Positions 1-64,000 of a stretch of 64,000 nucleotides of DNA are shown in pieces; within the stretch, counting starts at the first letter, position 1; the number at the start of each line of letters is the position of its first letter. The stretch is from Candidatus Aminicenantota bacterium. Its GTDB lineage: Bacteria > Acidobacteriota > Aminicenantia > Aminicenantales > Aminicenantaceae. The notes under the pieces are model-generated. The model ran no database searches. It was not told where the DNA came from and saw only the letters and a program-made list of their open reading frames with translations. The stretch lies in the NCBI GenBank assembly GCA_011772495.1, contig WVZL01000006.1:79092-143091 (forward strand), read 5' to 3'. Both the position numbers and the translations under genes were made by a program.

Positions 1-1563
1 ATAAAGAAAATTAACCTCTTTAAAGCTCAGAAAAAAGAAGAAGAAAAATTGCCTTTGGATCCCTTCATAGAATATCGAGTTAACCTTCTTGTAAATAATG
101 CTGATCTAAAAGGCGCCCCCGTGATCATGGAAACCAATCCTAATTACGTCAATCTTTTTGGCTCGATCGAATCTACCCCGACTCGTTTAGGAATGTGGCA
201 GACAGATTTCACCAAAATAAAATCTGGCTCATTCCTCAAAGCCAATAAAGGATTTTTAGTGATAAACGCCCTGGATGCTCTAGTTGAGCCAGGGGTATGG
301 CCTACTCTTAAGAGAACCTTGAGGAATCAGATTTTTGAGATCCAAAATTACACACCGTTGTATCTGATCTCCACATCCCGACTTAAACCCGAACCTGTTA
401 AATGCGAGGTCAAAGTGGTTATGATCGGGGATGCTTATGTGTATAACCTCCTTTATTTTTTGGATGCAGACTTCAAGAAAATATTCAAGGTCAAGGCCGA
501 ATTCGACTCAGAAATGGACAAAGACAAGGATACAATCAAAGAATACACCAGTTTCATAAAGAAAATATGCGTGGAGGATAATCTGAATCCCTTCGACAAG
601 GAAGGAATTGCTGCGGTAATCGAGTATGGAACAAGGCTGGCCGGAAGACAAAGGAAAGTCTCGACTCGCTTTCATATCATAACCGATGTCATTCGGGAAG
701 CAAGCTACTGGGCCAAGAAGGAAAAGAAGAAACAGGTCAGCCGCCAGCATGTGGAAAAGGCGGTCGAAGAGCGGTTCGAACGGGTGAGCCTCGTTGAGGA
801 TAAAATCCAAGAGCTTATCGAAGAAGGAACCCTTATGATCGACACCAAAGGCAGCATTGTCGGTCAAGTGAACGGTCTGTCCGTCTACGATATGGGGGAG
901 GTTGCCTTTGGAAAGCCAACCCGAATCACAGCCAAGACTGCTGTGGGGAGAGCAGGAGTCATCAACATCGAGCGGGAAGCGGACTTGAGCGGCCGGACTC
1001 ATAACAAAGGAGTTCTGATTCTAGGAGGCTATCTAAGAGGAAAATATGCTCAGAAAAGGCCTTTTTCTCTCTCAGCTAGCCTTGCCTTCGAGCAGTCCTA
1101 TTCAGGGGTTGATGGTGACAGCGCTTCTTCGACTGAAGTCTATGCCATTCTCTCCAGTCTCTCTGACCTGCCCTTACGCCAAGACATCGCTGTAACTGGT
1201 TCCCTTAACCAGAAGGGAGAAATCCAACCCATAGGGGGAGTGAACGAAAAGATTGAGGGATTCTTCGATGTCTGCAAGGCTAAAGGCTTGACTGGGAATC
1301 AAGGCGTGATCATTCCCCACCAAAATGTCCAAAACCTCATGCTGAGAAAGGATGTGATAGAAGCTGTTGAAAAAGGTAAGTTCCATATCTATCCGGTTAA
1401 GACCATCGATCAAGGGATCGAAATTCTCACCGGCATTAAGGCAGGTGAGATAAAAGAGGATGGAACATTTGAAAAAGGAACCATCAACCACACCGTTGAC
1501 CAAGAATTACAGAGACTGGCGAAAAGCTGGAAAGAGTTCGCTGCTCCCTCAGAAAAAGACTAG
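1..1563 (+). CDS. Lon-like ATP-dependent protease, 5'-truncated by window edge
   Basis: This is the C-terminal part of an S16 (Lon) family protease that degrades cytosolic proteins. The reading frame is open back to base 1 with no stop, so the start and the Walker motifs lie outside the window; the TTG at 49 is not a convincing start. The first half resembles the AAA-type/linker region of the LonB-like (AAA_32) group. The C-terminal half is the proteolytic domain, with the catalytic serine in GDSASST (Ser codon 1120-1122) and the catalytic lysine in GGVNEKIEG (Lys codon 1249-1251). Both dyad residues are present, so the protease should be active. Its stop codon overlaps the stop of the convergent pseudouridine synthase gene. 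Confidence 0.93.
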   Translation: MKKINLFKAQKKEEEKLPLDPFIEYRVNLLVNNADLKGAPVIMETNPNYVNLFGSIESTPTRLGMWQTDFTKIKSGSFLKANKGFLVINALDALVEPGVWPTLKRTLRNQIFEIQNYTPLYLISTSRLKPEPVKCEVKVVMIGDAYVYNLLYFLDADFKKIFKVKAEFDSEMDKDKDTIKEYTSFIKKICVEDNLNPFDKEGIAAVIEYGTRLAGRQRKVSTRFHIITDVIREASYWAKKEKKKQVSRQHVEKAVEERFERVSLVEDKIQELIEEGTLMIDTKGSIVGQVNGLSVYDMGEVAFGKPTRITAKTAVGRAGVINIEREADLSGRTHNKGVLILGGYLRGKYAQKRPFSLSASLAFEQSYSGVDGDSASSTEVYAILSSLSDLPLRQDIAVTGSLNQKGEIQPIGGVNEKIEGFFDVCKAKGLTGNQGVIIPHQNVQNLMLRKDVIEAVEKGKFHIYPVKTIDQGIEILTGIKAGEIKEDGTFEKGTINHTVDQELQRLAKSWKEFAAPSEKD

Positions 1564-2282
1564 AGGTTGACTAGCTCTTTGAGTTTTTTTATCTCCTGCT
1601 GTCGGAGAAAACGCCACGTTCCTGACTTCAGCTTCCCGATCTTCAATCCTGCAAAATCCACTCTTACCAGCTTAAGAACTCTATGACCAATAAATTCAAA
1701 CATCCTCCGAACTTCTCTCTTTCTTCCCTCATGGATTTCAATCCTGAGGAGACTTCTTTTGGGATTGCCCTCCAGAAGAGTCACTTTGGCCGGAGCCGTC
1801 TTCTTTCCATCAAGAAATACCCCTTTCTTTAGCTTGGAAAGCTTAGCCGAGTCCGGCTCTCCTTTGACTTTAACCAGGTAGGTTTTTTTGATGTTGTAGC
1901 GGGGGTGAGTCAAGCGGTAGGCTAATTCCCCGTCATTGGTGAAAAGCAAAAGACCTTCACTGTCAAAATCCAACCTTCCCACTGGAAAGACTCTTTTTTT
2001 CAGATTCGAGAGGAGGTTCATAACAGTGGGCCTGCCAAAGCCATCCTTAAGAGTGACTAAGTATCCTTTCGGTTTATTGAGCATTAAATAGATGATGTTT
2101 TGTTCTTTGTGAACTTCTCGGCTGTCAATCTCAACCCTATCAACTTGATCATCTACCTTATAGCCCAGCTCTTGAACCACCTGATTGTTGACTTTGACCC
2201 TGCCTTCAGCAATCAACCGGTCAGCTTCGCGTCTTGAGGCTATCCCGGCTTGGGAAAGAAATTTATTCAGTCTAACTCGCAT
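1560..2282 (-). CDS. RsuA/RluB/RluE-family rRNA pseudouridine synthase
   Basis: This 240-residue protein converts a uridine in 16S or 23S rRNA to pseudouridine. An S4 RNA-binding domain occupies about residues 1-50 (KFLSQAGIASRREAD). The catalytic signature GRLDFDSEGLLL follows, with the catalytic aspartate near residue 105. The conserved NKPKG motif and the C-terminal EGRKREVRRMF motif are also present, so the protein is complete. The length fits RluB or RsuA, and I cannot tell from sequence which rRNA site is modified. ATG start. The gene is convergent with the Lon-like gene and the two TAG stop codons share the palindrome CTAG. Confidence 0.93.
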   Translation of the reverse strand: MRVRLNKFLSQAGIASRREADRLIAEGRVKVNNQVVQELGYKVDDQVDRVEIDSREVHKEQNIIYLMLNKPKGYLVTLKDGFGRPTVMNLLSNLKKRVFPVGRLDFDSEGLLLFTNDGELAYRLTHPRYNIKKTYLVKVKGEPDSAKLSKLKKGVFLDGKKTAPAKVTLLEGNPKRSLLRIEIHEGRKREVRRMFEFIGHRVLKLVRVDFAGLKIGKLKSGTWRFLRQQEIKKLKELVNL

Positions 2283-2368
2283 TTCCGGATCCTAAGAGTT
2301 TTTACTGAAAAGAGATTCAATCATATGATTTTTTAAAATTCCTACGAGATAACCCAGCCAAGATTATT

Positions 2369-3505
2369 TTATAGGCTTGTTTCCATTTCTTTAGTCAAAG
2401 CTTTTAACACATCAAACTTGGCGTAACGGATATTTACATCATTCATCCTTGGTTCGATCGCTCGATTGAAATAACAATAGCCGAACAAGTTTTTTTCCTT
2501 GACGATTTTGTTTATTTCCTCAGCCTGTTTAACCGAAGGCTCTCGATTCCCGTTAAAACTAGCCCGACCCTTTGCATTCTTGTCTGGTCCGTCGCCGTTG
2601 AAAGAAACGTTCTCTGTTCCATAAATCTCCATCTTTTCCTTTAGAGTCACATCCGAACTCACCCCATGAATTTCCATTACTTGACCAAGCTTCTTCAATT
2701 CACCGAAAGCTCGACTCGTGTTGATGATAATTTGTTCCTTCGGGCAGCCATATTTCTGTAGATCCTGAAGGTACCACTTATGAAAGTCAAGGCATCTTTT
2801 ATCTTTTTCCTCATCTGACCATCCACTATCCAGGACATTGGCCTCATTCATCGGGATAATGAAATACTTCTGACATTCCGCCTCATTCAATGTCTGAATC
2901 AATTTCTGATTCAGGTAACCATAAAATTTTCTTATCTTTTCTCCCCACATCCCTCCTGTGTATTCCACTCCTTTCTGGATATTATGCTGGAATGGATAAT
3001 GACGCTTATAAAAAGGATTCTTAACGCTCACATAATCCTGAATCCTGACAAAAGGCACCACGCCGTTTTCTCTACATATTTCAAATATTCTTTTCCATTT
3101 GGCCCAAATCTCTTCTCTAAAGCCATCTTTAGAAATATCGAAGACAGGAAATTGATAGTCTCCGTACTTAGGATCGGTCTCATACTTCACGATCTTATAT
3201 GGCGTGAATTTCCATCCTGAATGGGGATAGGATTGATAGGTTTCTCTGTTCATCGGCCAGACAAAAGTCAAGAAAAACTCTGTGGCATTTCCTCCGCTCT
3301 CTGCCACCTTTTTTATGTACCATTCAACATCTTCTAAAGGAAAAACAACGGCTTGATAGCAAGAGGTTCCCATCCAGGGTGGCGATGGTTCAGGAGGGGG
3401 TGGTGGAGGTGGCGGTGGCGGTGGCGGTGGCGGTTCAGGACAACCTGCAAGGGCAAAAGCGGTGAATACAACAAGTAAGATGCATATAATTTTTCCGATA
3501 TTCAT
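2369..3505 (-). CDS. Polyproline-linker lipoprotein, glycoside-hydrolase-like
   Basis: This is a 378-residue secreted lipoprotein. The signal peptide ends in the lipobox FALAGC, so the protein should be lipidated at Cys22 or thereabouts. A run of 14 prolines follows (codons 3392-3433), then PEPSPP, and then a globular domain. The globular part reads like a clan GH-A (beta/alpha)8 hydrolase: IIPMNEANVL has the Asn-Glu pair typical of the acid/base strand, followed by MEIHGVS and WGEK-type segments. I cannot assign a glycosidase family or substrate. A strong AGGAG ribosome site lies 7 nt before the ATG. The polyproline stretch should depend on EF-P, whose gene is at 27771. The function is inferred from fold-like motifs only. 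Confidence 0.72.
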   Translation of the reverse strand: MNIGKIICILLVVFTAFALAGCPEPPPPPPPPPPPPPPEPSPPWMGTSCYQAVVFPLEDVEWYIKKVAESGGNATEFFLTFVWPMNRETYQSYPHSGWKFTPYKIVKYETDPKYGDYQFPVFDISKDGFREEIWAKWKRIFEICRENGVVPFVRIQDYVSVKNPFYKRHYPFQHNIQKGVEYTGGMWGEKIRKFYGYLNQKLIQTLNEAECQKYFIIPMNEANVLDSGWSDEEKDKRCLDFHKWYLQDLQKYGCPKEQIIINTSRAFGELKKLGQVMEIHGVSSDVTLKEKMEIYGTENVSFNGDGPDKNAKGRASFNGNREPSVKQAEEINKIVKEKNLFGYCYFNRAIEPRMNDVNIRYAKFDVLKALTKEMETSL

Positions 3506-3579
3506 GGCTAGCTCCTTCGAGTATCTATTATTTTAATAGTTTAGTCTCCTTAACGTTCTCGTTTCTGGAATAATTTTCT

Positions 3580-4683
3580 TCAGTAATCATTTCCCAGAAG
3601 ATGGAGATTTCCTATCCTTACTCTTTTCAAACCTGCCTCAAGAGCTGCTTCTTGACATTCCTGTGCCTGGCGGCGAGACGTGACGGGCAAATCTCTGCAA
3701 TAAAAATGAGGATGAAAACCAAGGAGAGCGTAAGGAAGATTAGAATCAAGAGAAGCAATAAACTTGGCGATCTGGTAGACTTCTTGCCGATCCACATAGC
3801 CAGGAACAAGTAGGGTGCTAGCCACGACTAGAGGGGGCTCTTTTCTCTTTTTTGTCCAGGTGGCGGCAAGTTCAAAATTGGCTTTTGTCTGCTCGTTGCT
3901 CCGTCCGCAGAGGGCCGTGTTCAGGCTGGAGTGAAAGGTCTTCAAGTCAAACTTGACACAACCTCCGCTTTCTAGGGCAATATCCAGGATTTCTTCCAGG
4001 AACCGGCTGTTCATGGTTCCGTTCGTTTCCCAGCAAAACCTCAGTATCTCTTTTTCCTTTTGCGCTAGGGCCAACCGCGAACTGTGGATAGAATGGGGAA
4101 GATGAGGAGAGGGATCTCCGCCAAAATAGCAGACACACGAAGTCCGGTCATCCACAGCCTGTGCCAAATCAGAGGTAGGATGAGGCCTGCCACGCTGGAG
4201 TCTTTCCTTATGACTCGAATTCTGGCAAAACAGACAGTTGAAGGTGCAGCCGTAATAAAAGACAGCTAAATTTTTATGGCCATATTCAGCCCCCTCGGAA
4301 TAGGCAAAACGAGGATAGCCGGCGCCAGTGCCGCCAGCACAAACCCAGTCTGCCACGCAATTGGTAGGAAGAGGATCATAATACCAGGAAAAAAAACCCT
4401 CTTTGGGCAAAGGTTTGATCTTGCCTTCCACATTTTCCCTTATCCCACAATAGCCCTTGCTCCCAGGCCCTAAAAGGCATTGATTGAAGCAAAAACGGCA
4501 TAGCTTTCCTCCTTCATCACGAGGTGGATGAGGAGGGAGTCCAAAAGCCTCTCTTGACATCTGATGAGCTTGGTGAATTCGAGGCTCGCAATTCTTGAAA
4601 TCATGCAGGATGCAGTCCTGACAGAGGCATAAGAAGTCCGCAATGAGCCTGTTTTCTTTCCCACAATTCTTACATTTACTCAT
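3580..4683 (-). CDS. PflX-like radical SAM protein (COG1313 type)
   Basis: This 367-residue radical SAM enzyme is related to pyruvate-formate-lyase activating enzymes. The SAM-binding [4Fe-4S] motif is GCTFNCLFC (CxxxCxxC) in the middle of the protein. The N-terminus is rich in cysteine pairs (CKNCGKE, CLCQDC, CRFCFNQC and GYCGIRE), which is characteristic of the COG1313 group and may bind another metal centre. The region FGGDPSPH corresponds to the GGEP-like SAM contact. No glycyl-radical enzyme is encoded nearby, so the substrate is unknown. The ATG start has only a weak ribosome site. The next minus-strand gene, a pyruvate-kinase C-domain protein, lies about 50 bp upstream. Confidence 0.82.
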   Translation of the reverse strand: MSKCKNCGKENRLIADFLCLCQDCILHDFKNCEPRIHQAHQMSREAFGLPPHPPRDEGGKLCRFCFNQCLLGPGSKGYCGIRENVEGKIKPLPKEGFFSWYYDPLPTNCVADWVCAGGTGAGYPRFAYSEGAEYGHKNLAVFYYGCTFNCLFCQNSSHKERLQRGRPHPTSDLAQAVDDRTSCVCYFGGDPSPHLPHSIHSSRLALAQKEKEILRFCWETNGTMNSRFLEEILDIALESGGCVKFDLKTFHSSLNTALCGRSNEQTKANFELAATWTKKRKEPPLVVASTLLVPGYVDRQEVYQIAKFIASLDSNLPYALLGFHPHFYCRDLPVTSRRQAQECQEAALEAGLKRVRIGNLHLLGNDY

Positions 4684-4734
4684 GATGAAGAGCCGTGAGT
4701 CCTAGATCAAGCTGGAGGTTATAGATATTTCTTG

Positions 4735-5334
4735 CTAGTCAAGTCGCGGCTTGGCCAAAATTTCCATTATTCTGAGGTCAAAAAAATTCTGCGCATGGGC
4801 AGGCTGCAAAAGGATAGCGGTGTCTGCTCCCCGTCCAGTTCCCCCCACCGCTATGCAGGGTTCTTTGGTTGAGATCAGCCCGGCATCCGCTGCCATGAGA
4901 GCAATCTCTACAGCGACCTTTGTTCCCTCACCAAAGACTCTCAGCGTGTAAGCAATGATCTCCTCGAGCTCATAAGTTCCAAGTTTTTTCCGCACCGCAC
5001 GCCCTACCCCTCCCAGGGCATGCTGACAGGTAAGAATCTTGACTCCAGCCTCTTCAATCTTCGAGTGGAATTCAGGATTAAGTTCTTGAAAATCCGGTTC
5101 AACGTACCCTGTGGAATGGGTTACGATGACTAAATTCTTTTTAGAGAAGATTCCCGCAGCTAACAGACCTGTCTCGCCCGAGGTGGAAGCGACAAGAATA
5201 TTCTGAACTTCCAATTCATCGGCTCGCTCCGCCGCTTTCTCGAGAGTCCGGGTCGTGTTCTCACGGCCGGGCTTTTTAAAATAAAGGCATGAAACAGGCA
5301 TCTCCAGGGAATCATTCATCTTCGCAGCAGACAT
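4735..5334 (-). CDS. Pyruvate kinase alpha/beta (C-terminal) domain protein
   Basis: This 199-residue stand-alone protein resembles the C-terminal allosteric domain of pyruvate kinase (COG1751 type). It carries the SxTGxTG-like segment ASTSGETGLLAAG, the TLEKAAERADEL start, and a glycine-rich AVGGTGRGADTA segment. It lacks the catalytic TIM-barrel and so is not a pyruvate kinase. It may bind a nucleotide or sugar phosphate, but no reaction is known to me for this group. A clean AGGAGG lies 9 nt before the ATG. It sits between a zinc dehydrogenase and a radical SAM gene on the same strand. Confidence 0.8.
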   Translation of the reverse strand: MSAAKMNDSLEMPVSCLYFKKPGRENTTRTLEKAAERADELEVQNILVASTSGETGLLAAGIFSKKNLVIVTHSTGYVEPDFQELNPEFHSKIEEAGVKILTCQHALGGVGRAVRKKLGTYELEEIIAYTLRVFGEGTKVAVEIALMAADAGLISTKEPCIAVGGTGRGADTAILLQPAHAQNFFDLRIMEILAKPRLD

Positions 5335-5439
5335 GATACAGCTCCTCCTTTTTCGAGTTTAGCTCATCTATCGAATTTCTTTAACTCATTATAAACTAGG
5401 CCCGCCAGACTGGCTAGTCTAGGATTCCTGCCCTATTGT

Positions 5440-6396
5440 TTAAGGTGTGATCAGGACTTTTAGTGTTTCCGGCTTCTGGGCAAAGGCAAAAGCTTCCTTG
5501 GCTCTGTCCAGTGGAAAATCTCCATCCACCATCTTCTCCACCTCGACCTGTTTCCGACTCAACACCTCGATAGCTCTTGAAAAAGGTCCGCAGCGAGAAC
5601 CGATGAGGTGAATTTCATCCACCACGACCTTGGATACATCAACCTTGGTCTCTCCCTGAAAAGTACTCTTCAAGATAATCGTTCCCTTTGCTTTAGCCAC
5701 AGACAAAGCTTCGTTCAACCCCTTCTCATTTCCTGTCGCTTCAACAACGATGTCAAACTTTTCCCTAATTCTGGTGCCCAAGAGATGGGTTTCGATTTCC
5801 TTTTCCTTCAGGATTTCCAATTTCCTTCTATGCTTTCCCACACAAGAAACCTTGGGAGTTTTTAATTTTAAAACCTGAGCTATCAGTAATCCGAGCTTTC
5901 CATCGCCCAGGACGAGAACCGAATCTTGCCTCCTTATCCTGATCTGTTCCAGAATCTCCAAGGAAGCCGCCAGAGGTTCGATAAAGACAGCCTCGACATC
6001 AGAAATCCTCGGCGGCAGAACATGAAGATTATCCATCGGAAGCGTCAAATACTCGGCTAAAGCGCCATCTTTGTTCAAGATCCCCAAAACTTGCCGTGAA
6101 GGGCAATGTTCTTTCCTTCCCCCAAGACAGTACTCACATTTCCCACAGCCAAGGTTTATATCTCCCACGACTCTCTTGCCTACCAAATTTGAGTTTGCAG
6201 CTTCAACCACCTGACCCACAAATTCATGCCCCGGGATTCCCTCAAACTCAAGATAACCTCTAATCAATTCCAAGTCAGTATTGCATAGGCCAGCTTTGAG
6301 TACTTTTACTAAAGCTTCATTCCTAAGAGGAGAAGGCTGGGGAAGAGTTATGATTTTGAGTTGGGCTTTCTCCAAGTAAAGAGCTTTCATACCCAT
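5440..6396 (-). CDS. Zinc-binding medium-chain alcohol/polyol dehydrogenase
   Basis: This 318-residue MDR-superfamily NAD(P)-dependent dehydrogenase is compact. The catalytic zinc ligands are in CNTDLEL and GHEFVG, and the structural zinc lobe is GCGKCEYCLGGRKEHC (four cysteines). The Rossmann segment VLVLGDGKLGLLIAQVLK binds the nucleotide. It is shorter than typical ADH (about 345 residues) because of a trimmed C-terminal half. The substrate is unknown; a sorbitol- or threonine-dehydrogenase-like role is possible. The second ATG (6390, MKALYLEK) is the likelier start because GGATGGG precedes it at suitable spacing. It is divergent from the permease pair at 6567. Confidence 0.87.
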   Translation of the reverse strand: MGMKALYLEKAQLKIITLPQPSPLRNEALVKVLKAGLCNTDLELIRGYLEFEGIPGHEFVGQVVEAANSNLVGKRVVGDINLGCGKCEYCLGGRKEHCPSRQVLGILNKDGALAEYLTLPMDNLHVLPPRISDVEAVFIEPLAASLEILEQIRIRRQDSVLVLGDGKLGLLIAQVLKLKTPKVSCVGKHRRKLEILKEKEIETHLLGTRIREKFDIVVEATGNEKGLNEALSVAKAKGTIILKSTFQGETKVDVSKVVVDEIHLIGSRCGPFSRAIEVLSRKQVEVEKMVDGDFPLDRAKEAFAFAQKPETLKVLITP

Positions 6397-6566
6397 CCAT
6401 TTTGTTTTCTAATCCTCGAGATGTCAAGAGAACTAAAAATAGAGCAGTGTGAATTACGCAGCAGCCGAGAAGACCGAACGCAGAATGGCGTTAAAAATCT
6501 GAACGGGAGCAAAGCCATCCCCAAAAACCTTCTCTTTCCTCATTCGTATTGGATAGTGTAGAATAA

Positions 6567-7814
6567 ATGCGTAGAAGAATGGCTCGGATCAACGTCGGTG
6601 AATCTGCTTCTGTAGCTTTGAGCTCTCTCTGGGCAAACAAGTTAAGGACATTCCTGACGTTGCTGGGAATCATAATCGGCGTGCTCACCATCATCGCCGT
6701 GGTATCCATCATCCAAGGCCTGAACAATTATGTTTACACCAAAATGGCTTTTTATGGAGCCAATGATTTTTCTGTTTCTAAATTTTCTATGATCGGCATG
6801 TCCCTGAAACAATGGAAGGAACAAATGAAGCGAAAGAATCTTCTCTTGGAGGATATGCGGCTCCTTCGCGAGAAATGTAAAACCTGTGAACTGGTGGGGG
6901 CTTCAGTGAGCACGAGCCGAAATGTCAAATACGGGAGCAACATCCTGAAGGACGCTGAGATAAGAGGCATTACCTATCTTGACCATATGATCGGCACTGT
7001 CATAGAGCTGGAGAGGGGAAGGCACCTCCTGAAAGAAGATGAAGATCACTCCCGCACTGTCTGTGTCGTGGGCTATGACATCGTGGAGAAGTTGTTTCCT
7101 CATGTCGATCCCTTGGGCAGATGGCTTAAAGTCGGTCCCGACAATTATTTAATCGTTGGCATCGGACAAAAAAAAGGAAAAGTCTTGGGTTTCAGTCAAG
7201 ATAACTATGTTCGTATTCCGATCACGACTTTCCAGAAAAAATACGGCTCAAAAAGAAGTATCAACATCAACATCCACACCTCTTCCCAGGAGCAGATGGA
7301 AAAAGCTCAAGAGGAAGTGAGGACTATACTTCGCTCCAAGCGTCATCTTTCCTTCAAAGACAAGGATGACTTCTCCTTCCAGACCTCAGAGACTTTCATC
7401 CAGTTCTATAAAACAGCCACTTCCAGTATTTATTTTGCCATGATTATCATCTCTTCCATCGCTCTCCTGGTTGGCGGGATTGTGGTCATGAACATCATGC
7501 TGGTGGCGGTCACAGAGAGAACCAAGGAAATCGGCATCCGGATGTCTGTGGGAGCTCGACGGAAGGATATCCTCTTCCAATTCCTGGTCGAATCCTCGGT
7601 CATTTCCAGTACAGGCGGAATCATAGGCATTCTCCTGGGATTTGGGATTGCCAGGATCGTTACAGCCACCACCTCGATGCCCTCGACCGTCGATCCTTTC
7701 TCGATCGTCATGGCAATATTAGTCTCCGCTTCTATCGGTCTTTTCTTCGGTATTTATCCAGCCAACAGAGCAGCTAAGCTCGATCCCATCGAAGCGTTAC
7801 GGTCAGAACAATGA
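6567..7814 (+). CDS. MacB/FtsX-type ABC transporter permease, first of pair
   Basis: This 415-residue inner-membrane permease is of the MacB type. One TM helix lies at about residues 25-45 (TLLGIIIGVLTIIAVVSII). A periplasmic MacB-like core follows, and then three C-terminal TM helices in the FtsX domain, including GGIVVMNIMLVAVTERTKEIGIR, the classic coupling segment. Proteins of this family do mechanotransmission rather than classical transport, for example exporting lipoproteins, peptides or antibiotics. The downstream permease overlaps by 4 nt (ATGA). No ATP-binding subunit is adjacent, so a partner must be encoded elsewhere. The start is uncertain: ATG 6567 or ATG 6579, and neither has a strong ribosome site. 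Confidence 0.9.
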   Translation: MRRRMARINVGESASVALSSLWANKLRTFLTLLGIIIGVLTIIAVVSIIQGLNNYVYTKMAFYGANDFSVSKFSMIGMSLKQWKEQMKRKNLLLEDMRLLREKCKTCELVGASVSTSRNVKYGSNILKDAEIRGITYLDHMIGTVIELERGRHLLKEDEDHSRTVCVVGYDIVEKLFPHVDPLGRWLKVGPDNYLIVGIGQKKGKVLGFSQDNYVRIPITTFQKKYGSKRSININIHTSSQEQMEKAQEEVRTILRSKRHLSFKDKDDFSFQTSETFIQFYKTATSSIYFAMIIISSIALLVGGIVVMNIMLVAVTERTKEIGIRMSVGARRKDILFQFLVESSVISSTGGIIGILLGFGIARIVTATTSMPSTVDPFSIVMAILVSASIGLFFGIYPANRAAKLDPIEALRSEQ

Positions 7815-9061
7815 AATTAAGATCTGGAATCCTCGGAGAAATAGTCAACATGGCCCTGGACTCACTCAAAACCCATAAACTTCGGTCTTTCTTGACCCTG
7901 TTGGGAATCATGATCGGCGTCATGACCGTTATCGCCATGGTCTCCATCATCCAGGGCTTGAATCGGGCTGTCTTGACTGAGCTGGAATCAGCCGGCTCAG
8001 ACTTGATCCTCATCCAAAAATACGACCCAGTGCGGATGGGACACCCCTCCGAGGAAGAAAGAAAAAGGAAAGACTTAACCTACGAAGATGCCTTGGCTAT
8101 AGAAAAGGAGTGTTCTTTGGTCAAAGCTGTGACTGCAGATGTAATAGTGGATGTGTTTCAAACTGTGCCCATCAAATACCAGAACATCAAATCCGAGGAT
8201 GCCTTTATAATCGGGTTGGATGCGAATTTTCCTCAGGTTTATTCTATTTACCTCCCCAAAGAAGGAAGATTCCTGTTGGAATCCGACATTACCCACAACA
8301 ACAGAGTTGCTCTCTTGGGTTATGAGCTGGCCGAAACTCTCTTTCCCCATACCAGCCCGTTGGAAAAGGATATCAGGATCGGTTCAGAAAAATTTACAGT
8401 GGTCGGAGTCCTCAACAAGAGAGGTCAGATGTTTGGCCAGAGTCGCGATAATTTCGTGGGCATCCCCATCACTACTCTCATGAAATATTACCCCTGGGAT
8501 CGTGATGAGCTCGAGATCGCAGCTGTCCCCACGAAACATGGTCATATCCAAGAGACTATGGACCAGATCATCAACGTGCTCCGGAAAAGAAGAAATGTCG
8601 GCTTCGGAAAACCGAACGATTTTGCCATTTTTACCCAGGATACTCTTCTAGACCTCTACAATCAGCTGACCGGAGCAGTCTATTTGGTTATGATCATTAT
8701 TTCTTCCATAGGTCTTCTCGTGGGCGGAATCGGGGTCATGAACATCATGCTGGTCTCGGTCAAGGAAAGAACCAGAGAAATAGGAATCCGAAAAGCCATC
8801 GGAGCTCGAGGAGGAGATATCCTGAAGCAGTTCCTGATCGAGGCCATATTCTTGACTGGTGTCGGAGGAATTCTAGGCATCATCATCGGTTACGCGATTG
8901 CCTTCCTGGTCAAGGCTGCCACTCCCCTTCCGGCTTCAGTGAGCCCTTGGTCGGTGGCTGTTGGTTTCTTGGTCTCTGTTTCGGTGGGTCTTTTCTTCGG
9001 GATCTTCCCCGCTCAAAAAGCGGCTCGCCTGGATCCCATCGTCTCCCTGAGATACGAGTGA
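7811..9061 (+). CDS. MacB/FtsX-type ABC transporter permease, second of pair
   Basis: This 416-residue paralogue of the preceding permease has the same layout: an N-terminal TM helix (TLLGIMIGVMTVIAMVSII), a periplasmic core and a C-terminal FtsX domain with GGIGVMNIMLVSVKERTREIG. It starts inside the stop of the upstream gene (ATGA overlap), so the two are translationally coupled and probably form a heterodimer. Neither contains a nucleotide-binding domain. The convergent AlaX gene ends about 90 bp downstream. Confidence 0.91.
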   Translation: MKLRSGILGEIVNMALDSLKTHKLRSFLTLLGIMIGVMTVIAMVSIIQGLNRAVLTELESAGSDLILIQKYDPVRMGHPSEEERKRKDLTYEDALAIEKECSLVKAVTADVIVDVFQTVPIKYQNIKSEDAFIIGLDANFPQVYSIYLPKEGRFLLESDITHNNRVALLGYELAETLFPHTSPLEKDIRIGSEKFTVVGVLNKRGQMFGQSRDNFVGIPITTLMKYYPWDRDELEIAAVPTKHGHIQETMDQIINVLRKRRNVGFGKPNDFAIFTQDTLLDLYNQLTGAVYLVMIIISSIGLLVGGIGVMNIMLVSVKERTREIGIRKAIGARGGDILKQFLIEAIFLTGVGGILGIIIGYAIAFLVKAATPLPASVSPWSVAVGFLVSVSVGLFFGIFPAQKAARLDPIVSLRYE

Positions 9062-9149
9062 ACAGGGCCAGACTCTCGACCGAGTCTATTCCCTTTTGCT
9101 ATTTATTTCTATAATTGATTTCTCGTTTTTTCTCAAACTTTATATTCTG

Positions 9150-10373
9150 TTAGGCTTTCAGCTTTTGTTTAACAAATTCATAAGCCTTATCCAAGGCCTG
9201 CTCGAGATTCTCTGCTTCCTCACCAGCCATCTCCACCAAGGAAGGACTTCCTCCCCCCTTTCCCTTAATCAGAGGAGAGAGCAGAGGAACCAGCTCTCTC
9301 AGGTCAAGATTGAGGTTCTCGGAAGCGGCAAGGATCAAATATCCCCTCTCCTCTTTCTTTAGGGCATAGAGGACCACGAGCTCGCCACTTCTTATAATGC
9401 TCAGGGCCAGGAATTTCGCTTCCTCCAATGTCTTGTCTACCAGGATATCCCTGATGATCTGTTCTTTGGCCTTGCTGATGATCTCTTGAGCTTCATAAAG
9501 AGCGATTTTTTGCTGCATCTTCCTCAATTTCTTTTTTTGAGATTTAGAATCAGAGACAACTTTTTCAACCGAAGAGAAAACCTCCTGCTCACTCACTGTA
9601 AATTGGGCAGCCAGCTGGCGAAGGATTCGGTCCTTCAGCCTATAATCCTTTAAAGCTCTATGGCCACACAGAAAATCAAACCGAAGATTATTTCTTATCC
9701 TTTCCGACCTTAATATCTTCACTGTCCCGATCTCTCCTGTTCTTCGGCAGTGTGTTCCTCCGCAGGCAGAGTAGTCAAAACCAGCTACCTCAACCACGCG
9801 GATCATTCCTTTCTTTTGAGGAGGTTTTCTCAGGGGAATGTCTTTTATTTTGGCTTCTGGAACAAAATAGACTTTTATCTCCCGGTCTTGAAAAACGATC
9901 TCATTCGCCCGCTTTTCCACCTTTTCCAGGTCTTCTTCATGAATTTCTCTTATGCCTATTTCGACGGTTGAGGATTCATCCCCTAGATGAAAAGAGAGAG
10001 TCTCTCCCTCGAGAAGCTCGTAAAAGCTCTGGGAAAGAAGGTGCTGGCCAGAGTGTTGCTGCATATAGTCAAAGCGAGTGGGCCAGTCTATTTTTCCCTT
10101 TATCTCCTGCTCAGTAATATCTTCTTCCAGGAGGTGAATGATTCTTTCTCCTTCTTCCAAGACGTCAATGACCTTAACTCCATTAATCGTGCCCTTATCC
10201 GAAGGCTGGCCTCCCGATTCTGGGTAAAAACAGGTCTGGTCCAGGACTAAGGCCGGCTGGCTGTCATGAGCCTCTCTCTGCACGACTTTGGCCTCGAATT
10301 CAACCTGGTAGGGGTCATCAAAATAAAGCCTTTTGGTTGGAACCGCTGCGGAACGGCCTCTAAAATCACTCAT
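9150..10373 (-). CDS. AlaX-type alanyl-tRNA editing protein with DHHA1 domain
   Basis: This 407-residue trans-editing protein hydrolyses mischarged Ser- or Gly-tRNA(Ala). The N-terminal beta-barrel matches the AlaRS editing region (YFDDPYQVEFEAKV, then PESGGQPSDKG). The zinc site is HSGQHLL together with CGGTHCRRTGEIG. The C-terminal third contains a coiled-coil stretch (about residues 255-310) and a DHHA1-like domain ending in the glycine-rich IKGKGGGSPSLVEMAG. This long AlaX form corresponds to the whole back half of AlaRS. There is no aminoacylation domain. GGAAG precedes the ATG at somewhat long spacing. It is the last gene of the minus-strand run. Confidence 0.93.
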   Translation of the reverse strand: MSDFRGRSAAVPTKRLYFDDPYQVEFEAKVVQREAHDSQPALVLDQTCFYPESGGQPSDKGTINGVKVIDVLEEGERIIHLLEEDITEQEIKGKIDWPTRFDYMQQHSGQHLLSQSFYELLEGETLSFHLGDESSTVEIGIREIHEEDLEKVEKRANEIVFQDREIKVYFVPEAKIKDIPLRKPPQKKGMIRVVEVAGFDYSACGGTHCRRTGEIGTVKILRSERIRNNLRFDFLCGHRALKDYRLKDRILRQLAAQFTVSEQEVFSSVEKVVSDSKSQKKKLRKMQQKIALYEAQEIISKAKEQIIRDILVDKTLEEAKFLALSIIRSGELVVLYALKKEERGYLILAASENLNLDLRELVPLLSPLIKGKGGGSPSLVEMAGEEAENLEQALDKAYEFVKQKLKA

Positions 10374-10444
10374 GGAAATTTGCTTCCTTTGACTTGTCCT
10401 CCAGGTCGATTCGGCTCAGAAAGAGAATAATTAAGCTTTACTTT

Positions 10445-10771
10445 TTACCCTTCTTCCATGTTATAAGACAGGTCTACGGCTTCAAAGACCAAGGCATAGG
10501 CTTTCTTCTGAGACCTTGAACGATGAATTGTTCCCTCTTGAACGAGGAGCCCCTCCCCTTCCTTCAAAACAACTGGATCTCCTTCCTGAAAATCAATGGT
10601 TATCTCTCCCTTGAAGACGACAAAAAATTCATCGCCATTATGACGATGATAGGGATAAGCTCCATCTATCAGGGCTAGGCTCAAGCTGCAGTTTTCGACC
10701 TTGGCGACTCTCAGGGGAGAAAATTTCTTGACAACCTTTTTGGCTAACTCGTCCAAAACCACTTTTTTCAT
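10445..10771 (-). CDS. Small cupin-domain protein
   Basis: This is a single-domain cupin of about 108 residues. The metal-binding motif 1 is recognisable (YPYHRHNGDEFFVVFKGEI: HxH, then E), and motif 2 includes GTIHRS. I chose ATG 10771 (MKKVVLDEL) because GGAGG lies 7 nt before it; a TTG at 10783 in the same frame would place the ribosome site inside the coding region. Small cupins of this kind bind metals and often protect or isomerise sugars or act as sensors, and nothing here identifies a ligand. A 9-bp tandem array lies immediately upstream. Confidence 0.85.
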   Translation of the reverse strand: MKKVVLDELAKKVVKKFSPLRVAKVENCSLSLALIDGAYPYHRHNGDEFFVVFKGEITIDFQEGDPVVLKEGEGLLVQEGTIHRSRSQKKAYALVFEAVDLSYNMEEG

Positions 10772-10786
10772 CCCATCCTCCAAAAT

Positions 10787-10831
10787 TAGTTTAGCTAGTT
10801 TATCTAGTTTTTCTAGTTTGTCTAGTTTATT
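10787..10831 (-). repeat. 9-bp tandem repeat array (5 units)
   Basis: Five head-to-tail 9-mers read TAGTTTAGC, TAGTTTATC, TAGTTTTTC, TAGTTTGTC and TAGTTTATT on the plus strand (GATAAACTA-type on the minus strand). The array lies between the DUF401 stop and the cupin start, 16 nt upstream of the cupin ATG. The same unit occurs at 12073 and 25532. Confidence 0.85.
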
Positions 10832-10846
10832 TACAAACTTAATGAA

Positions 10847-12064
10847 CTATAATATTCTTAGGAATAATAATACAAGAAATGATGCCATAAATACAATCAG
10901 GCAGGGCCAGATCAAAATCCTGAAAACACTTCTTAGATCTGCCTGAAAGTAATCCACTGTCAAAATCAGGCATAAATGAGCAGGAGAAAGAAGGATCCCC
11001 ACAAAGCCGCTCACGTAGGCAAACATCACCAGCACCATATCTGGATTGGGCAGGCCAAAAATGGGAAGCAGAATGGGAAAAGAAATTCCGACAAAGGCGT
11101 GATTCACCCCGGTCAGCAGGCCAAGGAGAAAGGGAATAGCGAAAAGGAGAAAATAGGCAGAAACCCCCTCTGGCCGGAAGACCTGGGTCAGCGAAATCAA
11201 GGCGCCGCTAGTATCCAGGATCCTTTTGAACATCATCACCGCAGCCAAGAGAAAAATCGTTTTCAAAGAGATGCTTTTCCAGACAAGGCTCAGTCTTTCC
11301 CTCAAATTCATTCGCGAGAGAATTTGGGTTAGAAAGGCCGTGATGGCCAGGGAGATGAGCATATGAAGCCTGAGGGCAAATATCAAGACTATGGCCAGTA
11401 AAATCGGCCAAAGGCTAAAAAACAGGCTGTACAGGTTTTTAAGAAAACGATTGCTCTTACTTTCTTTCGGCAGATAAGGGACATGTTTAAAGAGCAAGGT
11501 TAAACCAATAACAGCAGCCAAAATAGTGAAAGGAAATTGGACCGAGGAAATCTTCTTGATAGGGATTTGCAAGATGGCCGCGGCCATGATCAGGTTCACA
11601 TAGAGTGGCCAGCAGTATTCCCAGATATGGCGGAACCAATAATTGAGAAAAGTCAGCCAGGCAGGAGAGAGCTTCCAGCGGCTTCCTGCCTCTTTGACTA
11701 TCGGCGCTGACATCAGGGCTCCTCCCAGCATAGGGAGTAAACCGATGAAAATAGAAGGGATAACCAGGATGAGCCGTGCCTCGGGAACAAGATCTTTAAG
11801 AGAATCGACCAGTATTTTAAAATTGCCTCGAGCCTGGAGAAAATTCCCCAAATAGAGGACGAGGATGATGATCCCGATAAGGCTTAGGGTCTCGAAGGAG
11901 ATCAAGGCTTTGAATAAATCAAGAACTAATAGTTTTACATTCAGTCCGAAAAGTAGACCAGAGAGTATGGCGCCTAAAAACAGGGCTGAACCAAGATCAA
12001 CCTTCTTTTTGAGTAAGAAAAGGAGAATAAGGACGACCAGGACAATCCTTAAAAGATCCTGCAT
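10847..12064 (-). CDS. DUF401 family integral membrane protein
   Basis: This 405-residue multispanning membrane protein matches the DUF401 (COG1906) group, which is distantly similar to anion or dicarboxylate permeases. About ten hydrophobic helices are visible, with conserved segments such as LLPMLGGALMSAPIVKEAG and ILLSPAHLCLILTVDYF, each in a re-entrant-loop-like context. The transported substrate is unknown. The ATG start has no clear Shine-Dalgarno sequence. Instead a 9-bp repeat array begins 9 nt upstream. It is probably co-transcribed with the RNase HIII gene. Confidence 0.85.
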   Translation of the reverse strand: MQDLLRIVLVVLILLFLLKKKVDLGSALFLGAILSGLLFGLNVKLLVLDLFKALISFETLSLIGIIILVLYLGNFLQARGNFKILVDSLKDLVPEARLILVIPSIFIGLLPMLGGALMSAPIVKEAGSRWKLSPAWLTFLNYWFRHIWEYCWPLYVNLIMAAAILQIPIKKISSVQFPFTILAAVIGLTLLFKHVPYLPKESKSNRFLKNLYSLFFSLWPILLAIVLIFALRLHMLISLAITAFLTQILSRMNLRERLSLVWKSISLKTIFLLAAVMMFKRILDTSGALISLTQVFRPEGVSAYFLLFAIPFLLGLLTGVNHAFVGISFPILLPIFGLPNPDMVLVMFAYVSGFVGILLSPAHLCLILTVDYFQADLRSVFRILIWPCLIVFMASFLVLLFLRIL

Positions 12065-12072
12065 CTCGTTAT

Positions 12073-12135
12073 GAGTTTATTGAGTTTGTTTAGTTGATCT
12101 TGTTTATCTAATTTTTCTAGTTTGCCTATTTTATT
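12073..12135 (-). repeat. 9-bp tandem repeat array (7 units)
   Basis: Seven degenerate 9-mers (plus-strand GAGTTTATT, GAGTTTGTT, TAGTTGATC, TTGTTTATC, TAATTTTTC, TAGTTTGCC, TATTTTATT) fill the gap between the RNase HIII stop and the DUF401 start. They run into the last codons of rnhC. They are the same family as the arrays at 10787 and 25532. Confidence 0.8.
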
Positions 12136-12805
12136 TTTTATCTTTGACTACGCTCAAGATACGAGCTGTGAGTTTGAAGTGCTTCTTAGTTGCTATTTCT
12201 AAAACTTGTGCTCCTTTGAGCTCAACCAGCTTCACACCTGCCTCTTCAGCCAAGGGGGACGAGCCTTTGGGAAGATCTACTCCCATGTCCTTGGAGAGAA
12301 AATAAAGTCTCTTTAAGAATTCGGCTCGGGCCATGATCGAAGCGGCAGCCACGGCTAAATCCTCCTCAGCTTTGGTTTGCTGGACAAGTTCAATCGTTTT
12401 TCCTTTTTTCATGAGGGCATTTTGAACAGAGACCTTGTTCCCGAATTGATCAGTGATAGCCAGAGAACAATCGACTTCTTCCAAGATATTCTCGATGACG
12501 CGAGCATGAGCCCAGGCTAAGATTCGGTTCAGGTTTCTCAGTTTCTCGTAAAGTTCGTTGTATTTTGGAGGTCCAATCACGACCAAAGAATGCCTATACC
12601 CCTTCTTTAGAACCTCTGACAGCTCCCGCACCCGGTTTTCTGATAATTTCTTACAATCTCGAACACCCAGCTCTCTGAGAACACTCTCCTGTTTTTCGGG
12701 AAGGAACATTCCGGCTACGACCAGAGGGCCAAAATAATCACCTTTGCCTGATTCGTCCGTCCCGATGTGTCCCTTTTCGGCTGGGAATAGTTTTGACTGG
12801 TGCAT
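12131..12805 (-). CDS. rnhC: Ribonuclease HIII, lacking the usual N-terminal domain
   Basis: This 224-residue RNase H removes RNA from RNA/DNA hybrids. The diagnostic type HIII signature GTDESGKGDYFGPLV holds the first two catalytic acidic residues, and further acidic residues lie in AITDQFG and in KAEEDLAVAAASIMARAEFL. Canonical RNase HIII is about 300 residues long with an N-terminal TBP-like substrate-binding domain. Here only about 13 residues precede the catalytic core, and the frame upstream meets a stop before any alternative start. It starts 8 nt after the CoA-transferase stop without its own ribosome site, so translation is probably coupled. Confidence 0.88.
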   Translation of the reverse strand: MHQSKLFPAEKGHIGTDESGKGDYFGPLVVAGMFLPEKQESVLRELGVRDCKKLSENRVRELSEVLKKGYRHSLVVIGPPKYNELYEKLRNLNRILAWAHARVIENILEEVDCSLAITDQFGNKVSVQNALMKKGKTIELVQQTKAEEDLAVAAASIMARAEFLKRLYFLSKDMGVDLPKGSSPLAEEAGVKLVELKGAQVLEIATKKHFKLTARILSVVKDKK

Positions 12806-12813
12806 TAAATTTT

Positions 12814-14112
12814 TTAGCTTAAAAGGCTTCTGGACTTAGCTTCTTTTATGAGCTCAGGCCTGAATTCAGGGTGAGCAATATTAATGAGAGCTGTCGTCCG
12901 TTCCTGTAGATTTTTGCCATGCAGATAGGCAACGCCATATTCAGTAACCACATACATCACATCAGCTCTGGTCGTAACAACTCCAGCCCCTTCCTTCAAG
13001 ATGGGAACGATCCGAGAGATTTCTCCACCCTTGGCTGTGGAGGGAAAAGCAATAATCGGCTTGCCGCCTTTAGAGTGGGCGGCGCCTCGAATGAAATCAA
13101 CCTGTCCACCAAAGCCACTGTAGATAAAGGTCCCGATAGAGTCTGAGCAAACCTGTCCGGTAATATCCACTTCAATGGCAGAATTGATCGCCACCATATT
13201 ATCATTCTGGGAAACATTGAAGGGATGATTCGTATAATCGGTAGGGTGAGCTTCGAAGACAGGGTTATTATCGACATATTCATACAACCTTTGAGAGCCA
13301 AGAAGAAAAGTCAAAATAACCTTGTTGGGATGAAATGTTTTCCTAGCTCCAGTGACGATTCCCTCCTCGATGGCTTCCATCACTCCGTCAGAAACCATCT
13401 CGGTGTGGATTCCCAAATCATTCCTTCCCTTGAGAGCAGAAAGGACAGCGTCAGGGATCCCTCCGATACCCAGCTGTAAGGTTGAACCGTCCTCTATAAG
13501 ATCAGCGATGTGATGACCGATCTTTCTTTCGACTTCAGTGAAAGGTTTCTTCTGAAGCTCAGGCAAGTCCGAAGAAATTTCGACAACTTTATGGACTCTG
13601 GAAACATGAATGAAAGAATCTCCCAGGACACGCGGCATTTTTTCGTTGACCTGAGCAATAACGATATCAGCCTTTTCAGCGGCTGCTTTGGAGGCCAGAA
13701 CCTCGACTCCAAAGCTCATGAATCCATGCTCATCAGGAGGGGAGAGATGCAGCAGAGCCGCATTCAGGGTCATTTGTCCTGAATAGAACAGGTTTGGTAT
13801 TTGATGGAGAAAAATGGGAACATAATCAGCTCGCCCTTCGTTGATGGCTTTTCTGTCTGCTGGTCCCACGAACAGGGAGTTATGTCGAAAATGTCCTTCC
13901 ATCTCAGGTTTGGAAAGAGGGTCTTCTCCTAGCAGGAGGACATGGACCAGCTCGACCTCTTCGAGTTCATCTTTTCGCTCAGCTAAAGCATTCAAAAGAG
14001 TATAGGGAGTAGCAGCATTCCCACTTACATAAACCCTCTGCTGGCTTTTAATCGTGGAGACAGCCTCCTCGGCAGTAACCAGCTTTTTCTTGTAATCATC
14101 TACCCAGGCCAC
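12814..14112 (-). CDS. Acetyl-CoA hydrolase/4-hydroxybutyrate CoA-transferase family enzyme
   Basis: This class I CoA-transferase of about 432 residues exchanges CoA between acyl groups, typically using acetyl-CoA as donor or product. The N-terminal segment (VTAEEAVSTIKSQQRVYVSG) and the GIGGIPDAVL glycine motif are typical. The catalytic glutamate should be the one in GIHTEMVSDG. The C-terminal segment contains GGQVDFIRGA and GGEISRIVPIL. GTG 14112 is preferred as start because AGGTGAGG lies 6 nt upstream; an in-frame GTG at 14124 is possible. It follows the five-subunit oxidoreductase genes by about 90 bp, which fits a role in acid formation during fermentation. The substrate acid is not determined. 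Confidence 0.9.
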   Translation of the reverse strand: MAWVDDYKKKLVTAEEAVSTIKSQQRVYVSGNAATPYTLLNALAERKDELEEVELVHVLLLGEDPLSKPEMEGHFRHNSLFVGPADRKAINEGRADYVPIFLHQIPNLFYSGQMTLNAALLHLSPPDEHGFMSFGVEVLASKAAAEKADIVIAQVNEKMPRVLGDSFIHVSRVHKVVEISSDLPELQKKPFTEVERKIGHHIADLIEDGSTLQLGIGGIPDAVLSALKGRNDLGIHTEMVSDGVMEAIEEGIVTGARKTFHPNKVILTFLLGSQRLYEYVDNNPVFEAHPTDYTNHPFNVSQNDNMVAINSAIEVDITGQVCSDSIGTFIYSGFGGQVDFIRGAAHSKGGKPIIAFPSTAKGGEISRIVPILKEGAGVVTTRADVMYVVTEYGVAYLHGKNLQERTTALINIAHPEFRPELIKEAKSRSLLS

Positions 14113-14200
14113 TATAATCCTCACCTTTTCGTTAGGAGTGAATGATTAATCTTTTAATCCAGCTTTTAAGATTTTTTGCTGAAAAAAGTGACTAAGCAAA

Positions 14201-15736
14201 CTATTTTGTTTTACTAGACTTTTTAGGCTTCTTGTCCTTCTTGGTTTTCCTTAGATACTTATCGATTTCTTCTGCTGCCACTCGAGCATCACCCATAGCT
14301 AGAATAACCGTGGCTCCGCCTCGAATGATATCACCTCCCGCATAGACTCCTTCCATGCTCGTCGCCATGGTGTTCCAATCTACTTCCACATTTCCCCACT
14401 TCCCTACTTCGAGCTGAGGCGTAGTCTTGGGGATTAAAGGATTCGGGCTGTTTCCGATCGCCACCACAACCATATCCACTTCCATGATGAACTCTGATCC
14501 CTCTATAGGTACTGGCCTACGTCGACCAGAGTCATCGGGTTCTCCCAGTTTCATTTTCAGACATTCCATCGCCTTAACTCGGCCGTATTCATCACTGATG
14601 TAGCGGATAGGCGTGGTTAAGAAGTGAAATGCGATTCCTTCCTCCTCAGCATGCTTAACCTCTTCCACTCGGGCAGGCATCTCAACTCGGGAACGACGGT
14701 AGACTATGGTTGACTCTTCAGCTCCCAGTCTCTGAGCTGTCCGAACAGAGTCCATGGCCACGTTACCTCCACCCAAAACAGCCACTCTTCTTCCCATAAA
14801 AACAGGCGTATCGTAGGCAGGAAATTCATAGGCTCTCATGAGATTGACTCGAGTGAGATACTCATTGGCAGAATAGATACCTATCAGATTCTCCCCAGGA
14901 ATCCTCATGAAATTCGGCAAGCCAGCTCCTGTTCCTATAAAAAAAGCATCATACCCATCCTTTTTTAAATCTTCTAGAGTAGCGGATAAACCAACGACAA
15001 AGTTGGTCTTCAACTCGACACCGAGTCTCTCTAAATATTCTACCTCTGCCTGGAGAATGCTCTTGGGCAGCCTGAATTCTGGTATGCCATAGACCAAAAC
15101 TCCGCCAGCAACGTGCAGGGCTTCAAAGATGGTGATTTTGTGGCCTTTCTTTGCCAGATCCCCAGCCACAGTCAAACCTGCGGGCCCGGCTCCGATGATG
15201 GCCGCTTTTTTCCCAGTAGAGGGTGGAATGCGAGGAATAGAAACTTTTCCTTTAAGCCTCTCATAATCCGAGGCAAACCTCTCTAGATTTCCGATGGCCA
15301 CGGAGACACCGGTGGCTTTCATCACCGTACAGGTTAATTCGCACTGGCTCTCTTGAGGACAGACCCGACCGCAAATAGCAGGAAGGCTGTTCGTTTCTTT
15401 CAGTTTAAGAGCACTGGCGATGAATTCACCCTTTTCGATGAGTTTTATGAAACTGGGAATATCTATCCTCACTGGACAACCTAATATGCAAAGAGGGTTG
15501 GCGCAGTCTAAACATCTCTGAGCTTCACGCTGGGCCATCTTTTCGTCCAAGCCGAGGTTGACCTCATCGAAATCTTTGTTCCTGTCTTCCGGCTCCCGCT
15601 CTGGCATTTTCTGGCGAGTTATCTTCATCCTTTCTTTTACGGGAATTGCCTTACGAAGCTCTTTTCGCCAATCTTTGTTGAATTCAGCCTTGAGGAGCTC
15701 TTTGAGCTCGGGATCTAACTTCTGCTTTTCTGCCAT
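14201..15736 (-). CDS. NfnB/L-like (GltA-type) FAD/NADP oxidoreductase subunit
   Basis: This 511-residue flavoprotein is homologous to the small subunit of glutamate synthase and to NfnB (the L subunit). The N-terminal iron-sulfur domain (about residues 75-140) has CLDCANPLCILGCP and CGRVCPQESQCELTC, which supply two [4Fe-4S] clusters. The FAD Rossmann motif is IIGAGPAGLTVAGDL and the NADP(H) Rossmann motif is VAVLGGGNVAMDSVRTA. There is no partner glutamate synthase large subunit; instead it directly follows an NfnA/S-like gene and NuoEFG-like genes. It is therefore best read as the NADP-dependent, FAD-bearing subunit of a multi-subunit bifurcating complex. The lysine-rich tail (KKDKKPKKSSK) is unusual. 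Confidence 0.92.
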   Translation of the reverse strand: MAEKQKLDPELKELLKAEFNKDWRKELRKAIPVKERMKITRQKMPEREPEDRNKDFDEVNLGLDEKMAQREAQRCLDCANPLCILGCPVRIDIPSFIKLIEKGEFIASALKLKETNSLPAICGRVCPQESQCELTCTVMKATGVSVAIGNLERFASDYERLKGKVSIPRIPPSTGKKAAIIGAGPAGLTVAGDLAKKGHKITIFEALHVAGGVLVYGIPEFRLPKSILQAEVEYLERLGVELKTNFVVGLSATLEDLKKDGYDAFFIGTGAGLPNFMRIPGENLIGIYSANEYLTRVNLMRAYEFPAYDTPVFMGRRVAVLGGGNVAMDSVRTAQRLGAEESTIVYRRSRVEMPARVEEVKHAEEEGIAFHFLTTPIRYISDEYGRVKAMECLKMKLGEPDDSGRRRPVPIEGSEFIMEVDMVVVAIGNSPNPLIPKTTPQLEVGKWGNVEVDWNTMATSMEGVYAGGDIIRGGATVILAMGDARVAAEEIDKYLRKTKKDKKPKKSSKTK

Positions 15737-15772
15737 TCTTTACTCTCTTCTCAATGCGTCCCTAGGATCAAA

Positions 15773-16606
15773 TCAGGGAAAATTGTCTCTCTCCCATCTG
15801 CAGAGGGATTGAATTTCATCCTCGAAATAAGACTTCCTCCTGCTGAACAGCTCTTCCCAGTCCACTTTATGACCATCAAAATCAGGGCCATCTACACAGG
15901 CAAATTTCGCCTTGCCATCGATAGTGACTCGACAGGCGCCACACATTCCTGTTCCGTCCACCATGATGGGATTCAGGCTGACTACAGTTTTTATTTTCTG
16001 AGACTTGGTGGCTTCAGAACACGCATACATGAGATAGGTACAGCCAATGGCTACCACTCGGTCAATCTTTTTTTCCTCTTTGATGATTGCTCTGAGTTTC
16101 TTATGGATATAGTCTTTGCAGTTATAGGTACTATCCCGCGCCGAGATGAAATATTTATCACTCACTTCCCTGAGCTTATTCTCCCAGTAAAGAAGGTAAT
16201 TGGCTTTGACATCGATCAAAGAAATAACCCTGTTTCCAGCCTCTTTGAGAGCTCGAGCAATCGGAAAGATAGCCCCGATACCGAAGCATCCTCCTCCACA
16301 GAGGACTGTTCCGTATTTTTTAATCTCGGAGGCCTTTCCCAAGGGCCCCACAAAAACAGGAACCTCGTCTCCCGCCTTAAGAAGGGATAACTTATGAGTG
16401 GAGGTGCCGACGACCATGAACACAGAAACGATTGAACCTTTTTTCTTATCCCAATCAGCTATGGTCAAGGGGATCCTCTCTCCTCTCTCGTCGGGCATGA
16501 CAATGACAAACTGGCCAGGTTGGCATTTTTTGGCGATTTCAGGCGCCTGCACTTCAAGGAGATGAATATTAGGTACCAGCCGTTCTCTTCTTAAAATCTG
16601 AGACAT
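15773..16606 (-). CDS. NfnA/S-like FAD/[2Fe-2S] oxidoreductase subunit
   Basis: This protein of about 277 residues belongs to the ferredoxin-NADP reductase/dihydroorotate-dehydrogenase-B family, as does NfnA. The FAD-binding segment (ERIPLTIADWD) is followed by a nucleotide domain (LCGGGCFGIGAIFPIARAL). The C-terminal [2Fe-2S] site has DGTGMCGACRVTIDG and FACVDGPDFDGHKVDW, which is nearly diagnostic of the NfnA/SudB group. ATG 16606 is chosen because GAGG lies 6 nt upstream and the ATG overlaps the NuoG-like stop as TGATG; a GTG one codon earlier is also possible. It transfers electrons between NAD(H) and the partner flavoprotein. Confidence 0.92.
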   Translation of the reverse strand: MSQILRRERLVPNIHLLEVQAPEIAKKCQPGQFVIVMPDERGERIPLTIADWDKKKGSIVSVFMVVGTSTHKLSLLKAGDEVPVFVGPLGKASEIKKYGTVLCGGGCFGIGAIFPIARALKEAGNRVISLIDVKANYLLYWENKLREVSDKYFISARDSTYNCKDYIHKKLRAIIKEEKKIDRVVAIGCTYLMYACSEATKSQKIKTVVSLNPIMVDGTGMCGACRVTIDGKAKFACVDGPDFDGHKVDWEELFSRRKSYFEDEIQSLCRWERDNFP

Positions 16607-19167
16607 CACTTACCTCTATATATCTTTACTGGGCGCATTTGGAGCGGGAAAGAATCCGAGTCTGACCCTGAAGACAGACGAAACGCCGAAAAATCAGCTT
16701 TTTCATTCAGGAGGAAGCTGGCGACAATGAATCCTATCGGGATAGACTCTGAAATCTTGGCCACACCCTTGATTCTTTTTGAACCTGACCCGACTTCTAT
16801 GAGTTCTCCCTCGCTCAATTTTAGTTTTTCTGCGTCCTCAGGATTGATTCTGATCCATCTGGAATCCCTGATGATTCTCATCCCTTTTATTTCTTGACTC
16901 AGACTCACACTGCGGTAATAGTCCAAGCTGTAATCAAAAAGCAGGTGAAAAGGGATTTCCTTTCTAACCTTGGTCGAGGGGAGTTTGTATTCCAAGGGAA
17001 TGAATTTGCCCTTCTCTTCCTTCTCCTCTTGAATAAACACTTCAATACCTTTTTCAGACAGAGAATCAGAAACAGCAGCCAAACCAGGAACACTTTTCTT
17101 CATTTCCTTGAGGATTTGAGAAGGTTTCTTGTGAGCAAAACCTTGGTATCCCATGCGCTGAGCGAGCTGAGAAACTATCCACCAATCAGGCCTGGCCTCC
17201 CCTAAGGGTTCAATGACTCGGTTAAGCTTCTGGATTCTTCCTTCTAGGTTGACGTAGGTTCCTTCTGTTTCAGCAAAAGTCGTACTCGGAAGAACAGCAT
17301 CAGCCAACTTCATGTTCTCGCTCATGTAGCTATCCTGGATAACGAGGAATCCAGGTTTGTTTTTTTCTAAAGAAGGAAAGGGTCCGGCTAAATAGAGAGC
17401 CTTGATACTCTTCTTTTTGATAGCCTGACTGACCTGATTGAAGTTCAAGCCCGCCTTGAAAGAGCGCCTAATCTCCAACTCTCCTCTTGTGTTGTTCTCA
17501 AGGCTGAGAGGACAGACTTGGGCTTTGGTCAAAAGAGACAAATTCCAGAGAGCGGTCAGGTTGTCTTTGGCACTGGGATGTTGGGTTAAACCGAGGCCGA
17601 AGAGAAAAACCGCAGGTCCGTTCTCCAACATGATACGAGAAGTTGTTTTGAGATCTTCTTCTGAAATTCCAGTGATCTCCGAACACTTGGTCATATCCAT
17701 CTTAGCGAGAGATTTCTTGAAAGATTCAAAACCTTTAATTTTTGATGCGTCCTTCGGTTGCTCTTCATCAAGAAGCATTCTAGAAAGAGAATTAAGAAAA
17801 TAAGAATCTGTTCCTGGCTTGATTCTAATCCATTGAGAAGAGTGCCGGTTCAGACAAACCTCTCGAGGATCAACGATAACGAGTTTAGCCCCTTTTTTGA
17901 CTGCCTCAATGACTGACAGCCCCAACACGGGATGAGAGAGTGTGAGATCAGCGCCTAGGAGAAGAATGATCTTGGCCTGAGAGATATCTTTAACCTTGAA
18001 GTTCAATCTGGGCGAAAGCCCTTTCTCTTGAGTCCAATCCAAATAACAGGCTAAAGGAGAATATCTTGCTGGGTTGTCTATATTTTTTGTTTTCAATCCT
18101 TGTTGCGCAAATTTCTGGATTAGATAGTTCTCTTCGTTCGTCGCTTGAGGGGAAGAAATGACGGCCATCTCATGGCCTTTATATTTTTTAAGTTTTCGGG
18201 CCACGAAATCTAAAGCCACTCCCCAATCGACCTCTTCAAGTTCACCCTTCTTTTTGATTAAAGGCTTGATTATTCTTTGTGGGCTGTAGACAAGATCCTT
18301 CACAGTAAAACGGCCCTTAACACAAGCCTGACCTTGATTGGCTGCTCCATTGGCAGAGGGAACCGAACGCAAGATTCTGCCTCTTTTGGTTTCCACATCC
18401 AGCTCACAACCAAGGCTGCATAAAGGGCAGATGGTTTTCACAGTTTTGTCAGGAAGCCCTTCTGGCCTTATGGCCCTTTCCGCTAAGGAGCCCGTTGGGC
18501 AAACATCGACGCAGGCTCCGCAGAACTGGCAACCAGAGTCAAGAAGAGTTCGGTCCAGAACCGTGCTGACAACTGCCTCGGTTCCTCTGTAGATAAAGGT
18601 AACAGTCGAAGCTCCTCTCACTTCATGGCAGATCCTCACACATCTCCCGCAGAGTATGCAGAGGTTGTAATTGCGGTCGAAAAAAGGATCATCTTTCCGA
18701 ATCTCAAAATTACGGTAAAGAGACGGTAAGCTCATTTCCTTAATGTCCAAGGCTTCCACAACATCCTGAAGCTCACAACGACCGTTGTTAGAGCACAGCA
18801 CGCAGCCAGTGGTTTCCCCGACTTTGCGGATAGTGGATTTGTAGTCATCGCATTGATCTTTCTCGCTGCAGATCAGACAAGCATTAGGGTGTTCAGAAAG
18901 GATTAACTCCAGAATCTGTTTACGCAATTTCTGGATTTTTGGAGTCTTTGTCCGGACCTCCATTCCATCCTCAACATAAGTTCCGCAGGAGGGAGGATAG
19001 CCTCTTCTTCCTTTGATTTCGACAATACACAATCGGCAGCCGCTGAAAGGCGCGAGGCGTGAATGATCACAGAGAGAAGGAATAAAAACATCATTTTCTC
19101 GGGCAACTTCTAGTAATGTTTTCTTGCCCTCGACTTCAATCTCTCTATTATCGATAGTGATTTTCAT
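16606..19167 (-). CDS. NuoG/formate-dehydrogenase-like A subunit of bifurcating complex
   Basis: This protein of about 853 residues is an electron-wiring subunit. From the N-terminus it has a [2Fe-2S] domain (CDHSRLAPFSGCRLC), a His-Cys cluster (HPNACLICSEKDQC), two ferredoxin-type [4Fe-4S] clusters (CILCGRCVRIC, CQFCGACVDVCP), a [4Fe-4S] at the start of the molybdopterin-oxidoreductase fold (CPLCSLGC), the large Mo-type domain and a C-terminal MopB-binding domain. Where catalytic formate dehydrogenases have Cys or Sec followed by His, this protein reads NPARYSPLACYL, so the metal ligand is missing. There is no [FeFe] H-cluster. ATG 19167 gives an ATGA overlap with the upstream gene and starts at the [2Fe-2S] strand (MKITIDNREIEVEG); ATG 19206 is an alternative. 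Confidence 0.9.
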   Translation of the reverse strand: MKITIDNREIEVEGKKTLLEVARENDVFIPSLCDHSRLAPFSGCRLCIVEIKGRRGYPPSCGTYVEDGMEVRTKTPKIQKLRKQILELILSEHPNACLICSEKDQCDDYKSTIRKVGETTGCVLCSNNGRCELQDVVEALDIKEMSLPSLYRNFEIRKDDPFFDRNYNLCILCGRCVRICHEVRGASTVTFIYRGTEAVVSTVLDRTLLDSGCQFCGACVDVCPTGSLAERAIRPEGLPDKTVKTICPLCSLGCELDVETKRGRILRSVPSANGAANQGQACVKGRFTVKDLVYSPQRIIKPLIKKKGELEEVDWGVALDFVARKLKKYKGHEMAVISSPQATNEENYLIQKFAQQGLKTKNIDNPARYSPLACYLDWTQEKGLSPRLNFKVKDISQAKIILLLGADLTLSHPVLGLSVIEAVKKGAKLVIVDPREVCLNRHSSQWIRIKPGTDSYFLNSLSRMLLDEEQPKDASKIKGFESFKKSLAKMDMTKCSEITGISEEDLKTTSRIMLENGPAVFLFGLGLTQHPSAKDNLTALWNLSLLTKAQVCPLSLENNTRGELEIRRSFKAGLNFNQVSQAIKKKSIKALYLAGPFPSLEKNKPGFLVIQDSYMSENMKLADAVLPSTTFAETEGTYVNLEGRIQKLNRVIEPLGEARPDWWIVSQLAQRMGYQGFAHKKPSQILKEMKKSVPGLAAVSDSLSEKGIEVFIQEEKEEKGKFIPLEYKLPSTKVRKEIPFHLLFDYSLDYYRSVSLSQEIKGMRIIRDSRWIRINPEDAEKLKLSEGELIEVGSGSKRIKGVAKISESIPIGFIVASFLLNEKADFSAFRLSSGSDSDSFPLQMRPVKIYRGK

Positions 19168-21080
19168 TTTTTTTCTCGCGCCGATGAGGTCTTTTTTAGT
19201 AACCATTCCTTTTTCTTTCCAGTGACTTTGGAAACAGCCAAGACTTTGGGAGGACAGACATCAAAGCAAGCTCCGCACTTGATACACAACTCTTGGTCAA
19301 TAACATGAACCTTTTTCCTCTCTCCGCTTATGGCTTCAGTCGGACAGTTTTTTAAGCACAAAAGACACCCGACGCACTTCTCGGGTTCTATGTAGTAAGC
19401 AATCAATTCCTTGCATACATAAGCTGGGCAAATCTTTCTTTCGATATGGGCTTCGTATTCATCTCGAAAATAATTGATGGTGGTCAGCACTGGATTGGGA
19501 GCAGTTCCGCCCAATCCGCAGAGAGATCCTGTCTTGACTGTGTTGGACAATTCTTTCAGTTTTTCGATATCTCCTTTTTCCCCTTTACCCTTGGTGATAC
19601 GGGTCAAAACATCGACAATCTGTTTTGTCCCTACCCGGCAAGGAACACACTTCCCACAGGATTCTTCTTGAGTAAATTCGAGAAAATACTTGGCTACATC
19701 AACCATACATGTATTCTCATCCATGACGATCATTCCACCCGAGCCCATCATGGAGCCAACTTCGGTCAGCCTCTCAAAATCAATCGGCAGATCCAACATA
19801 CTGGCAGGGATGCACCCTCCAGAAGGGCCACCTGTTTGAACGGCTTTGAATTTCTTGTTATCTTTGATGCCTCCACCAATTTCATAGATAATTTCTTTAA
19901 GCGTCATCCCCATGGGAACTTCGACCAAACCCGTGTTGTTGATCTTTCCCACCAGAGAAAATATCTTGGTTCCCTTACTCTTCTCGGTTCCTATGCTGGA
20001 GAACCAGTCAGCTCCGTTCTTGATGATATAAGGAACATTGGCCCATGTTTCCACATTATTAATATTCGTAGGCTTGCCCCAAAGGCCCTCTTGAGCTGGA
20101 TAAGGTGGCCTTTGCCTGGGGAAAGCCCGCCTTCCTTCGATAGAAGCCATGAGAGCGGATTCTTCGCCGGAGACAAAGGCTCCTGCTCCCTGGACGACAT
20201 AAATTTTAAAATGGAACTCAGACCCAAGAATTGAATCTCCCAACAAGCCGTAGGCTCTGGCCTGCTGTAAGGCAATGGTTATGTTTTTTACAGCCAGAGG
20301 ATATTCTCTCCGCACATAGATGTATCCTTCTGAGGCACCAATGGCATAGGCTCCGATGACCATGCCCTCTATCACGCTGTGGGGATTTCCCTCAAGAAGG
20401 CTTCGGTCCATGTAGGCACCCGGGTCACCTTCATCAGCATTGCAGATGATATACTTCCCGTCAGAAGAGACTTCACGGCAGACTTCCCACTTTTTCCCGG
20501 CTAGAAATCCTGCCCCTCCTCTTCCTCTCAAACCAGATTTCTTGATTTCCTCGATAACCTTCTCTGAGGTCATATCGAAAAGGACTTTAGAGATAGCTTG
20601 ATAGCCTCCCAGGGCGATATAGTCTTTGATATCCGTGGGATCTAAAAACCCATTGTTCTCGAAGACGATGCGTTCCTGCTTTTTATAAAACGGAACTTCC
20701 TTCTCTAGAATAATTTTTTCCTTTGTTTTTGGATCTGCATAAAGAAGCCTGGGTATGATTTTTTTATTAACGATTGTCTCTGAAATAATTTCCTTGACAT
20801 CTTTCAGTTCTACCCTTTGGTAAAAAATCCCTTCAGGTTGAATGACAACGATCGGTCCCCTCTCACAGAAGCCGTGACAGCCTGTCGTCCTGACATCAAC
20901 AGATTCTTGAAGATTCTCGCTCTCTACTCCTTCCTCAAAGCTTCGGGCAACTTTTAAGCAGCCGTAGGCATGACATCCTGTTCCTCCACAAATAGTGATG
21001 CAGGTCTTCTCAGTTTCTCGGTCTTTTAGAATCTTGGCTCTGATTTCTTCAAACTTTTCTAGAGAAACCACTTTTTTCAT
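19164..21080 (-). CDS. NuoF/HydB-like NADH:FMN iron-sulfur subunit
   Basis: This 638-residue subunit has the four-part layout of HydB/HndC/BfuB. An N-terminal thioredoxin-like [2Fe-2S] domain covers about residues 1-115 (CGGTGCHAYGC, TTGCHGFCERGP). The NADH/FMN domain has GLRGRGGAGFLAG and CNADEGDPGAYMDRSLLEG. The N3-type [4Fe-4S] site is ESCGKCVPCRVGTKQ plus a later CGLGG. A C-terminal double [4Fe-4S] ferredoxin follows (CVGCLLCLKNCP, CIKCGACFDVCP). The Cys/His-rich HIERKICPAYVC just before the ferredoxin matches the extra metal site seen in bifurcating HydB-type subunits and is absent from ordinary NuoF. It overlaps NuoE-like and NuoG-like genes by ATGA. Confidence 0.94.
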   Translation of the reverse strand: MKKVVSLEKFEEIRAKILKDRETEKTCITICGGTGCHAYGCLKVARSFEEGVESENLQESVDVRTTGCHGFCERGPIVVIQPEGIFYQRVELKDVKEIISETIVNKKIIPRLLYADPKTKEKIILEKEVPFYKKQERIVFENNGFLDPTDIKDYIALGGYQAISKVLFDMTSEKVIEEIKKSGLRGRGGAGFLAGKKWEVCREVSSDGKYIICNADEGDPGAYMDRSLLEGNPHSVIEGMVIGAYAIGASEGYIYVRREYPLAVKNITIALQQARAYGLLGDSILGSEFHFKIYVVQGAGAFVSGEESALMASIEGRRAFPRQRPPYPAQEGLWGKPTNINNVETWANVPYIIKNGADWFSSIGTEKSKGTKIFSLVGKINNTGLVEVPMGMTLKEIIYEIGGGIKDNKKFKAVQTGGPSGGCIPASMLDLPIDFERLTEVGSMMGSGGMIVMDENTCMVDVAKYFLEFTQEESCGKCVPCRVGTKQIVDVLTRITKGKGEKGDIEKLKELSNTVKTGSLCGLGGTAPNPVLTTINYFRDEYEAHIERKICPAYVCKELIAYYIEPEKCVGCLLCLKNCPTEAISGERKKVHVIDQELCIKCGACFDVCPPKVLAVSKVTGKKKEWLLKKTSSAREKK

Positions 21081-21553
21081 GATTTAGATTTATTCTCTTT
21101 CGCCGGTTTATATTTTTCGATGAGTTTATCAACTTTACTTATTTTCATTTGTCCATGGTATTCGCCGTCAACTACGACAATAGGCCCTAAAGCACAGGCC
21201 CCAACGCAATTCACTGTTTCCAGAGTGAATAACTTGTCTTTGGTTGTCTCCGTCACCTCAATATCAAATTTTCTTTCTAACTCATCGACAATCCTCGGGG
21301 CGCCTCGAACATGGCAAGCTGTTCCTGTGCAAACAGTAACCAGGTGTTTACCTCTGGGTTCAAGACTAAAACCTTTGTAAAAAGTCAGGACGCCATAGAT
21401 TTCGCTTTCAGAAATCTTGAGGTGCCTGGCAATGTAAGAAATGGTTTGAGGGGGAATATAAGCATATCGGGCCTGAACATGATGAAGAATATGGATCAGG
21501 TTCCTCTGATCATGGTCAAATTCTTCGAGTATCTTTTCGATCTCAGCGCTCAA
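21077..21553 (-). CDS. NuoE/HydC-like [2Fe-2S] subunit
   Basis: This 158-residue thioredoxin-fold subunit carries a [2Fe-2S] cluster (CTGTACHVRGA, then CVGACALGPIV) and an N-terminal helical domain (NLIHILHHVQARYAYIPP). It is the small partner of the NADH:FMN subunit. The start is TTG 21553, which overlaps the alanine dehydrogenase stop as TTGA. A purine-rich GGGAAGAGAG precedes it, and no ATG or GTG occurs early in the frame. The coupling to ald on one side and to the NuoF-like gene on the other argues for a single polycistronic message. Confidence 0.93.
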   Translation of the reverse strand: MSAEIEKILEEFDHDQRNLIHILHHVQARYAYIPPQTISYIARHLKISESEIYGVLTFYKGFSLEPRGKHLVTVCTGTACHVRGAPRIVDELERKFDIEVTETTKDKLFTLETVNCVGACALGPIVVVDGEYHGQMKISKVDKLIEKYKPAKENKSKS

Positions 21554-22674
21554 CTTTCTCTCTTCCCTTGGAATAATTTCTTATAAGCAAGCCCGAATCG
21601 TTCGGCAATATTCTTTTTGGTTAAAGAACCATTATAGGCATAGACTCCTCTCGCTAGGGAAGAATCGCCTTTCAACGCCTGATCAACCCCCAGCTCTCCC
21701 ATTTGAAGCAGATAAGGAGTAACCACATTAGAGAGGACTTTAGTCGATGTTCGGCTCACAGCAGAAGTAATGTTGGGGACACAGTAGTGGGTAATCCCTT
21801 CTTCAACAAAGACAGGGTGCTCTAGGGTTGTTAATCGACTTGTTTCGACACACCCTCCTTGGTCAATGGCCAGGTCTATGATTAAAGAGCCTTTTTTCAT
21901 AGATATGACCATATCTTTGGTGATCATCACCGGAGCCCTCTCCCCAGGCTTTAGCACAGCCCCAATCAGGATGTCGGCAACTTTGGTCATTCTTTCCAGG
22001 TTGTATTTGCTGGCTATGAGAGTAATGACCTTCCCTGAGGTCACCTCTTCCAATTCTCTCAGCTTTTCCATATTGCTGCCTAAAGCAATGGTATGAGCTC
22101 CAGCTCCGAGCATGGCTCTCACAGCGCTCTTCGCAAGGACACCGCTGCCGATGACAACCGCTGTGGCAGGGGGCACACTCACCACGCCACCGATGATCAC
22201 TCCGCTACCCCCCTGGCTGGTCTGGAGATAGTGACCGGATATGACCAGACACATCTGGCCGGCGATTTCACTTAAACTTTCGATAAAAGGGAGGTCTTCA
22301 TTCTGGTCTTGGATTATTTCATAGCCAATAATGATGACGTTTTTTTCAAGGAGCTCTTCGATCAAGGTCTTCTTGGCGATAGCTAGATGATGAAAACCGA
22401 ACAGAACCTGGTCTTTCTTGACCATTCCGCATTCTTCTTGGTTAAGAGGAGAAATGTTCAAAACAACGTCGGAACGACCAAAAACCTCTTCCTTAGTGAA
22501 AACAATATTGGCTCCTTGATTTGCATATTCCTCGTTGGTATAGCCTGCTTTCAAGCCTGCACCTGCCTGAAAATAAACTGTGTTGCCTTTTTCCACTAGA
22601 AAAGATACGCTGCTCGGAGTTAATCCTGCTCTGTTTTCAATCTTATTGCTTTCATTAAGGACACCAACATTCAT
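21550..22674 (-). CDS. ald: Alanine dehydrogenase
   Basis: This 374-residue NAD-dependent enzyme catalyses L-alanine + NAD + water to pyruvate + ammonium + NADH. The N-terminal AlaDh/PNT domain includes ENRAGLTPSSVSFL and the catalytic region GFHHLAIAKKTL. The NAD domain has VVIGSGVLAKSAVRAM followed by GAGAHTIALG. The C-terminal YCVPNITSAVSRTSTKVLSN matches the alanine-dehydrogenase signature better than PntA. It starts with ATG after GAGGAA and is the first gene of the run leading into the NuoE/F/G-NfnA/B-like subunits. Its NADH would be a direct substrate for that complex. Confidence 0.92.
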   Translation of the reverse strand: MNVGVLNESNKIENRAGLTPSSVSFLVEKGNTVYFQAGAGLKAGYTNEEYANQGANIVFTKEEVFGRSDVVLNISPLNQEECGMVKKDQVLFGFHHLAIAKKTLIEELLEKNVIIIGYEIIQDQNEDLPFIESLSEIAGQMCLVISGHYLQTSQGGSGVIIGGVVSVPPATAVVIGSGVLAKSAVRAMLGAGAHTIALGSNMEKLRELEEVTSGKVITLIASKYNLERMTKVADILIGAVLKPGERAPVMITKDMVISMKKGSLIIDLAIDQGGCVETSRLTTLEHPVFVEEGITHYCVPNITSAVSRTSTKVLSNVVTPYLLQMGELGVDQALKGDSSLARGVYAYNGSLTKKNIAERFGLAYKKLFQGKRES

Positions 22675-22698
22675 CCCAATTTCCTCTTTTTTGAACGA

Positions 22699-22704
22699 AT
22701 TATA
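22699..22704 (-). promoter_or_regulatory. Candidate -10 hexamer of the ald operon
   Basis: A perfect TATAAT on the minus strand lies 24 nt before the ald ATG, leaving room for the GAGGAA ribosome site. No good -35 hexamer is present at 16-18 nt spacing, so the promoter is tentative. Confidence 0.35.
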
Positions 22705-22764
22705 ATAACAAATAATTTCATCATGGTAAACAAGGTGATGAAAAAAAATTAAAAATCATCATCT

Positions 22765-22845
22765 GGGATCAGGTCTTGACTTTCAACGTTCTGCTATCTG
22801 GACTAAATATTTTCCTGAAAATGTTGAAAGTCAAGACCTGATCCC
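22765..22845. repeat. Perfect 23-bp inverted repeat, REP-like
   Basis: A 23-bp arm (22765-22787, beginning GGGATCAGGTCTTGAC) is repeated exactly in inverted orientation at 22823-22845, with a 35-bp loop. It lies between the stop of the antiporter gene and the start of ald, both on the minus strand. There is no T-run, so it is not a simple terminator. The GTCTTGACTTTCAAC core resembles REP elements mobilised by IS200-like (RAYT) transposases, and no transposase gene is present here. Confidence 0.8.
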
Positions 22846-22856
22846 TCTCCTTTTAT

Positions 22857-23834
22857 TCAGGTGAAGAGGGAGAGAGTCAGGAAAAGATAGACAACATAAA
22901 GTCCGAGAAGAATCAACCCTTTAACCTTTCCCAACCGGCACCCGATTCTCATAGCTATGAGCATGGTGGCCACCACGAGGATCATGTAGGGAAAAGTGAA
23001 ATTGACGACTTGTACTTCGACTTTTATGGGGTTGACCACAGAGGCCATTCCTATGATCCATAAAACATTGAGGATATCGGCCCCGATGATGTTTCCGACC
23101 GCAATCTCTCCTTCTCTCTTCAAAGCTGCAGTGATACAGGTGCTAATCTCCGGGAGAGAGGTTCCGATGGCGACCACGGTCAAAGCGATAATGACTTCTG
23201 AAATTCGGAAAAATATGGCAATGTTAACAGCAGCCCAGACGATCACCCGGCTGGTAATGATAACCCCTGCTATTCCTCCTAAAAAGAGGAGGAGAGGCTT
23301 TTTTAATTGGCTCTTTTTTAAGGATAAAGGAGGATTCTTATCCAGCCTCTGGTTGACCTGTTCCGTTCGAAAAATATTTGATCTATGGCTCCTGATCATA
23401 AAAACGAAATAAGCCACCAGGATGATCAAGAAAACGAGTCCTTCTGCGCGGCCGACTTGACCATTTCTGGCCAAAAAATAGGCTAGGAAGTCAATAGACA
23501 GGAGAAAAAATCCCACCGCCTTCAAAGCCCGGCAATTGATCAGGATGGCTGTGGGAGCAACAAATGCAGCCAGGGCCATGGCGATTCCATCGTCACAGAT
23601 GACAGAACCAACAGCATTTCCTAGGGCAATCTCAGGGTGTCCAAGGTAAGCCGCTATGACCGAGACAAAAAACTCGGGCGCAGTCGTAGCCATGCCCACC
23701 AGCACTATCCCGACGATCATTTTGGGCACGTTCAACTCATCTGCAATACTGCAGGCTCCCTTTACAAACCAGTCCGCACACTTGAACAAGATGGCAAAAG
23801 AGATAAGCAAGACAGTAAAGTATAAATAAATCAT
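22857..23834 (-). CDS. CaCA-family sodium/calcium antiporter (YrbG-like)
   Basis: This 325-residue inner-membrane exchanger has about ten TM helices in two inverted halves. The alpha-1 repeat reads VGMATTAPEFFVSVIAA with GNAVGSVICDDG, and the alpha-2 repeat reads VVAIGTSLPEISTCITAA with GNIIGADILNVLW. The conserved PE acidic residues that bind the cation are present in both repeats. In the first repeat the usual Asn-Ile is replaced by CDDG, which adds acidic residues and may alter ion selectivity. It follows the amidohydrolase gene by 9 nt. Confidence 0.92.
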   Translation of the reverse strand: MIYLYFTVLLISFAILFKCADWFVKGACSIADELNVPKMIVGIVLVGMATTAPEFFVSVIAAYLGHPEIALGNAVGSVICDDGIAMALAAFVAPTAILINCRALKAVGFFLLSIDFLAYFLARNGQVGRAEGLVFLIILVAYFVFMIRSHRSNIFRTEQVNQRLDKNPPLSLKKSQLKKPLLLFLGGIAGVIITSRVIVWAAVNIAIFFRISEVIIALTVVAIGTSLPEISTCITAALKREGEIAVGNIIGADILNVLWIIGMASVVNPIKVEVQVVNFTFPYMILVVATMLIAMRIGCRLGKVKGLILLGLYVVYLFLTLSLFT

Positions 23835-23843
23835 CGAAATCTT

Positions 23844-25529
23844 CTATCTTCGGTAGACGATTTTTCCATCCATAATCGTCATTTTAACTTTGGCCTTTTT
23901 GATATCCTCTGGAGGAATCTTGAAGATGTTCTGGTCGAGCACTACTAAATCTGCTACTTTCCCACTTTCTATTGAACCCTTTACCTCCTCTGAAAATTCG
24001 GTATAAGCACCGTTCAGAGTATAGCCTTTGATAGCTTCCTCCAAAGAAATCTTTTCTTTTGGCATCCATCCCTGAGGATTTTTGCCGTCAGTAGTTTGAC
24101 GGGTAACCGCTGCATAAATTCCAGCCAGAGGATCCAAAGGAGCTATATACCAATCCGAGCCGCAAGCTAAAAGCACTCCTTTCTCAAGCAGAGATTGAAA
24201 GGCGAAGGTGTACTGGCAACGCTTTTTCCCGATTTTCTTCTCTGCCCAGCGGCCATCATCTATCGCATGGTATGGCTGGACAGAAGCTATGATCTTCAGC
24301 TTTCCCATCCTTTCTATATCCTCGGGCAGGAGATGTTGCGCATGCTCGATTCGCCAACGTCTGTCCCACTCACCCTGCTGGGCCGCAACTTCCTCAAAAA
24401 TGTCAAGGATGATATGATTGGCCTTATCACCAATGGCATGAATAGCCACTTGGAGACCTGACTGGTCAGCCAGCATCAGCCTCTTCTTCATGATTCCCTC
24501 TGGATACATGTGAGAATAAAGCAATCCGTATTTTTCCGAATCATCCGTATAAGGCTCAAAAAACAAGGCTGTAGACGACCCCAGGGAGCCATCCACAAAC
24601 CCTTTCAATCCTCCGATTTTCAAAAACTCGTTACCAAAGGGAGTTTTTGATTTAAGGCGGGCATAGGTTTCAACTTCAGTGATCGGGATATAGACAGACA
24701 GACGGGCGGTCAGATTATTCAACCTGTGAAGCTCCTGATAGACTTCAAAGCTGGACACAGAAGCCATATCATGGATAGAAGTCAATCCGACTTCAGCAGC
24801 GTTTTTTAAAGCCATTTCTGCTGCCTCTATCTTTTGCTGAAAGGACGGCTCAGGAACATGCTTCTGGACAAGTTCCATGGCTGCATCTCTAAGAATTCCA
24901 GTGGGCTCCCCTGTTGTGGCGTCCTTAAGGATTTCGCCGCCTTGGGGAGAAGGCGTCTCTTTGGCAATTCCTGCCATCTTCAAAGCCAAGCTGTTGGTAA
25001 GGACCATATGTCCATCATACCGGTTGACGGAGACAGGATTATGAGGGGTGACCTCATCGATCCAATCTTTCCTCGGCAATTCAGGAGGAATGAATTGCTG
25101 GTGGTCCCAGTTGCCATCGAGAATCCAGGCGCCTTTCTCAAGCTCCTTAGCTTTATTTTGGATCCTCTCTATAAATTCCTCTTTTGATCTTGCCTCTCTC
25201 AAATTAATCCTGGGCAGGGAAAATCCGCCATCCAGGAAATGAGTATGACTGTCTATGAATCCCGGCAGAACCAGGTCTCCTTTTAAATCAATAATCTGTG
25301 TTTTTGCTCCTGCCAACTTTTTTATTTCGGAAGTCGATCCAACCTGCAGGATCCTTCCTCCTTCCAAAGCTACGGCCTCTGCCCAAGGTTGATCGGGATT
25401 CACCGTCCAAATATTTCCGTTCAGAAGAATCATATCCGATGCCTCACTCTTTTGTCGAGGGCAACCCAAAACCAGAAGAAAAGCGAGGATGAGCCAGAGA
25501 ACGCTGGCTCCTTTCTGCTTTCCCTTCAT
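23844..25529 (-). CDS. YtcJ-like amidohydrolase lipoprotein
   Basis: This 561-residue amidohydrolase-3 family enzyme hydrolyses an unknown amide. The signal peptide ends in LLVLGC, so the enzyme is probably a lipoprotein acting in the periplasm or outside, which is notable for a family that is mostly cytosolic. The metal motif HxH is in DSHTHFLDGG. Later metal or proton-shuttle residues are in AIHAIGDKAN, IEHAQHL and LACGSDWY. The C-terminal beta-sandwich resembles that of other YtcJ proteins. No Shine-Dalgarno sequence is visible before the ATG; a 9-bp repeat array starts 3 nt upstream. It is probably co-transcribed with the antiporter. Confidence 0.9.
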   Translation of the reverse strand: MKGKQKGASVLWLILAFLLVLGCPRQKSEASDMILLNGNIWTVNPDQPWAEAVALEGGRILQVGSTSEIKKLAGAKTQIIDLKGDLVLPGFIDSHTHFLDGGFSLPRINLREARSKEEFIERIQNKAKELEKGAWILDGNWDHQQFIPPELPRKDWIDEVTPHNPVSVNRYDGHMVLTNSLALKMAGIAKETPSPQGGEILKDATTGEPTGILRDAAMELVQKHVPEPSFQQKIEAAEMALKNAAEVGLTSIHDMASVSSFEVYQELHRLNNLTARLSVYIPITEVETYARLKSKTPFGNEFLKIGGLKGFVDGSLGSSTALFFEPYTDDSEKYGLLYSHMYPEGIMKKRLMLADQSGLQVAIHAIGDKANHIILDIFEEVAAQQGEWDRRWRIEHAQHLLPEDIERMGKLKIIASVQPYHAIDDGRWAEKKIGKKRCQYTFAFQSLLEKGVLLACGSDWYIAPLDPLAGIYAAVTRQTTDGKNPQGWMPKEKISLEEAIKGYTLNGAYTEFSEEVKGSIESGKVADLVVLDQNIFKIPPEDIKKAKVKMTIMDGKIVYRR

Positions 25530-25531
25530 AT

Positions 25532-25639
25532 GAGTTTATCTAGTTTCTCTGTTTTTTCTAGTTTATCCAGTATATTTAGCTTCTTTAGTTTATCCAGTTT
25601 TTCTAGTTTAATGAGTTTCTCCCGTTTTTCCAATTTTTT
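25532..25639 (-). repeat. 9-bp tandem repeat array (about 12 units)
   Basis: About twelve consecutive 9-mers (plus-strand GAGTTTATC, TAGTTTCTC, TGTTTTTTC, TAGTTTATC, CAGTATATT, TAGCTTCTT, TAGTTTATC, CAGTTTTTC and further variants) fill the entire gap between the MBL-fold gene stop and the amidohydrolase start. The minus-strand consensus is GATAAACTA/GAAAAACTA. It is the longest of three such arrays in the window. Confidence 0.85.
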
Positions 25640-26415
25640 TAGATTGTGATTTCTTGATAATCTCGAGGTATTATCAGCTCACCCTGGTAACTTCTCCTGA
25701 TCTCTTCTTCTATCTCAGCGAGTGAATACTTGAATTCGCCAAAAAAATGACAAGGAATAAGGCATTTCACTCCAGCTTCCTTAGAAAACTTACCCAGCTC
25801 AAGAGAATGAGTGTGCATCGAGTAAAGAGAAGGATGTTCTTGAAAAAAACGGGAGGGAGCGCTGCAGTCGTGGATCAGAAAATCTTTCTCCTTGGCTTCC
25901 TTAAAAATAAGAGAGTCGGTGGCCGTATCCCCAGAGTAGATGAGCTCTTTTCTCGCTTTCCTGAAGAAGAAGTGATAGCCAAGGGAAGATGAATGGTGAG
26001 GAGCTCGAAAAGTCCTTATTTCTAAAGAATCCATCAATTGAGCCCTTTCCCCTGGTTTCAAGGAAAGAAATTCGATTTGAATCTTCAGTCCTTCTTTGAG
26101 CAGATGGAACATATCCAGCAGTTTTCGGCAGAAATCAACACTCTCCTCGGAACCATAGATACGAACCAGAAAATCCTCGAACATAAGGCTGTGAACAAAG
26201 GAAGGCAATCCATAGACATGATCGGTGTGGATGTGAGTGATAAGAACAGCGCTTATCTTGAGTGGATTAAAATTTAGCCTCTTGATTTTTTGCAGGATAC
26301 TCCCCGGGCAATCTACTAAAATGAGCTCTTGGCCCTGTTTTACCAGGAGCGAAGTATTATCCCTTTCCGCTGTGGCAACCGAGCCACCAGTGCCTAAAAA
26401 ATACAGTCCGCTCAT
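25639..26415 (-). CDS. Metallo-beta-lactamase-fold hydrolase, RNase Z/arylsulfatase-like
   Basis: This MBL-fold protein of about 258 residues has the metal signature THIHTDHVYGLP (HxHxDH) and further ligands in FRAPHHSS, YSGDTATD and CHFFGEF, so two zinc sites look intact. It starts GLYFLGTGGSVATAERDNTS, as in RNase Z and related phosphodiesterases. The flexible exosite arm of tRNase Z is not evident. ATG 26415 is chosen over an upstream in-frame TTG (26460) because that TTG forms part of a good promoter. Substrate unknown. Confidence 0.86.
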   Translation of the reverse strand: MSGLYFLGTGGSVATAERDNTSLLVKQGQELILVDCPGSILQKIKRLNFNPLKISAVLITHIHTDHVYGLPSFVHSLMFEDFLVRIYGSEESVDFCRKLLDMFHLLKEGLKIQIEFLSLKPGERAQLMDSLEIRTFRAPHHSSSLGYHFFFRKARKELIYSGDTATDSLIFKEAKEKDFLIHDCSAPSRFFQEHPSLYSMHTHSLELGKFSKEAGVKCLIPCHFFGEFKYSLAEIEEEIRRSYQGELIIPRDYQEITI

Positions 26416-26431
26416 TATATAAGAAGAGACT

Positions 26432-26460
26432 TTTATAAATAAATTTATCTCTAAAATCAA
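26432..26460 (-). promoter_or_regulatory. Promoter of the MBL-fold gene
   Basis: On the minus strand TTGATT (26460-26455) and TATAAA (26437-26432) are separated by 17 nt. The predicted start of transcription is about 10 nt before ATG 26415, leaving almost no room for a ribosome site. Confidence 0.5.
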
Positions 26461-26475
26461 CCCAAAAGCAAAATG

Positions 26476-26600
26476 GGATCAAGCATGCAACTTATTCAAT
26501 GCTTCTTGCGCTCACCGGAAAAGAAATTCAATCCCGGCAATGATTTCAATAAATATTAAAATTATTTAAGGTTTCAGCCCCTGGCCTGAAGGCTTGATCC
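26476..26600. repeat. Degenerate inverted repeat, GGATCAAGC arms
   Basis: GGATCAAGC (26476-26484) recurs inverted as GCTTGATCC (26592-26600), 125 bp end to end, in the gap between the divergent MBL-fold and kinase genes. The ends recall the GGGATCA ends of the element at 22765, but the interior does not pair well. Confidence 0.35.
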
Positions 26601-26657
26601 TGTTGTATTACTAAAATCAGGGCAGGTCTGAGGTTGCCTTTAGGTTGCATTTATAGT

Positions 26658-26685
26658 TTGACAGGTCAGGGTAACTTTATATAAA
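26658..26685 (+). promoter_or_regulatory. Promoter of the GHMP kinase-efp operon
   Basis: A perfect TTGACA (26658-26663) is followed after 16 nt by TATAAA (26680-26685). The ATG of the kinase begins only 9 nt after the -10 hexamer, so the transcript should be leaderless. This agrees with the lack of a Shine-Dalgarno sequence. Confidence 0.6.
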
Positions 26686-26694
26686 AAAAGATAT

Positions 26695-27774
26695 ATGAAA
26701 AATTTCGAACTCGAAGTCTCTGCCCCCGGACGATTGTGCCTCTTTGGCGAACATCAAGACTATTTCGGCCTGCCCATCATTGCCGCGGCTATCAATCTAA
26801 GGATTTTTATCAAGGGCAAGGAAAGAAAAGATAAAAAATTCAGCATCACAATGCCTGATATAGGAGAAGAGGATGGGTTCTTCCTGGAAAAAGAATTGCC
26901 CTATCACCAGGAAAGAGATTATCTCAGAAGCGCCGTCAATATCCTGCAAAGAGAAGGAATTCAAATATCCGCAGGATGGGATTGTCTTATTAGGGGCAGT
27001 ATCCCGATAAACTCAGGCTCAGCCAGTTCTTCAGCCCTGGTAGTGGCCTGGATAAAATTTCTGCTGGAAGCACAAAACGAAGACAAGCATCTCGCGCCAG
27101 AAAAAATTGCTGAATTGGGCTTTCTGGCAGAAGTTGCTGAATTCAAGGAACCGGGAGGAAAAATGGATCATTATTCTTCCTCTCTGGGAGGAGTTCTTTC
27201 CATCCATTTCGATGATAATCTCAGGTTCAAAAAACTCAAGAATCCTTTAAAAGAATTTGTGCTGGCCGATTCTCTTCAGAAAAAAGATACTACCGGAATG
27301 CTCGGGCACATCAAAAGTCATGTTCTTCGTGGAGTTGAATCTGTAAGCCAGAATATGAAAGATTTTAGCTTGAAAACGCCTTTGACTCAAGAGGTTCAGC
27401 AAGAGATCGAAAAACTTCCCTCGGAAGAAAAAAGACTCCTTCACGGCACTCTCCTGACTCGCGATTTGACCAAGGAAGGAGAGAATCTTTTTGGATCAGA
27501 CGATTTTGACCATGCCCGCTTCGGTCAACTCCTCTCTCTTCAGCAGGTTGTATTGAGGGACTATCTTCATATTTCCACCCCTAAAATCGAGGAGATGATC
27601 GAATCCTCTCTCCAAGCTGGCGCCCTGGGAGCAAAGACCAATGGCTCTGGGGGAGGGGGTTGTATATTTGCCTATACGCCCGAAAAGGCTGAACCGGTAG
27701 CCGAGGCTTTAAGAAAATTGGGAGCAAAAACTTATATTATTCGAGTGGATGGGGGAGTTAGGAAGGAAATATGA
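26695..27774 (+). CDS. GHMP-family sugar kinase, galactokinase-like
   Basis: This 359-residue cytosolic kinase phosphorylates a sugar or related alcohol with ATP. Motif 1 is APGRLCLFGEHQDYFG, close to the galactokinase signature. The ATP loop is PINSGSASSSALVVAW. A catalytic Asp lies in GGKMDHYSSSLGG, and motif 3 is NGSGGGGCIFAY. Galactokinase has GEHTDYNGG, so the Q and F here suggest a different sugar; fucose- or mevalonate-type substrates cannot be excluded. It is translationally coupled to efp by an ATGA overlap. The start is ATG 26695, with the promoter immediately upstream. Confidence 0.85.
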   Translation: MKNFELEVSAPGRLCLFGEHQDYFGLPIIAAAINLRIFIKGKERKDKKFSITMPDIGEEDGFFLEKELPYHQERDYLRSAVNILQREGIQISAGWDCLIRGSIPINSGSASSSALVVAWIKFLLEAQNEDKHLAPEKIAELGFLAEVAEFKEPGGKMDHYSSSLGGVLSIHFDDNLRFKKLKNPLKEFVLADSLQKKDTTGMLGHIKSHVLRGVESVSQNMKDFSLKTPLTQEVQQEIEKLPSEEKRLLHGTLLTRDLTKEGENLFGSDDFDHARFGQLLSLQQVVLRDYLHISTPKIEEMIESSLQAGALGAKTNGSGGGGCIFAYTPEKAEPVAEALRKLGAKTYIIRVDGGVRKEI

Positions 27775-28337
27775 TAAACGCAACTCAGATAAGAAAAGGC
27801 ATGGTCATAAAAGTCGAAAGAGACCTCTTTAAAGTCTTGGAGGCGGTCCATATCACCCCAGGAAAAGGTCAGGCTTTGATGCAGACCAAGCTCCGCAAAC
27901 TCAAGGACCAAACACTCCTGGACCATCGGTTCCGCTCCAAAGATCGAGTGGAACAGGCCTACCTTGAAACAATCGAGATGGAATTTCTCTACCAGGAAGG
28001 AGGGAATTACATCTTCATGAACACCGAAAATTATGAACAGATCAAGCTCACTTCAGGAATAATCGGAGATGATGTTAAATATCTGGTCCCCAATGTCATT
28101 TTCAAGATAGAAATGCATGAGGCACAGCCAGTGGGTGTAGAACCTCCTCTGACCTTAGATTTGAAAGTGAAAAAAACCGAGCCTTTTCTCAAAGGTGCCA
28201 CAGCTTCAGCCAGCAACAAACCTGCTATTCTGGAGAATGGGATTACAGTGAATGTGCCCCCCTTTATCAAAGAAGGCGATATTATCCGTATCGACACCAG
28301 AGAAGATAAATACCTAGAAAGAGTAAAAAGTACCTAA
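27771..28337 (+). CDS. efp: Translation elongation factor P
   Basis: This 188-residue three-domain EF-P rescues ribosomes stalled on polyproline. The domain I loop HITPGKGQALMQTK holds the lysine (about residue 34) that is modified in many bacteria. The KOW-like N-terminus (TQIRKGMVIKVERDLFKVLE) and the C-terminal OB fold (GDIIRIDTREDKYLERV) are complete. No modification genes (epmA/B, earP, ymfI) are in the window. It overlaps the kinase stop by ATGA, with GGAAGGAA upstream. The polyproline lipoprotein at 2369 is an obvious client. Confidence 0.97.
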   Translation: MINATQIRKGMVIKVERDLFKVLEAVHITPGKGQALMQTKLRKLKDQTLLDHRFRSKDRVEQAYLETIEMEFLYQEGGNYIFMNTENYEQIKLTSGIIGDDVKYLVPNVIFKIEMHEAQPVGVEPPLTLDLKVKKTEPFLKGATASASNKPAILENGITVNVPPFIKEGDIIRIDTREDKYLERVKST

Positions 28338-28399
28338 GAATTGAAAAATCGGGTACTCAGGAAAGAATCATACTCGGGGCAAAAAAATAGCGAGTTAGC

Positions 28400-30556
28400 T
28401 CAGAATTTTTGTCTGTAAACACCGATATTGCCGTGGCTGTCTTTAGCTTTTATGGTGACAAGATTGTCTAAATTGGGCCGAAGCCTTATGGAGAGCTCAA
28501 ATTTTTCATTCTTGGCATCACAAATCCCATCCACCGGAAAAACCGTCTGCCAATCATTTGGTCTGATGAGGTATTTCACTTCCTGGATGTAAGATAGAGA
28601 GTCTTCAACCTCAAAAGATATCGCCAGATCATTCCTCGCTCTGACGACCAGGAAATTCTTTATTTCGGGGAGAGAATTATCGATGACCAGAGGCTGGCTG
28701 AGCTTTTCTGTCTGTAATTCAAGGCCAGGGGGATTAGAGGGTGAATCAGAGGCTATCAATTTTATGAAATAGATTCCATCGGGAAAAGAGAAAGAATCAA
28801 AAGCAAAGATCTCATCAGACCAATTTTCTTTTAGGACTCTCCAATCGGTCTCATCCTCTTTTTTTATGAGAAGTCTATAGAGCAAACTGTCTTTGTTCTC
28901 GTCCGAGACTTCCCAGGTAACAGTCTGAAATCCCTTCCTCGTGACCTTTTTCTTCACTACGTATGTCTTGGCTCCTTCTCTATCTTTTGACTGCTGCCCC
29001 TGACTCTTCTCATATCCCCAGATGACTTCTTCCCGCTCTGGAGGTTTAAGGTAAACCTGGTTGGCGGGAAGCAACTCTAGTTTGGAAATGAGAGGAGCAA
29101 TATTGGTTTGAAGATAGAAAAGAGTAACTTTTTGAAGCAGAGGGGATACTTTTCCCGACTGACTCTTAAATATGATCTTGAATTGAATATAGCGCGCTTT
29201 AGGACTAAGGACCAGTTCTCCTTCCTTTTTTTTGTAGGGTGGAGACCAGCCACTCCAGGTCTGGTTAGGTTCTTTTGAATTTCCAGCTCGCGTTTGGAGC
29301 TGAAGGGTAGTCCCGGAAGGAAGCCCTCCTTCCCAGCTAATTCTTCCCCAGGATGAAACCGTCTTGGTATCCAGAACATGGCTGAGAAACTCTCCCTCAA
29401 ATCTCTGTTCAGTATAAATCAGGCTCAGATGGGAAGGATTGTTAGCGACTGCATAAATTTTTGAATCAAAGGAATGAAGAGCATAAACCTGCTCTGAATT
29501 CTTCTGGACCAGGAGGGAAATTTTTTCATCCTGGTCAATAGTGAAAATCCTTCCTCCGTTACCTGTGCCGAATACTAATTTTTTTTCCGGACTATGCCAA
29601 AGCAAAGCGTAAATCAAATCTTGCTGGGAAGACCAAAGCCTCTTGGCTATTCCCCCTCTGCTTACCAGGTATAAAGCGCTGGGCTGGGCCTTGGTCACAG
29701 GAAGCCGTTCTGAAAGAGGAGGAGCTGAAGGCGTAACAGTCACGGAGATTTCGGTTTCCGATTGAAGAGTAGCTTGGGAAGGCTTTACTTTTGGTTCCCT
29801 AGCCATAGTCCCACCTGCAGCTACAAAGATGTTTCCCTCTTCACTGAAGGCAATGCTCTTGATCTCTTCATAAGGGGATTCGAAGAGAACAGAGGCTTTG
29901 CCTTGTGGAGTGAGGCGATAAAGAAGGCCGTTGCCTCCACTTCCAGCGAACAGATTCCCGTTTCCGTCCCTTTCTAGACAGAGGATATGATTCTCTTCTG
30001 CTTTCAGGATAAGGCTTCCCTCTCCCTCCGTGTTTATACTATAAATTCCTCCGGTCTCCCCGACTGCAGCCAACAACATGTCTTTCTCAACAAAAAGTAA
30101 ATCCCAAATGTATTTCTCGCTGGGATTGAAGAAAACCTCTCCTTCGCCTTTATCGGTGATCTTATAGATTTTTCCGTTGGGAGATGTTCCTGCATAAAGA
30201 TTCCCTCTCCGGTCGCGGGCTAGGCAGTAAATATCCATTTCCGGAACCTGAAAATAGAGATCTGCTTTACTTCCCGGATTTATCCTGTATATTTTTCCGC
30301 TATGACCTGTTCCCAGGTATACAACTCCATTCGGAGTCATGAGAAATGATAAATAAAAATCCTCTGCTGGCCCTTCTATCTCTTCTTCCTTGGGAGAAAG
30401 AGAAAGATAGCCATCAAAAGAGACTGAGATTCCTTCAAACTTGCCTTTTAAGAAATCACTCTTGCTCTGCAAGGCCCATTCTTGAGGAACGACTCCCTGG
30501 AGCGTCAGCACGAAAAAGAAAACAGCAGTGATGAGCATGATAAACTTCTTTTTCAT
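28400..30556 (-). CDS. Secreted beta-propeller protein
   Basis: This 718-residue exported protein has an N-terminal signal peptide (MLITAVFFFVLTLQG). Repeats of about 40 residues carry the motif G.(L/I)YAGTSPNGKIY or similar (for example NGVVYLGTGHSGKIYRI, GNLYAGTSPNGKIYKIT, GNLFAGSGGNGLLYRLT), forming a propeller of the two-component-regulator/SMP-30-like type over about residues 60-370. The second half contains beta-sandwich segments (WSGWSPPYKK, WEVSDENKDSLLYRLLI, DGIYFIKLIASDSPSNPPG) of FN3/Ig type. No enzyme motif is visible. AGGAG precedes the ATG. It lies 12 nt after the S55-domain gene, so the two are probably one operon acting in the envelope. Confidence 0.78.
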   Translation of the reverse strand: MKKKFIMLITAVFFFVLTLQGVVPQEWALQSKSDFLKGKFEGISVSFDGYLSLSPKEEEIEGPAEDFYLSFLMTPNGVVYLGTGHSGKIYRINPGSKADLYFQVPEMDIYCLARDRRGNLYAGTSPNGKIYKITDKGEGEVFFNPSEKYIWDLLFVEKDMLLAAVGETGGIYSINTEGEGSLILKAEENHILCLERDGNGNLFAGSGGNGLLYRLTPQGKASVLFESPYEEIKSIAFSEEGNIFVAAGGTMAREPKVKPSQATLQSETEISVTVTPSAPPLSERLPVTKAQPSALYLVSRGGIAKRLWSSQQDLIYALLWHSPEKKLVFGTGNGGRIFTIDQDEKISLLVQKNSEQVYALHSFDSKIYAVANNPSHLSLIYTEQRFEGEFLSHVLDTKTVSSWGRISWEGGLPSGTTLQLQTRAGNSKEPNQTWSGWSPPYKKKEGELVLSPKARYIQFKIIFKSQSGKVSPLLQKVTLFYLQTNIAPLISKLELLPANQVYLKPPEREEVIWGYEKSQGQQSKDREGAKTYVVKKKVTRKGFQTVTWEVSDENKDSLLYRLLIKKEDETDWRVLKENWSDEIFAFDSFSFPDGIYFIKLIASDSPSNPPGLELQTEKLSQPLVIDNSLPEIKNFLVVRARNDLAISFEVEDSLSYIQEVKYLIRPNDWQTVFPVDGICDAKNEKFELSIRLRPNLDNLVTIKAKDSHGNIGVYRQKF

Positions 30557-30568
30557 TCAGTTTTTCTC

Positions 30569-32380
30569 CTATTTTCTTATTTTGAGAGGAATTAAGGCTG
30601 CTCCCCTAAAAACATAGGGTACAGGTAGCTGGTATTCATTCAGAGTGGATTTATTGAGTTCGGTGGGAGCAGTAGCTGAAGCCCTGGGTGAGGAAAACAT
30701 GGACTTCATAGTCAGTGGAAGGTTTGGCAATTCTTCCCCTTTGAGAAAAAGACCGGGCTTGGCAGCAATGATTTTAAAGTAAATACGGTTATTCTTCCGT
30801 AGGCTGTTCAGGATCCTGATCAATTGGGACAAGCTCCGGGGAACAAAGCCGCTGCTTCGGTATTGACTCATCTCCAAATTGTACATCGATGCAGCGTCGC
30901 CGATGTAAAGATGAAAGTCAGAGCCTGCCGGCAGAGGAGGAACAGGGATCGGAACTTCCTGGAGCACACTCTCTCCTCTAAAAGAGCGGGAATAAATCTT
31001 GGCTCTGATAATCTCTCCTGGTGAAGCCTCGTATTTGTCAAGCCAGACCCTCTCCAAGTAGGAAATTTTGACCTCCTCTGAGGAATGAATTCCCAGGTCG
31101 ATACGGTGGATACCCAAGTCCTTGAACTGATTGTTCACCAGGTAATAGATAACCGCTGAGATAAGGCCTGATATGTTATCCACAGAAGTATTCAAATTCC
31201 CTGAGAATAAGTCTTCCAGGTGAATACTCTCTCCGCTGTCCAAGTAAATATTCCCCTCGAGAGCAAGGGAGAGGTCGCCGTAAGACCTTTCTTCAACAGA
31301 AAGCACACTGGATAAAGCAATGTTAACAAAGAAAGGAGTCAATATCTTATCGTTAACGATTTTTAACTTAAATTCTTTCTTATCTTTATTCTCCTCAACC
31401 ATATAGAGATTCAAGGGTACGAGTTGGGGCATTTTCCCTATCTCGCCAAAGATTCCTGTATCCCTATCCTGGGAAAATTTGCCAATCAGAATATCTGTAT
31501 TGGCAACCTTGAAAGAGCTGGTAAGACTGGGTACAACAGTTATGACTTCTGCCTTGGTCATGGCATAACCTACACTTCCTAGATTGTACATAGGATGACC
31601 AAAGGCCAAGATTTCTTTTCCGTCAACATGGGTAACTGTTCCCACGGCAGCCAGGCTTAAATCGCCACCCACAAACTGAATGGCCACGGGTTCTCCCTCT
31701 CTGAGAGTGAGATCAGGAGGGGTAAGGGCATCAGTTTTCTGGCTTAGACCGCCTGTTTGAATAGGGGAAAATCCTAATTTATTGAAAAAAGGCTTTGCTT
31801 TTTCAAATATGCGGGAAGAAAAACCACTGAAAACAAGAGGTATATTTAAGGGGAGCATGGCCTGTTCCCCTGAGAAGAGTGAAATTTTAGAAGCGAAAAA
31901 TGCTTTGTTTAATTCAAAAAGGTCTTCTAAGGATAAAGATCTCTTGAAGAAAACTCTTGGAGAGGAAGAAGACTTTGGAACCTCTTTCTCTTCTGCCATA
32001 GGGAGCATATCAGCGATAGGAGTTATACCAGCGATAGCTTCTTTGGCAAAAGGAAAACCATAGGCAATGGCGCCGATGAGCTTCCCGTCAATATAAACCG
32101 GGCTACCGCTCATCCCCTGGGCAAGACCTGTTCTATCCAGGATATCTCCTTTAAGTTTAGCAAGGATTAAGTTTTTATTCGGTTTGAAATTGCGGAGGAT
32201 GCCTAGTATTTCAACATCGAATTCTTCTATCTTCTTTTCCTCGAAAGCACTCTTTCCCACGCCTTTCATCCCTGGTTTAATCTGGTCTACAGGCATGATG
32301 ATAGTCGTCCCTTTGACTTGGCCAAAGCCAGAGTAAATAATCAACAACAGCCCAAGTAAAATCCCTATTTTTTTATTCAT
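30569..32380 (-). CDS. SpoIVB peptidase S55-domain exported protein
   Basis: This 603-residue protein has a signal peptide and an N-terminal S55 domain as in SpoIVB. The serine motif is GLAQGMSGSPVYIDGKLIGA (about residues 85-105), preceded by the strand VDQIKPGMKGVGKSAF. A later VDGKEILAFGHPMYNLG holds a His that is conserved in the family. SpoIVB is known from endosporulation, but S55 proteins in non-sporing diderms lack the PDZ/spore context. Here no sporulation gene is near, and a propeller protein follows. The proteolytic target is unknown. A TATAAT lies exactly 9 nt before the ATG, suggesting a leaderless message. Confidence 0.85.
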   Translation of the reverse strand: MNKKIGILLGLLLIIYSGFGQVKGTTIIMPVDQIKPGMKGVGKSAFEEKKIEEFDVEILGILRNFKPNKNLILAKLKGDILDRTGLAQGMSGSPVYIDGKLIGAIAYGFPFAKEAIAGITPIADMLPMAEEKEVPKSSSSPRVFFKRSLSLEDLFELNKAFFASKISLFSGEQAMLPLNIPLVFSGFSSRIFEKAKPFFNKLGFSPIQTGGLSQKTDALTPPDLTLREGEPVAIQFVGGDLSLAAVGTVTHVDGKEILAFGHPMYNLGSVGYAMTKAEVITVVPSLTSSFKVANTDILIGKFSQDRDTGIFGEIGKMPQLVPLNLYMVEENKDKKEFKLKIVNDKILTPFFVNIALSSVLSVEERSYGDLSLALEGNIYLDSGESIHLEDLFSGNLNTSVDNISGLISAVIYYLVNNQFKDLGIHRIDLGIHSSEEVKISYLERVWLDKYEASPGEIIRAKIYSRSFRGESVLQEVPIPVPPLPAGSDFHLYIGDAASMYNLEMSQYRSSGFVPRSLSQLIRILNSLRKNNRIYFKIIAAKPGLFLKGEELPNLPLTMKSMFSSPRASATAPTELNKSTLNEYQLPVPYVFRGAALIPLKIRK

Positions 32381-32389
32381 TTCACTAGT

Positions 32390-32395
32390 ATTATA
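32390..32395 (-). promoter_or_regulatory. -10 hexamer of the S55/propeller operon
   Basis: A perfect TATAAT on the minus strand ends 9 nt before the ATG at 32380. No convincing -35 is present; an A/T tract occupies the spacer. Confidence 0.4.
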
Positions 32396-32597
32396 ACAAA
32401 AAAAAGGGGAGAAAGTTTCCTTTTTTCATTTTTTCGTGGCAGTTTTACGATTTTAACCCTATGATTTGACTCTTGGATCTTTCCCCGGGGGACTCTTTTC
32501 TTCCTATATCCTATTTGGATAACCGGTTCTGCTTAACCTGATTCTCTTCTAGCTCGCCTTTCTTATCAGTCTCGTCAGGCTAGCTGGCCTTGCTTTT

Positions 32598-33782
32598 TTA
32601 CTTTATTATCCCTAATACTTTTCCACACTTCTCGAAAGTTTTGAGCACAATATCGAGCTCTTCGTCAGTGTGAGTGGCAGAATAGCTTGTCCTGATGAGC
32701 GTCTGGTCTTTGGGAACAGCTGGGTAGATAACAGGGTTGGTAAAAATGCCCTCTTCTCTCAGGAATCTCCACAACAGGAAAGTCGTATCATCATCGCCGA
32801 TGATAACCGGAATAACCGGTGTCTCTGTGTCTCCGGTATTGTAGCCCATGGCTTGGAAACCCGATTTCATCTTTTCTGTGATTTCCCACAGCCTTTCCCG
32901 CCTCTGAGGTTCTGCCTCAATTATGTCCAGGGTTGCCAGTACGGTCGCCACCGAGGCAGGAGTTATGCTGGCACTAAAAATCAAGGAACGGGCAAAATGC
33001 TTGATGTAGGAGATGACTTTCTTTTCTCCAGCCACAAAACCGCCCAAAGAAGCAAAGGATTTGCTGAAGGTCCCCATAATCAAATCGACATCATCCTCCA
33101 CCCCGAAATGCTCGCAAGTCCCTCTTCCGCTCTTCCCCATGACTCCAATCCCGTGAGCATCATCGACTAAGATTCTCGCCTCATACTTCTTGGCTAAAGC
33201 CACTATCTCTGGTAAATTGGCTAAATCTCCTTCCATGCTGAAAACCCCATCTACAACGACGATCCTTCCTCCATCTTTTTTCATGGATTTGAGAATCCTT
33301 TCTAGATCAGCCATGTCATTATGTTTAAATTTATGAACATGGCCAAAAGAGAGGCGACAGGCATCGATAATGCTGGCATGAACCATCCTGTCCGTAACAA
33401 CTGAATCTCCTTTTCCCACCAGGGTAGAAATTATTCCCTGGTTGGTCTGAAAACCAGTACTAAAGGTCAGCGCTGCCTCTTTATTCATGAACTCAGCCAG
33501 CCTTTTCTCTAACTCAACATGGATATCCAAAGTTCCGTTCAGGAACCTGGAACCACAGGTCGCCACTCCGTACTTGTCTATGGCTTCTTGTGCAGCCTTC
33601 ATCACTCGAGGGTGACCAAGGAGACCTAAATAATTGTTGGAACCAACCATAATCATTTCTTTTCCATCAACTTTTACCTTATTCCCATTGACTTCTTGAA
33701 TAGGAGTGAAATAGGGATACATATCCATTTCCATAGCTTCGTCAGCTCGGGTAAAGTTATAACATTTATCAAATAGACCCAC
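32598..33782 (-). CDS. Serine palmitoyltransferase-like alpha-oxoamine synthase
   Basis: This PLP enzyme of about 394 residues joins an amino acid to an acyl thioester with loss of CO2. The PLP lysine is in GTFSKSFASLGGF, and VDDAHGIGVMG is the aspartate loop. Family members include KBL, AONS, HemA and SPT. The segments MYPYFTPI, CGSRFLNGTLDIHVELE and HKFKHNDMADLE agree with bacterial serine palmitoyltransferases better than with KBL or AONS. GTG 33782 is chosen because AAGGAGGAG lies 5 nt upstream; a TTG at 33803 would put that site inside the gene. It is divergent from an SDR gene of the type found beside spt. Confidence 0.82.
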   Translation of the reverse strand: MGLFDKCYNFTRADEAMEMDMYPYFTPIQEVNGNKVKVDGKEMIMVGSNNYLGLLGHPRVMKAAQEAIDKYGVATCGSRFLNGTLDIHVELEKRLAEFMNKEAALTFSTGFQTNQGIISTLVGKGDSVVTDRMVHASIIDACRLSFGHVHKFKHNDMADLERILKSMKKDGGRIVVVDGVFSMEGDLANLPEIVALAKKYEARILVDDAHGIGVMGKSGRGTCEHFGVEDDVDLIMGTFSKSFASLGGFVAGEKKVISYIKHFARSLIFSASITPASVATVLATLDIIEAEPQRRERLWEITEKMKSGFQAMGYNTGDTETPVIPVIIGDDDTTFLLWRFLREEGIFTNPVIYPAVPKDQTLIRTSYSATHTDEELDIVLKTFEKCGKVLGIIK

Positions 33783-33875
33783 TGTCTCCTCCTTCTCTTG
33801 CAAGTTGTTATTTAATATAAATACTCCGCAATAGAAATATCATTTTAGAAGTGCTGAAACCGTTTAGGTTTGACC

Positions 33876-34877
33876 ATGAAGGCTAAATTTCATAAAATTC
33901 GGCCTATGAAAGCCTTTATTACTGGAGGAACAGGTTTTATCGGCAGCCATCTCATTGATTACCTATTAGAAAAAGGTTTTCATGTTCATGCCCTTGTGCG
34001 CGATCTCAACAACCTAAAATGGCTTAAAGGCAAAAATATCACTTTCCTTCAAGGCGACTTTTTTAATATTCCTCCTCTTCCCAAGAAAATCAATTATGTC
34101 TTTCATGTTGGGGGCCTGACGAGGGCTTCAAAATCGGCTGACTATTATACTGTAAATCATCAAGGAACAGCAAGTCTTTTCCAATCCTTAAACACTCAAG
34201 AGATTCTCCCTGAAAAAATTATCTATCTCAGCAGCCTTGGAGCTGCAGGCCCTTCTTCAAGCGGCCAAGCGGTCAAGGAAAGCGATTCTCCTCATCCCAT
34301 AACTCCCTACCAGAAAAGTAAACTCAAGGGAGAGACAGAAGCCTTAAAACATAAGAACCAATTTCCGGTAGTCATCTTGAGAGCTGGAGCTATCTATGGT
34401 CCAAGAGACAAAGATTTTTTGAATTATTTCGCTTTTATAAAGAAAGGAATCCTGCCTTCGATGCGCTCCTCTCAAAGGCTATTCAGCCTGTGCTACGTAA
34501 AAGATCTGGTTAGAGCGCTCTACCTCAGTACTCAAAAAGAGCTAAACAGTGGAGAGGTCTTCAACATTGCTGATCCTCAACCTTATCTCTGGGATGAGAT
34601 TGGAGAGGCGGCTGGCCGAGCTTTGGGCAAGAAGCTCAAAAAGATATCCCTTCCCCTCGCCCTATTTTATTTATCCGCTTTAATTTCTGAATTGATCGGT
34701 GTCTTGACAAAAAATCCGAGCATTTATAACCGGCAAAAATTCAAAGAGGCGAAGCAAGCGGGGTGGGTGGCTGATGTTCGAAAAGCCGAGGAAAAACTTT
34801 CCTTCCAGACTCGATACAGTCTCCAAGATGCCATCGAAGAGACGGTCCGATGGTACCTTGAAGAAGATTGGCTTTAG
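33876..34877 (+). CDS. Extended SDR (NAD-dependent epimerase-like), candidate ceramide/ketosphinganine reductase
   Basis: This protein of about 333 residues has the nucleotide motif FITGGTGFIGSHL, the catalytic YQKSK (YxxxK) and a serine strand IIYLSSLGAAG. The C-terminal helical region (ALFYLSALISELIG) is hydrophobic, as in membrane-associated SDRs acting on lipids. Bacterial sphingolipid loci pair spt with an SDR of this general class (CerR in Caulobacter), and this gene is divergent from the SPT-like gene with 93 bp between the start codons. ATG 33876 has AGG at suitable spacing; ATG 33906 (MKAFITGG) is the typical family start and could be the real one. Confidence 0.8.
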   Translation: MKAKFHKIRPMKAFITGGTGFIGSHLIDYLLEKGFHVHALVRDLNNLKWLKGKNITFLQGDFFNIPPLPKKINYVFHVGGLTRASKSADYYTVNHQGTASLFQSLNTQEILPEKIIYLSSLGAAGPSSSGQAVKESDSPHPITPYQKSKLKGETEALKHKNQFPVVILRAGAIYGPRDKDFLNYFAFIKKGILPSMRSSQRLFSLCYVKDLVRALYLSTQKELNSGEVFNIADPQPYLWDEIGEAAGRALGKKLKKISLPLALFYLSALISELIGVLTKNPSIYNRQKFKEAKQAGWVADVRKAEEKLSFQTRYSLQDAIEETVRWYLEEDWL

Positions 34878-34902
34878 AATCAAAGGGCCTGAGTCAGAGA
34901 GG

Positions 34903-35388
34903 CTAACTCTTCTTGCTCTTTTTTAATACAGTTTGGCGCGTATAAAAGGAAGCAGAAAACTCGGAAGTCACCTTAAGGCACCATCCTTCTTGGGTAGAGC
35001 GAGCGAAATACTTTATCTTCCCCTCAAGAACATGGCGCCCACTTTTGGCTTTGGTACTCACAGTGAATGGAATTTTAATCGGCTCTTTCAAATTCAAGTA
35101 TTCATGGCCGTTTTCCTCGATGGTTTCTATTTCTAAATCTGAAGCCATGAAGAAATTCTTAGGAAAAATGAGCTCCTCACAAGGATTAAATTCTATTATA
35201 AAAGAAGGATTGGAGCTGATGGCGATCCCCTTTTCAACAGCAAGCTCCAGAACAACCTTCCCCTCCTGAGCCTTAGAAAGCCTCGCCGGGCTCAGGGAGC
35301 TTTTTATCTTGAGGGGTTTTTCTTCTTCAGCCAAGGAAAACCAAGACAGAGTAGCACACAACAGCAAGCACAATCCAATCTTTCTCAA
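34903..35388 (-). CDS. Exported protein resembling the DsbD N-terminal domain
   Basis: This 161-residue protein has a signal peptide (LCLLLCATLSWFSLA). The mature part is a beta-rich single domain with two cysteines, in FNPCEEL and EGWCLKVT. The pattern HVLEGKIKYFARSTQEGWC resembles the IgG-like N-terminal domain of DsbD, in which a Cys pair passes electrons, but the match is short and I do not claim the function. The start is TTG 35388, supported by AGGAG 8 nt upstream. It is convergent with the SDR gene. Confidence 0.6.
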   Translation of the reverse strand: MRKIGLCLLLCATLSWFSLAEEEKPLKIKSSLSPARLSKAQEGKVVLELAVEKGIAISSNPSFIIEFNPCEELIFPKNFFMASDLEIETIEENGHEYLNLKEPIKIPFTVSTKAKSGRHVLEGKIKYFARSTQEGWCLKVTSEFSASFYTRQTVLKKSKKS

Positions 35389-35467
35389 GGAAATTACTCC
35401 TTTTTCCTATGCTAGCGGCATATTACTCCTTTCCATCCGTTTAGTCAAGAACTCAAGAGCACATATT

Positions 35468-35548
35468 GGGAACGGTTCTATTTTTTCCTTATTTCTAAAA
35501 TACTTCTAGAGGATGCTTATTCTTCGAAGAAAAAATAGAACCGCCTCC
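35468..35548. repeat. Inverted repeat with GGGAACGGTTCTATTTTTT arm
   Basis: A perfect 15-bp arm (35473-35487, CGGTTCTATTTTTTC) is inverted at 35529-35543, and weaker pairing extends outward (GGG/CCTCC). It lies between the divergent exported-protein and fabH genes. The left-arm sequence recurs at 44245, so it is a dispersed REP-like family. Confidence 0.7.
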
Positions 35549-35595
35549 AGTTTTTTTCCCCTGTTTTTTTTCTTTATTTTTAAGAGATTATCTAT

Positions 35596-35615
35596 TATAA
35601 TTGGCGAACGCCAAT
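35596..35615 (+). promoter_or_regulatory. fabH -10 hexamer and overlapping palindromic operator
   Basis: A perfect TATAAT (35596-35601) lies 12 nt before the ATG. From 35600 to 35615 the sequence is ATTGGCG-AA-CGCCAAT, a 7-bp inverted repeat with a 2-nt centre. It covers the end of the -10 hexamer, the expected start of transcription and the first two bases of the ATG. The placement is that of a repressor operator. No fatty-acid regulator gene is in the window. Confidence 0.5.
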
Positions 35616-36615
35616 GGGTATAAAAACAATTATCTCTGGAATCGGTCATTACCTTCCGCCTAAAGTCGTCACCAACTTCGACTTAGAAAAAGTCATGAAC
35701 ACTTCGGATGAATGGATTCGCCAGAGATCAGGGATCGTGGAGCGACACTATGTGGAACCAGGAGTAGGAAGTTCCGATTTAGCCTACGAAGCTTCCCTAA
35801 GGGCAATCGACGACGCGAAAATCGACAAATCAGAAATCGATTTCATCATAGCAGCCACCCTTTCTCCCGATCATTATTTCCCTGGAATCGGGGTTATCGT
35901 CCAAGAAAAGCTGGGACTTGCTGGCCTTGGTGCCCTCGATGTAAGGAATCAATGTAGCGGCTTTATCTATGCTTTATCTATAGCTGACCAGTACATAAAG
36001 AACAAGACCTACAGCAAAATCTTGCTGGTCGCAGCAGAGGTTCAGTCGACCAATCTTGATTATTCAGATGACGGGAGAGACTTGGCTGTTCTCTTCGGTG
36101 ATGGAGGTGGTGCTGTCATCCTTGAGCCCAACGAAAAAGATGATGGAAGAGGAATTCTGTCCACTCATCTTTTTTCGGATGGACGCTTCGTGTCTGATTT
36201 ATGGATGGAAAAGCCAAGCCCTAAGGATAAGCCAACTTTTAAGGTAGAATTCTTCGAGCAGCAAAGGTTCTTCCCTCATATGGAAGGCAAATCAGTATTT
36301 AAAACTGCCTCAGAAAAAATGCCAGAAGCCGTGAAAGTTGCCCTGGAACACAATTCTTTGACCATCGACCAAGTGGACTGCCTCATTCCTCATCAGGCTA
36401 ACGAAAGGATTAGCCAAATGGTGGCCAGAGGTTTAGGAATCCCGGTAGAGAAGGTTGTCCGAAACATTGACCGCATCGGAAATACAACAGCTGCCTCTAT
36501 TCCTATCGCCCTGGATGAGACTGTCAAGGCGGGTAAATTGAAGGAGGGCGATATTCTGGTCTTGACCGCCTTCGGTTCAGGTTATACCTGGGCTTCGGCT
36601 GTGATCAGATGGTAG
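35614..36615 (+). CDS. fabH: Beta-ketoacyl-ACP synthase III
   Basis: This 333-residue thiolase-fold enzyme condenses an acyl-CoA with malonyl-ACP. The Cys-His-Asn triad is complete: DVRNQCSGFIYAL, PHQANERI and GNTTAASIP. Length and the GFGSGYTWAS C-terminus match FabH. The neighbouring SPT-like and SDR genes suggest a lipid locus, where this FabH could supply an acyl starter. It begins at ATG 35614 next to a palindrome, with no Shine-Dalgarno sequence. No other fab genes are nearby, so this may be a specialised paralogue. Confidence 0.93.
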   Translation: MGIKTIISGIGHYLPPKVVTNFDLEKVMNTSDEWIRQRSGIVERHYVEPGVGSSDLAYEASLRAIDDAKIDKSEIDFIIAATLSPDHYFPGIGVIVQEKLGLAGLGALDVRNQCSGFIYALSIADQYIKNKTYSKILLVAAEVQSTNLDYSDDGRDLAVLFGDGGGAVILEPNEKDDGRGILSTHLFSDGRFVSDLWMEKPSPKDKPTFKVEFFEQQRFFPHMEGKSVFKTASEKMPEAVKVALEHNSLTIDQVDCLIPHQANERISQMVARGLGIPVEKVVRNIDRIGNTTAASIPIALDETVKAGKLKEGDILVLTAFGSGYTWASAVIRW

Positions 36616-36725
36616 TCTGAAGGCAGTGATTGTCTTTAGGATTCGTTTTGTGATAGGATTTTCAACTTAAATTCTACAAAGTGAAATGAGCAAGGAGAAA
36701 AATAGCGTCACCTGAGGAGGTAGCA

Positions 36726-38501
36726 ATGAAAAAAACACTGATTCCCCTTACTATCGTGGCCTTGGTATTGATGAGTATTGGGATCCTTCTTTCGCAACAG
36801 AATGAGGAAGACGGCAAATTTGAAAAATTCCTAGAGACATACCTTGATGAAATGTGGAAATTCTATCCCACAGCCGCCAGCCTGGCCGGATATCATAAAT
36901 ATGATGATGAGTTGGAAAACTTGAGCAGCAGAAGCATTGAAAAACGCCATGAAGATTTAGATAGCTTCAACCAGGAAGTGGTATCCAAGATAGATAAATT
37001 CAAACTCAGCCCCGAACTGCAGATCGACCATGGAATGATAGTCGATGCTTTAGACCTGGAGCTTTTCAACCATGAGAGTCTTATTCCCTGGGAATACGAT
37101 CCCATTTTTTACAACACTATTTTTTCCAATTGTATCCGAACCCTTCTTGCCAAAGAATTCGCCCCCCTGGACACCAGGGCCAAGAATGCAGCCGATAGGC
37201 TAAAAGAACTCCCCAAGCTCATCAAGCAAGCCAAAGAAAATTTAAAAACACCTCCTCAGATTTTCACAGAAACTGCCATCAAGCAATTCCCCGCTATAAT
37301 GAATTTTTACAAAAACGAGCTCCCTCAATTGATCGCTCAGGTTCCTGCAGCTTCTAAATCCAAGCTCGAGTCAAGCCTGACTAAAGTCATTCCCGCTTTA
37401 GAAGATTATCTTAATTTTCTTCAGAATGAGATCTTGCTTCGCTCGACCGGAAATTTCCGGTTGGGGCAAGATACCCATCGCCGGCTAGTCAGGCTCACTT
37501 ATCAGCAGTCTATCCCCCTCGATGAGCTTGTAGCCAGGTCTAAAGCCGATTATAACAATATCAGAAGGGAAATGGTGCTGGTGTGCATTCCCTTCTTTAA
37601 AATCATGTATCCTGATATCAATCCTGACCAGCTCGGTGCCACCCGCTCTGAAGAAGAGGTCAAGAATATCATCATCAAAGGTGTGCTGGATAAGATCAAA
37701 GGCGAACATGCCACCCAAGACGAATTCATGGAACGGATCAAAACAACAGCTGGGGAAATTAAAAGTTTCCTCCTTGAAAAAGAGCTTGTCGAGCTTCCCG
37801 AGGAAGAACTCAATATTGAACCTATGCCTCTTGAATCCCAAGGCATATCATGGACACTCCTCGTTCAGCCAGGGCAGTATGAGACTTCGGGCCCTTACAC
37901 GATTCAAATCACCTCCTTTCCCGATGATTGGGGAGAAGAGCAGGTCACTTCTTTTCTTGAGGAATACAACAACTTCTTGCTCCATTTCTGGACAGTTAGG
38001 AAAATCTATCCAGGCCAGTTTGTCCCCTTCTTTTACACTAAAAAGTATGCTTCTCGAATCAGGAATTTATATCCCAATATGCCATTGATCAAAGGCTGGC
38101 CAATCTATATTGAAAACATGCTGGTCGATTCTGGTTTTGGGAACTATGACCTGAGATTACGCCTCAATCAGCTCAAACTTTATCTTAAAGCTGTTATAGA
38201 TTTTCAACTCGACTTCAACATTCATGAAGCCGGAATGACCAAAGAGCAAGCCATTGCCTATATGACAAGAGGTGGATTCCAGACCCGGGCCGAAGCCGAA
38301 AGAAAATGGAACCGTATTCTTTTGAAGCCTTGTGACAGTGCCATTCCTTACGTGGGTATCCAGGAAATCATGGACATGGAAAAAGAATACAAACAGGCCA
38401 AAGGCGACACCTTCAGCCAAAAGGAATTTCTCCAGAAACTTCTCAGCTTTGGGGCACTGCCGATCCGCCACTTGAAAACTAAAATTCAAGAACAACCGTA
38501 A
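36726..38501 (+). CDS. DUF885-family exported protein
   Basis: This 591-residue protein has a signal peptide (LIPLTIVALVLMSIGILLS) and matches DUF885, whose members are large helical proteins with thermolysin-like character. The start FEKFLETYLDEMWKFYPTAASLAGYHKYDD is typical. The C-terminal half contains GWPIYIENMLVDSGFG and FNIHEAGMTKEQAIAYM, the conserved family signatures. The usual HE metal motif in this family (HEG-type) is replaced by IYIENM here, so catalysis is uncertain. An excellent GAGGAGG lies upstream of the ATG. It stands alone between fabH and tatD. Confidence 0.86.
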   Translation: MKKTLIPLTIVALVLMSIGILLSQQNEEDGKFEKFLETYLDEMWKFYPTAASLAGYHKYDDELENLSSRSIEKRHEDLDSFNQEVVSKIDKFKLSPELQIDHGMIVDALDLELFNHESLIPWEYDPIFYNTIFSNCIRTLLAKEFAPLDTRAKNAADRLKELPKLIKQAKENLKTPPQIFTETAIKQFPAIMNFYKNELPQLIAQVPAASKSKLESSLTKVIPALEDYLNFLQNEILLRSTGNFRLGQDTHRRLVRLTYQQSIPLDELVARSKADYNNIRREMVLVCIPFFKIMYPDINPDQLGATRSEEEVKNIIIKGVLDKIKGEHATQDEFMERIKTTAGEIKSFLLEKELVELPEEELNIEPMPLESQGISWTLLVQPGQYETSGPYTIQITSFPDDWGEEQVTSFLEEYNNFLLHFWTVRKIYPGQFVPFFYTKKYASRIRNLYPNMPLIKGWPIYIENMLVDSGFGNYDLRLRLNQLKLYLKAVIDFQLDFNIHEAGMTKEQAIAYMTRGGFQTRAEAERKWNRILLKPCDSAIPYVGIQEIMDMEKEYKQAKGDTFSQKEFLQKLLSFGALPIRHLKTKIQEQP

Positions 38502-38626
38502 AAGGAACCGACGACAGTCCGTAAGGCCCAAAAGTCACGGCAATTTACTTCCTATCTATTGAGCAATTCAACAATCCAACTGCTACTATGCTTCTGGTCA
38601 TCCTGGTATCTTAAGATAAGGACAAT

Positions 38627-39451
38627 ATGAGCGAAACAAACAAGAGAGAAGAAAAGCCTGAGCTGGTCGACTCTCATGCGCATCTGGATATGAAGGCCTT
38701 CGATCATGACCGGGATCGAGTCATCGAAAGAGCCTTGGAGGCTGGGGTCCGGATGATTATCTGCCCTGCTGAGGCCACCAGCTTGAAAAGCCTCGAGATA
38801 ACCCTCAACCTCACTTCTAAATTCAAGGGCTTATTCGCTGCAGCCGGAATTCATCCCCATAAAGCAACTGATATCAAGGCGGATCTGGCTCAGAAATTAC
38901 AGCACCTGGCTGCAAAAAATCAAATCATAGCCATAGGTGAGATCGGCCTTGATTTTCACTATAACTTTTCGCCTCCCCAAAAACAAATAGATGTCTTCCG
39001 CCGACAACTCAGAATCGCCCAGGAATTATCTCTTCCGGTGATCATCCACAGCCGAGAGGCCGGCCCTGAGATAATAAACTCCATAAATCAGGAGAATTTT
39101 CATAAGGGTGGGATCCTCCACTGTTTCACAGAAGACTGGGAAACAGCCAAGGAAATGTTAGATCACAACTTTTTGATTTCTTTCTCCGGGATTCTAACTT
39201 ACCCCAAAGCTCAAACCCTCAGAGATGTGGCCCAAGAAATACCCCTGAAAAAACTTCTGGTAGAAACAGATTCTCCATATCTTGTGCCTGCCTCTTATCG
39301 AGGGAAAATCCAAAGGAATGAGCCATCTTTTGTCGTGGAAACAGCCGAGGTTTTAGCAGGAATAAAGAAAGTTTCTTTGGCTGATCTGAGTGCAGCCACG
39401 ACTGAGAATTTCATTTCTATTTTCAGGTTTGAAAAAAAAAATATTAGATGA
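38627..39451 (+). CDS. TatD-family metal-dependent hydrolase
   Basis: This 274-residue TIM-barrel hydrolase of the TatD family has DNase or exonuclease roles. The metal ligands are all present: DSHAHLD (HxH), GEIGLDFHY (E), HSREAG (H), HCFTEDW (H) and ETDSPYLVP (D). It starts at ATG 38627 after AAGGAC. The next gene, a YajQ-like protein, begins 16 nt after its stop. Confidence 0.95.
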   Translation: MSETNKREEKPELVDSHAHLDMKAFDHDRDRVIERALEAGVRMIICPAEATSLKSLEITLNLTSKFKGLFAAAGIHPHKATDIKADLAQKLQHLAAKNQIIAIGEIGLDFHYNFSPPQKQIDVFRRQLRIAQELSLPVIIHSREAGPEIINSINQENFHKGGILHCFTEDWETAKEMLDHNFLISFSGILTYPKAQTLRDVAQEIPLKKLLVETDSPYLVPASYRGKIQRNEPSFVVETAEVLAGIKKVSLADLSAATTENFISIFRFEKKNIR

Positions 39452-39467
39452 TATGATAGGTGGCCAT

Positions 39468-39959
39468 ATGGCTCAAGAATATTCTTTTGACATTGTCTCG
39501 AACATCAATCTCCAGGAAGTTTCCAATGCTGTCCAGGTTGCTCTTAAAGAAATAAGAAACCGGTTCGATTTCAAGCACAGCCGAGCTGAGATAATTCCAG
39601 AAAAAGACAAGTTGACTTTGGTAGCTGATGATGAATATAAATTGAGAAGCTTGAAAGATGTCCTGGAGCATAAAATGGTGAAAAGGAGAGTTCCTCTTAA
39701 GGCCCTCAATTACCAAAAAATTGAGAGGGGCTTTAACAGAACAGTGAAGCAAGAGGTGCTCTATCAAAACGGAATTCCCTCTGAAAAATCCAGGGAAATC
39801 GTGAAGCTTATAAAAAAAGAGAAGTTTAAAGCCCAGGTGGCTATCCAAGGAGACCAGCTCAGAGTCTCTTCCAAGAAAAAAGACATCCTGCAAGAAATCA
39901 TGTCCTTTCTGAAGGAGACGGACCTGGGAATAAACATGCAGTTTACGAATTATCGATGA
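39468..39959 (+). CDS. YajQ-family nucleotide/RNA-binding protein
   Basis: This 163-residue protein consists of two RRM-like domains, as in YajQ, and members of this family bind c-di-GMP or RNA. The N-terminus (MAQEYSFDIVSNINLQEV) and the segment RVPLKALNYQKIERGF are close to typical YajQ, which is also about 163 residues. ATG 39468 gives this length and has AGGTGG upstream; an open frame runs back to 39390 inside tatD but has no homology. The stop overlaps the polyprenyl synthase start as ATGA. Confidence 0.94.
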   Translation: MAQEYSFDIVSNINLQEVSNAVQVALKEIRNRFDFKHSRAEIIPEKDKLTLVADDEYKLRSLKDVLEHKMVKRRVPLKALNYQKIERGFNRTVKQEVLYQNGIPSEKSREIVKLIKKEKFKAQVAIQGDQLRVSSKKKDILQEIMSFLKETDLGINMQFTNYR

Positions 39960-40978
39960 GGACCTTAACCAGTACTGAATTTCAATCCCGATTAGGGAAA
40001 AAATTTAATCTAAAGTCTTTGTACGAGAACATCAAGAGTGACCTCTATGAAGTCGAAGGACAATTGAAGGTCTTTTCTCAATCCGAGAACAAGCTCATTT
40101 CTGAGGTGAGCGGCTATCTTTTCAAGAATTCAGGGAAGAGAATTAGGCCAGCTCTTTTGGTACTCTGCTCCAAGCTCCTCGAGTATCAAGGAAAAGAGCA
40201 TATTCTTCTGGCTGCCTTGGTCGAGACTATTCACACTGCCAGCCTCATACATGATGATATTATTGATGATTCTGAGACACGAAGAGGGAGAGAATCCGTC
40301 CACTCCAGATGGGGTCCCAACATCACGGTTCTCCTGGGAGATTATCTTTACATAAAATCGATCAACCTTTCTCTAAAGAGTCAGTATAACCAGATAATTC
40401 ATATCTTGACCGAGATTTCTTCTCGAATGATCGAAGGAGAATTGACTGAATATTACCTGAGTGGAAACCTTGATATTGCGGAGCAAGACTATCTGGACAT
40501 CATCGAGAAGAAGACTGCTTCTCTTTTCTCTGCAGCCTGTCATATAGGCGGTGTTCTCGGAAAAGCTTCTGATAAAGAGAAAAATTTCTTGGTCGACTAC
40601 GGGACAAACCTGGGTATGTCCTTTCAGGTGGTCGATGACCTGCTCGATTATACAGGAGAAGAGAGGACTTTGGGTAAACCCGTTCTTTCGGATCTGAGGG
40701 AAGGACGGATAACGCTTCCACTCATATACACCTTGAAAAACGATGGCAAAGCTAATCGAGAATTCATCAGCGAGGTTTTGAGCAAGAAGAATTTTGAGGA
40801 AGAATCTCAAAAAGAGATCCTCTGTATCCTCAAATCCAATGGAGCTCTTGACTATACCTATAATAAGGCCAAAGAATTCTCCGAAAAGTCACAAGAAATC
40901 ATCTCTGAGTTTCCTCAATCTATCCATAGAGACACCCTCACCATATTGCCTGAGTTTGTCCTCAGAAGAAGCAAATAG
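39956..40978 (+). CDS. Trans-polyprenyl diphosphate synthase
   Basis: This 340-residue isoprenoid chain-length-determining synthase condenses IPP with an allylic diphosphate. The first aspartate-rich motif is LIHDDIIDDSETRRG (DDxxD) and the second is FQVVDDLLDYTGE (DDxxD). GKRIRPAL precedes them. The bulky residue pattern before the first motif (VETIHTASL) is consistent with a medium- or long-chain product for quinone side chains, comparable to IspB or HepT-II, but the length cannot be fixed. It is coupled to the YajQ gene by ATGA. The TatD-YajQ-prenyl synthase trio looks like one operon. Confidence 0.92.
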   Translation: MRTLTSTEFQSRLGKKFNLKSLYENIKSDLYEVEGQLKVFSQSENKLISEVSGYLFKNSGKRIRPALLVLCSKLLEYQGKEHILLAALVETIHTASLIHDDIIDDSETRRGRESVHSRWGPNITVLLGDYLYIKSINLSLKSQYNQIIHILTEISSRMIEGELTEYYLSGNLDIAEQDYLDIIEKKTASLFSAACHIGGVLGKASDKEKNFLVDYGTNLGMSFQVVDDLLDYTGEERTLGKPVLSDLREGRITLPLIYTLKNDGKANREFISEVLSKKNFEEESQKEILCILKSNGALDYTYNKAKEFSEKSQEIISEFPQSIHRDTLTILPEFVLRRSK

Positions 40979-40998
40979 CCGAGCAGTTCATTTTGTCT

Positions 40999-41028
40999 GT
41001 CATTGCGAGCGAAGCGCGGCAATCTCAT
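40999..41028. repeat. Half of a GTCATTGCGAG palindromic repeat
   Basis: GTCATTGCGAG, then GCAATCTCAT matches one arm of the larger palindrome at 59139-59221. Only a single arm is present here, in the gap after the prenyl synthase gene. Confidence 0.6.
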
Positions 41029-41099
41029 AAAATAAATGATTTTATTCCCTAATAAGATGGGCAAATAACTCTATTCTCCACAATTAAGAAAGAAATTCC

Positions 41100-41606
41100 A
41101 TGGTCGAGATTGAAATCAAAATAAAGGTCAAGGATTTAAGCTCAGTTGAGGCAAAAATTCTGCACCAAGGAGCAGAACTCATAAAGGAACGCTTCCTCGA
41201 AGAAAACACTCTCTACGACTTCCCCTCTGAGACCTTTTATAAGAAAAGGCAGGCCATAAGAGTCAGAAAAATCGGCCCTAAGACGTTTTTAACCTTTAAA
41301 GGCACTCCGCAAAAATCAAGAAAATTTAAAATCAGAGAGGAGTACGAGACAGAAGTGAAGCATCAAAAGCAGTTGAAGAAGATATTAAAATCTCTGGGAA
41401 TGGTTCCAGTGTTCGACTACCAAAAATACAGGAAAGTTTTTAAAAAAGGCTCCCTAAAAATCTACTTGGACGAAACATCCGCCGGAAATTTTGTGGAAAT
41501 GGAAGGCGAGAGGAACGAAATAGTCCGATTCGCCAAGGCTCTTGACTTCTCCAAAGATGAATTCATAAAGCTGGATTATGTCCAGCTTATCAAGAAAAGA
41601 AAATAA
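41100..41606 (+). CDS. CYTH-domain protein (class IV adenylate cyclase/thiamine-triphosphatase-like)
   Basis: This 168-residue CYTH tunnel-fold protein has the ExExK metal/phosphate motif at its very N-terminus (MVEIEIKIKV). Further basic strands line the tunnel (KRQAIRVRKIG, TFKGTPQKSRKFKIREEYETEV). The C-terminal YLDETSAGNFVEMEG supplies the remaining acidic ligands. Members act as class IV adenylate cyclases or tripolyphosphatases, and I cannot decide between these. ATG start with a weak purine-rich site. Confidence 0.9.
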   Translation: MVEIEIKIKVKDLSSVEAKILHQGAELIKERFLEENTLYDFPSETFYKKRQAIRVRKIGPKTFLTFKGTPQKSRKFKIREEYETEVKHQKQLKKILKSLGMVPVFDYQKYRKVFKKGSLKIYLDETSAGNFVEMEGERNEIVRFAKALDFSKDEFIKLDYVQLIKKRK

Positions 41607-41635
41607 ACCCCCCTCCCAAGTCCTGATTCAATTAT

Positions 41636-42061
41636 TTATTTCTTCTTTTTTTTAGCCGCTTTAGGTTTCTCTTTAGCAACTTTAGGCTTCTCTTTAGCAA
41701 CTTTAGGCTTCTCTTTAGCCTTAGGCTGGGCTTTCTTCTCGACTTTCTTCTTTTTTTCCTCTTTTTTCTCGATGACCTTCTTTTTCTCCTTGGGAACTTC
41801 CTTTTCTTTTTCTACTTTAGCTGCTTCCTTGATCTCTTCGCCGATGAAAACTTCCTCTTTAGGAACGACCTCTTCTTCCTCTTTAGGCTTAAGGATTTCA
41901 AAGTCTATCAGTCCCTGAGACACTTCATTCTGAGCAATCCGGATCGGGTTCTTTGACTTAGATTTAATCTTTGGCTTCGCTCCCCCTAAAAGCTCTTTTG
42001 CTCTCTTGGTGGCTACTATTACAAATCTAAACTTGCTGTCTATATCACCGTAGCTCTTCAA
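41636..42061 (-). CDS. rpoZ: RNA polymerase omega subunit with lysine-rich repeat tail
   Basis: This 141-residue protein begins with a complete omega core of about 60 residues: IDSKFRFVIVATKRAKELLGG, then KNPIRIAQNEVSQGLIDFEIL, the conserved promoter of polymerase assembly. A further 80 residues are highly charged (KEEEEVVPKEE, then lysine/alanine-rich). They include three copies of a 7-residue unit KPKVAKE or similar, coded by 21-bp tandem repeats. Omega is normally 65-100 residues, so the tail is an unusual extension. The start is TTG 42061 with AGGAG upstream. I see no frameshift that would remove the tail. Confidence 0.8.
   Translation of the reverse strand: MKSYGDIDSKFRFVIVATKRAKELLGGAKPKIKSKSKNPIRIAQNEVSQGLIDFEILKPKEEEEVVPKEEVFIGEEIKEAAKVEKEKEVPKEKKKVIEKKEEKKKKVEKKAQPKAKEKPKVAKEKPKVAKEKPKAAKKKKK
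41660..41722 (-). repeat. 21-bp tandem repeat coding for KPKVAKE units in rpoZ
   Basis: Three consecutive 21-bp units (41660-41680, 41681-41701, 41702-41722) are nearly identical, with one base change between the first two. They encode the repeated tail of the omega subunit. Confidence 0.85.
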
Positions 42062-42241
42062 ATACTCCTATCTCCTCTTATCATACCAGCTTCCTAAATA
42101 TTGAAATAAAATACCAGAAATTTAGAAGAATTTCAACTGAATATCATAATCAAGTTTTTATGCTCCTTCCAAGGAATTCGTTGTTTTTCTTGATATTTTT
42201 TATTATTATGACTTCAAAATAATAAAAGGGAGAAAGGAAGC

Positions 42242-42430
42242 ATGAAATTACTAAGTTTTCTGGCCTTAATAGCTGCCGGGATCAGTCTCATCTTGGCCAT
42301 ACTGGCCCGTTTCTTCTTCGGGGGGAGAATAATTATCAGCTTAGTGTACTATTATCAGAGTACAGGACTTTTTCTCCTCGCTTCTATCGCTTTTGCTCTT
42401 CAGCACTTAATCCATACGAAATCCAAATAG
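42242..42430 (+). CDS. Small two-helix membrane protein
   Basis: This 62-residue protein has two hydrophobic helices (LLSFLALIAAGISLILAILARFF and a second near residues 35-57) and a short basic tail (HTKSK). A strong GGGAGAAAGGAAG lies upstream of the ATG, which supports real translation. I do not recognise a family. It sits between rpoZ and a radical SAM gene. Confidence 0.6.
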   Translation: MKLLSFLALIAAGISLILAILARFFFGGRIIISLVYYYQSTGLFLLASIAFALQHLIHTKSK

Positions 42431-42470
42431 CAGTGCCACTGACCAAGTCTTCCCTGAAAATATCTTTCAT

Positions 42471-43208
42471 ATGAAGCTAAGTTTTCCCTTCGACCCTGTA
42501 GAAAGGTCAGAAGAGAGCGAACGCCTGGTCATGAAAGACGGGCAAAGGCTTTACCACCGGTTCAGACCTGCCCCTTATTACGGCGGAATAGCCACCGCCG
42601 ATGCTGTGGGTTGTTCTTTTCTCTGTGCTTATTGCTGGAATTACAACCGCAACTTATATCCCCAGCGATTCGATAAATTCTACTCGTCTCACGAAGTCTC
42701 CTCAAGGCTACTCAAGATAGCCCGTCAGAGATCTTATCATCTGTTCAGGATAACAGGCTCCGAGCCCGTCCTGGGTGAAGATTCATTCCATCACCTCCTC
42801 AAAGTCATTATCCATATCCTCCGAGAAAAACCTAGATCGATATTCATCCTGGAGACAAACGGATTCTATCTTGGTTACAGACAAGACCTTATAGAGAAAC
42901 TGAATTTCCCCGCACTAAGGATAAGGATTGCCTTAAAAGGCGTAGATGAAAATACTTTTCAGAGCATAACAGGAGCGAAAAAGGAGTTTTTCCAGTATCC
43001 GATCCTGGCCCTTAAGGAACTGGAAAAACTGGGGCTCAAAGCTTGGCCAGCCATCATGGGAGACCTCTTTACGGATAATGAAATAGAGCGTTTAAGAGAA
43101 CATCTCCATGAACACAGCATCCAGGCTGAGCTAGAATTTGAGTATTTAGAGAGATACCCTTTTGTTCTGCAGAACATGGATAAAAGAAATATTCAGATTA
43201 AGGAATAA
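42471..43208 (+). CDS. Radical SAM protein
   Basis: This 245-residue compact radical SAM enzyme has the cluster motif GCSFLCAYCWNYNRN (CxxxCxxC) near residue 45 and a short TIM-barrel-like core with RITGSEPVLG as the GGEP equivalent. There is no SPASM or other auxiliary cluster domain. The first 40 residues (LVMKDGQRLYHRF) are family-specific. Substrate unknown. The AroM-like gene starts 17 nt after its stop with its own AGGAG. Confidence 0.85.
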   Translation: MKLSFPFDPVERSEESERLVMKDGQRLYHRFRPAPYYGGIATADAVGCSFLCAYCWNYNRNLYPQRFDKFYSSHEVSSRLLKIARQRSYHLFRITGSEPVLGEDSFHHLLKVIIHILREKPRSIFILETNGFYLGYRQDLIEKLNFPALRIRIALKGVDENTFQSITGAKKEFFQYPILALKELEKLGLKAWPAIMGDLFTDNEIERLREHLHEHSIQAELEFEYLERYPFVLQNMDKRNIQIKE

Positions 43209-43225
43209 GCTGTTCAGGAGCAGAA

Positions 43226-43906
43226 ATGCTAACAAAAATCGGGGCTGTTACTATCGGCCAGAGTCCAAGGGACGATATCCTTCCTGACCTGAAAAAGCTC
43301 ATGGGAGTCGAGATCGTTATAGAAGAAATAGGTGTTTTGGATAATTTGGAGAAGGAGGAAATAAGAAAGCTATCCCCTAGAAGGAGCGAAGATATTCTAA
43401 TGACCAGACTCCGTAACAAAGAGTCAGTGGCCCTGGACTATGGTTGGGTAGTAAAAGGGATCAGAAAATGCCTGGCAGACCTGAGGGCAGAAGGCGTTGA
43501 GACCATAGCTCTCCTCTGTACCTGTCATTTCTCCGAGCTGGAAGACGAGAGGGGACTCATCCAGGTCTCGAAACTTATGGAAGAGAAAGTCAAAGAAATG
43601 ATCAAAAAGGGGTGCCTGGGAGTGCTCATCCCTTCAGTTGAGCAGATTCTCCAGTCAGAGAAAAGGTGGCAGCGTCCTGGAGTTAAGGTGATTGTGGCCA
43701 GTGCCTCCCCTTACGGGCAGAGAGATGAGATCATATCAGCAAGCAATGCCCTGGCCAAGCAGCAAGTAGACCTGATCGTTCTCGATTGTATCGGCTATGA
43801 CTTATCCGTCTACAGAAGAATCGGGCAGATCGTCTCTGTCCCGGTGATCCTACCCTTAGAGCTCCTGGCTCAAAACTTGAAAGGTCTTACTTCTTCTCTT
43901 CTTTAA
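43226..43906 (+). CDS. AroM-family protein
   Basis: This 226-residue protein matches the AroM family, whose prototype lies in the E. coli aroL-aroM operon and is of unknown activity. Recognisable features are TIGQSPRDDILPDLKKLMG at the start, LLCTCHFSELE and VLDCIGYDLSVY near the C-terminus; the Cys/Asp residues recall Asp/Glu racemase folds. It is likely cytosolic. The last 20 nt overlap the convergent small membrane-protein gene. Confidence 0.85.
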   Translation: MLTKIGAVTIGQSPRDDILPDLKKLMGVEIVIEEIGVLDNLEKEEIRKLSPRRSEDILMTRLRNKESVALDYGWVVKGIRKCLADLRAEGVETIALLCTCHFSELEDERGLIQVSKLMEEKVKEMIKKGCLGVLIPSVEQILQSEKRWQRPGVKVIVASASPYGQRDEIISASNALAKQQVDLIVLDCIGYDLSVYRRIGQIVSVPVILPLELLAQNLKGLTSSLL

Positions 43907-44165
43907 CGAACTTGCCTAAGAGATTGTACAGCCAGGCAAATACTGCGCCCACCACAAATCCATCAACCGCAGCATACAGGGTGGCGACAACCACTCCGCC
44001 AAAACCCCATTTGCCAAACGTATAGCCTGGATAGATGGAATCAAGGAACTTCAAGAATGAGACTGCATAGCCGGGCCAAATAAGGTTGGCGACACCGCAC
44101 AGCAAACTTATAGCAGCCCAAAGAATCCCTAAGGTGAGCCCGAGCCGAATAACACCTAACTTCAT
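43887..44165 (-). CDS. Small holin-like membrane protein
   Basis: This 92-residue protein has about three hydrophobic segments and a charged KFVKEEKK tail. Glycine-rich helices (FGKWGFGGVVVATLYAAVDGFVVGAVFAWLYNL, in part) recall proteins annotated as 'bacteriophage holin' in environmental genomes, but no phage gene is nearby. An excellent AGGAGGGG precedes the ATG. It overlaps the end of the AroM-like gene by 20 nt in convergent orientation. Confidence 0.65.
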   Translation of the reverse strand: MKLGVIRLGLTLGILWAAISLLCGVANLIWPGYAVSFLKFLDSIYPGYTFGKWGFGGVVVATLYAAVDGFVVGAVFAWLYNLLGKFVKEEKK

Positions 44166-44244
44166 AATCCCCTCCTCTCTCAGTATTCTTAATTACTATT
44201 ACCTCTTTTCTCCCCAAATTTCAAGGAATCTATATAAGCAGACA

Positions 44245-44265
44245 GGGAACGGTTCTATTTTTTTT
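44245..44265. repeat. Dispersed GGGAACGGTTCTATTTTTT arm
   Basis: This is a second copy of the 35468 arm. The matching inverted arm is decayed (GTACC after an A-run near 44300). It lies in the gap upstream of the lipoprotein gene. Confidence 0.55.
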
Positions 44266-44359
44266 CTTACCAATATCTCATTGTGCTAGGCTTTCTATTA
44301 AAAAAAAGTACCATCCGCAAAAGGACTCAATAAAAATATTTTCATTTTTGGGGGTACGA

Positions 44360-44388
44360 TTGACGACTAAAGGGAATGGAGTTATAAT
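44360..44388 (+). promoter_or_regulatory. Strong sigma-70-type promoter of the lipoprotein gene
   Basis: TTGACG (44360-44365) and TATAAT (44383-44388) are separated by exactly 17 nt, the best-matching promoter in the window. A leader of about 45 nt with AGGTG precedes the start codon. Confidence 0.7.
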
Positions 44389-44440
44389 ATTTATAAAAAG
44401 GGGGAACTGAGGGATCGTATTCTTCTATAGGCAGGTGAAT

Positions 44441-44947
44441 ATGAGAAAAAAACATATTTTAGTCATTTCTTTATCCTTTATCCTGGTTTTATTCGCTAAT
44501 CAAGGATGCGATCTAGTCAAGAAACTGACCGAACACGAAATCATCGTCGAAGATGACATGTACTTACGTGGGGCAACCTCTTCCGAAGGGTTTGTTAATC
44601 TTATGGATTATGGCCTGTGGAGAGACAACAAAGACAAGATCAAGGAAGTCACAGAAGTCATAGTTGAATACAAGGTAACCCGAAATGGAACCCCCTCCGA
44701 CATCACCGTCAATTTCTACTTCGGGGAATTTACCCCGACTACCCTGTTAGGCACAGGAACTCTGGCCCAAGGTGAGACGCATTCTAACTTTGTAACCTTG
44801 TCGCTGAATAGTACTCAAAACCAGTTATTTGACCTCATCCTGCTTAAAGATGCCTTCTGGTACTCCATCCAGGGAAACACGGATGCTGCTGATGTCGATT
44901 TCGAACCGGTGAGAATCACAGTCCGCGGCTCTTTCGAAATTATTTAA
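44441..44947 (+). CDS. Putative lipoprotein of unknown function
   Basis: This protein of about 168 residues has a signal peptide ending in ANQGC (lipobox-like Cys near residue 25). The mature part is beta-rich and acidic (HEIIVEDDMYLRG, GEFTPTTLLGTGTL, DAADVDFEPVRITVRGSF), suggesting a small Ig-like domain. I do not recognise the family. ATG 44441 is preceded by AGGTG; a GTG at 44435 is also possible. It has its own promoter and no operon partner. Confidence 0.65.
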   Translation: MRKKHILVISLSFILVLFANQGCDLVKKLTEHEIIVEDDMYLRGATSSEGFVNLMDYGLWRDNKDKIKEVTEVIVEYKVTRNGTPSDITVNFYFGEFTPTTLLGTGTLAQGETHSNFVTLSLNSTQNQLFDLILLKDAFWYSIQGNTDAADVDFEPVRITVRGSFEII

Positions 44948-45149
44948 CAGTTCAGGATAAAGGAGTTCCGCAGGAACTCAAAATTCTGCAACCCGAGAGT
45001 AAAGACCTTCCCTCACTTTAGTCTCGCAGAACCATTCTATCTTGAGTCTATCTCAGACCCAGGATTATAAAACAAAAATAAGCCTGAGAGATAGACTCCA
45101 CCCCTAAATAAGATTATAATAATCCACCTAGATTCTCTTAAGATGTAAA

Positions 45150-46259
45150 ATGAAGATTATCACCCTAACTTATGAAACCGGATGGCATGAAGAAGAAAGC
45201 CAAGGATATAAATCCTACCGCTGGATGAAGCAAAAATCTAAATGTCTACTCAAGGGTTTACAGACTAAGGGACCGAGACAGTTAGTCATAAAAGGAGGTC
45301 ATCCTTTCCCGAAGGAGAAGAATCCTTTCCTGAGTGTTTATGCGAATAATGAAAAACTCGGAGTGGTAGAAATATTACCCTTCACGAATACCTACCTATT
45401 CCCCTTAGAAAATACTTCTGAGAAAATCGAGATCGATCTCGAACTAGACAGCATCTTCCAGCCAGAGATATCCAAAGACAACAGAGAATTGGGAATGGTG
45501 ATCGAAGAAATAAAAGTCTATTCCCAAGAAGCTTCCGCGCTTCCTCAAGTTTTAGAGCTGGCAACGTCCACTCTCTGTAATATCAATCCTCCCTGTGTCA
45601 TGTGCTTTACCAGGATTTTCGATATATGGCCCTATAAAGGCGACCTGGATAAAACGGCCTTTGATAACTTAATCCCTTTCTTGAAAGAGTTCCAGACCAT
45701 CTCGCTCCACGGTATAGGCGAACCTCTCCTGGGCAAAAAGCTATTTACCATATTGGATAACATCAACACCGACACAACCTTTGTTCAATTCAACTCCAAT
45801 GGACTACTCTTAACTGAAGAAGCAAGCAGGAATTTAATAGAAAAAGGATTAAAGCTGATAGATTTCTCTATAGATGCAGCTTCTCCTGAAACGTATAAAA
45901 AAATAAGAAGAAAAGATTTCAATCTGGTTGTCAACAACATAAAAAGATTGAATGAAATAAAGAAAGAATTAGGAGTCAAGCATCCTGAAATAAAAATGAA
46001 TATGACCTTGATGAAGGAAAACCTGCCCGAAGTGGTTTCATTTATTGAACTGGCAAAAAGCCTTGAAGCGAAAACAGTCCATCTAGGTCTCTTAAACCCT
46101 TTTAAAGAATACATAATCAATAATGCAGGATTTATTTTCAACTATCAGGAACAAATGCTCGATACAGAATCTGAGGTTTTTCAAAAAACGATCCAAGAGG
46201 CCCAGCAAAAAGCCGAAGAGCTCGGTATAGAGCTGGTCCTGGAATTTCATAAGAATTGA
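45150..46259 (+). CDS. Radical SAM protein, N-terminal part of a split radical SAM/SPASM
   Basis: This 369-residue protein has a non-SAM N-terminal domain (about residues 1-125), then a radical SAM core. The cluster-binding motif is TLCNINPPCVMC, with Cx5Cx2C spacing instead of the canonical CxxxCxxC. HGIGEPLLGK (a GEP motif) and FSIDAASPETYKKIRRKDF are clear radical SAM strands. The protein ends at LVLEFHKN, and the expected C-terminal SPASM domain starts in another frame 7 nt later. Either a frameshift has separated them or the two are coupled subunits. Confidence 0.8.
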   Translation: MKIITLTYETGWHEEESQGYKSYRWMKQKSKCLLKGLQTKGPRQLVIKGGHPFPKEKNPFLSVYANNEKLGVVEILPFTNTYLFPLENTSEKIEIDLELDSIFQPEISKDNRELGMVIEEIKVYSQEASALPQVLELATSTLCNINPPCVMCFTRIFDIWPYKGDLDKTAFDNLIPFLKEFQTISLHGIGEPLLGKKLFTILDNINTDTTFVQFNSNGLLLTEEASRNLIEKGLKLIDFSIDAASPETYKKIRRKDFNLVVNNIKRLNEIKKELGVKHPEIKMNMTLMKENLPEVVSFIELAKSLEAKTVHLGLLNPFKEYIINNAGFIFNYQEQMLDTESEVFQKTIQEAQQKAEELGIELVLEFHKN

Positions 46260-46266
46260 TATTGAA

Positions 46267-46641
46267 ATGAAGGATTTTTATTGTGATAAGCCCTGGGAAA
46301 ATGTCTTAGTAGAAGTCAACGGAGACTGTTATTTCTGCTGTTTCATCCTCAGACCGAGCGGAAGGATCGGCAATCTCAAGAAGACCACTCTAGAAGAAGC
46401 CTGGACAAGCCGCAGAGCGAACAAAATTAGGAAATTGATCGGACAAGGAAAAATCCCCTACTGCTGTCAAATCTGCCCTTTTTATGGGGAATTTAAGCAT
46501 CAAAAAGTATTTTTCTACAGAATATACTTCCATACTAGAAGAATCTATGACCTTCTGAAGGATTTCTGGCAGGGAGGATTCACCAGATACAGGTTTAATC
46601 TCAGGCTAAAAAAATTAAAAAAACTCCTGGGACTAGCTTGA
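46267..46641 (+). CDS. SPASM domain protein, C-terminal part of a split radical SAM/SPASM
   Basis: This 124-residue protein contains a SPASM auxiliary-cluster domain: DKPWENVLVEVNGDCYFCCF, NLKKTTLEEAW and IPYCCQICPF. A basic tail (YRFNLRLKKLKKLLG) follows. It begins 7 nt after the upstream stop, in the +1 frame. In most proteins this domain is fused directly behind the radical SAM core, with a sequence like FHKN...FYCDKPWE, so this is likely the displaced 3' half of the same gene. No ribosome site is evident. Confidence 0.72.
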   Translation: MKDFYCDKPWENVLVEVNGDCYFCCFILRPSGRIGNLKKTTLEEAWTSRRANKIRKLIGQGKIPYCCQICPFYGEFKHQKVFFYRIYFHTRRIYDLLKDFWQGGFTRYRFNLRLKKLKKLLGLA

Positions 46642-46697
46642 TAATCTTCAATAGAAGTTGAGAAACTTCTTGTATGGATACGACTTTGGCTTCTATC

Positions 46698-49532
46698 CTA
46701 TTGCTCGGTAGGCACTTTCTTCTTGAGTTCTTCGAACCAATTAAGAACCATGCTCAATTGAGTTGGCGGAGTCGAGCTATCACCTGCTTCAATCATTATA
46801 AAACGCTGTCCGTCTGGTGTGATACCAAAAGGAAACCATGCCAAAGGAACTTCAAACAGGATTTTTGGCTTTCCTGCGGAGAACTCAGGCTCAGTCTTTA
46901 TAGACACCACCATCATCTTGTTACCGTTCAGATAGACCAATTCCCGCCCGTCAGGTATCCACAGTGGCCAAATACCTCCTTCGGTAGAAATCTGCATCTT
47001 ACTCCCAGGACCGGGAAACGGCCTTGCGTAAACTTCCAACTGGCCTGATTCATCAGAGATATAGGCTATCCATTTTCCGTCAGGCGAAAACGCTGCCTGA
47101 TCCTCATTGAATGGAGTTTTTAGAAAGGGAACTGGTTTACGTTCTCCTTCAATCGGGAGGGCCAAGATATCCCTTCCAGTGGAAGGATGAATCTCTGTGA
47201 AGACCAGAATCCTTCCGTCAGGAGACCAGGAGCTAGGCCACACCTTGTGTTCACTGGTCAGGAGCACTTCTGCAGTACCGCTTCCATCAGCTGGCCTCCA
47301 AAATAATGAGCTTGTTCCACCCACGGATCTTACATATGTTACTCGATTGCTCTCTGGCGTCCAGATCGGTGTCTCGTTGTCCCCGCCAGCCGTCAGCCGA
47401 GTTAAGGTGCCCCGCTGCATTTCATAAATCCAAATATCTTCATTCCCCCCCGCAATATGGATAGCCAGTCGCTTTCCGTCGGGGGAACAACGAACCCTCT
47501 CAAAAATACGCGGATTAACCGGAAGAGATTGAATCCCGCCTTTTCTATCGACCCAAACTAGCTTTTTATAATAGAACTCTGGACTGCCAGTTACATAAAT
47601 AAGCGAACCAGTGGGGGAGAAATTGAACTGTGCAGCTCCGTAGGCATCTGAAGTTATTACCCCTTCAAGGATTCGAACAGGAGATCCTGTTAGCTCGAGC
47701 CGCTTCAGGTCGAATGGAACCGCCATCAGCGATCCCGCTCGAGCATAAACTATATGACCTGTAGGAGCATACCGAGCCTTGCTACCTCCTTCTATCAAAC
47801 GTTTTATTTTGCCTGTCTCTAAAGATACAATCGCGATGCTCGCATCATCATAAGACGTAAATTCAGATGTACCGATTGTGAATAAAACAGTTTTATTATC
47901 AGACAAGATCTGGGGGAAGCGATGGGTCTTCTCATTTTTCTCTGGATCAAGGGTGGTAATGGCCACCGGCGTCCCCCCAGCGGATGAAACTTTATAAAGG
48001 CCGGAATTATGCGAGCGAGTGAAGACGACGGTATTATCAAATCCCCAGCTCGCGCCGCGGCTGTTTGGGGGAGCTTCACAGATGGTAATCGGAGCCCCGC
48101 CCCGAAGAGAAACCTTCATCATTTTACCAGCCGCATAATCAAAATATCCTACCCAATCACCGTCAGGGGAAAAGAAAGGACCATGCGCATTTTCTGTGCC
48201 TGATAAAGGTTTCATATCGAATTGATTTATATCCCTGAGACAGAGTCGAATGGAATCGCCTTGAACTGCGCTATAAACTATGCTCGTACCATCAGGTGAG
48301 ATAGCGATGGAAGGATTATCATAAATATTCACCGGTGCGTTAAGAGGAAGATCGATTGTGTAGCGGCCGATTGGTAGAGCCACAGATTTTGTTGAACGCA
48401 TCAAAGTCCAAAAGGCGATACCAGCAGCAACCGACCCTACCAACAGGCCAGCTACTAAGCCTATCAAGAACGCTGACCGAAATCGTTTAATGGGCCAGGC
48501 CTCACCTTTAGTTTCGAGCCTGCTGAGCTGTGGAGCCGCTGCGTCGGATAACCCTTCCTCGATCTCGATACGTGCATCTCCTATGTGTTGAAGACGTCGA
48601 GATGGATCCTTCTGAAGACATCGATGAAGAAGAGAGACGATTTGAGCAGGGATATTATCTGGCAAAACTGCCCAATCCGGCTCACCTTTGAGAATTGAGG
48701 CTATGGTTTCGCTAACGGTCTCTCCCTCAAACGCTATCTTTCCTGTCAGGCACTCGAATAAGATACAACCGAACGCCCAAATGTCTGTCCTTTTATCAAC
48801 TTTTTTCCCTTTTGCTTGCTCCGGGCTCATGTACGCAGCCGTTCCAAGGATAACACCCTGCTGGGTCATTCTATCTGTAAGTGTTGGGGACTTGGATAGG
48901 TCTATCGCTTCAGGCTCCTCTTGAAAAGCCTTGGCCAGCCCAAAGTCGAGAATCTTTATTTTTTTCTCCGAGGTGATCTTGATGTTTCCTGGTTTGAGAT
49001 CCCGGTGGATGATCCCCTTCTCATGGGCTGACTCCAATCCTTCTGCTATCTGCTTACATACCTCTAGGGCCTCACCTACTGACAGGGGTGCTTTCTTAAC
49101 CTGCTCTGCGAGTGTTTCGCCCTCAACCAATTCCATCACCAGGAACTGCTGATCATCTGACTTCTCAAGACCATGAATAGTAGCTATGTTTGGATGATTC
49201 AGGGATGCTAATAGCCTCGCTTCCCTCTCAAAGCGAGCCAGCCGCTCCTTGTCCAGGGCAAATGCTTTGGGAAGGACCTTGATGGCGACCTCACGCTTCA
49301 GGTTGGTGTCTTCAGCCAGGTAGACCTCTCCCATGCCTCCCTTTCCTAACTCTTTAATGATTTCGTATCTGTTAGCTAAAGATGTGCCTGGGCTGAATTG
49401 AGGAAAGGGCGTCTCAACTGTTTTGGTGTGGACAGGGATATCTTTTAGGGTGCCTAATTGAGTGCCACAATCACCACAGAAGCTTTGTGTTTCCGGATTA
49501 TCTGATTGACATTTGGGGCATTTAATACCCAT
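46698..49532 (-). CDS. Membrane Ser/Thr protein kinase with zinc ribbon and PD40 propeller
   Basis: This 944-residue receptor-like kinase begins with an N-terminal zinc ribbon (CPKCQSDNPETQSFCGDCG). The kinase domain covers about residues 50-325: Gly loop LGKGGMGEVYLAE, VAIKVLP lysine, HRDLKPGN catalytic loop, DFGLAKAF and APE-like MSPEQAK. One TM helix lies around 355-385 (FLIGLVAGLLVGSVAAGIAFW). The C-terminal half has PD40/TolB-type propeller repeats (IAISPDGTSIVYSA, CSPDGKRLAIHIAGG, AAFSPDGKWIAYISDESG). All catalytic residues are present. Such kinases are typical of Acidobacteriota and relatives. GAGGGA precedes the ATG. Confidence 0.95.
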   Translation of the reverse strand: MGIKCPKCQSDNPETQSFCGDCGTQLGTLKDIPVHTKTVETPFPQFSPGTSLANRYEIIKELGKGGMGEVYLAEDTNLKREVAIKVLPKAFALDKERLARFEREARLLASLNHPNIATIHGLEKSDDQQFLVMELVEGETLAEQVKKAPLSVGEALEVCKQIAEGLESAHEKGIIHRDLKPGNIKITSEKKIKILDFGLAKAFQEEPEAIDLSKSPTLTDRMTQQGVILGTAAYMSPEQAKGKKVDKRTDIWAFGCILFECLTGKIAFEGETVSETIASILKGEPDWAVLPDNIPAQIVSLLHRCLQKDPSRRLQHIGDARIEIEEGLSDAAAPQLSRLETKGEAWPIKRFRSAFLIGLVAGLLVGSVAAGIAFWTLMRSTKSVALPIGRYTIDLPLNAPVNIYDNPSIAISPDGTSIVYSAVQGDSIRLCLRDINQFDMKPLSGTENAHGPFFSPDGDWVGYFDYAAGKMMKVSLRGGAPITICEAPPNSRGASWGFDNTVVFTRSHNSGLYKVSSAGGTPVAITTLDPEKNEKTHRFPQILSDNKTVLFTIGTSEFTSYDDASIAIVSLETGKIKRLIEGGSKARYAPTGHIVYARAGSLMAVPFDLKRLELTGSPVRILEGVITSDAYGAAQFNFSPTGSLIYVTGSPEFYYKKLVWVDRKGGIQSLPVNPRIFERVRCSPDGKRLAIHIAGGNEDIWIYEMQRGTLTRLTAGGDNETPIWTPESNRVTYVRSVGGTSSLFWRPADGSGTAEVLLTSEHKVWPSSWSPDGRILVFTEIHPSTGRDILALPIEGERKPVPFLKTPFNEDQAAFSPDGKWIAYISDESGQLEVYARPFPGPGSKMQISTEGGIWPLWIPDGRELVYLNGNKMMVVSIKTEPEFSAGKPKILFEVPLAWFPFGITPDGQRFIMIEAGDSSTPPTQLSMVLNWFEELKKKVPTEQ

Positions 49533-49556
49533 TATTCCCTCTGCTTGTTTGACAAA

Positions 49557-49585
49557 AGAATATCAATTAATAAAAAAAGAGTCAA
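49557..49585 (-). promoter_or_regulatory. Candidate promoter of the kinase gene
   Basis: On the minus strand TTGACT (49585-49580) and TATTCT (49562-49557) are 17 nt apart. The leader would be about 18 nt, with room for the GAGGGA ribosome site. Confidence 0.4.
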
Positions 49586-49668
49586 ACGGATTAAATGCTT
49601 TGAATTTATATCATACATGATGCTTAAGATCAGATCATTACAGGTCAATCACCATTGTTTTTTATTAA

Positions 49669-49697
49669 TTGATTCGCACTTTTTATTGTGATATAAG
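49669..49697 (+). promoter_or_regulatory. Candidate promoter upstream of the PH-like membrane protein
   Basis: TTGATT (49669-49674) and TATAAG (49692-49697) are separated by 17 nt. A leader of about 215 nt would precede ATG 49920, which is long, so other promoters are possible. Confidence 0.3.
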
Positions 49698-49919
49698 CGA
49701 AGAAAAAAAAAGAGATAAGAGAGCAAAGGTTGCAATTTGGAGAAACCCAACTTCTTCTCCTCATACGACATATACATTTATTTGATATCAATTTTTCACG
49801 CCATGATATCTTTTTTCTAGAAAGGAAATCGGAAAGAACAAGTAGAATGGGGAGGAAAGCTGGCTGGGAACGACAAAGTAAAGCCCAAGAGTGTTTAATT
49901 TCTTTTAGGAGGTAAAGGC

Positions 49920-50663
49920 ATGATTAATCCGGTAATTCTGGTGGCAATTATCTTTCAGGCAATAATATCAAAGGTATCACGAATAGTAGGTTCCATCGTT
50001 GGTTACATTATTACAACCGGTATATTGATTTGGGGACTCAGTTTGTACGCTGAAGGTAATGCCATAGCATTTTTTGGAGTCGTACTTTCTCAACCAGTTT
50101 TTATTTTTGCCTGCCTGGTTTGGTATGGATTTGATACCTATGAGTTTTTAAAAGCAAGGAAAGCAAAAGCTATAATTAAAAGCGGACTATTAGAGGATAC
50201 GAATGTGGCCAAGTTTTATAATAACACCTTAAAAGCATGGAATGATGGTAAGCTAGCTGAATTAAATAAATCATTCGAGATAGAGGGAAAAATGGCCTAT
50301 GAAGATTTTACAAAGGCCTATATACCAGTTGAAGAGGGTGCTCTGGATGTCCTATTTACACAATTCCCACCTAAAGAAGACGAGTTTCTTATTGGATATG
50401 GCAACAGTGATTCTTTCTCAGATAGAGGATGGTTCACTTTGACTAATATGAGGCTCATTTTAAAGGATGGGGTATCAAAATCCTATGAAGGACTTAATCT
50501 GGCAGATATAGATGATTTTGAGATTAAGGGGGCAGGGAAAAAAATCACCTTCAAAATGAAATCAGGCAAGGAACTTGAATTCAATAACCTTAAAATATAT
50601 CCTGATAAAAAATATCTAAGATTTGCGATGCAGATGCAAAAGACCAGTAGTGAAGGAGACTAG
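49920..50663 (+). CDS. Membrane protein with C-terminal PH-like domain
   Basis: This 247-residue protein has two or three hydrophobic helices in the first 80 residues (IVGSIVGYIITTGILIWGL, FGVVLSQPVFIFACLVWYG). A soluble part follows, ending in a beta-rich segment GWFTLTNMRLILKDG, then YEGLNLADIDDFEIKG and KITFKMKSGKELEF, which reads like a bacterial PH/GRAM-type domain. No enzyme motif. AGGAGG precedes the ATG. No close family is recognised. Confidence 0.65.
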   Translation: MINPVILVAIIFQAIISKVSRIVGSIVGYIITTGILIWGLSLYAEGNAIAFFGVVLSQPVFIFACLVWYGFDTYEFLKARKAKAIIKSGLLEDTNVAKFYNNTLKAWNDGKLAELNKSFEIEGKMAYEDFTKAYIPVEEGALDVLFTQFPPKEDEFLIGYGNSDSFSDRGWFTLTNMRLILKDGVSKSYEGLNLADIDDFEIKGAGKKITFKMKSGKELEFNNLKIYPDKKYLRFAMQMQKTSSEGD

Positions 50664-50821
50664 AACACAAGAATTTATCAACAGACAGCTGCTAACCCTC
50701 CACAGATAAGAAGAACCTCACCTCCCTTTAGCCCAAGTCTAGTAAATCAACCAGCCTTTTTCAATAATGATAATTTCTTTCTTCTAGTTGATTTAGATGC
50801 AAGAACAGGGGTAAATGAATA

Positions 50822-50894
50822 TGACCCGTCCAGGACTCGAACCTGGAACCCGCGGATTAAGAGTCCGCTGCTCTACCAGTTGAGCTAACGGGCC
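50822..50894 (-). tRNA. tRNA-Lys (anticodon CTT)
   Basis: A 73-nt cloverleaf reads GGCCCGT at the 5' acceptor and ACGGGTC at the 3' acceptor, with one G-U pair and discriminator A. The anticodon stem GCGGA/TCCGC encloses the loop CTCTTAA, giving anticodon CTT, which decodes AAG. The T arm has GGTTCGAGTCC. CCA is not encoded. A good promoter lies upstream (50910-50938). Confidence 0.97.
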
Positions 50895-50909
50895 ATAAGA
50901 GTGACCTTT

Positions 50910-50938
50910 AGTTTAGAAAACTCCTTATCTCTTGTCAA
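50910..50938 (-). promoter_or_regulatory. Promoter of tRNA-Lys
   Basis: On the minus strand a perfect TTGACA (50938-50933) is 17 nt from TAAACT (50915-50910), placing the transcription start about 9 nt before the mature tRNA end. Confidence 0.65.
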
Positions 50939-51017
50939 TTCTCATGCCTGATGCCATTGTTTATTTGCGCTGAAGGAATATTTTTATTTATAATGGGAAA
51001 AACAGGATCAGACATCG

Positions 51018-52076
51018 ATGAATGTTAATTTAATTTTAATCCTAGTTCTTGCTGCCCTCTTGGTTCTGTTCATCATTCTCTTCTGGTCCCTGAAAAGAAC
51101 CTCATCCAGGTTCGAAGAACTGAAGAAAAGCCAGCAAGAAAACCAGGCTCTTTCTCTCCTCCAGCAGCAAATCGGACAGCTCACCCAGACTATCAACCAG
51201 CAGATGCAAAGCATGAGCAGCCAGTACCAGAAGACGACTGGGGACATCGGTCAAACCCTGGGCGATGTTAAGAAAGATCTCGGTAAGATGGAAGAGGTTA
51301 CCCGTGAGGTTCTGGAAAAGGCAAAGGACATCTCCAGTCTGGAAGGTCTGCTGCGGGCTCCCAAATTCCGGGGTGGGATAGGCGAACTTTTCCTGGGTGA
51401 CTTGCTGGCTCAAATCCTATCCCCTTCCCACTATGACCTTCAGTATAAATTCAAAAGCGGCGAGAAGGTCGATGCCATCATCCGAATCGGCGGGAATATC
51501 GTCCCCATAGACTCCAAGTTTCCCCTGGAAAACTTCAATAGATACGTTAAGGAAGAAGAGAGCAAGGAAAAAGAGGCTTTAAGAAAGAAATTCTTATCGG
51601 ATGTCAAGAAGCATATCGACGAGATTGCCTCCAAGTACATCCTTCCCGATGAAGGCACTTATGACTTTGCCTTGATGTATATTCCGGCAGAAAATATCTA
51701 CTACGAGACGATCATCAAGGATGAAAATATCGAGGAAAAACATAGCCTCTTTTCCTATGCTCTTCAGAAGAGAGTCATTCCGGTTTCGCCGAATTCCTTC
51801 TTTGCTTATCTACAGGTTGTAGTTTTAGGCCTCAAGGGGCTTAGGATAGAAAAATCTGCTTTAAAGATCTTTCAAGCTTTGGCTAGGCTACAAGGCGACC
51901 TCAGTCGTTTCAAAGGCGATTTCCAGGTTTTAGGCAGCCACCTGGTCAACGCGAAGAGCAAATTTGACGAGGCAGAGAAGCGCCTGGAGAAATTTTCCAA
52001 CAAGCTGGAGCTCGTGAGCGGAGATAAGCCGGAAAGCCTCCCTGAGAGAGCTCCTGAGAAAGAAAAATCTAAGTAA
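51018..52076 (+). CDS. rmuC: RmuC-family DNA recombination protein
   Basis: This 352-residue protein begins with an N-terminal TM anchor (LILILVLAALLVLFIILFW). A glutamine-rich coiled coil covers about residues 28-95, and the RmuC nuclease-like domain follows: LEGLLRAPKFRGGIGELFL, VPIDSKFPLENF and DFALMYIPAENIYYE. RmuC limits DNA inversions and restricts horizontal transfer or recombination. Length and domain order match the family. The convergent RRM gene ends 8 nt downstream. Confidence 0.94.
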   Translation: MNVNLILILVLAALLVLFIILFWSLKRTSSRFEELKKSQQENQALSLLQQQIGQLTQTINQQMQSMSSQYQKTTGDIGQTLGDVKKDLGKMEEVTREVLEKAKDISSLEGLLRAPKFRGGIGELFLGDLLAQILSPSHYDLQYKFKSGEKVDAIIRIGGNIVPIDSKFPLENFNRYVKEEESKEKEALRKKFLSDVKKHIDEIASKYILPDEGTYDFALMYIPAENIYYETIIKDENIEEKHSLFSYALQKRVIPVSPNSFFAYLQVVVLGLKGLRIEKSALKIFQALARLQGDLSRFKGDFQVLGSHLVNAKSKFDEAEKRLEKFSNKLELVSGDKPESLPERAPEKEKSK

Positions 52077-52084
52077 CTATTCTA

Positions 52085-52366
52085 TTAATATCTTCGAAAA
52101 CCACCACCACCACCGCCTCTTCTATCCCTGTCTCTAGGCGGGCGGGCTTCGTTGACTCTCAAATTGCGTCCTTTGAATTCGGTCCCGTCCAACTCATCTT
52201 TTGCTTTTTGCGCTTCCTCTGGACTCGACAACTCAACAAATCCAAATCCTCTGCCTTCGATGATGTTGACATCCTTGATTTCACCGAACTTGGAAAACAA
52301 TTCTTTCAGTTCCTCACTTTTTACCGAATAATTGAGATTTCCCACGTAAAGCTTGCTACCTTGCAT
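52085..52366 (-). CDS. RRM-type RNA-binding protein with Gly/Arg tail
   Basis: This 93-residue single RRM protein has RNP2 (KLYVGNLN) and RNP1 (GRGFGFVEL), followed by an RG-rich tail (DRDRRGGGGGGFRRY). Such proteins are cold-induced RNA chaperones in many bacteria. The ribosome site AGGAGG is excellent. The upstream gap of about 325 bp may hold a long 5' leader that controls expression, as is known for cold-shock-type genes. Confidence 0.95.
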   Translation of the reverse strand: MQGSKLYVGNLNYSVKSEELKELFSKFGEIKDVNIIEGRGFGFVELSSPEEAQKAKDELDGTEFKGRNLRVNEARPPRDRDRRGGGGGGFRRY

Positions 52367-52692
52367 TCTTACCTCCTGTTTCCTTTATTTCTCTTTGCTC
52401 AATAATGTTTCATTAGAAGGCAGAAACAAGGTCATTATTCTAGCCTCTTTACAGATAACATTATCAAATACAAGAGAATACCAATAAAAAGCCTGAATCA
52501 AAATTCTATGGAATACCCTCGTATCACCTCCTGAGTCTCAATCAGCCATTCTCATGTTATGACTTCTTTTTCCGATTATACATCAAAAAACATCTTAAAA
52601 ATACCCTAATTTTTGCTGCAAATCATTTCCTTTCAGATAACTTAAAAGATTTATTGATTAAACTCAAGATAAATTTTTATAATGGAAGGTCT
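52367..52692. other. Intergenic region between divergent RRM and M1 peptidase genes
   Basis: The gap is A/T-rich and contains no gene. On the minus strand TTGATA (52467-52462) and TAGAAT (52442-52437) could form a promoter for the RRM gene, though their 19-nt spacing is long; the leader would be about 65 nt. The plus-strand promoter at 52654-52683 serves the M1 gene. Confidence 0.5.
52654..52683 (+). promoter_or_regulatory. Promoter of the M1 peptidase gene
   Basis: TTGATT (52654-52659) and a perfect TATAAT (52678-52683) are 18 nt apart. The ATG begins 9 nt after the -10 hexamer, so the message would be leaderless although GGAAGG precedes the ATG. Confidence 0.5.
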
Positions 52693-54354
52693 ATGAAGAA
52701 AACAAAAATCTTCCTGATCCTTCTCCTGATTATTCTTTTTAATTCTCTATTTGCCCAAGAGATCCCCTATCGTAAAAAGGGATTAAGATACGATTTTCGA
52801 ACCCTCGCTGAGACTACAGAACATGATTTCGATATTCTCCATTACCGATTTGACTGGAAAATAGACCTTGATTCTCAACACATTCAGGGAAAGGCTTCAG
52901 TCATAGCTCGAAGCCTCATCCAGAATTTAGATAGAATTATCCTTCACTTAGCTGATACCATGGAAGTGACAGGAATAACTCAAGACCTGGTATCCCTCGA
53001 TTTTGATCATGGAGATGATCTGCTCGATATCCATTTAGCACAACCTCAAAACCGTAATGAGGAATTCGAGGTGGAAATTGCCTACCAAGGTTACCCAGAA
53101 TCAGGCCTTAATTTTTCTGTCCATCAGAATCAACCGATTGTCTGGAGCCTGGACGAACCCGTCGGTGCCCGGGAGTGGTTTCCCTGCTATGACCATCCTT
53201 CCGATAAGGCAACGGCTGAAATGAGCATAACCGTACCAGATGGTCTGATCGTAGCTTCGAACGGGACCCTGATGGGCGTAACTGATAATCTTGATGGTAC
53301 GGTGACCTATACCTGGCAGGAAGGCTATCCAGTTTCTACATATCTCCTTTCCATTGCTGCCACTAACTATGAAGTCTTCTCTGACTATTACTCTTCTGGC
53401 ATGGATTCCATGGAGGTTCTGTATTATGTTTATCCCGAACATCTTCTCCTCGCTCAGGAAGATTTTTCCGTAACCGTTCCCATGATCGAGTTTTATTCCC
53501 AGGTTTTTGGAGAATATCCATTCCTGAGAGAGAAGTACGGAATGGCTGAAGTCGAAGGGAGGGCTGCCATGGAACATCAAACCTGTACCTCTTATCCTTC
53601 ACTAGCTATTACCGGAGACCATCAATACGATTGGCTGATTGCTCATGAACTCGCCCATCAGTGGTGGGGAGATTTGGTCACCCTGGCTGAATGGGCTGAT
53701 ATCTGGCTAAACGAAGGCTTTGCCACCTATTCTGATGCCCTTTGGTGGGAGCATCTTTACGACTCAGAGGGGCTCCAATCAAGGATGGCTGATTTCAAGG
53801 AGGAATATTTCGAGGAACACCCAGGACCAGAGCATCCGATTTACGATCCTCCTGAAGAACATCTCTTCTGTGAGATAGAGTATGAAAAAGCAGCCTGGGT
53901 GCTGCACATGTTGAGGTTCGTTGTCGGAGAGGAAGCTTTCTGGCAAATATTGAAGACGTATGCCCAAGACTTTGCTTACGCTAACGCAACGACTGATGAT
54001 TTCAGGAATGTCTGTGAACAAATCTATGGGGCAGATCTAGGTTGGTTTTTCAACCAGTGGATTTTTGAAGCTGGCTATCCCGCCTATGAATTCGGATGGG
54101 TTGCTCTGGGTCAAAGCAGAGTGAGAGTGGTGATCAGACAAGTTCAGGAGGATTTTCCCCTCTTTAGGATGCCCGTCGAACTGCAATTCAACTTCCCTTC
54201 AGGAACAGTAAAGGAGATCGTCTGGGTGGATGAGAAAAACAACACCTTTGATTTTCATTTTCTCGAGAAACCTGACCAGGTGCTTTTCGACCCCGAAGCC
54301 TGGATTTTATGCGAACTGGAAGATTATCGGAAAAATGTTAAAGGAAGAAGATAA
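52693..54354 (+). CDS. M1-family aminopeptidase, exported
   Basis: This zinc aminopeptidase of about 553 residues has a signal peptide (IFLILLLIILFNSLFAQ). The zinc motif is HELAHQWWGDLVTLAEWADIWLNEGFA (HExxH, 18 residues, E; described in pieces). The exopeptidase motif GXMEN is altered to GRAAMEH. The catalytic tyrosine region lies in EIEYEKAAWVL. Start ATG 52693 is chosen because the peptide before it lacks signal-peptide character and because the promoter ends 9 nt earlier. Secreted M1 enzymes fit a peptide-scavenging lifestyle. Confidence 0.92.
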   Translation: MKKTKIFLILLLIILFNSLFAQEIPYRKKGLRYDFRTLAETTEHDFDILHYRFDWKIDLDSQHIQGKASVIARSLIQNLDRIILHLADTMEVTGITQDLVSLDFDHGDDLLDIHLAQPQNRNEEFEVEIAYQGYPESGLNFSVHQNQPIVWSLDEPVGAREWFPCYDHPSDKATAEMSITVPDGLIVASNGTLMGVTDNLDGTVTYTWQEGYPVSTYLLSIAATNYEVFSDYYSSGMDSMEVLYYVYPEHLLLAQEDFSVTVPMIEFYSQVFGEYPFLREKYGMAEVEGRAAMEHQTCTSYPSLAITGDHQYDWLIAHELAHQWWGDLVTLAEWADIWLNEGFATYSDALWWEHLYDSEGLQSRMADFKEEYFEEHPGPEHPIYDPPEEHLFCEIEYEKAAWVLHMLRFVVGEEAFWQILKTYAQDFAYANATTDDFRNVCEQIYGADLGWFFNQWIFEAGYPAYEFGWVALGQSRVRVVIRQVQEDFPLFRMPVELQFNFPSGTVKEIVWVDEKNNTFDFHFLEKPDQVLFDPEAWILCELEDYRKNVKGRR

Positions 54355-54372
54355 GAGGGAAAAGGGATTTTT

Positions 54373-54729
54373 CTAGTTCTTCCCCTCTCCCCGCAAGACA
54401 CTCACTCTCTGGATAGTCGTAGTGACAACACGATTTCCGAATTCCAGACACAGGCCACAGGCAGCCAGGGCATCGACCTTGATAATGCTCCCGCCCCAGG
54501 TACATCCATTAATCCTCGTCTTCGAGGGCGATAAACCCTTACGGTCGAACCATCCTCCTGAGACAAGGTAGGAGTCGTTATCGAGAACATAGATTGAATA
54601 GATGGAATTCTTAGTCCTGATAAGCACCAGATCTCCGAACTGCAGGTCCCACTTGCGCACCTGCTTTAGATGAGCGCTGTCCTTGACAATCCTTTCCAGA
54701 TTGTGACCTTGTCCTAGCATTGCCCTCAT
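54373..54729 (-). CDS. Hypothetical protein, 118 residues
   Basis: This is a small, probably cytosolic beta-rich protein without signal peptide. Motifs are QFGDLVLIRTKNSIYSIYVLDN, SGGWFDRKG and INGCTWGGSIIKVD; the last two read like surface loops rather than an active site. Two cysteines lie in ALAACGLCLEFG. I do not recognise a family. The ATG has a weak ribosome site. It is convergent with the M1 gene. Confidence 0.55.
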   Translation of the reverse strand: MRAMLGQGHNLERIVKDSAHLKQVRKWDLQFGDLVLIRTKNSIYSIYVLDNDSYLVSGGWFDRKGLSPSKTRINGCTWGGSIIKVDALAACGLCLEFGNRVVTTTIQRVSVLRGEGKN

Positions 54730-54932
54730 TTTAACTCTGAAACTTTCTTTTTTGCAACCTATTTAATTTTTGTTAAAGATTAGCAATTCCCGAGCCAAGA
54801 GTCAAATTCGCAGCTCAAGATATTCACTTTACTTCTCCGGAATTCTTATGAATGTCAGTTTTTCTCATCCTTAGAGGTGAGAAAATTCCCAGAAAAATCA
54901 TCTTTAAAATCCTCTCCAATGGTGATTTTCAA

Positions 54933-54962
54933 TTGATAAGCTTTCTGTAATCATAGTAAAAT
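54933..54962 (+). promoter_or_regulatory. Candidate promoter of the M4 peptidase operon
   Basis: TTGATA (54933-54938) and TAAAAT (54957-54962) are 18 nt apart. The leader would be about 60 nt and contains AGGAGG before ATG 55028. Confidence 0.4.
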
Positions 54963-55027
54963 TCTATATACAGGATGTGACAAAGAACAGTTAAGTTAAG
55001 AAAAATTTAGCAAAAAAGGAGGTTTAA

Positions 55028-56647
55028 ATGAAAAAATTCAAAATCCTGGTCCTTCTTGCTCTCATTCTCATTTTCGCAGTTCATTCTTTCTCGTTTCGCT
55101 CCTCAGCAACGAGGGCTAACTCTGAGGAGAACACAACGATCGGATTAGCGAAAGGAAAATCAGTTTTTACTCTGAATGCAGACCAGCTAGGGATGATGAA
55201 CGCGATCATGGAAAGAGAAATCGCTCTGGGAAACCTGAATCTGGTCCGAACTCAAACGGAAAGAGATAATGATTACCTTCATCAAAGGTACAAGCAGCAC
55301 TATCAAAACATTCCTGTTTGGGGAGCTCAGTTGATACGTCATTTTAGAGCTGGGAAAGCCTACTGCATAAATGGGAGATATTATGACGACATCAACATCG
55401 AAGTTGTTCCTGAACTGGAAAAAGAATCAGCTGTGGAAATCGCCAAGAATGATACCGCCGACTCAGGATACAGGTCACTGAGCGAGCCAGAACTTACTAT
55501 TTTCCCGGCTGAAAGCGGATATCATCTTAGCTACAAGGTCATCCTCAGAAAACGTCCTTCAGAAATGATTTATTTTGTCGATGCGAGGACAGGTGAAATC
55601 ATTCTTAAATATGAAAACATGAAAACCACAGCCGAGATCGGGGTCGGGACTGGCGTTCATAACGATACGAAAAAAATGAGTGCTGACTCCACAGGGGCAA
55701 CCTACCAGTCTAGAGACAGGATGCGGCCAGCTGTTATTAAGACCTTTGATATGGAGTATGATTTTTGGACCTGGTGGTGGTACAGCAGCACCGACTCTAA
55801 TCTAGGTGAGGATAATGATAATGACTGGTCGGATGTCAACAGCGATAAGGCTGTCGTGGATGGCCACTGTTATACTGGCTGGACTTATGACTATTTTTAC
55901 CTGGTCCATGGAAGAGAAGGATACGACGGCAGCAATTTGACCATGAAGGTTTTTGTCAACTTCAGCACTTCAGCCACCGCGAATGCTTTCTATGACGGCT
56001 GGGATGATTCCATAAATTTCTATGATGGCGATGGAGTCAACACCACCTATGTCGCCGGCGCTCTTGACGTGGTGGCTCATGAGATTGCTCATGGAGTCAC
56101 CAATTATACTTCTGGTTTGATCTATTGGTTTTATTCTGGGGCCCTTAATGAAGCTTTCTCTGATATCATGGGAGCCTGTGCAGAATTCTTCCACCAGCCA
56201 GAAGGAACAGGGCATATGCAGGCGGATTGGTTAGTTGGAGAGGATATTTATATTATTTATCACAGCAGCAATGTCTTCCGACGCATGGATAAACCCCATT
56301 TGCTGAGCACTTGGTTTTCTGGTCCTTACCCTGATCACTACTCATTAAGATATACTGGCTCCTTAGATAACAAAGGAGTACATGTCAATTCTAGCATTGC
56401 GAATCACTGGTTTTATTTATTATCAGAGGGAGAGACCAACAGAACTTCAGGGATTTCTGTCACCGGAATCGGTCTTTCTAAAGCTGAAAAAATAGCTTAT
56501 CGAGCCTGGGTGCATTACCTGGTTCCATCGAGTGAATTCCCAGACGCTCGCTCAGCGTGTGTTCAAGCCGCTGCAGACCTGTACGGCGCTGGAAGTACCG
56601 AAGTGAGCAGAGTCAAAAGAGCTTGGGATGCTGTGGGTGTATTCTAG
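55028..56647 (+). CDS. M4-family (thermolysin-like) metallopeptidase, exported
   Basis: This 539-residue secreted zinc endopeptidase has a signal peptide, then an FTP propeptide domain (about residues 60-190, including HLSYKVILRKRPSEMIYFVDARTG in part). The catalytic domain has VVAHEIAHGVTNYTSG (HExxH), GALNEAFSDIMG (third zinc ligand Glu) and GVHVNSSIANHWFY (proton-donor His). All thermolysin residues are present. AGGAGG precedes the ATG. The SH3-barrel gene follows by 29 nt. Confidence 0.95.
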   Translation: MKKFKILVLLALILIFAVHSFSFRSSATRANSEENTTIGLAKGKSVFTLNADQLGMMNAIMEREIALGNLNLVRTQTERDNDYLHQRYKQHYQNIPVWGAQLIRHFRAGKAYCINGRYYDDINIEVVPELEKESAVEIAKNDTADSGYRSLSEPELTIFPAESGYHLSYKVILRKRPSEMIYFVDARTGEIILKYENMKTTAEIGVGTGVHNDTKKMSADSTGATYQSRDRMRPAVIKTFDMEYDFWTWWWYSSTDSNLGEDNDNDWSDVNSDKAVVDGHCYTGWTYDYFYLVHGREGYDGSNLTMKVFVNFSTSATANAFYDGWDDSINFYDGDGVNTTYVAGALDVVAHEIAHGVTNYTSGLIYWFYSGALNEAFSDIMGACAEFFHQPEGTGHMQADWLVGEDIYIIYHSSNVFRRMDKPHLLSTWFSGPYPDHYSLRYTGSLDNKGVHVNSSIANHWFYLLSEGETNRTSGISVTGIGLSKAEKIAYRAWVHYLVPSSEFPDARSACVQAAADLYGAGSTEVSRVKRAWDAVGVF

Positions 56648-56676
56648 AAGGATTTAACCTGAAAATGGAGGAAAAA

Positions 56677-57762
56677 ATGCATTTTATGAATAGAAAAGCA
56701 AAGATTTTTGTGTTGGGTATTTTTATCCTGTCTTCCTTGATCGTTCTCATCGAGGCCGGCGAGCTAAAGGTCATAGTCTCCGTGGAAGTGGCCAACGTCA
56801 GGCTGAAACCAAGCATAGAGAGTGCTGTGATCGGAAAGGCAAAAATCGGCCAGGTTCTCGAAGTGCTTCGCAAAGAAGGGAATTGGTATTTTGTGAACCT
56901 TCCGCCTGATGAAAATGGGTTTGTTGTTTCCGGCTACATCCATCAGAGTATTGTCAAAGTCGTCACCGAGGATAAACCTGTTCCAGAGAAAAAACCGGTC
57001 GTTGAACCAAAACCTCAAGTGACTCCTCCTCCTCCCCAGCCCTCCAGGCAGCCCAGCCCCTTTTACGAAACAGCCATCAAGCCAGCCAAGAGAAAAGCAT
57101 TCTATATTCGAGCCGGGGCAGGCTACGGGACAAAATCGTATTCTTACTCGAACAACTGGAATTTCACTCAATACCAGGAGCAGGGAGATGTGAATGAAAG
57201 CTATTCGGTGGATACTTCTGGTCTAGCCTATGAGGCAGGACTAGGCTTCTTATTCATCAAGAATGTTGGCCTGGAGATCTCGTTTGCACCTGTCTCCAGC
57301 GAGACCAAGGGAGCGTTCACAGCCGCCTTTCCTCATCCTTTCTACTTCGATAAGGACCGGACGGTCGATTGGAACAAGGAAGATCTGGCCTATGCCGAGT
57401 CAGAGATCAATCTGAATCTTATTCTCTATTTCCCAGTGGGAGCAAGATTCAATATCTATATTTCGGGAGGAGGCACCTATTTCTTGAACGTGAAAGCCGA
57501 AAACCTGCAGGAGATCAGTTGGTCAGAACTGGGATATCCTTACAATGATCTCACTACCAGCTACACCTACAACAATTATTCGAACAGTGGTTTGGGATTC
57601 AACGCCGGCGGTGGAATAGACTTTTTCTTTGTCGAAAACGTCGGCCTAAACGTGAATGTCAGGTACTCTTCGGGTACAGTCAAAGTCGAAGTGGAAGGCG
57701 TCGAGATAAAACTTAAGCCAGGGGGTCTTAAGGTTACTGGAGGGATTAAAATAGCCTTTTAA
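56677..57762 (+). CDS. SH3-domain outer-membrane beta-barrel protein
   Basis: This protein of about 361 residues has a signal peptide (FVLGIFILSSLIVLIEAG). A bacterial SH3 domain (about residues 30-95: VANVRLKPSIESAVIGKAKIGQ) is followed by a proline-rich linker (EKKPVVEPKPQVTPPPPQP) and a C-terminal barrel with alternating aromatic strands ending in GGIKIAF. The SH3 part could bind peptidoglycan and the barrel would sit in the outer membrane. ATG 56677 has GGAGG 5 nt upstream; longer frames starting inside the M4 gene are not credible. It is probably co-expressed with the M4 peptidase. Confidence 0.82.
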   Translation: MHFMNRKAKIFVLGIFILSSLIVLIEAGELKVIVSVEVANVRLKPSIESAVIGKAKIGQVLEVLRKEGNWYFVNLPPDENGFVVSGYIHQSIVKVVTEDKPVPEKKPVVEPKPQVTPPPPQPSRQPSPFYETAIKPAKRKAFYIRAGAGYGTKSYSYSNNWNFTQYQEQGDVNESYSVDTSGLAYEAGLGFLFIKNVGLEISFAPVSSETKGAFTAAFPHPFYFDKDRTVDWNKEDLAYAESEINLNLILYFPVGARFNIYISGGGTYFLNVKAENLQEISWSELGYPYNDLTTSYTYNNYSNSGLGFNAGGGIDFFFVENVGLNVNVRYSSGTVKVEVEGVEIKLKPGGLKVTGGIKIAF

Positions 57763-57776
57763 TCCTAGGCTCAGCC

Positions 57777-58868
57777 TTAAGTGAGGAGTTGAATCCGAGC
57801 AAAAACATACTCCAGCTCTTCGTCCTCCAGAACCTGATGCATATAATGAGATTCAGGATTTCCTGTACCTAGCTTTGAAGTAGGAAGTCCTCTCAGGTGT
57901 TTTCTCCTGTTTTCCCCTTTTCTACTATCATAAATAAAAATCAGCCTTATCTTCTCCTCGCTGAGCTCGATACAGGTGATTCCGTTTCGATGAAGACAGC
58001 TTCCATCATTGAAATAACACGGGATCAATAGTTCAGTCTGTTCTAATCTCGGCCACTTTTCCTTCTCACCTTCGAGCTCTCTTACTCTCAGCAATTCTTT
58101 TCTCTTTGACCTTATCTCCTTTTCAAGTTTTCTTTTTCTTTCAGGATCTTTCTCGGCTATGTATTCTCTTACCTTATTCTCGATTTCCATCCGCAGGCGA
58201 TCGATCTTTGTCAATGATTCAAACATCGGGCGATGGGTGTGACCAGCGATAAAAATGATTTTTTTGCTTTTCGCCCAATTGTAATATTCGGTTTCGTCCT
58301 TTCTTCGCTTTTGATAATTCTTGGCCGGGCTGGTGAAGCTGGAAAAACCCAGCGGATGGGCAAGCCAGCGGAGAAACCATCTGCCCACTTTTCCCAGGGT
58401 ATCGTTGATGAAATCGCCCTGATGTCCGTGCGTCAAAAATATATAATTTCCATTCCACCTGAATTTCATTCCCTCCACGATTTTCAGGTTGGGCAAGACG
58501 TCACCCAGGTCTCTCTCCACTCTTTTTTGTACTCTCCAATCGATATCATGATTGCCAAAGATTCGATGATAGCGCCCCTGTTGGAGGAATTTATTTTCTT
58601 TTGTATACACCTGGCTTCCGTATTTATTTTTTAAGGCTTTGATCCCAAACCGGTGCAGTTCTTCGAAATCTCCGATAACGACCAACTTAAATTCCTGCTG
58701 GTAATAATAATCTAACGCCTCAAGATACAGTTGCTTATTATCGTCGAATTCCTTCATCCCGATATGCTGATCACTGAAGATGACATATTTATCTTTTTTG
58801 GGGTCGAATGGGATGGTTTCGAGCTCCTCGAAAAGCCTGGAGAGTTTCTTGAGTCTCGCTTTACCCAT
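57777..58868 (-). CDS. Calcineurin-like metallophosphoesterase
   Basis: This 363-residue phosphoesterase has the dimetal motifs YVIFSDQHIG (DxH), VIGDFEEL (GD with E in place of the second usual H), FGNHDIDW (GNHD), THGHQGD and AGHTHRP (GHxH). A helical insertion with many Lys/Glu residues (about 235-285) is unusual and likely a coiled coil. Related proteins hydrolyse UDP-diacylglucosamine or phosphodiesters; the substrate is unknown. ATG start after GGAAAA. Confidence 0.9.
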   Translation of the reverse strand: MGKARLKKLSRLFEELETIPFDPKKDKYVIFSDQHIGMKEFDDNKQLYLEALDYYYQQEFKLVVIGDFEELHRFGIKALKNKYGSQVYTKENKFLQQGRYHRIFGNHDIDWRVQKRVERDLGDVLPNLKIVEGMKFRWNGNYIFLTHGHQGDFINDTLGKVGRWFLRWLAHPLGFSSFTSPAKNYQKRRKDETEYYNWAKSKKIIFIAGHTHRPMFESLTKIDRLRMEIENKVREYIAEKDPERKRKLEKEIRSKRKELLRVRELEGEKEKWPRLEQTELLIPCYFNDGSCLHRNGITCIELSEEKIRLIFIYDSRKGENRRKHLRGLPTSKLGTGNPESHYMHQVLEDEELEYVFARIQLLT

Positions 58869-59138
58869 AAGCTTTTTCCATTTAGTGAATAATAAAAGAA
58901 TTTACCTTTTTTGTATACACTCTTGTCTTTTTTCGATGTCCCATCGCTATAGAACAGACTCGGCCACCAAAGGGTTTCTCAAATTGACCCGATGGAGTAG
59001 ATAAAATGTTTAGAATAATCAGAGTAGATTTGAAGGATGGAAAATCTGTCAGAGATGAGAGAAAACCAAGTTTAAAAACCTGCTTCTAGGTAAGAATGAC
59101 CCAGGGAAGGATACTAATAAAAACGCATTAAGTAAACT
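58869..59138. other. Intergenic region, no supported gene
   Basis: The gap between the phosphoesterase start and the palindrome at 59139 is A/T-rich. It contains a 27-codon open frame (59006-59089, MFRIIRVDLKDGKSV) that recalls the start of aldehyde-ferredoxin-oxidoreductase-type proteins, but it is too short to call. No promoter pair is convincing. Confidence 0.45.
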
Positions 59139-59221
59139 GTCATTGCGAGAAACGAAGTGACGAAGCAATCTCGTCTTAATATGATGAGATTGCCACGCTC
59201 CCGATGGTCGCTCGCAATGAC
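59139..59221. repeat. GTCATTGCGAG palindromic MITE/REP-like element
   Basis: Outer arms GTCATTGCGAG (59139-59149) and its inverse (59211-59221) are perfect. Inner arms GCAATCTCGTC (59165-59175) and GATGAGATTGC (59183-59193) pair with one mismatch, giving a long hairpin of 83 bp. A single arm recurs at 40999. Elements with GTCATTGCGAG...GCAATCTC are common in unrelated bacterial genomes. Confidence 0.8.
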
Positions 59222-59248
59222 TACATAACAATATTTATTGCGTTTACA

Positions 59249-59698
59249 TTAGAAATAATATCTGATTCCAACAGAGCCGTTGATCCAAAAGTCTGTACTG
59301 GGTGAGAGATCAATCCCGGGAGCGAGTTCCAGGAAAATGTCGACCGGAGCTCTTTCAAAGATGTAGCTGATGCCTATGGGAATTCGAACCCCTATACGGC
59401 TGTCTTTCTGAGCTTTGATCCTCCCGCCAAATCCATAATAGAAGACAAGATCACCCTTTCTTGCCTGAAACATACGGAAATCATGGATAAGATAATCGGC
59501 ATGGAAATGAACGGCGTCTCCATCTCCAAAGGACCAGGCAATAGCACCGTCTAGCGCAGTCTTGCGCCCTGTCCAGGCCTTGAAACAGAGCCCTGTAGGT
59601 TCTCCGAGAACAATACCAACGCCGAAATCATTATCACGGGCGACTGTAGGGATAGAGAGTAATAGAATCCCTAGCAGAAACAACAAGGATGATCTCAT
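59249..59698 (-). CDS. Small outer-membrane beta-barrel-like protein
   Basis: This 149-residue protein has a signal peptide (LLFLLGILLLSIPTVA). The mature part consists of amphipathic strands (GVGIVLGEPTGLCFKAW, VFYYGFGGRIKA, GIRYYF) and ends in Phe, as is typical of outer-membrane barrels. No function is assigned. It begins 6 nt after the DUF4382 gene stop, so the two are probably co-transcribed. Confidence 0.7.
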   Translation of the reverse strand: MRSSLLFLLGILLLSIPTVARDNDFGVGIVLGEPTGLCFKAWTGRKTALDGAIAWSFGDGDAVHFHADYLIHDFRMFQARKGDLVFYYGFGGRIKAQKDSRIGVRIPIGISYIFERAPVDIFLELAPGIDLSPSTDFWINGSVGIRYYF

Positions 59699-59704
59699 GA
59701 ATGC

Positions 59705-60289
59705 TTACGAATACCTTACATTCTCGATTTTAATGACAGGTCTTAGTCTATAAATGTTCTTTTTCTTATTTCTGGTGACTTTTATTGATTTGTCTGCATC
59801 AAAATCCAGGATGATCTTAACTGTACCGTTTGCCTCTACCCTGAATTGAACTGGTATCTTGATCTCACCGCTGGTAACTTTTAATTCATATTCCGCATCT
59901 GTGCCCTCTTCATCAACAATGATTCGACCTGAAGCCACCGACATTCTTATCTGATTGTAATGACCAGCTTCAAGGTCAGTCTCAACAATTTCCTCAGGAT
60001 TATTCTTCAGTGCTAACAGATCATATTCCTCTACTTCTTCGGAAACCACGATAAAATTACCCGGAGCTTTGTGCACTCTTATTCGATCTATAGTGACATA
60101 AATATTTTTTGCATTGTCGACTGGTTTATCTTTTAGAACTAGCCGAAAAACACCCGCCGTTGCCGTCGAACTTGAATCTGTTGTCAGGGCTGCTTCAGGT
60201 TTCTCTGGTGCAGTCGGATAATCAGAACAATGTGTGAACAAGAAAACTAGGGAGAACGAAACAAAGAATGAAAGGCCTATCTTTTTCAT
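59705..60289 (-). CDS. DUF4382-domain lipoprotein
   Basis: This 194-residue protein has a signal peptide ending in LFTHC (lipobox). A short Thr/Ser-rich linker precedes a DUF4382 domain: GVFRLVLKDKPVDNAKNIYVTI, YDLLALKNNPEEIVETDLEAGHYNQIRM and VKIILDFDADKSIKV. The family is common in Bacteroidota and Acidobacteriota envelopes, and its role is unknown. GGAGGAGAG precedes the ATG. Confidence 0.88.
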   Translation of the reverse strand: MKKIGLSFFVSFSLVFLFTHCSDYPTAPEKPEAALTTDSSSTATAGVFRLVLKDKPVDNAKNIYVTIDRIRVHKAPGNFIVVSEEVEEYDLLALKNNPEEIVETDLEAGHYNQIRMSVASGRIIVDEEGTDAEYELKVTSGEIKIPVQFRVEANGTVKIILDFDADKSIKVTRNKKKNIYRLRPVIKIENVRYS

Positions 60290-60524
60290 TGTCTCTCCTC
60301 CTTTCTTCCCCTCTTTTTTACTGGTCGTTAGCCTCAGTTAATCTTTTTAACAGATTCTTCCACTCATTTTATTCCTATATCCAAGTAACCTATAAAATGA
60401 ACTTTTGTGCCTATTTAGTCAATCGCCTTTTGAGGTGGATTTCTCCCTACATTATCACCCCCCCTTATCACCCTTTCTCAAAAAACGATTCTCTCCCCAG
60501 ATGCCAGCCAGGCCCTTTTTTGTA

Positions 60525-60553
60525 TTGACACCTTTTATGAATCTTTATATTGT
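60525..60553 (+). promoter_or_regulatory. Candidate promoter upstream of DoxX operon
   Basis: A perfect TTGACA (60525-60530) is 17 nt from TATTGT (60548-60553). The leader to ATG 60737 would be about 180 nt and would include the hairpin at 60617. Confidence 0.45.
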
Positions 60554-60616
60554 ATTTCTGATTTATCGGTGATTTGCATCATTCCTAAAATTGCAGCTAG
60601 CAAGCGACTTGGATAG

Positions 60617-60704
60617 AAAAGGGACAGGCTATTTTTTCGGCAAGGAAGAATCTTATTTCCTGGGAATAACTCTACAGCCTAGAAAACTAGCCTATCCCCT
60701 TTTT
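60617..60704. repeat. Imperfect inverted repeat, AAAAGGGACAGGCTA arms
   Basis: AAAAGGGACAGGCTA (60617-60631) pairs with TAGCCTATCCCCTTTT (60688-60703) with one mismatch and one extra base, and a T-rich tract follows. It could be a REP-like element or a leader hairpin/terminator in the DoxX leader. Confidence 0.55.
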
Positions 60705-60736
60705 CATGATTTTTTAATATGGAAAGGTAGGAAATC

Positions 60737-61264
60737 ATGCTGAAAAAACCAAAATTCAATTTCTCCCCAGTGCCTGATTACTCCACAACACAGTTAACCT
60801 TCCTTGTCATTCTAAGGCTTCTTATCGGATGGCATTTTTTCTACGAAGGCTTTGTTAAGCTGTTCAATCCTTACTGGTCTTCAGCCGGATTTCTTCTGGA
60901 GACACAGGGCATCTTCAAGGGCTTGGCATCCTCGATAGTGGCCAGCCCGGCTGCTTTGAGAGTGGTTGACTTTTTAAATGTCTGGGGATTGATTTTAATC
61001 GGAGCAGGATTGATTCTCGGGTGTTTAACACGGGCGGCAACTCTGTCAGGGATATTTCTTTTATTTTTATACTATGTTTTTCATCCCCCTCTTATCGGCT
61101 ATACCTACGCAACTCCTGTCGAAGGAAGCTATTTGATTGTTAATAAAATCTTAATAGAGACGTTTGCTCTGCTTGTGTTATTGGTATTTCCCACAGGGGG
61201 GATCATAGGAATAGATAGATTGATCTTTAGGGCAAAGAAAACTAACAAAAAAAGAAAGAAATAA
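60737..61264 (+). CDS. DoxX-family membrane protein
   Basis: This 175-residue protein has four hydrophobic segments (LTFLVILRLLIGWHFFYEG, GLILIGAGLILGCLTRAATL, LFLLFLYYVFH, LLVLLVFPTGGIIGI). The DoxX/TQO small-subunit-like pattern LIGWHFFYEGFVKL is clear. In other bacteria such proteins associate with thiosulfate or quinone oxidoreductases; here the next gene is an oxidoreductase-fold protein, which is suggestive. A basic tail (KKTNKKRKK) follows. Good GGTAGG upstream. Confidence 0.88.
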   Translation: MLKKPKFNFSPVPDYSTTQLTFLVILRLLIGWHFFYEGFVKLFNPYWSSAGFLLETQGIFKGLASSIVASPAALRVVDFLNVWGLILIGAGLILGCLTRAATLSGIFLLFLYYVFHPPLIGYTYATPVEGSYLIVNKILIETFALLVLLVFPTGGIIGIDRLIFRAKKTNKKRKK

Positions 61265-61278
61265 AGGGAGGAATTGAG

Positions 61279-62883
61279 ATGAGTCAGAAAGGAAATAAAA
61301 GCACTAAACAGACAACTGAGGAGTCTGTCCAAAAAAATACTCTTAAACGGAGGGATGTTCTTAAGGGATTAGTCACGATTCCTGTGTTGGGTCCTTTATT
61401 CTACTTCTTTTTCAGAAAGAAATGGCTGGATGATCTGAAGAAAAAAGAAATACTTGATGAGCTGGGCTTGGGAGGAAAGGCTCCAGTCGTTATTCCCGAG
61501 GCTGTGTCGAAAAAGCCCAGCCAACTTCTAAGGCTGGGAGTCATCGGTTTTGGCGGAAGAGGCGAATATCTGACAAAATGTGCTGGTTTCGTTCATCCCG
61601 ATTGGATAGAGGAAAAAAAGAAGGATGCCAAAGAAGACAAACTGGATAAAGGCCTGGAACACTTTTTAAACCAGGAAGATTTGAATGTAGTTCTGACAGG
61701 TATTTGCGACGTATTCGATATCAGGGCCGAAAGAGGTCTTGTGGCTTCAAAGAATGATATAAGGCCTGGAGGAGGCTCCGGAACTCTGCAAGGAGCCAAA
61801 CGCTACCTTCACTATCAGGAGATGCTTGAGAGCGACGATGTTGACGCTGTCATCATTGCCACTCCCGACCACTGGCATGCCCAGATGACCATAGATGCGG
61901 TTAAAGCCGGGAAGCATGTCTACTGTGAGAAGTGCATGACCCGCACGATTGATGAGACCTTCAAGATGGTTGACGCCGTCAAGAAAAGCGGCCAGGTCTT
62001 CCAGTTAGGTCATCAACAGCGACAGCAGGACAGTCATTTCAAGGCCAAACAAATCATCAGAAAAAATATTCTGGGTCCAATCAGTTTGGTTGAAACGACA
62101 ACAAACCGCAACTCTCCTGACGGAGCCTGGGTGTATGATATTCATGAGGAAGCAACCCCTGAAAACATTGACTGGGAACAGTTTCAGGGACCGGCTCCCC
62201 ACAAAGTGCCCTTCAGTCTGGAACGGTTTTTCCGCTGGCGTTGCTGGTTTGATTATGGAACCGGCCTTTCCGGCGACCTCTTATCCCATGAATATGATGC
62301 CATCAACCAGATTCTGGAGCTCGGTATTCCTAAAACTGCCATGGCTTCGGGCGGGATTTACTTCTACAAAGACGGTCGCGATGTTCCCGATGTCTTTCAG
62401 GCTGTGTTTGAATATCCTGAGAGGGATTTAACCCTTGTTTACAGCGCCACCCTGGCTAACGGCAGAGACCGGGGCAGAATCTTTATGGGCCATGATGCTT
62501 CTATGGAAGTTGGATACACCCTAACAGTCAATGCCGAGCCGGAATCCACCAGGTATGAAAATAAAATCATGAATAAAATCATTAACACCTCTTTGCCTCT
62601 GTTCACCTACCGGCCCGGGCTAAAAGGAATCGATACCGTGACTTCTGCGACAGAGCAGTATTTTGCTACTCGAGGTTTGATGTACACCTACAGGGAAGGA
62701 AGGCACGTTGATACAGCCCACCTTCATGTCAAAGAATGGCTGGACTGCATCCGCAACGGTGGTCAGCCGAGCTGCAATATTGACCGTGGCTTTGAAGAAG
62801 CTATAACTTGCCATATGGCGACTATTTCCTACCAAGAGAATCGTAAATTGGAATGGGACCCAGTGAATAAGAGGATTGTTTAA
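61279..62883 (+). CDS. Gfo/Idh/MocA-family oxidoreductase with Tat signal
   Basis: This 534-residue NAD(P)-dependent oxidoreductase-fold protein has a twin-arginine signal near its N-terminus (LKRRDVLKGLVTIPVLG), so it is exported folded, probably with cofactor bound. The Rossmann motif is LGVIGFGGRGEYL. The family strand VDAVIIATPDHWHAQMTIDA and the catalytic-region YCEKCMTRTIDE (usual EKP altered to EKC) follow. SGDLLSHEYDAINQIL is in the substrate domain. The sugar substrate is unknown. Coding begins 14 nt after DoxX with GGGAGG upstream, suggesting one operon. Confidence 0.9.
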   Translation: MSQKGNKSTKQTTEESVQKNTLKRRDVLKGLVTIPVLGPLFYFFFRKKWLDDLKKKEILDELGLGGKAPVVIPEAVSKKPSQLLRLGVIGFGGRGEYLTKCAGFVHPDWIEEKKKDAKEDKLDKGLEHFLNQEDLNVVLTGICDVFDIRAERGLVASKNDIRPGGGSGTLQGAKRYLHYQEMLESDDVDAVIIATPDHWHAQMTIDAVKAGKHVYCEKCMTRTIDETFKMVDAVKKSGQVFQLGHQQRQQDSHFKAKQIIRKNILGPISLVETTTNRNSPDGAWVYDIHEEATPENIDWEQFQGPAPHKVPFSLERFFRWRCWFDYGTGLSGDLLSHEYDAINQILELGIPKTAMASGGIYFYKDGRDVPDVFQAVFEYPERDLTLVYSATLANGRDRGRIFMGHDASMEVGYTLTVNAEPESTRYENKIMNKIINTSLPLFTYRPGLKGIDTVTSATEQYFATRGLMYTYREGRHVDTAHLHVKEWLDCIRNGGQPSCNIDRGFEEAITCHMATISYQENRKLEWDPVNKRIV

Positions 62884-62952
62884 CTCCCTTCTCCTGATTC
62901 TGTTTAAGAATTGAGAGATGGTGTTTAAAGCATTGAAGAAAGAGAGGCGAGC

Positions 62953-64000
62953 ATGAATGTAAAATTCCGTCTTGGCTTGATGATGTTTTTGCAATTTGCT
63001 ATCTGGGGAGCATGGTCACCTGTCCTTTCAGCCTATCTTAAGAAAACCCTGGGTTTCACTGGATTCCAGTTCAGTGTCATTTACAGCCTCCTTCCGCTGG
63101 CTACCATCATTTCTCCCTTTATCGGCGGACAGATCGCTGACCGTTATTTCTCCTCCCAGAAGGTTGTGGGGACTCTACAACTCATAGGAGGGGCGTTGCT
63201 CATCGCCATATCAACAGTCACTAATTTTCAAACAATGATGTGGCTGATGCTTTTCTATTGCCTCCTGTACGCTCCCACCCTGGCCCTGACAAATTCTATT
63301 GCCTTTATCAACCTCAAGAAGCCAGATAAAGAATTCGGGATAATAAGAGTTTGGGGAACCATTGGCTGGATTGTGGCTGGTCTTATACTCATGGGGTGGA
63401 GATATTCTGCCAAATCCTTTGAGCCGATTGCCTTTCAAGGAGATACCCTGCTTTTGGCGGGAATCTTTTCCCTCATCATGGGGATCCAGGCTTTCTCCTT
63501 ACCTCACACTCCTCCCAAAAAAGAAGCCGTAAAGCCCTGGGCCTTCCTGGAAGCGATCAAGATGATGAAGGATAAAAACTTTGCCGTATTCATCATCATT
63601 GCCTTTGTAGTAGCCACAGAACTGATGTTCTACTACAATCTGACCGCGCCTTTTCTGACCTCTGCTAAAATCGGCGTGTCAGATGCTGCTGTTCCAGGAG
63701 TGATGGTTATTGCCCAGGTCGCGGAAATTTTTGTCATGCTGATTCTTTTGCCTTATCTTATTGCCAGGATTGGCGTTAGAAACATACTGGTCATCGGTGT
63801 GCTGGCCTGGCCTGCTCGTTATATCATTTTTTCCATAGGCAAACCTTCATGGCTGGTCATCGCCTCTCTAGCTCTTCATGGTTTATGTTTTGTTTTCTTT
63901 TTTGTAGCCGCCTTTATCTATGTAGACATGGTCTCGCCGAGGGATATCCGCCACTCTGCTCAAAGTTTCATTACCCTAGTAACCTACGGCTTAGGGAATT
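62953..64000 (+). CDS. MFS nucleoside/sugar:H+ symporter-like transporter, 3'-truncated by window edge
   Basis: The frame opens at ATG 62953 after GAGGCGAG and stays open to the window end (349 codons), so the C-terminus is missing. The start VKFRLGLMMFLQFAIWGAW is close to the nucleoside:H+ symporter (NupG-like) subgroup of the major facilitator superfamily. The A-loop GGQIADRYFSSQK (consensus GxxxDRxxxR) is present. About ten TM helices are visible. It follows the Gfo/Idh/MocA gene, which would fit uptake of that enzyme's sugar product. Confidence 0.86.
   Translation, partial: MNVKFRLGLMMFLQFAIWGAWSPVLSAYLKKTLGFTGFQFSVIYSLLPLATIISPFIGGQIADRYFSSQKVVGTLQLIGGALLIAISTVTNFQTMMWLMLFYCLLYAPTLALTNSIAFINLKKPDKEFGIIRVWGTIGWIVAGLILMGWRYSAKSFEPIAFQGDTLLLAGIFSLIMGIQAFSLPHTPPKKEAVKPWAFLEAIKMMKDKNFAVFIIIAFVVATELMFYYNLTAPFLTSAKIGVSDAAVPGVMVIAQVAEIFVMLILLPYLIARIGVRNILVIGVLAWPARYIIFSIGKPSWLVIASLALHGLCFVFFFVAAFIYVDMVSPRDIRHSAQSFITLVTYGLGN

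Follow-up and report, generated by a model that had tools for sequence, protein, structure and literature searches.

A five-gene cassette on the minus strand of the window (the whole stretch of 64,000 nucleotides that was analysed) bears sequence hallmarks of both Nfn and Stn at once, two systems that have been presented as distinct ways of solving one transhydrogenation problem (PMC10482914). The tandem Cys motif in its A subunit, the Cys pair in NfnS and the Glu in NfnL indicate that the cassette is neither Stn nor plain Nfn. Judged from these sequences, the chance seems slightly better than even that the five subunits form one complex, which would exchange electrons among NADPH, NADH and ferredoxin via two bifurcation-competent sites. 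A link between NADH, NADPH and ferredoxin that involves neither H2 nor formate would be the most economical reading. A search of the accessible literature found no description of the cassette.

The five genes and their subunits

The genes run from 21553 to 14201 in the order NuoE/HydC-, HydB-, NuoG/FdhF-, NfnS- and NfnL-like (ORF list; C, B, A, S and L below). They lie where the sequence-only reading had placed them, on the minus strand, and its family assignments agree with ours, its NfnA and NfnB being NfnS and NfnL here. The features are as follows.

21550..22674, minus: alanine dehydrogenase-like gene, upstream, 4-nt overlap with C; not a proposed subunit
21077..21553, minus: C, BfuC/HydC/NuoE-like [2Fe-2S] thioredoxin-fold subunit, 158 aa (family matches)
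19164..21080, minus: B, BfuB/HydB-like FMN subunit, 638 aa, with N-terminal [2Fe-2S], FMN/NAD domain, N3 cluster, H-C-C site and C-terminal 2x[4Fe-4S] ferredoxin domain
19254..19448, minus: HydB-type signature of B, H545/C551/C556 site and 8-Cys ferredoxin domain (residue counts in aligned B proteins)
16606..19167, minus: A, BfuA with NuoG-like Fe-S domain and formate dehydrogenase (FDH)-fold domain lacking the catalytic site, 853 aa; the listed ORF reaches 19206
18775..18891, minus: tandem cluster motif of A, residues 93-131, H-x3-C-x2-C-x5-C, an insert with Thr112 and Lys115, then G-C-x2-C-x5-C-ELQ
17995..18117, minus: remnant of the FDH catalytic stretch of A, residues 351-391, catalytic Cys/Sec absent (alignment to 6tg9_A)
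15773..16609, minus: NfnS-like FAD/[2Fe-2S] subunit, 278 aa (PF10418; best PDB chain 5jca_S)
16286..16288, minus: NfnS Cys108, first nucleotide loop, GGC[FY]G replacing GGGVG
16040..16042, minus: NfnS Cys190, second nucleotide loop, GC replacing GP
14201..15736, minus: NfnL-like NADPH/FAD subunit with two [4Fe-4S] motifs, 511 aa (best match 5jca_L, 538 bits)
15281..15283, minus: NfnL Glu152, equivalent of the P. furiosus cluster ligand E126, Lys170 in StnC (alignment; PMC9503767, PMC10482914)
15071..15073, minus: NfnL Arg222, equivalent of R201 of NfnB, which contacts N5 (alignment; PMC10482914)
12814..14124, minus: CoA-transferase of the butyryl-CoA:acetate type, downstream; not a proposed subunit

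The A gene likely starts at the ATG at 19167 (residue 14 of the listed ORF), because its orthologues are mostly about 853 aa long. Counted from this ATG, B and A overlap by 4 nt, as do C and B, and A and S; S and L are separated by 36 bp. The conserved neighbourhood extends past 14201-21553, as the alanine dehydrogenase-like gene and the CoA-transferase flank the five genes in several families.

C has a four-Cys motif at residue 75 and the [2Fe-2S] thioredoxin fold of BfuC. B has the features of BfuB, namely the FMN domain, the N3-type cluster, the extra Cys/His site and the C-terminal 2x[4Fe-4S] domain. Loci with the NfnS Cys pair supplied 77 B proteins (541-699 aa) for alignment; the Cys/His site (H545, C551, C556) is kept in all 77 and the ferredoxin domain in 75 of them. 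The N-terminal [2Fe-2S] motif varies, its first two Cys standing at the window's columns in only 16. Thus, the proposal of a NuoF-like subunit with an extra Cys/His site and a double ferredoxin domain was confirmed and extends to the orthologues. B scores 867 bits to NiFe-HydB and 392 to the best NuoF, and no more than 401 to any NuoF or FDH beta chain. Together with the ferredoxin domain, these match scores place B with the HydB/BfuB type and not with respiratory NuoF.

The best matches of A are FDH alpha chains, and the FDH fold is kept. The catalytic Cys/Sec of FDH is absent from the A of the window and throughout a clade of 92 A rows, for which local support is 99%. No H-cluster domain was found in A, where [FeFe]-hydrogenase models match the N-terminal Fe-S part only (TIGR02512, positions 4-70 of 375). 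A NuoG/formate dehydrogenase-type protein without an H-cluster had been proposed at this position, and the FDH catalytic residue proves to be missing too. A second Cx2Cx5C motif stands in tandem with the first in all 33 NfnS-linked A rows of the first set, the window included. It is missing in both unlinked A rows of that set, where the catalytic position has a Cys or an in-frame TGA. The position of the insert within the motif is occupied by the GltD insert in chain 9bov_A, Nfn-ABC of C. saccharolyticus. The AF2 model of A has low confidence in the Fe-S part, where pLDDT is under 50 at residues 108-128, 150-174 and 180-228. Several source annotations name A a formate dehydrogenase alpha subunit.

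NfnL has the Glu cluster ligand and the Arg near flavin N5 that characterise NfnAB. The position equivalent to E126 is Glu in 85/85 loci with the NfnS Cys pair, including the window. In GltD domains that form part of a fusion with a Bfu-type protein, this position is Lys, as in Stn, in all 13 scored, two of which are encoded in the window's own genome, and one locus (L083) carries both a Glu-type NfnL and a Lys-type fused GltD. The sequence-only reading had overlooked the NfnL Glu, the extra Cys motif of A and the NfnS loop Cys pair, which jointly distinguish the cassette from the NADPH-linked Bfu enzyme known before (Stn/Nfn-Bfu).

Conservation of the cassette and covariation of A with NfnS

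The coupling of S and L with C-B-A, which the sequence-only reading had proposed, recurs in many phyla as a kept gene order and once as a gene fusion. Among 34 loci collected by A match, A-S-L is contiguous in 32 and B precedes A in 30. We also searched 142 genomes, 114 of which have an A match; NfnS follows A on the same strand in 92/142 A matches, that is, in 85 of the 114 genomes. In named-record loci with room to test, NfnS comes directly after A in 59/66, and L follows S in 57 of these 59. NfnS stands next to A in 55/57 loci with A-Lys115 versus 4/9 others; the two Lys115-bearing A genes with room and no NfnS alongside are L135 and L162. In a single genome (L097; same contig as L147), A is fused to NfnS in one ORF of 1144 aa. 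FDH-less cassettes, in which A adjoins a Cys-type NfnS, occur under 13 phylum labels. Nearly all records are MAGs, and the strain Leptolinea tardivitalis YMTK-2 is included. In L168 and L172, NfnSL adjoins an A with a single motif and the FDH Cys/Sec, and NfnS is ordinary. This indicates that A can pair with NfnSL in the absence of the new features. Records of Chloroflexota, Nitrospirota, Bacillota and Methanobacteriota include relatives that combine the FDH Cys/Sec pattern with an NfnS gene on the same locus.

The fold of NfnS is otherwise intact and its [2Fe-2S] ligands are retained, but the NfnS of the window lacks the canonical loops GGGVG and GP. Both nucleotide loops carry Cys in 91/91 loci with A-Lys115 and in 0/6 loci without it, so that the two features are concordant in all 97 loci having both genes (91 both, 6 neither); independent events are few, with 3 pairs on supported branches, all concordant (sign test p 0.25). 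Where the surrounding 3-4 kb contain no A gene, NfnS lacks both loop Cys in 8/8. Three genomes (G122, G200, G231) have, in addition to the NfnS gene adjoining A, an ordinary NfnSL that lacks the Cys pair. The first loop also deviates, without Cys, in 5vj7_B and L116, and the canonical loop is thus not invariant among Nfn-like proteins. In the NfnS model, each Cys sits at a strand end (strands 100-106 and 183-187). Judged by their position alone, the two Cys may block NAD(H), and with Cys in both nucleotide loops NfnS probably no longer serves NAD+.

A proposed complex and its alternatives

In the complex that we propose, NADPH would be oxidised at the NfnL flavin. One electron would pass through the two [4Fe-4S] clusters of NfnL to ferredoxin, and the other to the [2Fe-2S] cluster and FAD of NfnS. 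NfnS, whose NAD port is likely rewired into A, would hand electrons to the extra cluster of A, whose motif lies at the point of NuoG where the Stn-type enzyme bears its fused NADPH domain. The chain of A would then carry electrons to the FMN of B, and NAD(H) and ferredoxin may react at this site as in HydBC. Two bifurcating sites in series would be thermodynamically odd in the NADPH-oxidising direction; in the cell we expect mainly the reverse, confurcating direction, in which NADH and reduced ferredoxin would yield strongly reducing NADPH.

A more tentative proposal, which we hold possible but doubtful, is that this is a new class of energy-coupling enzyme, in which the Nfn flavin and the FMN/Fe-S site of HydBC would work in series via a dead formate dehydrogenase. 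NfnS would have no NAD+ role, and its Cys pair would form a junction with the extra Cys motif of A, possibly a cluster shared by both subunits. If this is true, such a two-stage confurcator would push NADPH to a more negative potential than either Nfn or Stn reaches, and uncultured anaerobes would have in it a widespread redox hub. If the five subunits do form one enzyme, it would be a test case for the coupling of two bifurcation sites.

The operon might instead encode two separate enzymes, a transhydrogenase of the ordinary NfnAB kind and a BfuABC whose own third substrate would be handled by A or another protein. NfnSL could act alone, since NfnL has the Glu and Arg of bifurcating Nfn in 85/85 and NfnS keeps its fold and [2Fe-2S] ligands. 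Furthermore, nfn genes occur in various clusters, once with a predicted [FeFe]-hydrogenase (available part of PMC6405883), and NfnSL also adjoins FDH-active A genes. We regard two enzymes as unlikely, because A accompanies Cys-type NfnS under so many phylum labels and is once fused to it, because NfnS is altered only where A has the Lys115-type motif, and because the three genomes with a second, ordinary NfnSL have it besides the NfnS gene adjoining A. Somewhat less likely still is a single complex with a catalytic Cys pair, which would act as a redox disulfide by the FAD or accept a sulfur or thiol substrate, so that the fourth partner would not be NAD(H). The replacement of Gly and Pro by Cys at the strand ends of two nucleotide loops would fit this, and P. 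furiosus Nfn1 also reduces polysulfide with NADPH (available part of PMC5861303), but it leaves unexplained why the pair tracks the motif of A and why it occurs with FDH-active A as well.

The cassette could also be a five-subunit equivalent of Stn, in which the BfuBC core alone bifurcates and NfnSL merely supplies electrons from NADPH. Stn and Nfn-Bfu catalyse the reaction of NADPH with NAD+ and ferredoxin (PMC10482914 and the available part of PMC9304861), and a GltD-type protein accompanies BfuABC in both. In StnC-type GltD, however, the cluster ligand is Lys, and an NfnA homologue is missing from Stn (PMC10482914), whereas the cassette has Glu throughout and an NfnS gene beside nearly every Lys115-type A; we think this equivalence improbable. 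A bifurcating formate dehydrogenase that is still active, or an input module of the respiratory NuoEFG kind, is very hard to credit. The best matches and several source annotations of A point to FDH alpha chains, but the catalytic Cys/Sec is absent, B is of the HydB type with a ferredoxin domain, and a distinct NuoF-like gene lies at G000 C49.

Comparison with known systems

The closest systems are Stn and Nfn-Bfu, for which we compared StnABC of Sporomusa ovata, Nfn-ABC of Caldicellulosiruptor saccharolyticus (9bov) and Nfn-Bfu of Thermococcus sibiricus. They share with the cassette a HydBC-type core, a NuoG-like A with an inactive FdhF domain (Sporomusa), a GltD-type NADPH module and a chemistry of NADPH, NAD and ferredoxin, which is known there and predicted here. 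The GltD of StnC is a fused part of the NuoG-like subunit, has a Lys cluster ligand and is non-bifurcating, and there is no NfnS homologue (PMC10482914). In contrast, the cassette has a separate NfnL with Glu, an NfnS with a Cys pair and an extra Cys motif in A replacing the insert. Membership in Stn/Nfn-Bfu was rejected: the GltD fusion is absent, NfnL is a separate gene (in the window, in 32/34 loci and after NfnS in 57/59), the residue at the K170 position is Glu and not Lys (85/85), and an NfnS homologue is present. With NfnAB/NfnSL, the NADH-dependent ferredoxin:NADP+ oxidoreductase, the cassette shares the equivalents of E126 and R201 in NfnL, and the fold and [2Fe-2S] ligands of NfnS; it differs in the Cys of the NfnS nucleotide loops and in that its genes are tied to BfuABC.

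Many different partners have been established or suggested for HydBC-type cores (available part of PMC9304861). The Bfu family, HydABC and NiFe-HydABCSL share with the cassette C and a B with the BfuB cluster set, and A as the presumed input arm, whereas the cassette has neither an H-cluster nor NiFe subunits, and its added module is NfnSL. NfnSL is absent from the Type 1-4 Bfu partners in section 5 of PMC9304861, as far as the available part goes. The sequence-only reading had named HydABCSL of Acetomicrobium as a precedent for HydBC with NfnS/L partners. This is wrong, because its S and L are NiFe-hydrogenase subunits (available parts of PMC8880783 and PMC9304861); the type of B, its Cys/His site, the A without H-cluster and the coupling of S and L stand. 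Identity with NiFe-HydABCSL was likewise rejected, as S and L of the cassette are NfnS and NfnL. NAD+-dependent formate dehydrogenases (FdsABG type) and Fdh-Bfu share the FDH fold of A, but the catalytic Cys/Sec is lost in the window and the 92-row clade. This cautions against naming such A genes formate dehydrogenase in annotations. With the relatives in the same gene setting whose FDH site is retained, nature offers a series that runs from formate-linked enzymes to those linked to nucleotides only.

The five-gene cassette and the identity of its B subunit

The cassette consists of C (BfuC/HydC/NuoE-like), B (BfuB/HydB-like FMN subunit), A (BfuA with a NuoG/FDH fold), NfnS (S) and NfnL (L).

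21553 down to 14201, minus strand: five-gene cassette in the order C-B-A-S-L

Adjacent genes overlap by 4 nt at C/B, B/A and A/S, and S and L are separated by 36 bp. Since A orthologues are mostly about 853 aa long, the ATG at 19167 is the likely start of A. An alanine dehydrogenase-like gene lies upstream and overlaps C by 4 nt, and a CoA-transferase of the butyryl-CoA:acetate type lies downstream. The promoter scan gave 14 sites (shuffle mean 14.4) and the terminator scan 20 (shuffle mean 13.3), none of which was used. The host genome assembly (G000) is 3.28 Mb in 49 contigs and 88% complete. Those matches to A that have an organism name attached belong to Aminicenantes or Aminicenantaceae.

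The sequence-only reading had noted HydB-type features in the NuoF-like B, and B is indeed of the HydB type: bit scores against PDB chains, used in place of a tree, were far higher for HydB chains. Respiratory NuoEFG was dropped on the same scores. An active formate dehydrogenase (FDH) was also dropped because A lacks the catalytic residue, and so was an orthologue of Stn, the NADPH-linked Bfu enzyme with GltD fused into its NuoG-like subunit, because the cluster-ligand position has Glu instead of Lys, NfnL is a separate protein and NfnS is present. The Cys/His site of B (H545/C551/C556) presumably corresponds to a linker site of StnB. That linker site binds zinc, according to PMC10482914. The N-terminal [2Fe-2S] motif of B, scored by alignment-column counts, occurs in two forms, the CGGTGC and SGTCG types (fetched loci L070-L103 and named-record loci L120-L199), and both are found within one family (L070, L072).

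B is fused to a GltD-like domain of the Lys type at L083 (377-3643) and L198 (3898-6978), where separate NfnS and NfnL are also present. Thirteen of the 14 fused GltD domains were scored at the ligand position, the second ORF of L107 being left out. The host genome carries further clusters. At L009 (G000 C25, 7074-16211), HydC is followed by a 1038-aa fusion of HydB with a GltD domain of the Stn type, a second HydC, a full HydB, two short Fe-S proteins resembling HydA and, last, a protein with the central domain of glutamate synthase (PF01645); the whole resembles a bifurcating glutamate synthase cluster. At L010 (G000 C48, 4016-13799), one protein begins with a [4Fe-4S] dicluster domain, another joins an FAD domain to HydC, a third is a HydB::GltD protein of 1273 aa in total whose last 250 residues or so form an acidic repeat tail, and a further one of 1086 aa is HdrA-like with an N-terminus of the HydA type. 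Within its aligned part, the NuoF-like gene L005 (G000 C49:104655-105926) contains TAG in frame twice.

The FDH site of A and the neighbouring NfnS

CARVCHSP of Rhodobacter capsulatus FDH (6tg9_A) aligns opposite PAR..YSP of A. In 32 other NfnS-linked loci, this stretch of A is variable and lacks the catalytic Cys. Two of the 34 fetched loci, L096 and L100, have no NfnS beside A. L096 has CARLCH at the catalytic stretch, and in L100 an in-frame TGA lies inside the A match and the ORF stops at HCARL, the pattern expected for selenocysteine. In a tree of A (114 rows, built after removal of the motif and catalytic columns), rows without the FDH catalytic residue form one 92-row group with 99% local support; outside it are L179 and L198, which have no FDH pattern, and the truncated L177. 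In the named-record set, the FDH site was scored by pattern and TGA check, not by eye. Five Chloroflexota loci of this set (L157, L160, L168, L185, L187) have an A gene with an in-frame TGA at the catalytic position, likely encoding selenocysteine. NfnS and NfnL genes adjoin the TGA-bearing A in L157 and L168.

A also carries a tandem Cys motif (residues 93-131) with an insert containing Thr112 and Lys115. Among A proteins with this motif, residue 112 is Cys in 10/11 scored as FDH-active, and Cys112 is missing in 93/96 scored as lacking the FDH pattern; the three that do not fit include L177, whose A is cut by the contig end. Cys112 could be a fourth ligand of the extra cluster of A. NfnS has a Cys pair in its nucleotide loops (Cys108 and Cys190), the first of which was scored from alignments with the AGC[FY]G form included. 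Tree-based analysis of covariation between A and NfnS gave only three independent pairs on supported branches, all concordant but too few to reach significance (p 0.25). NfnSL also adjoins FDH-active A with ordinary NfnS (L157, L168, L172, L186), and therefore adjacency alone is no proof of rewiring.

Conservation of the gene order

A was found in 114/142 genomes of the host's class (E <= 1e-60) and NfnS in at least 128/142 (E <= 1e-40). NfnS follows A on the same strand within 1.5 kb for at least 92/142 A matches, in at least 85/114 A-bearing genomes. The remaining 50 matches include 38 below 295 bits; among the other 12, three (L104, L106, L111) had NfnS beside A when fetched. A-S-L is contiguous in 32/34 fetched loci, B directly precedes A in 30 of the 34, and C was also found in 26. 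A single 1144-aa ORF holds A and NfnS in L097, and the order is A-S-L-C-B in L151.

With aligned NfnS-linked A proteins as the query, plus patterns that took in part of the A motif, the scan of named records gave at least 80 loci; owing to this query and these patterns, its counts give no rate of A genes without NfnS. Fourteen of 80 loci with less than 1.5 kb beyond A were set aside from the adjacency count. Among the 66 listed loci that remain, NfnS is next to A in 59, namely 55/57 when A has Lys115 and 4/9 otherwise, and NfnL follows NfnS in 57/59. B precedes A in 68/78 listed loci with upstream room. L135 and L162 have a tandem Lys115-motif A and room on the contig, yet no NfnS alongside. 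Among the listed loci, those with FDH-less A beside Cys-type NfnS bear 13 phylum labels, with 11 more unlabelled; Nitrospirota, Bacillota and Methanobacteriota come in through four FDH-active loci that have the NfnS Cys pair. Labels were taken from record titles, and all sources are MAGs except Leptolinea tardivitalis YMTK-2 (L188). The rows include near-copies (L085/L151, whose A rows in the tree are identical, and L098/L099); L097 and L147 are the same contig, and L147 was left out of the A tree yet counted for adjacency and for pairing of A Lys115 with NfnS Cys. Chance neighbourhood was rejected because the gene order is kept across phyla.

A proposed electron path and comparison with Stn

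The five-subunit complex, its interfaces and its reaction are our proposal. The literature searched, mostly open-access and without the supplement of PMC9304861, gave no description of BfuABC with separate NfnSL. By homology, NADPH would reduce the flavin of NfnL, whose site retains the bifurcation-linked Glu and Arg. From this flavin, the low-potential electron would go to ferredoxin and the other to NfnS. Because both of its nucleotide loops are changed, NfnS probably passes the electron to the extra cluster of A, and from there it would probably reach the FMN of B. The Fe-S part of A was modelled by AF2 with low confidence. At the FMN, NAD(H) and ferredoxin would be handled as PMC10482914 describes for HydBC. 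Physiological potentials are about -280 mV for NADH, -380 mV for NADPH and -500 mV for ferredoxin (PMC9304861). By our own estimate from these potentials, placing two sites in series seems to disfavour the oxidation of NADPH and to favour its formation from NADH and ferredoxin. In Stn (PMC10482914), an NADPH module is able to drive the HydBC core via the NuoG domain. The cassette in the window differs in that its NADPH module, judged by its residues, would itself be of the bifurcating kind.
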